Source of the DNA: an uncultured Frankiales bacterium
GTDB lineage: Bacteria; Actinomycetota; Actinomycetes; Mycobacteriales; SCTD01
Assembly (NCBI GenBank): GCA_946479905.1
Contig: CAMLIA010000039.1
Span: forward strand, 1 to 25,902
Reading direction: 5' to 3'
Length of the DNA: 25,902 nucleotides
Part shown: piece by piece, positions 1 through 25,902 of the stretch
How the letters are laid out: each line of letters starts with the position of its first letter
Position numbering within the stretch: position 1 is the first letter of the stretch
The notes under the pieces: model-generated
Databases searched by the model: none
What the model was told of the DNA's origin: nothing
Seen by the model: the letters and a program-made list of their open reading frames with translations, nothing else
Program-made: the position numbers and the translations under genes

Positions 1-3323
<3,323 letters not shown>

Positions 3324-3327
<4 letters not shown>

Positions 3328-3803
3328 GGCGCGCCGCGGTCGCAGCGCTCGCCTGCCTCGCCCTGACGGCGTGCTCGTCGGACCTGTCGCTGAAGGACCA
3401 GCTGAAGGACGACACCGCCTCGCTCGTGGACGCAGTGAACGCGAAGGACGTCGCGGCCGTCCGGAGCGCGGTCGGCACCGTGCGCACCGACGTCAGCAAC
3501 CTGCTGGGGCAGAACAAGATCCGGCCGGCCGACGCCACGGCGATCGACCGCTACCTCGACCAGATCGAGCAGAACGCCGGTGACCTGGAAGCGACCCCGA
3601 CGCCGTCGCCGACCGTCTCCGAGACGCCGTCACCCACACCGAGCCCGACGCCGTCACCCACACCGAGCCCGACCCCGTCGCCGACTCCGAGCCCCACGCC
3701 GTCGCCGACCCCTCCTCCTGTCACCGTGTCGCCGACCCTGCCGAGCCTCACCAGCATCGACGGGGGCAGCGCCACGCCGACGCCGAGCGCCGTCGCCGGC
3801 TGA
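3324..3803 (+). CDS. Putative lipoprotein with Ser-Pro-Thr-Pro repeat tail
   Basis: A 159-residue predicted exported lipoprotein. Residues 1-17 are a signal peptide with lipobox LTAC, so Cys17 should be lipidated. Residues 20-90 are a small, charged, probably helical domain with no family I recognise. From about residue 92 the chain becomes a repeat of TPSP/SPTP units, followed by a Thr/Ser/Pro tail, a low-complexity region likely to be extended through the wall and possibly O-mannosylated. The start is a GTG overlapping the kinase stop by 4 nt, which couples it to the kinase; a surface partner or substrate of that kinase is a reasonable guess only. It ends immediately before the convergent metallopeptidase gene (stops abut in the sequence TGATCA). 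Confidence 0.8.
3624..3719 (+). repeat. 24-bp tandem repeat coding for TPSPTPSP
   Basis: Positions 3624-3647 and 3648-3671 are perfect 24-bp copies; 3672-3695 is a diverged third copy and 3696-3719 a partial fourth. The unit encodes eight residues of Thr-Pro-Ser-Pro type and keeps frame, so copy-number change would only alter tail length. Confidence 0.9.
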
Positions 3804-5228
3804 TCAGCAGCGCGCGGCGACGAGCCGGAAGATCGCCTGCAGGCGCGTCGTCTGGTCGGGCGTGAGGGTCTCGGCCAGCAGCACGTCGTAGTGCGCAGGG
3901 CCGATCCCGGCGATGGCGCCGTCGGCGATGCACGTCGCCCGGGCGAGCGTCAGCCCGTGGGTCATGAACTCCGCGGTCAGGGAGGCTCGCGCCGACAGCA
4001 CCTCGAACGCCGTGGGCGAGGTCGGCTTGGGGATCCGCGCCGCGCTGCCGGGGTCGCAGGAGCGGATCAGCACACGGGACCCGGAGCCCGTGACGGTGGC
4101 GTGGGTCGAGGCGGCCCACGTCCGCGCGGTCCTGAGCAGCGGGGCGTTGCTGCCGTTCACGGTCACGTCGATCGCCATGCACGTCCGGCCGCCGGTGGCG
4201 TAGGCCTGCGCGGTGTCGCCGCGCCAGGCACGCACCGCGGTGAGCGCCGTCGCGTACCCCACGCGGCTGCTCAGCACCTCGAACAGCGAGATCTGCCCGA
4301 ACGGCGCGGGCTTGTCGACGCGCTTGGCGCCGGCGGGCACGGCAGGTGCCGGCAGGGCGAGCGGCTGCTCGGTGTACGGGTGCCGCGCCGGGTCGAAGAT
4401 CTGCGCCTCCTCCGACGGCGGGTGCCGGAAGGCCGCGTCGACGGTGCTGTTGCCGCCGTCGGCGATCAGGTCCTGCAGCAGGACCGGCCCGAACACGTAG
4501 GGGAAGGACAGGAAGTCCGACAGCACCGGAGGGATGCCGTCCGTCGCACCGTCGGACTGCTTGGCCTGCTGCTGCTCGGTACGCAGGTAGGACCGCTTGT
4601 CCGCGGCGGACAGCGTCTCCACGTAGGCGTTCTGGACCCGCACGGCGTCGCCCTCGATGAGGGCGGTCACGGCCGTCGTGTCGTCGCCCGGGGCGGACTC
4701 CTTCAGGTGCTGGAGGTCGAAGTACTGGTCCTGCAGCACGTGCGTCAGCTCGTGGGCCAGCACCACTCGGGTCGCCGGGGTCAACGACGAGCCACGGACG
4801 TACACCGTCTTCTTGGACGGGACGTAGAGGCCGATGATGTCGCTCTGCAGCAGGTCGCTCTCCGCCTGGCGCAGGTCGACCTTGCCCGCCACCAGCCCGA
4901 GGGCTCGCAGCTCGCCCACGGCCTGCTCGAGCTCGGCCTTGTCCTGCGGCGTCTCGGCCGTCTCGGGCGACACCTGCTTGCGGAAGGCGGCGTCGCTGAG
5001 GAACTGCACCGGCGCCGGGTGCTTGAACGTCAGCCCGCGCTCGACCTCGACGAAGGACACGACCGGCAGCACCCGGGCGTCCCAGTGCTTGGGCCAGCGG
5101 GGGCCGTCGTCGTGGTGCGTGGCGACGGTGAGCACGCCCTCGGCCAGCACGAGCAGGCCGAGGACGGCGTTGGCGAGGATCCCCCGCCCGCTCCTGGGGC
5201 CGCTCGTGAGTCGCATCGTGAGTCGCAC
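3804..5228 (-). CDS. Membrane-anchored HExxH zinc metallopeptidase-like protein
   Basis: A 474-residue protein with a short basic N-terminus, one membrane anchor/uncleaved signal at about residues 17-37, then an extracytoplasmic domain. The zinc-binding motif is clear in VVLAHELTHVLQDQYFDL (HELTH), and a downstream ALIEGDAV may supply the third ligand, as in gluzincin-type peptidases. Two late Cys-containing segments (GRTCMAI, IRSCDPG) and the C-terminal Cys suggest disulfides outside the cell. I do not recognise the family name and the substrate is unknown. Two starts are possible, GTG at 5228 and ATG at 5216, because the first 12 bp of the gene are duplicated; the GTG sits 6 nt after a TAGGCT hexamer and lacks a Shine-Dalgarno sequence, which favours a leaderless message from 5228. 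It is convergent with the lipoprotein gene with no gap. Confidence 0.8.
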   Translation of the reverse strand: MRLTMRLTSGPRSGRGILANAVLGLLVLAEGVLTVATHHDDGPRWPKHWDARVLPVVSFVEVERGLTFKHPAPVQFLSDAAFRKQVSPETAETPQDKAELEQAVGELRALGLVAGKVDLRQAESDLLQSDIIGLYVPSKKTVYVRGSSLTPATRVVLAHELTHVLQDQYFDLQHLKESAPGDDTTAVTALIEGDAVRVQNAYVETLSAADKRSYLRTEQQQAKQSDGATDGIPPVLSDFLSFPYVFGPVLLQDLIADGGNSTVDAAFRHPPSEEAQIFDPARHPYTEQPLALPAPAVPAGAKRVDKPAPFGQISLFEVLSSRVGYATALTAVRAWRGDTAQAYATGGRTCMAIDVTVNGSNAPLLRTARTWAASTHATVTGSGSRVLIRSCDPGSAARIPKPTSPTAFEVLSARASLTAEFMTHGLTLARATCIADGAIAGIGPAHYDVLLAETLTPDQTTRLQAIFRLVAARC

Positions 5229-5234
5229 GGCCGG

Positions 5235-5240
5235 AGCCTA
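5235..5240 (-). promoter_or_regulatory. -10 hexamer for metallopeptidase gene, leaderless arrangement
   Basis: TAGGCT on the minus strand ends 6 nt before the GTG at 5228, so transcription should begin at or next to the start codon. No ribosome binding site is visible. Confidence 0.55.
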
Positions 5241-5277
5241 GACGGGACTTCGGTCCGGGCTCGGGCGTGCCGATGAG

Positions 5278-5712
5278 GTGAGGGTGAACCCGTTGGAAGA
5301 GCTCGCTGCAGCGGCGTACGAGGACGTCGCCATCACCGAGGTGATCCGCCCGGCGGCGGTCCTCCCGGAGTCCGCCGCGCGCGTGGTGCTGGTGGAGCTC
5401 GCGCTCCGCGACGTCCGCAACGACGGCCAGTGGTGGAGCAGTCCGACCATGTGGCGCCGCTACGACCGGCCCTGGGACGACCCGGACGACCCGGGCAGTG
5501 CGGCGCTGATCGGCAGCCTGCAGGTCACCTACGGCACGCCGATGAAGTACTCCATCACCGTCTACCGGGCCACCATCACCCCCTTCGGCGCCGAGCACGG
5601 CTGGACGGTCGAGTCGCTCTGCGACGAGGCGCTCGGCTTCGGTGGCTTCACGCTGGCCGAGTGCCCCCGGGCAGACCTGGCACCACCGCCGAAGCCCTTC
5701 CGGATGTCCTAG
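5278..5712 (+). CDS. Uncharacterised conserved-looking actinobacterial protein
   Basis: A 144-residue soluble protein without signal peptide or membrane segment. I do not recognise a named family. It has a hydrophobic helical start, a Trp-rich stretch (GQWWSSPTMWRRYDRPW), a beta-rich middle (LIGSLQVTYGTPMKYSITVYRATITP) and a Pro-rich end. Start choice is between GTG 5278 and GTG 5284, with GAGGTGAGG overlapping both; the difference is two residues. It is divergent from the metallopeptidase across only 49 bp, and its stop (TAG 5710-5712) overlaps the stop of the convergent nuclease gene inside the palindrome CTAG. Codon use matches its neighbours, which supports that it is a real gene. Confidence 0.75.
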   Translation: MRVNPLEELAAAAYEDVAITEVIRPAAVLPESAARVVLVELALRDVRNDGQWWSSPTMWRRYDRPWDDPDDPGSAALIGSLQVTYGTPMKYSITVYRATITPFGAEHGWTVESLCDEALGFGGFTLAECPRADLAPPPKPFRMS

Positions 5713-6155
5713 CTGCAGGCCCTCCAGAGGCCGAGGTGCTCGCGGCGGGCGGCGGCGAAGGCCACGTCGAGCTGCGCCGCCAGTGCGGGGTTCTCGTCGC
5801 GGAACCGCGCGAGGTACCGGTCGTTCGCGTACCCGTGCCGCGCCAGGAAGACGTTGAGGTTCGTCCCGTCGGGGAGGTACACGACGGCGACCAGCCGGCC
5901 ATGGGTGTCGCGGCTGTAGACGGTGGCCCGGAACCCCTTGCGCACCAGGCGCTTGCGCTCGGCGCTGGCGGTCTGCCCGAAGCACTCGCCGAGCTCCGGG
6001 GTGTTGACGAGCCCGAGCCGGTACTCCCGCCCTGCGGTGTCCTTCCACGAGTCGCCGTCGCCGTTCGGCGCCGCGCGCAGCAGGCCGGTCGTCGAGACCG
6101 CCACGGACCCGCTGGTGCACCCGGCGAGCAGGAGCAGGACGAGCAGCCGCCTCAT
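5709..6155 (-). CDS. Lipoprotein with thermonuclease (SNase-like) domain
   Basis: A 148-residue predicted exported lipoprotein: residues 1-13 are a short hydrophobic signal with lipobox LLAGC, followed by an SNase-type OB-fold. The family features are seen in EYRLGLVNTPELGE (Arg and Glu of the first catalytic cluster), then DTHGRLVAVVYL with the second catalytic arginine, and FLARHGYAND, the usual late motif. Such enzymes cut DNA and RNA in the presence of calcium. The domain is compact but complete. The start ATG overlaps the stop of the upstream 80-residue gene by 4 nt, so the two are coupled. Secretion implies a role in extracellular nucleic acid turnover; this is inferred. Confidence 0.85.
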   Translation of the reverse strand: MRRLLVLLLLAGCTSGSVAVSTTGLLRAAPNGDGDSWKDTAGREYRLGLVNTPELGECFGQTASAERKRLVRKGFRATVYSRDTHGRLVAVVYLPDGTNLNVFLARHGYANDRYLARFRDENPALAAQLDVAFAAARREHLGLWRACS

Positions 6156-6394
6156 GCCTTCTTGCGGCGGATCTTCACGACGCCCTTGTCGAGGTCCACG
6201 CCGAGCGGGTCGCCCTCGCTCTGCTGCTGGTAGGCGGTGTTCGCCATCCGGCGCTGCTCGTCGGCGGCGTGCTCGACACCGGGGCTGAAGACCGTCATCA
6301 GCTCCCCGAGCGCGCCCGTCGCGCCGCCCTTCGGCTGCGCCTGCAGCTTCTTCCAGCGCTTGTCGCGCCGGACCTGCTCCGGGTCGGAGGTCAC
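6152..6394 (-). CDS. Small uncharacterised charged protein (80 aa)
   Basis: An 80-residue, highly charged, soluble protein starting MTSDPEQVRRDKRWKK and ending with the basic tail VVKIRRKKA. I do not recognise a named family. The start is GTG at 6394, which overlaps the acyltransferase stop (GTGA) and also lies 6 nt after a TACGCT hexamer inside the acyltransferase 3' end; it may therefore be both coupled and separately transcribed. Its own stop overlaps the nuclease start by 4 nt. Length, overlap on both sides and matching codon use argue that it is genuine. Confidence 0.8.
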   Translation of the reverse strand: MTSDPEQVRRDKRWKKLQAQPKGGATGALGELMTVFSPGVEHAADEQRRMANTAYQQQSEGDPLGVDLDKGVVKIRRKKA

Positions 6395-7479
6395 CCGACC
6401 AGCGTAGGCGTCCGTGCCGGTTCCAGGGCCCGTTCCCGCTGCCGGAGCCAGGCGTACCCGCGCGTGCGGAACGGCTGCTCGACGTACCGGTGGAGCGCCC
6501 AGGCGCCGGCGAGAGCGATCGCCACGCCGAGGCCGTTCGTCACCAGGCTGTCGTCGTCGCGGAGGTCCCGGAGCAGGTGCAGCGCCAGGACGTGCACGAG
6601 GTAGAGGCTGTAGCTGATCTCGCCGAGCCAGACCAGCCAGGGGCTGCGGAACAGCGCCGGCCCCGTCCCCGACGGCGCGAGCGCGAGCACCGCGACGAGC
6701 AGCGTGGCGGGCACGGCCACCAGCGGGCCCAGCACGACCTGCCGGGGCCCGTCCTCCTGCGCGAGGAGGACGGCGGTGGTCACCAGCCCGACTGCGAACA
6801 GGGGTACGGCGAGACGACCGAGTCCCGGCGCCAGGACCCTGCTCCCGGCCGACCGCAGCGGCAGCACGAACGCGAGCGCCGAGCCGAGCAGCAGGGCGGA
6901 CGGCCGGCCGGGCGGGAAGAAGCTCCACCAGCCGGCCGCGCCCTCGTCGTACCGGGCCACCAGGTCCGACACGACCCAGCAGGCGGCGTACGCCGCGAGG
7001 CAGGCGAGCACCGCCCGGCGGACCGGGACCCTCGAGAGCAGCACGACCAGCAGCGGCCAGACGAGGTAGAACTGCTCCTCGGCCGCCAGCGACCACGTGA
7101 TGTGCAGCGGGCCGGGGCAGGTCGTCGCAGCCCCGACCGGCAGGTCCATGGTGTGGGTGGTGGCCAGCGCCAGGCAGCGCCCGCCGCCCGGGACGCCGGT
7201 GAGCAGCACCCAGCCGGCGAGCGCGACGAGGGTGACCGCGAGCGCGGGGAGCAGCCGGGCCGCGCGCCGGCCGAGGAACAGCTTCCAGGAGCGCGCGTCG
7301 AACGGGGCGAGGTCGCGCAGCACGTTCGTGATGAGGAAGCCGGACAGCACGAAGAAGACGTCCACGCCGTAGGAGCCGACGCTGAGGTGCTGCACGTGCG
7401 CGTGCGCCAGGACGACCAGGGCGACCGCGATGCCCCGCAACCCGGTCAGGGCGACGATGCGGCCGGAGGGGACGGTCAC
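6391..7479 (-). CDS. Acyltransferase family 3 integral membrane protein (OafA/YrhL type)
   Basis: A 362-residue membrane protein of about ten hydrophobic helices. The N-terminus IVALTGLRGIAVALVVLAHAH carries the conserved Arg and His of family 3 acyltransferases, followed by YGVDVFFVLSGFLITN, another hallmark. These enzymes move acetyl or other acyl groups from the cytoplasm to envelope polysaccharides, lipids or peptidoglycan. No SGNH domain is fused, so it is the membrane domain alone. The start is GTG at 7479: a longer open frame exists to 7512, but that runs into the tRNA, and TACGCT lies 7 nt before 7479. It overlaps the next gene by 4 nt. The acceptor molecule cannot be predicted. Confidence 0.92.
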   Translation of the reverse strand: MTVPSGRIVALTGLRGIAVALVVLAHAHVQHLSVGSYGVDVFFVLSGFLITNVLRDLAPFDARSWKLFLGRRAARLLPALAVTLVALAGWVLLTGVPGGGRCLALATTHTMDLPVGAATTCPGPLHITWSLAAEEQFYLVWPLLVVLLSRVPVRRAVLACLAAYAACWVVSDLVARYDEGAAGWWSFFPPGRPSALLLGSALAFVLPLRSAGSRVLAPGLGRLAVPLFAVGLVTTAVLLAQEDGPRQVVLGPLVAVPATLLVAVLALAPSGTGPALFRSPWLVWLGEISYSLYLVHVLALHLLRDLRDDDSLVTNGLGVAIALAGAWALHRYVEQPFRTRGYAWLRQRERALEPARTPTLVG

Positions 7480-7486
7480 CCGGCCT

Positions 7487-7492
7487 AGCGTA
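7487..7492 (-). promoter_or_regulatory. -10 hexamer for acyltransferase operon, leaderless arrangement
   Basis: TACGCT on the minus strand, 7 nt before the GTG at 7479, between the gene and the 3' end of tRNA-Pro. No Shine-Dalgarno sequence is present. Confidence 0.5.
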
Positions 7493-7518
7493 CCCAGCAG
7501 GGCGCGCGGCATCCCACA

Positions 7519-7595
7519 TGGTCGGGGTGACAGGATTTGAACCTGCGGCCTCTACGTCCCGAACGTAGCGCGCTACCAAGCTGCGCCACACCCCG
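7519..7595 (-). tRNA. tRNA-Pro (anticodon CGG)
   Basis: Read on the minus strand the gene begins CGGGGTG and its acceptor stem closes with CACCCCG, followed by discriminator A and an encoded CCA (7519-7521). The anticodon stem CTACG/CGTAG holds the loop TTCGGGA, giving anticodon CGG, and the T arm contains GTTCAAATC. The acceptor start C1 with A73 fits bacterial proline tRNA. It lies between the acyltransferase and yqeY. A TACGCT hexamer (minus strand, 7611-7616) sits 15 nt upstream and is the likely -10 element. Confidence 0.97.
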
Positions 7596-7610
7596 ATGAA
7601 ACTGGGCACC

Positions 7611-7636
7611 AGCGTAGCGGACCCCCGCACTAGCCT
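7611..7636. promoter_or_regulatory. Back-to-back -10 elements for tRNA-Pro and yqeY
   Basis: TACGCT on the minus strand at 7611-7616 faces the tRNA, and TAGCCT on the plus strand at 7631-7636 faces yqeY, 8 nt before its ATG at 7645. No ribosome binding site precedes yqeY, so its message is probably leaderless or nearly so. Confidence 0.5.
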
Positions 7637-7644
7637 TTCCGGCC

Positions 7645-8100
7645 ATGGGAGCCCTCAAGGAGCAGCTGCAGTCCGACCTCACCGCCGCGATGAAGGCGCA
7701 GGACGAGCTCGTGCGCGCCACCCTGCGGATGGTGCTCACGGCGCTCGGGAACGAGGAGGTCGCCGGTGCCTCGGCCCGGGAGCTCTCCGACGACGAGGAG
7801 CTCAAGGTCGTCGCCCGTGAGGCGAAGAAGCGCAGGGAGGCAGCCGAGGCCTTCCGCTCCGGCGGCGCGACCGAGCGGGCCGAGCGCGAGCTCGCCGAGG
7901 AGCGGGTCATCGCCGGCTACCTGCCGGCGCAGCTCTCCGACGACGAGCTGGCCGCGCTGGTGGCGGAGGCGATCGCCGAGACCGGGGCGAGCGGCCCGCA
8001 GGCGATGGGTCAGGTCATGAAGGTCGTGAACCCGAAGGTCGCCGGTCGCGCCGAGGGCGGTCGGGTGGCCGCGGCCGTGAAGGCGGCGCTCGCGGGGTAG
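7645..8100 (+). CDS. GatB/YqeY domain protein
   Basis: A 151-residue helical cytoplasmic protein of the YqeY family, related to the C-terminal tRNA-binding domain of the amidotransferase GatB. Family features are the N-terminal helix MGALKEQLQSDLTAAMKAQD, ATLRMVLTAL, the VAREAKKRREAAEAF helix with AEERVIAGYLPAQLSDDEL, and the end GQVMKVVNPKVAGRAEGGRVAAAVKAAL. The length is standard. It is often found beside ponA-type genes in Actinobacteria, as here. The role is thought to be tRNA-linked but is not settled. It ends 1 nt before the convergent ponA2 stop. Confidence 0.94.
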   Translation: MGALKEQLQSDLTAAMKAQDELVRATLRMVLTALGNEEVAGASARELSDDEELKVVAREAKKRREAAEAFRSGGATERAERELAEERVIAGYLPAQLSDDELAALVAEAIAETGASGPQAMGQVMKVVNPKVAGRAEGGRVAAAVKAALAG

Positions 8101-8112
8101 CTCAGGGCGAGC
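8088..8112. terminator. Dyad across the convergent yqeY/ponA2 stops (possible bidirectional terminator)
   Basis: GCTCGC (8088-8093) and GCGAGC (8107-8112) form a perfect 6-bp dyad with a 13-nt loop containing both stop codons. There is no U-run; it is weak evidence for a terminator. Confidence 0.25.
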
Positions 8113-10471
8113 TGGTGGCCGTCGGGCTGGGCCCCGGCGGGGGCTTGGGCTTGTGGGTCGGCTTCGGGTTGCCGGTGGGTGGTGGCGCGGCCGTCGACGT
8201 GGCCGACGGTGTCGCGACGGGTGCCAGCCCGTTCGACGGGACGATGGTGATGGTGGCTCCGGCGGGTGCCCGGCCCGCAGGTGACTGGCTGGCGACCGCC
8301 CCGGCGGCGACGGGCGCGGCGTTGACGGCCGGCGCCACCGTCACCTCGAAGCCGGCGGCCCGGAGCTGCACCTGCGCGTCGGCGGTCCGCAGCCCGACCA
8401 CGTTCGGGACGCTGACCAGCTGGGCGTTGCTCCCGGTGCCGGCGCCGATCATCGGCGGCATCGGCTCCACCGGCTGGTCCTGGAGGGCGGCTCTCATGAG
8501 CTCGGCGAAGATCGGTGCGGAGATGCTGCCGCCGTACACCGCGCCGTAGCGGCGGCCGTTGATGGTGATGTCCTTCATCGGGGTGGGGGACGCCTTGCCC
8601 ATCCAGACGGCGGTCGCGAGCTGGGGCGTGTAACCGACGAACCAGGCGGCCTTCTCCTCGTTCGTCGTGCCGGTCTTGCCCGCGACCGGCCGCCCGATCG
8701 CGGCACCGCCGCCGGTCTTGTTGCGCGAGGGCCCGTCGACGACCCCCCGCAGGATGGACGTCACCTTGTCGGCGACCTCGGGCTCGAGCGCCTGGGTGCA
8801 CGACGTGGAGGGCAGCTCGACCGGCTTGTTCGCGCTGTCGGCGATCGACAGGATCGGGTCCGGCGCGCAGTAGGTGCCGTGCGCGGCGAACGTCGCGTAG
8901 GCCCCGGCCATCGCCAGCGGGCTGTAGCCGTGCGGACCGGCGGCGCCGAAGACGAACGACGGGTGGTGCGCGATGTGGTCGCCGGCGAAGGAGCCGTCGA
9001 CGTCCCGGACACCGAGCGACTCGGCGAGCGCCACCGGACCGTCGATGCCGGTGCGCTCCTCGAGCTGGATGAACCAGGTGTTCACCGACGCCCAGGTGGC
9101 GCGCACCATGTCGAAGGTGCCGGACTCGGAGTCCCCGGCGTTGGAGGGCCCGCACTTGAGATCGCCTGCGACGTAAGGGAAGGCCTTCGGGCAGTAGCGG
9201 GTCGGCGCGTGCAGCGTGAGCGAGGTGGGGATGCCGATCTGCAGGGCCCGGGCCAGCACGAAGGCCTTGAACGTCGAGCCGCCCTGGAAGCCGCGGGACC
9301 CGCCGATCGCGTAGTTGAGCTTGGTCTGGTACTTCCCGGTGCCGAAGCCGCGGTTGACCGCCATGGCCTTGATCTGGCCGGTGCCGGGCTCCACGGTGTC
9401 GGCGACCGCGATGACGTGCGACGGGTCCGACGGCGGGACCTTGTCGCGCACGGCGGTGTCCGCCGCGGCCTGGACCACCGGGTCCAGCGTCGTCCGGATC
9501 GTGTAGCCGCCGGACAGCAGCTTCTCCTGGCGCTCCTGCTTGGTGCTGCCGAGGAAGGCCCCTGCCGGGCCCTCCTCGAGGTAGCGCCGGACGTAGTCGC
9601 AGAAGAAGGGTGCGTAGACCGCCGCCTCACAGCCCGGCTTGGAGCTCGTGACGTGCAGGCCGACCGGCTCGCTCAGCGCCTTGGCCTTCTGGCCGGGCGT
9701 GAGGTAGCCGAGCTCCACCATCCGGTCGAGGACGACGTTGCGGCGCGCGATCGCGGCCTTCGGGTGGTCGCTGGGGTCGAACCGGTTCGGGTTCTGCACC
9801 ATCCCGGCGAGCATCGCCGCCTGGCCCGTCGTCAGCAGCTCCACCCGACGGTCGAAGTAGTGCCGGGCCGCGGTACCGATCCCGTAGACCCCGCTGCCGT
9901 AGTAGGCGATGTTCAGGTACCCCTCGAGGATCTGGTCCTTGGTCATGTGCTTCTCGAGGTACAGCGCGTAGCGCGCCTCCTGCAGCTTGCGCTTCACCGA
10001 CTTCTGCACCGCCGCCTTCTGAGCGGCCGCGCTGTCGGCGGTCTCGATGAGCAGGTTCTTGACGTACTGCTGGGTGAGCGTGGAGCCGCCCTGGGTGGAG
10101 CCGGAGCTCGAGTTGTGCAGGACCGCGCGCAGGGTGCCCTTCACGTCGATGCCGGAGTGCTCGTAGAAGCGGTTGTCCTCGATCGCGATGAGCGCGTCGC
10201 GCGCGACCTGCGGGACCTGCTTGAGGGTCACGGCGACCCGGTTCTCGGTGTACAGCGTCGCGAGCGGCTTGCCCTCGCGGTCGAGGATCCGGGTGGCCTG
10301 CGGCAGCACCAGGGCGGGGGGTTTCTCCGGCCGGAACTGGTCGGCGACGCCCTTGCTGGCCAGGCCGAGCCCCCCGATCAGGGGGAACGCCAGCCCGGCC
10401 AGGCAGACCCCCGCCACCAGGCACAGCGCGAGGGCGAGCGCGACGCGCACGATCGGCTGGGGGTGCTGCAC
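8102..10471 (-). CDS. ponA2: Class A penicillin-binding protein with C-terminal PASTA domain (PonA2-like)
   Basis: A bifunctional 789-residue peptidoglycan synthase. An N-terminal membrane helix (about 8-37) anchors it; residues 60-250 are the GT51 glycosyltransferase with the catalytic glutamate in IAIEDNRFYEHSGID (Glu98) and GGSTLTQQYVKN (128-139). The transpeptidase follows with SxxK as STFK (Ser399), SVN (462-464) and KTGT (599-602). One PASTA domain spans about 686-746 and the end is a Pro/Ala/Thr-rich tail. The GTG start at 10471 has no Shine-Dalgarno sequence but lies 6 nt after TACGCT. Single-PASTA architecture and position beside WhiB4/WblA match M. tuberculosis PonA2 (Rv3682), which is linked to stress survival and regrowth. 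Divergent from wblA across 167 bp. Confidence 0.97.
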   Translation of the reverse strand: MQHPQPIVRVALALALCLVAGVCLAGLAFPLIGGLGLASKGVADQFRPEKPPALVLPQATRILDREGKPLATLYTENRVAVTLKQVPQVARDALIAIEDNRFYEHSGIDVKGTLRAVLHNSSSGSTQGGSTLTQQYVKNLLIETADSAAAQKAAVQKSVKRKLQEARYALYLEKHMTKDQILEGYLNIAYYGSGVYGIGTAARHYFDRRVELLTTGQAAMLAGMVQNPNRFDPSDHPKAAIARRNVVLDRMVELGYLTPGQKAKALSEPVGLHVTSSKPGCEAAVYAPFFCDYVRRYLEEGPAGAFLGSTKQERQEKLLSGGYTIRTTLDPVVQAAADTAVRDKVPPSDPSHVIAVADTVEPGTGQIKAMAVNRGFGTGKYQTKLNYAIGGSRGFQGGSTFKAFVLARALQIGIPTSLTLHAPTRYCPKAFPYVAGDLKCGPSNAGDSESGTFDMVRATWASVNTWFIQLEERTGIDGPVALAESLGVRDVDGSFAGDHIAHHPSFVFGAAGPHGYSPLAMAGAYATFAAHGTYCAPDPILSIADSANKPVELPSTSCTQALEPEVADKVTSILRGVVDGPSRNKTGGGAAIGRPVAGKTGTTNEEKAAWFVGYTPQLATAVWMGKASPTPMKDITINGRRYGAVYGGSISAPIFAELMRAALQDQPVEPMPPMIGAGTGSNAQLVSVPNVVGLRTADAQVQLRAAGFEVTVAPAVNAAPVAAGAVASQSPAGRAPAGATITIVPSNGLAPVATPSATSTAAPPPTGNPKPTHKPKPPPGPSPTATSSP

Positions 10472-10477
10472 GGCTCG

Positions 10478-10483
10478 AGCGTA
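10478..10483 (-). promoter_or_regulatory. -10 hexamer for ponA2, leaderless arrangement
   Basis: TACGCT on the minus strand ends 6 nt before the GTG start at 10471; no ribosome binding site is visible. Confidence 0.55.
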
Positions 10484-10512
10484 CGTCGGGCTGCGGGGGC
10501 CACGACGGGATG

Positions 10513-10565
10513 TCCGTTCCGTCCGGTATGGCCCGAACGGACTAGTGCCGGGGGGCCCGTTCGGG
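10513..10565. promoter_or_regulatory. Overlapping inverted repeats between ponA2 and wblA (candidate operator)
   Basis: CCCGAACGG (10532-10540) is a perfect inverted repeat of CCGTTCGGG (10557-10565), and GAACGGA (10535-10541) is also the perfect inverse of TCCGTTC (10513-10519). The middle box can therefore pair with either side. Three spaced copies of one recognition sequence in the divergent promoter region suggest regulator binding to one or both genes. Confidence 0.4.
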
Positions 10566-10568
10566 GAC

Positions 10569-10597
10569 TGCCACTGCGTGCTACCGCTTCCTACGGT
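10569..10597 (+). promoter_or_regulatory. Probable wblA promoter
   Basis: CTGCCA (10569-10574) and TACGGT (10592-10597) are 17 bp apart. Transcription would begin near 10604, leaving a leader of about 35 nt with a weak GGAAG site at 10624-10628 before the ATG at 10639. Confidence 0.4.
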
Positions 10598-10638
10598 GCG
10601 TGCAGTCCTCCAGCCCTCACCTTGGAAGCGCCCTGAGC

Positions 10639-10938
10639 ATGCGTACTCTCGACACGGTCCACGACTGGACCTCGCTGGCGTCCTGCAACACCACCGATCC
10701 CGACGAGCTGTTCGTCACGGGTGCAGCGCAGAACCGTGCCAAGGCCGTCTGCATGGGCTGCCCCGTGCGCACCGAGTGCCTCGCCGACGCGCTCGACAAC
10801 CGGGTCGAGTTCGGCGTCTGGGGAGGCATGACCGAGCGCGAGCGGCGCGCCCTGCTGCGCCGCCGTCCCGACGTCCGGTCGTGGAAGCAGCTGTTCGCGC
10901 AGGCCAGGGCGGCCGACCGGGCCGCCGACGCCGTCTGA
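10639..10938 (+). CDS. wblA: WhiB-family Fe-S regulator, WblA/WhiB4 type
   Basis: A 99-residue Wbl protein. The four cluster cysteines are in ASCNTTDPDELF, VCMGCPVRTEC (C-x21-C-x2-C-x5-C), followed by the family turn GVWGGMTERERRALLRRR and a basic C-terminus for DNA binding. The stretch PDELFVTGAAQNRAKAVC and the ending after GVWGGMTERERR closely resemble Streptomyces WblA and mycobacterial WhiB4, and the position between ponA2 and the Get3-like pair is the same as in both. WblA represses or activates development and secondary metabolism genes; WhiB4 is a redox sensor. The ATG at 10639 is chosen over upstream codons from family length. It is convergent with the ATPase gene across 26 bp. Confidence 0.95.
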   Translation: MRTLDTVHDWTSLASCNTTDPDELFVTGAAQNRAKAVCMGCPVRTECLADALDNRVEFGVWGGMTERERRALLRRRPDVRSWKQLFAQARAADRAADAV

Positions 10939-10964
10939 CCTGACTCTTTGCGCCGACCCCTGAG

Positions 10965-12065
10965 CTAGCCCGCCAGCTCCTTGCCAACGGCCCGCAGGCC
11001 GTCGAGGTCGTGCACGTCCCCCGGCAGCGCACCGACCTGAACGACCGGCACCCGCGGGTGCGCCGAGCTGAACCGCTCCTGCAGCCGAGCCTCGCGGTGG
11101 GCCTGCTCGATCCGCTCGGCGTGCACCCGCAGCACCCCGGCGGTGAGCGGGTCCGCGTCCTGTGCCGCGTCCAGCGCCTTCTGCGCGGTGAGCTCGGTCG
11201 CGGCGGTCCGGTGCACCCGGTTCACGACCAGGCCGGCGAGCGGCATCTGCTCCTCGGCGAGCCGCTCGGCGAAGTACGCCGCCTCGCGCAGGGCGTCGCG
11301 CTCGGGCGCCGCCACCACCAGGAAGGTGGTGCCCGGCGCCTTCAGCAGGTCGTAGGTGGCCTGGGCGCGCTCGCGGAACCCGCCGAACATCGTCTCCAGC
11401 GCGCCCACGAACTGGCTGACGTCCTGCAGCACGGAGGCGCCGATGATCCGCGTGATGGCGTTGGTGAACACGTGCAGCCCGGCGCTGACGACCTTCAGGT
11501 AGGCGCGGCCGCCGGCCTTGGCCGGGGCGAGCAGCACCTTGACCAGACGGCCGTCGAGGAACGTCGTGAGGTGGTCGGGCGCGTCCAGGAAGTCCAGCGC
11601 GGACCGGGTCGGCGGGGTGTCCACGACGATCAGGTCCCAGCGTCCCGAGGCGCGCAGCTGACCCAGCTTCTCCATCGCCATGTACTCCTGCGTCCCGGCG
11701 AAGGAGCTGGACAGCGCCTGGTAGAAGGGGTTGGCGAGGATCTGCTCCGCCTTGTCCGGCTCGGCGTGGGTGAGGACGATCTCGTCGAACGTCCGCTTCA
11801 TGTCGAGCATCATCGCGTCGAGCTGGCCGTCGATCCCCTGCACCGCACGTGGGGTGTTGTCGAGCTCGGTCAGCCCCATCGACTGCGCCAGCCGCCGGGC
11901 CGGGTCGATGGTGAGCACCGCGGTCCGCCGGCCGCGCTCCGCGGCGCGTACGGCGAGGGCGGCCGCGGTGGTCGTCTTGCCCACCCCGCCGGCGCCGCAG
12001 CACACGATGATCTGGGCGGTGTCGAGGAGCTCGTCGACCTGCAGCGCCGGCCGGGGGCTCGTCAC
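10965..12065 (-). CDS. ArsA/Get3-like ATPase, second subunit (Rv3680-like)
   Basis: A 366-residue P-loop ATPase. The Walker A is CGAGGVGKTTTAAAL (residues about 22-36): it has the core GxGKT, but alanine stands where deviant Walker A proteins carry the extra lysine that reaches across the dimer. Switch I DPARRL and switch II VVDTPPTRSALDFL are present; Get3 zinc cysteines are not. The GTG start at 12065 overlaps the upstream partner stop (GTGA). Homologue by sequence style and position of M. tuberculosis Rv3680, which works with Rv3679 as a Get3-like pair linked to cell-envelope and stress tolerance. Cargo is unknown. The long open frame upstream of 12065 is a shadow of the partner gene. Confidence 0.93.
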   Translation of the reverse strand: MTSPRPALQVDELLDTAQIIVCCGAGGVGKTTTAAALAVRAAERGRRTAVLTIDPARRLAQSMGLTELDNTPRAVQGIDGQLDAMMLDMKRTFDEIVLTHAEPDKAEQILANPFYQALSSSFAGTQEYMAMEKLGQLRASGRWDLIVVDTPPTRSALDFLDAPDHLTTFLDGRLVKVLLAPAKAGGRAYLKVVSAGLHVFTNAITRIIGASVLQDVSQFVGALETMFGGFRERAQATYDLLKAPGTTFLVVAAPERDALREAAYFAERLAEEQMPLAGLVVNRVHRTAATELTAQKALDAAQDADPLTAGVLRVHAERIEQAHREARLQERFSSAHPRVPVVQVGALPGDVHDLDGLRAVGKELAG

Positions 12066-13042
12066 GCGAGCCCCTGCGACGTGAGGGCGGTCGCCAGGTC
12101 GTACAGGCCACCGAGGTCCACCGCATCCGAGAGCAGCGGCAGCTCGTAGGTGGGCCGGGCGAGCTGGGCCAGCGCGTCGTGGCCGCGCTCCTCCAGCGCG
12201 ACGCGGGCGGCGAAGTCGGCGGCCTCCCCGAGCAGCGCCGGCGCCAGCGCGGTGTCGAGCCCGGCGCTGCGCAGCCCGGCACTGAGCCGGTCGCCGACGG
12301 TGCCCGCCTCGATGCCCGCCAGCAGCTCGGGGCTGAGGTAGGGGGCCCGGACCATGTTGACGATCACGCCGCCGACCGGCAGGCCGGCCCCCGTCAGCTC
12401 CTCGATCGCGTCGATCGTCTCCTGGACGGGCATCTCCTCGAGCAGCGTCACCAGGTGCACGACCGTCTGGGGGCTCTTGAACACCGCCATCACACCGTCG
12501 CTCTGCGCCTTGAGGGGCCCCACCTTCGCGAGGTTGCCGACCTCGTGCGTGATGTTGAGGAACCGGGTGATCCGCCCGGTGGGCGGGGCGTCCACGACCA
12601 CCGCGTCGTAGTAGCGGCCACCCCGGCTCCCGGCCCGGGTCGTGACCTCCTTGACCTTGCCGGTCAGCAGCACGTCGCGGATGCCCGGCGCGATGGTGGT
12701 CGCGAAGTCGATGGCCCCGATCTTGCGCAGGGTGCGGGCCGGCAGCCCCGTCGGCGAGAGCTTGTAGAACATGTGGAGGTAGTCGAGCAGCGCCTGCTCC
12801 GCGTCGACGGCCAGGGCGAACACGTCGCCGCCGCCCTGCGCCACTGCCACCTTGCGCTCCTGGTAGGGCAGCGGCGGGCTGTCGAACAGCTGGGCCAGGC
12901 CCTGCCGGCCCTCGACCTCCATGACGAGGACCTTCTTGCCCCCCGCGGCGAGCGCGAGGGCCAGCGCGGCGGCCACGGTGGTCTTGCCGGTGCCGCCCTT
13001 GCCGGAGACGACGTGCAGCCGCGCCGCGGGGAAGTCCGACAT
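12062..13042 (-). CDS. ArsA/Get3-like ATPase, first subunit (Rv3679-like)
   Basis: A 326-residue ATPase starting MSDFPAARLHVVSGKGGTGKTTVAAAL. Here the Walker A is the full deviant form KGGTGKTT with the signature lysine, and switch II is VVDAPPTGRITRFL. It is the partner of the next gene, which overlaps its stop by 4 nt, so the two should be made in equal amounts and form a heterodimer. The ATG lies 6 nt after TAGGGT on the minus strand and has no Shine-Dalgarno sequence. It matches Rv3679 of M. tuberculosis by position and motif. No membrane helices are seen, so it acts in the cytoplasm, perhaps at the membrane surface. Confidence 0.93.
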   Translation of the reverse strand: MSDFPAARLHVVSGKGGTGKTTVAAALALALAAGGKKVLVMEVEGRQGLAQLFDSPPLPYQERKVAVAQGGGDVFALAVDAEQALLDYLHMFYKLSPTGLPARTLRKIGAIDFATTIAPGIRDVLLTGKVKEVTTRAGSRGGRYYDAVVVDAPPTGRITRFLNITHEVGNLAKVGPLKAQSDGVMAVFKSPQTVVHLVTLLEEMPVQETIDAIEELTGAGLPVGGVIVNMVRAPYLSPELLAGIEAGTVGDRLSAGLRSAGLDTALAPALLGEAADFAARVALEERGHDALAQLARPTYELPLLSDAVDLGGLYDLATALTSQGLA

Positions 13043-13048
13043 GGGTCA

Positions 13049-13054
13049 ACCCTA
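13049..13054 (-). promoter_or_regulatory. -10 hexamer for the ATPase pair, leaderless arrangement
   Basis: TAGGGT on the minus strand, 6 nt before the ATG at 13042. No ribosome binding site is visible. Confidence 0.55.
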
Positions 13055-13118
13055 GAGCGCGCGCAGATCGGTGGCGGTCGGCGGCAGGAACTGCCGCGCG
13101 GAGGTCGAACAGAGCGGT

Positions 13119-13134
13119 TGTGACACAGGCCACA
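13119..13134. promoter_or_regulatory. CRP/cAMP-receptor box upstream of second WhiB gene
   Basis: TGTGA-N6-CCACA, nine of ten positions of the TGTGA-N6-TCACA consensus with exact spacing. It closely resembles the CRP site of M. tuberculosis whiB1, which also has CCAC in the right half. It lies 30 bp before the ATG at 13164 and about 76 bp upstream of the divergent ATPase pair. A second dyad, CACAGG-N6-CCTGTG (13124-13141), overlaps it. Confidence 0.65.
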
Positions 13135-13163
13135 CCCTGTGCGTGTACGGAGGACGACCAGCC

Positions 13164-13490
13164 ATGCCCAGCACAGCGACCATGCTCAGCGCCAACATCA
13201 GCACCGCCGGCCGGCCCGCGCCGGAGCCCACCTGGCGGGGTCACGCGGAGTGCCGCCGTGACAACGCCGTCCACTTCTTCGCGCCCGCCCACTTCGAGCG
13301 CAAGGACGAGAAGGACCGCCGTGAGGGCCAGGCGCGTGCGCTGTGCCGCGCGTGCCCGGTCCAGCAGGCCTGCCTCGAGTACTCCCTGACGGTCCAGGAG
13401 CCGCACGGCATCTGGGGCGGGCTCAACGAGCTCGAGCGCCGGCGGCTGCTGCGCAAGCGGGCAGCGGAGGCCCAGCAGCGCTCCGCCTGA
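13164..13490 (+). CDS. WhiB-family Fe-S regulator (second Wbl of the locus)
   Basis: A 108-residue Wbl protein. Cluster cysteines are in AECRRDN and LCRACPVQQAC (C-x30-C-x2-C-x5-C), followed by HGIWGGLNELERRRLLRKR, the Wbl turn and basic DNA-contact region. The long first spacing and the 27-residue N-terminus distinguish it from the WblA-type protein nearby. Start ATG 13164 is supported by GGAGGA at 13149-13154 with 9 nt spacing. It is divergent from the ATPase pair and carries a CRP box in its promoter region, recalling the cAMP control of whiB1 in mycobacteria. The M. tuberculosis version of this locus has only whiB4, so this is an extra member; its subclass is not certain. Confidence 0.93.
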   Translation: MPSTATMLSANISTAGRPAPEPTWRGHAECRRDNAVHFFAPAHFERKDEKDRREGQARALCRACPVQQACLEYSLTVQEPHGIWGGLNELERRRLLRKRAAEAQQRSA

Positions 13491-13498
13491 GCGGCACC

Positions 13499-13504
13499 TA
13501 GGCT
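13499..13504 (+). promoter_or_regulatory. -10 hexamer for the DUF4177-RidA operon, leaderless arrangement
   Basis: TAGGCT ends 6 nt before the ATG at 13511, just after the stop of the WhiB gene. No ribosome binding site is visible. Confidence 0.5.
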
Positions 13505-13510
13505 CCCCTC

Positions 13511-13666
13511 ATGCAGAAGTGGGAGTACATGACGGCGCCGCTGCTCATCCACGCGACCAAGCAGATCCTCGACAACTTCGGCGAGGACGGCTGGGAGCTC
13601 GTCCAGGTGGTCCCTGGGCCGAACCCCGAGCAGCTGGTGGCGTACTTCAAGCGGGGCAAGCAGTGA
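13511..13666 (+). CDS. Small DUF4177 family protein (51 aa)
   Basis: A 51-residue protein beginning MQKWEYMTAPLL and containing NFGEDGWELVQVV and a terminal YFKRG, the pattern of the DUF4177 family (KWEY, GWELV, KR). Function is unknown. The same small gene stands before the RidA gene in mycobacteria (Rv3678A). Its TGA overlaps the GTG of RidA (GTGA), so the two are coupled. Its start sits 6 nt after a TAGGCT hexamer, and it opens the operon that runs through to the nucleotide cyclase. Confidence 0.88.
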   Translation: MQKWEYMTAPLLIHATKQILDNFGEDGWELVQVVPGPNPEQLVAYFKRGKQ

Positions 13667-14118
13667 GCGCGACAGCCCGGCTGAAGGAGCTCGGCCTCGA
13701 GCTGCCCGAGGTCGTGCCGCCGGTCGCGGCCTACGTGCCCGCCGTGCAGACCGGGTCCCTCGTCTACACCAGCGGCCAGATCCCGATGGCCGGCGGCGCG
13801 ATGGCCCAGACCGGCCTGGTCGGCGGACCGGTCACGCCGGAGCAGGCCAAGGACCTCGCCCGGACCTGTGCCCTCAACGCGCTCGCCGCGATCGACGCGC
13901 TGGTCGGGCTGGACAGCGTCACCCGGGTCGTGAAGGTGGTGGGCTTCGTCGCGAGCGCTCCCGGCTTCACCGGCCAGCCGGCGGTCGTCAACGGGGCGTC
14001 CGAGCTGCTCGGCGAGGTCTTCGGGGACGCCGGGCGGCATGCCCGCTCGGCGGTCGGCGTGGCCGCCCTGCCGCTGGACGCGCCGGTCGAGGTGGAGCTG
14101 ATCGTCGAGGTCGGCTGA
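13663..14118 (+). CDS. RidA family protein (enamine/imine deaminase fold)
   Basis: A 151-residue YjgF/YER057c/UK114 protein. RidA enzymes hydrolyse reactive enamines and imines released by PLP enzymes. Visible family features are the first segment VYTSGQIPM, NALAAIDALVGLDSVTRVVKVVGFVAS, and the end HARSAVGVAALPLDAPVEVELIVEV with the conserved arginine of the active site. The length is slightly above the minimal 130 residues because of an N-terminal extension, as in the Rv3678c group. The GTG start overlaps the preceding stop; its own TGA shares one base with the ATG of the Nudix gene. Confidence 0.93.
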   Translation: MSATARLKELGLELPEVVPPVAAYVPAVQTGSLVYTSGQIPMAGGAMAQTGLVGGPVTPEQAKDLARTCALNALAAIDALVGLDSVTRVVKVVGFVASAPGFTGQPAVVNGASELLGEVFGDAGRHARSAVGVAALPLDAPVEVELIVEVG

Positions 14119-14951
14119 TGGACCTGTCGGAGCTGGAGGACCTGGCCCGCGCGTTCCACCGCGGTGACAAGGTGCCGACCGAGCCCCGGCACGCCTCGAC
14201 CGTCGTGCTGCTGCGCGACTCCCCGGCCGGGCCGGAGGCCTACCTGCTGCGCCGCGTCCGGGGGATGTCGTTCGCCGGCGGGATGCACGTCTTCCCCGGC
14301 GGGTCGGTGGACCCCGACGACGAGGACGCCGACATCGGGTGGGCCGGTCCGCCCGCCTCCCAGTGGGGCACGTGGTTCGGTGCCTCGGAGCGGCTGGCCC
14401 GGGCCCTGGTCTGCGCGGCCGTCCGGGAGACCTTCGAGGAGTGCGGCGTGCTGCTCGCCGGGGAGTCGGCCGAGCACCTGCTCGCCGACGTCAGCAGCGA
14501 CGAGTGGGAGGCCGAGCGGGTCGCGCTGGAGGCCCGCGAGCAGTCGCTGTCGCAGCTGCTCGCGCGCCGCGGCCTGGTGCTGCGCGCGGACCTGCTGCGA
14601 CCCTTCGCGCACTGGATCACCCCGGAGATCGAGCCGAAGCGGTTCGACACCCGGTTCTTCCTCGCCGAGATGCCCGCCGGTCAGGTGTGCCGGCACGTCG
14701 GCGGCGAGGCCGACTCCCGGGTCTGGATCCGGCCGCAGGCGGCGATCGACGAGGAGCTGCGGATGCTGCCGCCCACGCACAACTCGCTGCTGCAGCTCGC
14801 CGGCTACCCCGACGTCCGCAGCGCCCTGGACGACCAGCGCGAGATCCACGTGGTCGCGCCCAAGCTGGTCGTGCTGCCGGACGACAGCGTGAAGTTCGTC
14901 GTACCGGGCGATCTCGACTACCCCACCTCAGACCCGCGCGACGCCGGATGA
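14118..14951 (+). CDS. Nudix hydrolase with long insertion in the Nudix box region
   Basis: A 277-residue protein. The Nudix fold is recognised from VVLLRDSPAGPEAYLLRRV, FAGGMHVFPGGSVDPDD and the catalytic helix AAVRETFEECGVLL (REx2EExG). Between the glycine-rich strand and the catalytic helix there are about 40 extra residues rich in Trp and Gly, as in the eukaryotic NUDT19-like and several actinobacterial members. The substrate is a nucleoside diphosphate linked compound, not predictable here; CoA derivatives are possible. The gene starts one base inside the RidA stop and its stop overlaps the next start by 4 nt. The M. tuberculosis locus has no gene at this point. Confidence 0.9.
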   Translation: MDLSELEDLARAFHRGDKVPTEPRHASTVVLLRDSPAGPEAYLLRRVRGMSFAGGMHVFPGGSVDPDDEDADIGWAGPPASQWGTWFGASERLARALVCAAVRETFEECGVLLAGESAEHLLADVSSDEWEAERVALEAREQSLSQLLARRGLVLRADLLRPFAHWITPEIEPKRFDTRFFLAEMPAGQVCRHVGGEADSRVWIRPQAAIDEELRMLPPTHNSLLQLAGYPDVRSALDDQREIHVVAPKLVVLPDDSVKFVVPGDLDYPTSDPRDAG

Positions 14952-15685
14952 GGCAGGTCACCGAGACGGCCGGGGTCGTGCTCGCGCCGAACCCGGGCCC
15001 CATGACGCTCGACGGCACCAACACCTGGGTGCTCCGGGAGCCGGGGTACGACGGCTGCATCGTCATCGACCCGGGACCCCTTCTCGAGGACCACCTTCAG
15101 GAGGTCGCGTCGCACGGGCCCGTCGACGTGGTGCTGCTGACGCACGGGCACTTCGACCACAGCGAGGGGGCTGCGCGGTTCGCCGAGCTGACCGGTGCCA
15201 AGGTGCGTGCCCTCGACCCCGCGATGCGGCTGGGCGACGAGGGGCTCGGTGAGGGCGACGTCGTCGTCGGCGGCGGCCTGGAGCTGCGGGTGCTCGGGAC
15301 GCCGGGGCACTCGAGCGACTCGCTGTGCTTCGCGCTGCCGGACGCCGTGCTGACCGGCGACACGATCCTGGGCCGCGGGACGACGGTGGTGGCCCACCCC
15401 GACGGGGTGCTCGCCGACTACCTGGAGTCGCTGCGGCGGCTGCAGGAGATGGGCGACCGGACGGTGCTGCCCGGTCACGGTCCCGAGCTGCTGTCGGCGG
15501 GCGACGCCGCGGCCATGTACCTCGCCCACCGGGAGATGCGGCTGGAGCAGGTCAGGGCCGCCGTGGCCGCCGGCGCCGGCACCGCCCGCGAGGTGGTCGA
15601 GGTGGTCTACGCCGACGTCGACCGGGTCCTCTGGCCCGCCGCCGAGCTCTCGGTGCGGGCCCAGCTCGACTTCCTGTCGGCATGA
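14948..15685 (+). CDS. Metallo-beta-lactamase fold hydrolase (Rv3677c-like)
   Basis: A 245-residue cytoplasmic hydrolase of the MBL fold. The two-metal site is complete: LLTHGHFDHSEGA (HxHxDH), TPGHSSDS (third His), LTGDTILG (bridging Asp) and LPGHGPEL (last His). The N-terminus LAPNPGPMTLDGTNTWVL is typical of the LACTB2/glyoxalase II-like branch, whose known members act as endoribonucleases or thioesterases; the substrate here is unknown. The ATG overlaps the Nudix stop and its own stop overlaps the cyclase start, both ATGA. Position and style match M. tuberculosis Rv3677c. Confidence 0.94.
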   Translation: MRQVTETAGVVLAPNPGPMTLDGTNTWVLREPGYDGCIVIDPGPLLEDHLQEVASHGPVDVVLLTHGHFDHSEGAARFAELTGAKVRALDPAMRLGDEGLGEGDVVVGGGLELRVLGTPGHSSDSLCFALPDAVLTGDTILGRGTTVVAHPDGVLADYLESLRRLQEMGDRTVLPGHGPELLSAGDAAAMYLAHREMRLEQVRAAVAAGAGTAREVVEVVYADVDRVLWPAAELSVRAQLDFLSA

Positions 15686-18600
15686 CCGACTGCCCGGTCT
15701 GCGGCTCGCCCGTCGTCCCGGGCGCGAGGTTCTGCTTCAACTGCGGCGCCGCCCTCGCGGAGACCTCGGCCGAGGTCGAGACCGACCGCCGGGTGGTGAC
15801 GGTGCTCTTCGGCGACCTCACCGACTTCACCAGCTGGGCGGAGGACCTCGACCCCGAGCGCGTCGGCGTCGTCACCGACCGGGTGCTCGCGAGCCTCGCG
15901 GCGATCGTCACCGACTTCGGTGGCCACGTCGACAAGCTGGTCGGTGACGGCCTGATGGCGGTCTTCGGGGCGCCGACGGCGCACGAGGACGACGCCGAGC
16001 GCGCCGTCCGCGCGGCCGCCCGGATGCAGGCGTCGGTGCGCCGCCTGGTGTCGGAGGAGAGCGGCGGCGGGCGGCAGCTCGGCCTCCGGGTCGGTCTGAA
16101 CACCGGCGAGGTCATCGCGGGCGTGCAGGCGCAGCTGTCCTACACCGTGGTCGGCGACACGGTGAACACCGCGAGCAGGCTGTCCGACGTCGCGGGCCCG
16201 GGGGCCGTCGTGGCCGGGCGGGACACGGCCCTCGCGACGATGCCCATCGCCTCCTGGCGGGCGCTGCAGCCCTTGCGGCTGAAGGGCAAGCGCGAGCCCG
16301 TCGAGGCCTTCGAGCTGATGGGGCTGCGCCCGGCAGGGGCGACCCGGCTCGGTCTGGGCGACGAGGCGCCGTTCCTGGGCCGGGACGCGGAGCTGGGTCA
16401 GCTCATCGGCCGGACCAACGACACCATCGACCGGCAGACGCCGCGGACGGTGCTCGTGACCGGCGAGGCGGGTGTCGGGAAGACCCGGCTGGCGCAGGAG
16501 CTCACGCGCTACGTCGGGGAGCTGCCGGACGCCCGGGTGCTCTGGGGTCGGAGCGCGCCCTACGGCGAGGGCAGGGACCTGGCGGCGGTCGCGGAGATGG
16601 TCCGCACCGCCTGCGGTGTCGAGGACAGCGACGACGTCGACACCGCTCGCGAGCGGGTCGCCCGCACCGTCGCGCGCCTGGAGCGCGAGGGCCGCCAGCA
16701 GCTGCCCGCGCACCTCGAGGAGTCGCTGCGGCTGCTGCTCGGCCTGGAGGACCTCGACCTCACCGCCCCGCGCGACGTGGCGACACCCGGCGCGCCCGTC
16801 GGGGGCGACCGGGTCCGCAACGCCGTCGCGGCGCTGTTCTCCGCCCTGGCCCGCGAGGGGCCGCTCGTCCTCGTGCTCGACGACCTGCACTGGGCGACGC
16901 CCACGATGGTCGACGGCCTGCTGCAGGTGGCGCGCCAGGTCCGTGGCGGTGTGCTGCTCCTGGGGTTGGGGCGGCTGGACGTGCTCGACGTGCCGGGCCG
17001 CGCGGAGTGGTGGCAGCAGCTGCCCGACGCGGAGCTGCTGCCGCTCGCGCCCCTGGAGGACAGCGCGACCGAGCGGCTGCTGAAGGCCTACCTCGGCGCC
17101 CAGGAGCTGGACGCCGGCGTGCGCGACGCGCTGCTGTCACGCGCTCAGGGCAACCCGTTCTTCCTCGCCGAGCTGCTGCACCTGCTGGTCGACCGCGGGG
17201 TGCTCCGCCGCGGCCCGGACGGCTGGGGGCTGGAGGGGCAGGTCCCGGAGGACGTGCTGCCGGCCGGCGTGCAGGCCGTGCTGGCCGCCCGCATCGACGA
17301 CCTCGACGGCGCGACCAAGGGCGTCCTGCGCGACGCCAGCGTGATCGGGCTGCGGGCCACGCTGCCCGTGCTCGAGGCGGTCGGGCGCGCCTCCGGCCAC
17401 GGCGACCCCGAGGTGGTGCGGGCCGCCGTGCGGACCCTGGTGGACCGCCGGCTGCTCGAGGAGGAGGAGGACGACGACGCCTTCGCGTTCGGCCACACCC
17501 TCGTGCGCGACGTCGCCTACGCCGGCCTGGCCAAGGCCGACCGGGCCCGCCGGCACGCCGCTGTCGCGCTGTGGGCGCAGGACTCCACGGCCCGCAGCGC
17601 GCAGGCCGACGTCGTCACCGCCTCCCAGGGCGAGCGCGCCGTCCGGCTGGCGGCCGAGATGGGGCTGCCCCCGCAGGATCCCTCGTGGCAGGCCCGCGGC
17701 ACGGCGTTCGCCGCGCTCGCCCGGCTGGCCCAGCTCGCCCTCGGCCGCGACGACGCCGCGCAGGCCGAGGCCGTGCTGTCCCGGGCGCTCGCGCTGGCCG
17801 AGCCGCGGTTCGGCGACCCCATCCCCGGCGACCTGCTCGTCCCCGTCCGGGTGGCGCACGCCCAGGCGCTCGTCGCGCTGCACCGGCTGGAGGAGGCCGA
17901 GGCCGAGCTGGGGCCGGCCCTCACCGGCCCCGAGGACGTCGTGCGGGCCGGCGCCCTGCTGGTCCTGGGGGAGGTGCGCCGCAAGCGGGGTGACCTGCCC
18001 GGCGCCCGCGAGGCCTTCGGCTCGGCGCTCGCGGCCGCCGATGCCGCCGGGACCGACCGGCTGTCCGGCGAGGCGCTCCGCCAGCTCGGACTGCTCGACT
18101 ACTTCGACGGCCGGCTGGGGGACGCCGAAAGCCGCTTCCAGCAGGCTCGGGCGCTGGCGCTGCGCGTCGGCGACGACCGAGGGGCCGGGTGGGCGCTGCA
18201 GCACCTCGCGTGGAGCGCCACGACCCGCGGCGACTACCAGCGCGCCGACGAGGCGCTCGAGGCGGCCGTCGAGGTCTTCGCCGGCCTGGAGGACACCGGC
18301 GGGCTGGCGTGGGTCGCGGGCACCGAGGGCTTCGTGCGCGCGCTGCAGGGCCGGTTCGCGGAGGCTCGTGAGCTGGCCCGCTCCCTGCTCCCGGTCGGGG
18401 AGCAGAACAACGAGCGGTGGGGCGTCGGGGCGCTGCTGACCATCGACGCGATCGCGGCCGCCGAGCTGGGGGACGTCGTCGTCGCCGCCAACGAGGCCGA
18501 GCGGGCCCGGGTCCGGTTCGCGGAGATCGGCGACACCTGGGGCGAGTCGCTGGCGCTGTGCGCCGCCGGCATCAGTGCCCGCGGCGCCGACCTCCCGGAC

Positions 18601-19179
18601 CGTGCGGTGGCCTTCCTCGAGCAGGCCGTGCAGATCGGGGAGAGCGGGGGGCACCCGCTCAACGTGGCCCTGGCGCTCGTCGCCCTCGGCTGGGCGCAGC
18701 TGGACCGCGGCCAGGTGGATGCGGCGGAGACGTGCGTCTGGCGCGTCGGCGTGACCCTCGAGGGCATGGACCTGGAGCCGCACGCCGCACTCGGGGCCCG
18801 GGTGCTGCTCGCGCAGGTGCGCCGGCACCGCGGCCAGCGCGAGGAGGCGGTCGCCGAGCTCGACGCGGCGCTCGCCGCGTCCGCCGACGCCCCCGGCCTG
18901 CTGTTCCCGCGGCGGCAGGCGCTCGCGCACCGGGCCGGCACGCTGCTGGAGCTCGGCCGGGTCGACGAGGCGCTCGCCTCCGCGCGCGAAGCGGTCGCGA
19001 CGCCTGCCGAGGACGTCCGCTCGCAGGTACTCGGGCTGCGCGCGCTGGGCAGCTGCCTGCGCGCGACCGGGGACGAGGCCGCTGCGGTCGCCGCCCTGGA
19101 GCAGGCCCTCGAGATCGCCCGCTCCACCGGGCAGCGCTCCGAGCTCGCGGCCACCGAGCGCGCCCTGGCCGCCCGCTGA
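15682..19179 (+). CDS. Class III adenylate/guanylate cyclase fused to AAA/STAND ATPase and TPR-like region
   Basis: A 1165-residue multidomain protein. Residues 1-25 are a zinc ribbon (Cys4, Cys7, Cys18, Cys21). Residues 35-215 are a class III cyclase with all six catalytic positions: metal aspartates Asp45 (LFGDLTDFT) and Asp89 (LVGDGLMAVFG), base-selecting Lys85 and Thr155, transition-state Asn162 and Arg166 (VNTASRL). The Lys/Thr pair is that of class IIIb adenylyl cyclases. An ATPase follows with Walker A GEAGVGKT (261-268) and Walker B LVLVLDD (395-401), then about 700 residues of helical TPR-like repeats. No LuxR-type HTH is present at the end. It closes an operon with four overlapping upstream genes and lies just before crp, so it may supply cAMP for it. 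The activating signal is unknown. Confidence 0.95.
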   Translation: MTDCPVCGSPVVPGARFCFNCGAALAETSAEVETDRRVVTVLFGDLTDFTSWAEDLDPERVGVVTDRVLASLAAIVTDFGGHVDKLVGDGLMAVFGAPTAHEDDAERAVRAAARMQASVRRLVSEESGGGRQLGLRVGLNTGEVIAGVQAQLSYTVVGDTVNTASRLSDVAGPGAVVAGRDTALATMPIASWRALQPLRLKGKREPVEAFELMGLRPAGATRLGLGDEAPFLGRDAELGQLIGRTNDTIDRQTPRTVLVTGEAGVGKTRLAQELTRYVGELPDARVLWGRSAPYGEGRDLAAVAEMVRTACGVEDSDDVDTARERVARTVARLEREGRQQLPAHLEESLRLLLGLEDLDLTAPRDVATPGAPVGGDRVRNAVAALFSALAREGPLVLVLDDLHWATPTMVDGLLQVARQVRGGVLLLGLGRLDVLDVPGRAEWWQQLPDAELLPLAPLEDSATERLLKAYLGAQELDAGVRDALLSRAQGNPFFLAELLHLLVDRGVLRRGPDGWGLEGQVPEDVLPAGVQAVLAARIDDLDGATKGVLRDASVIGLRATLPVLEAVGRASGHGDPEVVRAAVRTLVDRRLLEEEEDDDAFAFGHTLVRDVAYAGLAKADRARRHAAVALWAQDSTARSAQADVVTASQGERAVRLAAEMGLPPQDPSWQARGTAFAALARLAQLALGRDDAAQAEAVLSRALALAEPRFGDPIPGDLLVPVRVAHAQALVALHRLEEAEAELGPALTGPEDVVRAGALLVLGEVRRKRGDLPGAREAFGSALAAADAAGTDRLSGEALRQLGLLDYFDGRLGDAESRFQQARALALRVGDDRGAGWALQHLAWSATTRGDYQRADEALEAAVEVFAGLEDTGGLAWVAGTEGFVRALQGRFAEARELARSLLPVGEQNNERWGVGALLTIDAIAAAELGDVVVAANEAERARVRFAEIGDTWGESLALCAAGISARGADLPDRAVAFLEQAVQIGESGGHPLNVALALVALGWAQLDRGQVDAAETCVWRVGVTLEGMDLEPHAALGARVLLAQVRRHRGQREEAVAELDAALAASADAPGLLFPRRQALAHRAGTLLELGRVDEALASAREAVATPAEDVRSQVLGLRALGSCLRATGDEAAAVAALEQALEIARSTGQRSELAATERALAAR

Positions 19180-19207
19180 CCCGCGCCCTCCCCGTACCCC
19201 CTCCCGC

Positions 19208-19264
19208 CGATCTTCGTCACCTTGCCGTCTCAGGTCCCGCCTGGCCGCAACCTGACGAAGATCG
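19208..19264. repeat. 57-bp nested palindrome (perfect 12-bp arms, two inner stems)
   Basis: CGATCTTCGTCA (19208-19219) and TGACGAAGATCG (19253-19264) are perfect inverted copies. Inside, TTGC (19222-19225) pairs with GCAA (19247-19250), and CAGG (19231-19234) with CCTG (19240-19243) around a 5-nt loop. It fills most of the 113-bp gap after the cyclase gene. No U-run follows, so it is either a factor-assisted terminator, a processing signal or a copy of a dispersed palindromic repeat. Confidence 0.7.
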
Positions 19265-19292
19265 CTGAGGCCAGCGCGGGAGGTGCGCGAGG

Positions 19293-19709
19293 ATGGCGCG
19301 CATGAAGAACCTGCTCGAGGTCGCGCCGGACTGGGTGACGCTGCGCGCGGAGACGCCGGAGGGCAACCCGGTCGTGGTGCTGGTGGACCGGGCGATCGTG
19401 ACGACGGTCCCCTACGACGTGTTCACGCTGCAGGTCGCGATCGCGGTGCCGCTCGGCGAGACCCGCGACGGGCTGCCGGCCGAGTCGGACAAGGAGAACC
19501 TGCGCACGCTGGAGCAGGGCATGGTCGACATGGCCGCCGGGGAGGCCCGGCTGGTCGCCGTCATGACGCTGGAGGGCATCCGGGAGTGGATGTTCTACGC
19601 GCGGACGACCGAGTGGTGCCGGCCGTTCGTCGATGCGGGCCTGTCGGTGAAGTACGCCGAGGACCCGACCTTCAGCGGCTTGCTGGAGCTAGCGGGCTCG
19701 CCGGGCTAG
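19293..19709 (+). CDS. DUF695-like protein of unknown function
   Basis: A 138-residue soluble protein starting [14 protein letters not shown]. The order of features, a strand with [10 protein letters not shown], then [58 protein letters not shown] and a C-terminal YAEDPTFSG, resembles the DUF695 family; I am only fairly sure of this. Function is unknown. The ATG at 19293 is supported by GGGAGG at 19278-19283 with 9 nt spacing; ATG 19302 is a possible alternative. The last 21 bp overlap the 3' end of crp, which runs the other way. Confidence 0.7.
19689..19709. terminator. Dyad formed by the two overlapping convergent stop codons
   Basis: CTAGC (19689-19693) and GCTAG (19705-19709) are inverted copies around an 11-nt GC-rich loop. 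Each arm contains one of the two TAG stops. A short bidirectional hairpin is possible, but the stem is small. Confidence 0.3.
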
Positions 19710-20363
19710 CCGGTCGGCGTCGAGGATCGTCAGGGCGCGCGAGTCGACCCGGACCCAGCCGCGGGAGGCGAAGTCGGCGAGCGCCTTGTTCACCGTCTCG
19801 CGGGAGGCCCCGACCAGCTGGGCCAGCTCCTCCTGGGTGAGGTCGTGGTGCACGCGCAGGCCGTCGGGCTCCTCCGAGCCGAAGCGCTCCGACAGGGCGA
19901 GCAGCTGCTTGGCGACGCGACCGGGGACGTCGGTGAAGATGAGGTCGGCGAGGGCGTCGTTGGTACGACGCAGCCGGCGGGCCAGGACGCGGAGCAGCTG
20001 CTCGGCGATCTCCGGGCGGTCGGTGATCCACGGGCGCAGGTCCTTGTGGGCCAGCGAGGCCAGCCGGGCGTCCGTGACGACGGTGGCGGTGGCGGTGCGC
20101 GGCCCGGGGTCGAACAGCGACAGCTCGCCGAACATGTCGGAGGGGCCCATGACCGAGAGCATGTTCTCCCGGCCGTCGGTGGCGCGGCGCCCGATCTTCA
20201 CCTTGCCCTGCAGCACGATGTAGAGCGTGTCGCCCAGCTCGCCCTCCGCGAAGACGGTCTCACCCCGCCCGTAGTCGCCGTGCTCCAGCGACGCCGCGAC
20301 GGCCTCAGCGGCCTCTGTCGCGATGCCCTGGAAGAGCCCCGCCTTCGCCAGGACCTCGTCCAC
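19689..20363 (-). CDS. crp: cAMP receptor protein, Crp/Fnr family (Rv3676-like)
   Basis: A 224-residue global regulator. Residues 1-115 are the cyclic-nucleotide domain with the phosphate-binding cassette [16 protein letters not shown] (Glu80, Arg89, Thr90); the dimer helix [17 protein letters not shown] carries Thr134 and Asn135, the cAMP-contact positions of M. tuberculosis CRP at identical numbering. The winged helix has the recognition helix in [21 protein letters not shown] and ends RLARRAR as in Rv3676. The GTG at 20363 is supported by GGGAGG 8 nt upstream. It should sense cAMP and act at TGTGA-N6-TCACA-like sites, of which one strong and one weak example are in this window. It overlaps the convergent DUF695-like gene by 21 bp. 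Confidence 0.97.
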
Positions 20364-20404
20364 CGTCCGTGCCTCCCGTTGCCTGCTCGTGCGCGTCTGC
20401 CGGG

Positions 20405-20420
20405 AGTGTGTCAGATCACG
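20405..20420. promoter_or_regulatory. Weak CRP-like box upstream of crp
   Basis: AGTGT-N6-TCACG, with the core GTG-N8-CAC and seven of ten consensus positions. It lies 41-57 bp before the crp start and directly after the stop of the small membrane protein gene. It could serve autoregulation. Confidence 0.35.
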
Positions 20421-20666
20421 TCACTGACGCCCACGCCCCGGCAGCAGTCGCGACAGCCGTCGCCGCCGCCAGTAGCGCTCCAGCGCCGGCGCGTAGCCCT
20501 CGCTCACGAAGGTCTCCACCTCGTCCGGGCGGGCCGTGTCGAGGAAGGTCTCGAGCTGGTCGTTGACCTCGGTCTCCTGGCGCAGCGGCCGCTCCACCCG
20601 CTCCATGGCGAGCATCAGGCCGAGCAGGGCCAGCGGGAGCAGCAGGCCCAGCAGCAGGACGGACAC
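20421..20666 (-). CDS. Small single-pass membrane protein (Rv3675-like position)
   Basis: An 81-residue protein. Residues 1-20 (MSVLLLGLLLPLALLGLMLA) form one transmembrane helix and the rest is a charged cytoplasmic part with MERVERPL, LDTARPDEVETFV and an Arg-rich tail RYWRRRRLSRLL. No enzymatic motif is visible. A small membrane protein stands between crp and nth in mycobacteria too (Rv3675), so it is probably the same gene by position. The start is GTG at 20666, 6 nt after TAACGT, whose first three bases are the TAA stop of the upstream RsiG-like gene. It runs in the crp direction with a 57-bp gap. Confidence 0.8.
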   Translation of the reverse strand: MSVLLLGLLLPLALLGLMLAMERVERPLRQETEVNDQLETFLDTARPDEVETFVSEGYAPALERYWRRRRLSRLLPGRGRQ

Positions 20667-20672
20667 CTGCCG

Positions 20673-20678
20673 ACGTTA
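20673..20678 (-). promoter_or_regulatory. -10 hexamer containing the stop codon of the RsiG-like gene
   Basis: TAACGT on the minus strand is 6 nt before the GTG at 20666; its TAA is also the stop codon of the upstream gene. Confidence 0.4.
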
Positions 20679-21200
20679 TGCCACGCGCCCGCGGCGCGGC
20701 TGCGTGGGCAGCGCGGTCAGGCACAGGTTGGGCTCGTCGCGGTACCGGGCGATGAGCTCCGACGTCGCGTCGCCGAGGCGCGCGTGCAGCGCGTTGCGGT
20801 ACGACGACAGCTGCTTCTCGGCCTCGTCGAGGTCGGCCTCGAGCCGGGCGAGCCCCTCGGCGTCGCTCGGGTCCACCTGGCGCTCCCACAGGGAGGCGAG
20901 GTCCGGCAGCGGCGGGATGTCGTTGGTGGGGAGCACCTCGACGAGGGCCCGCCGGCCGGCGCCGATGCGCTCGTCGGTGAGGACCGGCTTGAGGTTCTCC
21001 GAGACCAGGTCGCTGCCGGCCCGGACCACGTCGAGGCGGGCCTGGATGATGCGCCGCCAGTAGGAGACGTTGGACTCCTCGGCAGTGAGGGCGGTGCGGT
21101 ACTCGCGCAACCCGTCCAGGGTCAGGTGAGCGTGCTGCTCGGTACGCCGCGGCTCGGGACGCACCTGCTGCTTGCGCGCGCTCTGCTGGACCTGCTCCAT
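20676..21200 (-). CDS. rsiG: RsiG-like c-di-GMP-binding anti-sigma factor
   Basis: A 174-residue helical protein. Residues 42-57 read E-x3-S-x2-R-x3-Q-x3-D exactly (Glu42, Ser46, Arg49, Gln53, Asp57), the c-di-GMP-binding signature of RsiG, the anti-sigma factor that holds the sporulation sigma WhiG in Streptomyces. A second helix at 128-143 keeps Glu128, Ser132 and Arg135 but has His139 and Gly143 in place of Gln and Asp. The linker LWERQVDPSDAEGLARLEADL fits the helical hairpin. The open frame reaches 21242, but ATG 21200 with GGGGAAGGG just upstream is the likely start. Older annotation would call it an aerial mycelium formation protein. No whiG is in the window. It is divergent from nth across 125 bp. 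Confidence 0.82.
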   Translation of the reverse strand: MEQVQQSARKQQVRPEPRRTEQHAHLTLDGLREYRTALTAEESNVSYWRRIIQARLDVVRAGSDLVSENLKPVLTDERIGAGRRALVEVLPTNDIPPLPDLASLWERQVDPSDAEGLARLEADLDEAEKQLSSYRNALHARLGDATSELIARYRDEPNLCLTALPTQPRRGRVA

Positions 21201-21254
21201 CACGAACCCTTCCCCTGTCGTCACGGAGTGTGACCGACACAAGGGACGTCGTCA

Positions 21255-21294
21255 GGAACGCCCGGTTCCTTGAGGGTGATCACCGGAACGGGCG
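21255..21294. promoter_or_regulatory. Nested dyads between rsiG-like gene and nth (candidate operator)
   Basis: GGTGATCACC (21275-21284) is a perfect 10-bp palindrome. It is followed by GGAACGGGCG (21285-21294), the inverse of CGCCCGGTTCC (21259-21269) apart from one extra G. GGAAC (21255-21259) and GTTCC (21265-21269) make a further dyad. It lies between two divergent starts, a normal place for a regulator. Confidence 0.4.
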
Positions 21295-21313
21295 AGCGGT
21301 CGCACCCTCTGCA

Positions 21314-21319
21314 TAGGGT
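21314..21319 (+). promoter_or_regulatory. -10 hexamer for the nth operon, leaderless arrangement
   Basis: TAGGGT ends 6 nt before the ATG at 21326. No Shine-Dalgarno sequence can be told apart from the spacer GAGGGC. Confidence 0.5.
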
Positions 21320-21325
21320 GAGGGC

Positions 21326-22072
21326 ATGGCGGGCCGGACGCAGCAGACGACGCCCGCCGGCGGTGCCGTCACGGACGTGGCCCTCACCCGGCGGGCCCGC
21401 CGCATCAACCGCGAGCTGGCGGCCCTCTACCCGCACGCGCACTGCGAGCTCGACTTCACCACCCCGCTCGAGCTGTGCGTCGCGACGATCCTGTCGGCGC
21501 AGTGCACCGACAAGCGGGTCAACGAGGTGACGCCGGCGCTGTTCCGGAAGTACCGCACGGCGGCGGACTACGCGGGCGCCGACCGCGCGGTCCTGGAGGA
21601 GGAGATCCGCCCGACGGGGTTCTTCCGCAACAAGACCACCTCCCTCATCGGGCTCGGCGCCGCTCTCGTCGAGCGGTACGACGGCGAGGTGCCGCCCCGG
21701 TTGGAGGACCTCGTCACGCTGCCCGGCATCGGGCGCAAGACGGCCAACGTCGTGCTGGGCAACGCCTTCGGCATCCCCGGGCTGACCGTCGACACCCACT
21801 TCGGACGGCTGGTCCGCCGGTTCGGCTGGACGTCCGACGAGGACCCGGTGAAGGTCGAGCACCAGGTCGCCCGGCTGCTGCCGAAGTCGGAGTGGACGAT
21901 GTTCAGCCACCGGGTGATCTTCCACGGCCGCCGCGTCTGCCACTCCCGCAAGCCGGCGTGCGGTGCGTGCGCTCTCGCGAGCCTGTGCCCCTCCTTCGGG
22001 GAGGGCGAGACCGATCCGGTGCGGGCCGCGAAGCTGGTCCGACCCGACGAGTTCTTCCGGTCCACGCCGTGA
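21326..22072 (+). CDS. nth: Endonuclease III (DNA glycosylase/AP lyase)
   Basis: A 248-residue base-excision repair enzyme for oxidised pyrimidines. The helix-hairpin-helix [14 protein letters not shown] includes the catalytic lysine and [15 protein letters not shown] the catalytic aspartate. The C-terminal 4Fe-4S motif is complete, C-x6-C-x2-C-x5-C in [17 protein letters not shown]. An extra N-terminal 25 residues precede the usual start of the fold. It heads a run of five genes that all overlap end to start, and its TGA overlaps the following GTG. Confidence 0.97.
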
Positions 22073-22653
22073 GCCCCACCCGCTGGGCCGTCCTCGTGCT
22101 CGTCGTCCTCGCGTTCGGGGTCGCCCTCGCCCACGGGCTCCAGGACCGCGGCACCGACACCTCCGCGGCCGACCTCGGACCGCTGCAGCGGGAGGCGGCG
22201 CTCGACCCCTGCCCCACCGGGCTCGGCAGCGGCTTCCCGAAGCTCACCCTGCCCTGCCTCGGAGGAGGTCCGGCGGTCGCGCTGAGGAGCAGCGGCAGCG
22301 GGCGGCCGACCCTCGTCAACGTCTACGGCTCCTGGTGCACCCCCTGCCAGCGCGAGATGCCGGTGCTGCGCGCGTTCTACGAGAAGGCGGGCGCGAAGGT
22401 CGCGCTGGTGGGCGTGGACACCGAGGAGAAGGACGCGCACCTCGGACTGCGCTTCGCGATCGACATGGGGCAGCACTGGCCGGCGATCGTCGACGACGAG
22501 CGGCTGGTCGGCTCGCACTTCGCGCCGGGAGTCCCGCTCATGGTGTTCGTCGACCCGGCGGGGAAGGTGACGCACGTGGAGCACCGCAACGGCTACACGT
22601 CGCTCGCCGACCTGGAGCGGGACGTGCGGAGCTACCTCGGGGTCACGGTGTGA
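22069..22653 (+). CDS. Membrane-anchored TlpA/ResA-like thioredoxin (Rv3673c-like)
   Basis: A 194-residue thiol-disulfide protein. Residues 5-24 are a signal anchor ([20 protein letters not shown]). The thioredoxin fold carries the redox motif WCTPC in [22 protein letters not shown] and the cis-proline segment [11 protein letters not shown]. Two more cysteines (DPCPTG, LPCLGG) stand before the fold and may form a disulfide. It should act on the outer face of the membrane, reducing or oxidising exported proteins; MarP, two genes downstream, has a regulatory disulfide and is a possible client, which is inference. The GTG overlaps the nth stop. Confidence 0.93.
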
Positions 22654-23330
22654 CGATCCCCGACTGGCTGCAGCCGCTGGCGGTGCAGGTCCCCGTGGTC
22701 CGGGCCGAGCACTTCACCCGCTTCCTGCCGCCTCCCGGCGGCGGCCGGGACAGCGCTGTCCTCATCCTGTTCGCCGAGGGCCCGGACGGTCCCGACGTGC
22801 TGCTCATCGAGCGCGCGGCGACGCTGCGCTCGCACGCGGGCCAGCCGGCCTTCCCCGGAGGTGCGCAGGACCCGGAGGACGACGGGCCGGTCGCTGCGGC
22901 GCTGCGGGAGGCGGAGGAGGAGGTCGGCCTGCGGGCCGACACCGTCGAGGTGATCGGCGTGCTCCCGGCCCTCTACCTGCCGCCCTCCGGCTTCGTCGTG
23001 CACCCGGTCGTCGCCTGGTGGCGGGAGCCGCACGAGGTGTGGCCCGTCGACGTCGGCGAGGTCGCGGGTGTCGTCCGCGTGCCGCTGGCGGAGCTGACCG
23101 ATCCCGCCAACCGGTTCCGGGTCACCCACACCAGCGGCCTGATGGGGCCGGCGTTCGAGGTCAAGGGCATGGTCGTGTGGGGCTTCACCGCCGGTCTGCT
23201 GGCAGGCTTGCTCACCCTGGCCGGGTGGGAGAAGCCGTGGGACCAGGACCGGTTGCGCGAGCTCGACCCGGAGACGCTCCGCCTCGCGATGAGGACGTGG
23301 GAACGACGAGAGAGGAACACCAGCGCGTGA
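22650..23330 (+). CDS. Nudix hydrolase, CoA diphosphatase type (Rv3672c-like)
   Basis: A 226-residue Nudix enzyme. LLIERAATLRSHAGQPAFPGG is the CoA-pyrophosphatase signature, and PVAAALREAEEEVGL is the catalytic helix. The arrangement is like E. coli NudL and the mycobacterial protein between nth and marP. It would split CoA or its oxidised or acylated forms to 4'-phosphopantetheine and adenosine 3',5'-bisphosphate. It has no membrane segment. It starts at the GTG overlapping the preceding stop and ends in an overlap with the next gene. Confidence 0.93.
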   Translation: MTIPDWLQPLAVQVPVVRAEHFTRFLPPPGGGRDSAVLILFAEGPDGPDVLLIERAATLRSHAGQPAFPGGAQDPEDDGPVAAALREAEEEVGLRADTVEVIGVLPALYLPPSGFVVHPVVAWWREPHEVWPVDVGEVAGVVRVPLAELTDPANRFRVTHTSGLMGPAFEVKGMVVWGFTAGLLAGLLTLAGWEKPWDQDRLRELDPETLRLAMRTWERRERNTSA

Positions 23331-23698
23331 GGCTGACAGGAGCGGCGCTGCTGAGCGCCGCCGTGCTGCTGGGGGGCTGCTCGAGCGGCTCGCACAGCAC
23401 CGGCTCCGCGACGACGACGGGCTCCGCGGACGCCCAGACCGTCACGGTGGAGATGCGTGACGACCTGAAGTTCCATCCCAGCTCGGTGCACGCGCGCGTC
23501 GGGACCGTGACCCTGCACGTCAGCAACCCCGGTCTGGTGCCGCACGACCTCACCTTCGACGACGACGCTCTCGGCAAGACCGGCACGGTCGACGGCAAGT
23601 CCGCCAAGGACCTGAAGGTGACGTTCAGCACGACGGGCACGTTCTCGTTCGTCTGCACCGTTCACAAGGGCATGACGGGAGAGGTCGTCGTGTCGTGA
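23327..23698 (+). CDS. Blue-copper (cupredoxin) lipoprotein
   Basis: A 123-residue exported lipoprotein: a short signal ends in LLGGC, giving a lipidated cysteine at about residue 16, then a Ser/Thr/Gly linker and a cupredoxin fold. The type 1 copper ligands are all visible, His in GLVPHDLTF, and Cys, His and Met in FVCTVHKGM. It is likely an electron carrier or copper protein at the cell surface. The GTG overlaps the Nudix stop, and its own TGA overlaps the MarP start. The mycobacterial version of the operon has no such gene, so it is an addition in this lineage. Its partner is unknown. Confidence 0.92.
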   Translation: MRLTGAALLSAAVLLGGCSSGSHSTGSATTTGSADAQTVTVEMRDDLKFHPSSVHARVGTVTLHVSNPGLVPHDLTFDDDALGKTGTVDGKSAKDLKVTFSTTGTFSFVCTVHKGMTGEVVVS

Positions 23699-24885
23699 GC
23701 GGCCGGGGGGACCTGCTCGACCTGATCCTGCTCGGCGCCTGCGTGCTGTTCGGGATCTCCGGCTACCGGCAGGGCTTCGTCGTCGGTGTGCTGTCGTTCG
23801 TCGGCTTCCTCGGCGGTGGCGTGCTCGGCGCGCAGGTCGCGCCGTCGCTCGCGCGCTCCGGCGTCTTCTCGGGACTGCCCACGACGACGGTCGCCGTGTC
23901 GATCGTGTTCTTCGCCGCGGTCCTCGGCCAGCTGGTCGCGACCATCGCCGGCGGTTGGGTGCGGACCCACCTGGTGTGGCACCCGGTGCGGGTCGTCGAC
24001 GCCGTCGCCGGAGCCGCGGTCTCCATCGTCTCGCTGCTGCTCGTCGCCTGGCTGGTCGGCACGGCGGTCGCGAGCTCGCCGTTCACCGGGCTCGCCGCCC
24101 AGGTCCGGCGGTCCCAGGTGCTCAAGGTCGTCGACGACGCGGTGCCCGGCGGTGCCAAGGGGCTGTTCGCGTCCTTCCGCCGGCTCATCGACAACCGCGG
24201 GTTCCCGGAGGTGTTCGGCGACCTCGTCCCCACCGACGTGCGCCCGGTCGACCCGCCCGACGCCGCTCTCGCCACCTCGCCGGTGGTGCAGTCGGTCCGG
24301 TCGCGGGTCTTCAAGATCACCGGTGTCGCGAGCTCCTGCTCCCGCCGGATCGAGGGCAGCGGCTTCGCCTACGCCCCGGGCAGGGTGATGACGAACGCGC
24401 ACGTCGTGGCCGGGGTGCGGCACCCGCAGGTCCACGTCGGGGACCGGAACCTCGACGCCACGGTCGTCGTCTACGACCCTGACCGCGACGTCGCCGTCCT
24501 CGCCGTCGACGGGCTGCGGGTGACGCCGCTGGCGTTCACCGGGGAGGCCCGCACCGGTGACGGCGCGATCGTGGTCGGCTACCCCCAGGACGGACCGTTC
24601 CGCGCCGACGCCGCCCGCGTCCGCGGCGTCCAGCAGGCGAAGGGCCCCGACATCTACCAGCGCCGGACGGTCGTGCGGCAGATCTACGCGCTGCGCGCCC
24701 GGGTCCGGCCGGGCAACTCCGGCGGGCCGCTGGTCTCGCCGGGCGGCCGGGTCTACGGCGTCGTGTTCGCCGCCGCGGCCGACGACGCCCAGACGGGGTA
24801 CGCCCTGACCGCGCGTGAGGTCAGCGCGGACGCGGCCCTCGGCCGGACGGCCTCAGCCTCGGTCAGCACCCAGGGCTGCGACTAG
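23695..24885 (+). CDS. marP: MarP-like membrane serine protease
   Basis: A 396-residue membrane protease. Four hydrophobic helices of CvpA/colicin-V-production type fill residues 8-125, followed by a trypsin-like domain with the triad His236 (TNAHVVAG), Asp265 (DRDVAVL) and Ser342 (RPGNSGGPL). Cys215 (ASSCSRR) and Cys395 (TQGCD) match the regulatory disulfide of M. tuberculosis MarP (Cys214-Cys395). MarP works in the periplasm and is needed for acid and oxidative stress resistance, acting on a peptidoglycan hydrolase. The GTG overlaps the cupredoxin stop. The 3' end overlaps a possible minus-strand gene by 33 bp. Confidence 0.96.
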   Translation: MSGRGDLLDLILLGACVLFGISGYRQGFVVGVLSFVGFLGGGVLGAQVAPSLARSGVFSGLPTTTVAVSIVFFAAVLGQLVATIAGGWVRTHLVWHPVRVVDAVAGAAVSIVSLLLVAWLVGTAVASSPFTGLAAQVRRSQVLKVVDDAVPGGAKGLFASFRRLIDNRGFPEVFGDLVPTDVRPVDPPDAALATSPVVQSVRSRVFKITGVASSCSRRIEGSGFAYAPGRVMTNAHVVAGVRHPQVHVGDRNLDATVVVYDPDRDVAVLAVDGLRVTPLAFTGEARTGDGAIVVGYPQDGPFRADAARVRGVQQAKGPDIYQRRTVVRQIYALRARVRPGNSGGPLVSPGGRVYGVVFAAAADDAQTGYALTAREVSADAALGRTASASVSTQGCD

Positions 24886-25167
24886 CCGGGCGTCCCGGGC
24901 CTCGTGCTCGGCCACCTCGAGGTCCTCGACCCCGAGGCCGAGGCGCTCGATGCCGCTGCGCCGCTGGGCGGGCACGGCAGCGAGAGGGGCGGTCGGCGTG
25001 CCGGCCTCGCTGCGGGTGCCGGTGCGCGGTGCGGTGCGTGACATGGTGGCCTTGCTGCTGCGGGGCCGCTGGGAGAGCGCCGCCGCGACGGCGGTCACGG
25101 CGACGACGAGGACGGCCGGCTGGACGGCTCTGCTGACGGAACGACGGGCTGTGCGCACGTGACCCAC
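24853..25167 (-). CDS. Possible small membrane protein (104 aa), uncertain
   Basis: Minus-strand frame of 104 residues from GTG 25167, with one hydrophobic helix (AVQPAVLVVAVTAVAAAL), a basic middle part and an acidic helical end EDLEVAEHEARDARLVAAL. Third codon positions are about as GC-rich as in true neighbours. TACTCT at 25198-25203 (minus strand) could be its -10, and a G-rich stretch before the start may bind ribosomes. The 33-bp overlap with marP and lack of a recognised family leave doubt. The plus-strand frames here are shorter and less convincing. Confidence 0.45.
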   Translation of the reverse strand: MGHVRTARRSVSRAVQPAVLVVAVTAVAAALSQRPRSSKATMSRTAPRTGTRSEAGTPTAPLAAVPAQRRSGIERLGLGVEDLEVAEHEARDARLVAALGADRG

Positions 25168-25301
25168 GACATGACCCCCGACACCTGCGTGCGGGGCAGA
25201 GTAGCCCCGGAGCAGGTATCGGCAGCAGGGCCGTCCGAGTGAAACGTCCGGGTTCCTCCGGGTTCCCGATGCCCTCGTGCCTTCTCTCACAGCGCGTCCG
25301 G

Positions 25302-25340
25302 TCGACGGATGCTTGCTGGGTGCTTACAGTTGCAAGCACC
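25302..25340 (+). promoter_or_regulatory. Promoter with inverted repeat around its -10 element
   Basis: TCGACG (25302-25307) and TACAGT (25325-25330) are 17 bp apart, giving a start near 25337. TGCTTGC (25310-25316) is the perfect inverse of GCAAGCA (25332-25338), bracketing the -10, and GGTGCTT (25319-25325) is the inverse of AAGCACC (25334-25340). The two hairpins share their right arm and exclude each other. Confidence 0.5.
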
Positions 25341-25364
25341 CCCCGGAAGACTTGGAGGTGCGTC

Positions 25365-25814
25365 GTGATCCCAGCGACCCGCACCCGCCTGACCCGTCGG
25401 ATCGCGGCCGACCCGACGAGCACGGCCCTGCTCCTCGCCGGCCCGACAGCGTTCGAGCTGTGGCCCGGTGTGCGGCGCGTCGCCGACGTGGGCGGGCGGG
25501 TCGTCGTCGAGACCGAGCTGCCCGAGCAGCGGACCGCCGCGGCGAGCGTGCGCGCGCTGCCGCCGCGCCGGACGCCCACCGCGTACATCAGCCGCTTCGA
25601 GTGGTCGGGACCCGGGCTCCCGGAGACGACCGCCGAGCTCACGCTGGCCTACGCCCCGGACGGTGACGGCGGTCTCGCGACGCACGCCGCGCTGGTCCTC
25701 GACAGCCGCGGCGCGGGCGCCGAGGTGCTGGGCAGCGAGGAGATCGCCGCGATGGCGGAGGTCTTCCTGGCGAACCTCGCCCGGGCGGCGGAGCAGCGCA
25801 GTCACGCTGCCTGA
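25365..25814 (+). CDS. Uncharacterised protein, possibly SRPBCC-like
   Basis: A 149-residue soluble protein. The start GTG 25365 follows GGAGG (25354-25358) by 6 nt. The pattern STALLLAGPTAFELWPGVRRVADVGGRVVVETELP, a probable helix followed by strands, recalls the ligand-binding SRPBCC/START fold, as do the later RFEWSGPG and alternating strands before a final long helix, but this is only a resemblance. It has no signal or membrane segment. It stops inside a 15-bp tandem duplication and runs toward the convergent hydrolase gene with only 2 bp between stops. The upstream open frame to 25239 is not needed and crosses the promoter. Confidence 0.75.
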   Translation: MIPATRTRLTRRIAADPTSTALLLAGPTAFELWPGVRRVADVGGRVVVETELPEQRTAAASVRALPPRRTPTAYISRFEWSGPGLPETTAELTLAYAPDGDGGLATHAALVLDSRGAGAEVLGSEEIAAMAEVFLANLARAAEQRSHAA

Positions 25815-25830
25815 GGTCACGCTGCCTGAA
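25801..25830. repeat. 15-bp tandem duplication at convergent gene ends
   Basis: The unit beginning GTCACGCTGCCTGA occupies 25801-25815 and again 25816-25830, differing only in the last base. The first copy holds the plus-strand TGA stop and the second copy the minus-strand stop of the hydrolase. Confidence 0.85.
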
Positions 25831-25902
25831 GCAGCAGCCGGCTGACGTGGTCCGGCGCCTCCTGGTGCGGGAAGTGCCCGACACCCGGAAGCACCTCGAG
25901 CC
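25817..25902 (-). CDS. Alpha/beta hydrolase, C-terminal fragment (cut by window)
   Basis: The last 28 codons of a minus-strand gene whose start lies outside. The sequence EVLPGVGHFPHQEAPDHVSRLL contains the catalytic histidine segment (GHFPHQEAP) that closes the alpha/beta hydrolase fold. In M. tuberculosis the gene beyond marP is ephE (Rv3670), an alpha/beta hydrolase of epoxide-hydrolase type, which agrees. Substrate cannot be said from the fragment. Confidence 0.85.
   Translation of the reverse strand, partial: LEVLPGVGHFPHQEAPDHVSRLLLQAA

Follow-up and report, generated by a model that had tools for sequence, protein, structure and literature searches.

The window, by which we mean the whole 25,902-nt stretch of DNA that was analysed, contains a gene for a 1165-residue nucleotide cyclase that faces the gene of an Rv3676-type cAMP receptor protein (CRP; Table 1). 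From the second WhiB gene to the cyclase gene all genes share a strand; whiB is followed by a gap of 20 bp, and the genes after it overlap or are separated by short gaps. The solved structure matched by the metallo-beta-lactamase-fold (MBL) product is LACTB2 by its entry name. As the initial annotation had it, the DUF695 gene was the only gene seen between cyclase and crp.

The window has its CRP-type box before whiB; the cyclase operon is headed by a promoter-like element of its own. This element agrees with the TANNNT rule for −10 elements and is conserved in 16 of 17 window-side loci. A scan for sigma-70 promoters and T-tract terminators between positions 13000 and 20700 returned none, a result that carries little weight in GC-rich actinobacterial DNA. 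Both the operon's own promoter-like element and the overlap of the MBL and cyclase genes had been missed in the initial annotation.

Table 1. Features of the bagA-to-crp region (positions in the window)
Feature	Position	Strand	Remarks
bagA ATPase gene	12062..13042	−	NF053622 above cut-off; divergent from whiB across box
CRP-type box TGTGACACAGGCCACA	13119..13134	+	between bagA and whiB; exact
Second WhiB gene	13164..13490	+	best solved-structure match WhiB3
TAGGCT, candidate −10 of leaderless promoter, RidA-to-cyclase operon	13499..13504	+	6 bases before DUF4177 ATG
DUF4177-like gene, 51 aa	13511..13666	+	24.9 bits vs Pfam cut-off 25; stop overlaps RidA start
RidA/YjgF-like gene	13663..14118	+	
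NUDIX-like gene	14118..14951	+	weak match, under cut-off
MBL gene, LACTB2-like	14948..15685	+	PDB 4ad9; 4-bp overlap with cyclase start
Cyclase-STAND gene	15682..19179	+	ORF of 1165 aa
Strong hairpin directly after cyclase stop, candidate operon end	19180..19292	+	arms 19209 and 19253; z −7.07
DUF695 gene	19293..19709	+	only in part of window clade
crp, Rv3676-type cAMP receptor protein	19689..20363	−	convergent to cyclase

The cyclase protein and CRP

Pfam matches divide the cyclase protein into a zinc ribbon (residues 4–25; cysteines 4, 7, 18 and 21), a Guanylate_cyc domain (38–204), an AAA_16 domain (230–411) and TPRs that reach to about residue 1148. The P-loop NTPase carries the Walker A motif GEAGVGKT at 261–268, the Thr of which is T or S among relatives, and a Walker B Asp at 400–401. 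The TPR superhelix extends over about 620–1163, with helices in TPR-like pairs up to residue 1163. The zinc ribbon, ATPase and TPR parts had been described previously as a scaffold; the domains are there, but the protein has the STAND layout, in which a P-loop NTPase carrying both Walker motifs lies next to a repeat-type sensor and to an effector, and the folds place it in this known type of sensor. The best folds for the TPR sensor and for the whole model were MalT (PDB 1hz4) and PH0952 (PDB 6mfv), with low TM-scores to 6mfv (0.23/0.37); the VIA-align rows were filled by TPR folds and hardly probed the NTPase and zinc-ribbon parts. Pfam and NCBIfam scans revealed no LuxR or other helix-turn-helix (HTH) family in the protein. 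We rejected an assignment to the TOMM kinase/cyclase family (TIGR03903), for which the score of 191.2 bits was far under the curated cut-off of 705.75. Control of the cyclase by the STAND module is probable.

All six class IIIb catalytic residues listed in the initial annotation were found: D45 and D89 for metal binding, K85 and T155 for adenine specification, and N162 and R166 for the transition state. In class IIIb cyclases, Thr stands in the place of Asp. As a rule, Lys together with Asp reads ATP (PMC4886424). Judged by its residues, the window enzyme very probably has adenylyl cyclase activity. The structure nearest to the cyclase is that of the guanylyl cyclase Cya2 (2w01). Asn occupies the position of K85 in 32 of the 33 rows from the Frankia order, whereas in the window clade Lys and Thr are retained as a pair, together with every residue for metal binding and the transition state.

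The window CRP aligned without gaps over 224 residues with PDB 3h3u (E 5.8e-100), which we take to be Rv3676. The residues of Rv3676 that contact cAMP are presumably G79, E80, L81, R89, T90, position 91, R130, T134 and N135. The claim that crp has kept them holds for eight; position 91 is A instead of the S of 3h3u. With its cNMP domain, Crp-type HTH and cAMP-contact residues, the protein is a CRP of the Rv3676/GlxR type.

Linkage of cyclase and crp across genomes

A conserved linkage, on which the initial annotation had made its proposal depend in part, was recovered. A cyclase orthologue was present in 115 genomes, and in all 103 genomes that hold cyclase and crp on one contig the two genes are convergent. 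The linkage is ancient. The gap between the genes ranges from −6 bp to 83 kb, depending on lineage, and a group with gaps of 12–30 kb is broken between cyclase and crp; a second group has gaps of 65–83 kb. MBL lies upstream of the cyclase, overlapping it or within 0.6 kb, in 70/70 rows that show both. In four genomes, clean loss of the cyclase left crp in place, with MBL and crp then about 27–59 bp apart. Among six fetched cyclase-free loci of the order, MBL was 0.9–5.4 kb from crp in four (L055, L056, L058, L060) and was not seen in L057 and L059.

Phylum-wide, relatives of the cyclase with 33–40% identity occurred in 25 of 396 genomes (E ≤ 1e-95). Two of these (G003 and G053) were already known from the inner orders, and crp was sought in the remaining 23; six had a crp match at E ≤ 1e-40, never on the contig of the cyclase match. 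The order MBL-cyclase recurs in the distant genomes G343 (L147) and G358 (L148), where the cyclase is not beside an Rv3676-type crp: no crp match was obtained in G343 at E ≤ 1e-40, and the 47%-identical match of G358 lies on a different contig.

Adjacency by itself shows no circuit. Proximity is a weak argument here because MBL is the tighter partner of the cyclase, the gap to crp reaches 83 kb and crp survives four cyclase losses. Moreover, cAMP diffuses, and hence the position of the genes does not imply a 'local' circuit or a 'direct' conversion of a signal into CRP activity, as had been suggested.

CRP-type boxes

The box before the second WhiB gene, reported in the initial annotation, is real and exact, and fits the Rv3676 consensus GTGnnAnnnnnCACA (PMC4005916). 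Scanning the window with one mismatch allowed gave two matches (one site, both strands) vs a mean of 1.45 in shuffled sequences, so that the box gains weight solely from its conservation among relatives. A weaker box that had been proposed before crp is at chance level: the best match within 400 bp, CGTGATCTGACACACT (20405–20420), has three mismatches, and such matches occur about once per kb across the window.

In 1.73 Mb of fetched loci there were 16 exact boxes, eight of them before whiB and seven directly before the cyclase. The latter belong to one Frankia/Pseudofrankia clade (7/33 Frankia-order spacers; the other 26 are without an exact box); this placement of exact CRP boxes, immediately ahead of the cyclase gene, is new here. 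Genome G073 has kept whiB and its box and lacks the cyclase; the presence of the box follows that of whiB rather than that of the cyclase. In G099, G120, L096 and the distant L147, whiB was found with no CRP box. The conserved box before whiB supports the postulated step from CRP to WhiB, and CRP quite likely binds the predicted box of the window. Control of the cyclase by CRP in the seven-genome Frankia clade is somewhat favoured by its boxes, whereas control by read-through in the window appears rather unlikely.

Discussion

The domains, catalytic residues and gene overlaps, as well as the conserved linkage, boxes and promoter-like element, were established by sequence and computation. We tentatively regard a sensor-gated cAMP source in the neighbourhood of CRP as the best explanation. 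The 1165-residue protein would be a class IIIb adenylyl cyclase under the control of a STAND module. Binding of a ligand (sugar, peptide or protein) to the MalT-like TPR superhelix would shift the P-loop NTPase, closed in its ADP state, to its open ATP state; its subsequent multimerization would bring the cyclase domains together as active dimers. The cyclase gene would close a DUF4177-RidA-NUDIX-MBL-cyclase operon that is transcribed from a promoter of its own. The cAMP formed would load CRP, which in the window clade would bind the box and control the WhiB3-like gene and perhaps bagA; read-through from whiB into the cyclase operon may occur there. In the one Frankia/Pseudofrankia clade, CRP would act directly on the cyclase gene, creating a feedback loop. 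Several findings count against this explanation: whiB with its box but no cyclase in G073, whiB lacking a box in G099, G120, L096 and L147, the 26 Frankia-order spacers free of an exact box, the restriction of the other seven to one clade, and the low TM-scores to 6mfv.

It is possible that the synteny is passive, with the cyclase as cargo of a conserved RidA/NUDIX/MBL operon that feeds the general cAMP pool without any special tie to crp, and with crp-nth merely the next conserved block. The MBL-cyclase order in G343 and G358 away from Rv3676-type crp, the break in the 12–30 kb group, and the closeness of MBL to crp after the four cyclase losses and in four of the six cyclase-free loci are all in keeping with this explanation, but it leaves the exact boxes directly before the cyclase in seven Frankia-order genomes unexplained. 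The enzyme might also be no source of cAMP for CRP, being inactive or producing cGMP or another nucleotide. Resemblance to Cya2 and the Asn of the Frankia orthologues speak for this; the residues retained in the window clade speak against it, and we consider it improbable. Owing to that Asn, however, cAMP may not be the main product in the clade that has the box ahead of its cyclase gene. In seven genomes we found 2–5 cyclase-domain matches per genome; given these other cyclases, the enzyme need not be the main cAMP source of CRP.

Alternatively, a feedback operon could exist in the window too, with a transcript that starts at the promoter of whiB, where the box lies, and continues across DUF4177-RidA-NUDIX-MBL to the cyclase gene; CRP would then control its own cAMP source. 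The single strand and tight spacing of the array would permit this, and no terminator-like site was found when sought within the array. However, the box goes with whiB rather than with the cyclase, and a conserved promoter-like element stands between whiB and the cyclase operon; because of this element, CRP control of the whole array is an unlikely alternative and feedback is less probable. An ancient self-regulated module in Frankia-like and related actinobacteria is accordingly doubtful. In such a module, CRP would act on the very unit that contains the crp-side STAND-gated adenylyl cyclase. In the window clade it would do so through transcripts that read on from the promoter of whiB, and in Pseudofrankia and its relatives through a new site immediately ahead of the cyclase gene. 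If the module existed, a ligand sensed by the TPRs would determine the level at which the global regulator CRP and a WhiB3-like iron-sulfur regulator work, and the cyclase would have kept its place on crp's side of the chromosome from a time before these lineages diverged.

Returning to the sensor-gated cAMP source, Frankia-like soil bacteria seem to have long encoded an enzyme expected to make cAMP, with a built-in sensor, near CRP. The gene to which the CRP-type sites point is whiB, joined in one group of Frankia by the cyclase gene itself. We read the putative order as sensor cyclase, cAMP, CRP and whiB. In that Frankia clade CRP would also feed back directly on the cyclase; in the window, read-through is no more than possible. 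To our knowledge, the signals that set CRP activity in actinobacteria are largely open; there are several class III cyclases, and the genes rarely tell which of them serves CRP. In this case, ancient linkage and CRP boxes mark out one cyclase. Its TPR sensor is similar to the TPRs with which MalT and peptide-sensing regulators bind their ligands, which turns the nature of the signal into a defined question; and since Frankia is culturable, every step of the proposed circuit is testable.

The titles and abstract openings of the papers searched contained no account of a cyclase-crp linkage; a survey of actinobacterial cyclases (PMC2447327) was covered by its abstract and references. According to excerpts of the papers cited below, known systems share parts of the arrangement. 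Mclx1-3 of M. tuberculosis (Rv0386, Rv1358 and Rv2488c; PMC4452763) likewise begin with a cyclase homology domain, behind which comes an AAA/NB-ARC-type ATPase, and Mclx1 acts as an adenylyl cyclase and to some extent as a guanylyl cyclase. Their C-terminus is a LuxR HTH, whereas the window protein ends in TPRs and, unlike Mclx, has a zinc ribbon and a crp/MBL neighbourhood. The STAND ATPases MalT and PH0952 (PMC6468293) have the P-loop NTPase and TPR sensor in common with the window protein, but their type of effector is a DNA-binding domain instead of a nucleotide cyclase. In Xanthomonas, a class III cyclase and its cyclic-nucleotide effector are likewise encoded by linked genes (XC_0250/XC_0249; PMC3770947), but with cGMP and a cNMP-GGDEF effector and without CRP or a STAND module. 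A class III cyclase supplies a CRP-family regulator in C. glutamicum (CyaB/GlxR; PMC7026483, PMC7999487) and S. meliloti (Cya/Clr; PMC13001267); in the excerpts of these accounts, neither a conserved linkage of the genes nor a CRP site at a STAND cyclase is mentioned. CyaB is membrane-bound, unlike the window cyclase, and the GlxR consensus TGTGA-N6-TCACA is the type of box found here (PMC7026483, PMC7999487).

Gene order and host

Features of the window are listed in the table in their order along the contig. All genes from whiB through the cyclase lie on one strand; a 20-bp gap follows whiB, and the later junctions up to the cyclase overlap by 1–4 bp. The hairpin behind the cyclase stop codon (−64 kcal/mol vs −38.9 in shuffles, z −7.07) is a plausible operon end. 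Both of its arms were found in no other fetched locus, and the sequence is not common to the relatives.

Features of the cyclase-crp neighbourhood
Feature	Position	Strand	Remark
bagA		−	
CRP-type box	13119-13134		between bagA and whiB
whiB	13164-13490	+	WhiB3-like
TANNNT element	13499-13510		5' of the DUF4177 ATG
DUF4177		+	
RidA		+	
NUDIX		+	
MBL	14948-15685	+	LACTB2-like metallo-beta-lactamase fold
cyclase	15682-19179	+	zinc ribbon/class IIIb cyclase/STAND-type ATPase/TPR
hairpin	19180-19292		between cyclase stop and DUF695
DUF695		+	
crp	19689-20363	−	Rv3676-type
small unknown gene		−	
nth		+	

The closest cyclases (75–86% identical; 7 of the 12 loci found) come from metagenome-assembled 'Frankiales bacterium' genomes, and those of Frankia and Pseudofrankia (5 of 12) are ~50% identical to the window's. 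Sequence similarity thus places the window's host as an actinobacterium near the former genomes.

Linkage of the cyclase to crp and MBL

In the order of the window clade (the window's nearer relatives), a cyclase orthologue (E≤1e-95) was found in 81 and crp (E≤1e-60) in 296 of 298 sampled genomes. The corresponding figures in the Frankia order were 34/35 and 35/35. The initial annotation asked whether this cyclase type co-occurs with crp, and the neighbourhood comparison found conserved linkage: among 115 cyclase-bearing genomes, both orders pooled, the two genes shared a contig in 103, convergently in every case. They lay on separate contigs in 11, and in one genome (G303) crp was not matched. 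Measured from the end of one match to that of the other, gaps in the 103 genomes were <1 kb (n=46), 1–5 kb (n=7), 5–12 kb (n=4), 12–30 kb (n=40) and 65–83 kb (n=6). In the tree the crp-linked cyclase forms are one clade (72 rows, SH-aLRT 100) and the far-gap group nests beside a form 3.3 kb from crp; the linkage is thus ancestral and was loosened afterwards.

At gaps of 12–30 kb the cyclase keeps MBL as partner. In this group crp keeps nth as neighbour in the two loci from which enough sequence was taken (L083, L091), as it does in L080–L082 (gaps 5–7 kb); nth was absent from the 2 kb past crp in L086 and L088. MBL is immediately 5' of the cyclase in 70 of 80 rows, overlapping or ≤592 bp off, and 4 of the 10 rows without visible MBL start at or just before the cyclase (extraction cut or contig end). 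In the far-gap clade (G108, G142, G156, G205, G236, G326), no MBL was found in the 1.5–6.9 kb upstream of the cyclase at hand; five of these six rows sit 65–83 kb from crp, and G156 has the two genes on different contigs. By gene order, the cyclase is linked more tightly to MBL than to crp. Clean cyclase loss with crp retained was seen in four genomes (G073, G099, G154, G020). In the distant genomes G343 and G358 the gene order is (bagB-bagA-whiB-RidA-)NUDIX-MBL-cyclase; an Rv3676-type crp was not found in G343 at E≤1e-40, and the nearest crp match of G358 (47%) is on a contig other than the cyclase's. On account of the tighter MBL linkage, the losses and these two genomes, passive synteny explains the crp linkage alone as well as function does.

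Where the cyclase is cleanly lost from window-clade loci L132, L133 and L127 and Frankia-order locus L061, MBL and crp are ~27–59 bp apart. Locus L147 (G343), from a distant actinobacterium, retains the entire bag-whiB-RidA-NUDIX-MBL-cyclase order, and no Rv3676-type crp was detected there.

CRP boxes

A [TC]GTG[AT]-N6-CCACA box was present in 10 of 11 distinct bagA-whiB spacers (a twelfth row, L102, shares its contig with L004 and was left out), and the spacer sequence around it is poorly conserved. Three further loci with the same whiB added one box, in G073 (11/14 in total); the spacers of G099 and G120 had none, nor had distant L147. Among the original 11 spacers, seven had the strict box, vs 0.007 expected. 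Most window-clade loci have a second conserved block, GCAGGA, 5' of the box.

Across 161 fetched loci plus the window (1.73 Mb, some pieces overlapping, all from this neighbourhood or cyclase relatives), 16 strict boxes were found: eight in the bagA-whiB spacer, seven in the MBL-cyclase spacer and one within nth of L082. All seven MBL-cyclase boxes belong to one Frankia/Pseudofrankia clade (7 of the 33 Frankia-order genomes whose spacer was available). Both arms match perfectly in these boxes, and the six bases between them vary (GCGGCA, GCACGG, GCGCCA), the pattern that a bound palindrome should show. Four more Frankia have a two-mismatch box in a similar place. In six window-clade genomes, selected for having the box, the strict pattern gave 61 strand hits (45 positions) vs 5 for the reversed control, and the whiB spacer was among the positions in each. 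None of 17 other cyclase-domain genes was on a box-bearing contig (five genomes with both counts).

Candidate promoter and proposed mechanism

Actinobacteria have leaderless promoters, on which our reading of TANNNT is based. This element lies 6–7 bases 5' of the DUF4177 ATG in 16 of 17 window-side loci, the other (L133) not being assessable. Of nine Frankia loci looked at, five have it 8 bases 5' of that ATG, and the other four were likewise not assessable. At other gene starts the same test was positive for bagA in 12/13 cases and for nth in 1/12, and it gave no hit for RidA, NUDIX, MBL, cyclase or crp. TANNNT before DUF4177 is thus likely the RidA-to-cyclase operon's own leaderless promoter, which counts against the simplest CRP-feedback model: CRP at the box would therefore act on whiB, perhaps bagA, and on the cyclase by read-through only.

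Most likely, a signal would be bound by the TPRs of the cyclase protein, the STAND module would then switch, and the cyclase domains would pair and raise cAMP. CRP would then occupy its sites, with regulation of either sign. These would include the WhiB3-like gene's promoter; in the Pseudofrankia clade a further one would lie in the cyclase's own promoter region.

Fused cyclase-ATPase proteins of mycobacteria (PMC4452763), TPR-STAND switches (PMC6468293), linkage of a cyclase gene to its effector's gene (PMC3770947) and whiB1 as a target of CRP (PMC4005916, PMC8026907) are known. No account of the combination, of its depth in Frankia and relatives or of the conserved CRP sites was found among the openly readable papers listed, the body of a 2004 actinobacterial survey excepted.

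Variation in the Frankia order

Lys85, which specifies adenine, is replaced by Asn in 32 of 33 Frankia-order cyclase rows (e.g. L007–L011, L044–L048, L103–L124), with the five other catalytic residues kept; only L043 (G022) retains Lys. In Frankia the enzyme's choice of substrate may have changed. The clade with the box before the cyclase also has Asn here, and the main product there may therefore not be cAMP.

Ahead of the cyclase start, many Frankia-order MBL-cyclase spacers have a conserved CACTAAACT-like block with GGAGG and GTG behind it; these may represent a promoter with either a leader ORF or an upstream start. The cyclase ORF is interrupted in L045 (G030) and divided between contigs in G033, both of the Frankia order, through decay or assembly error.
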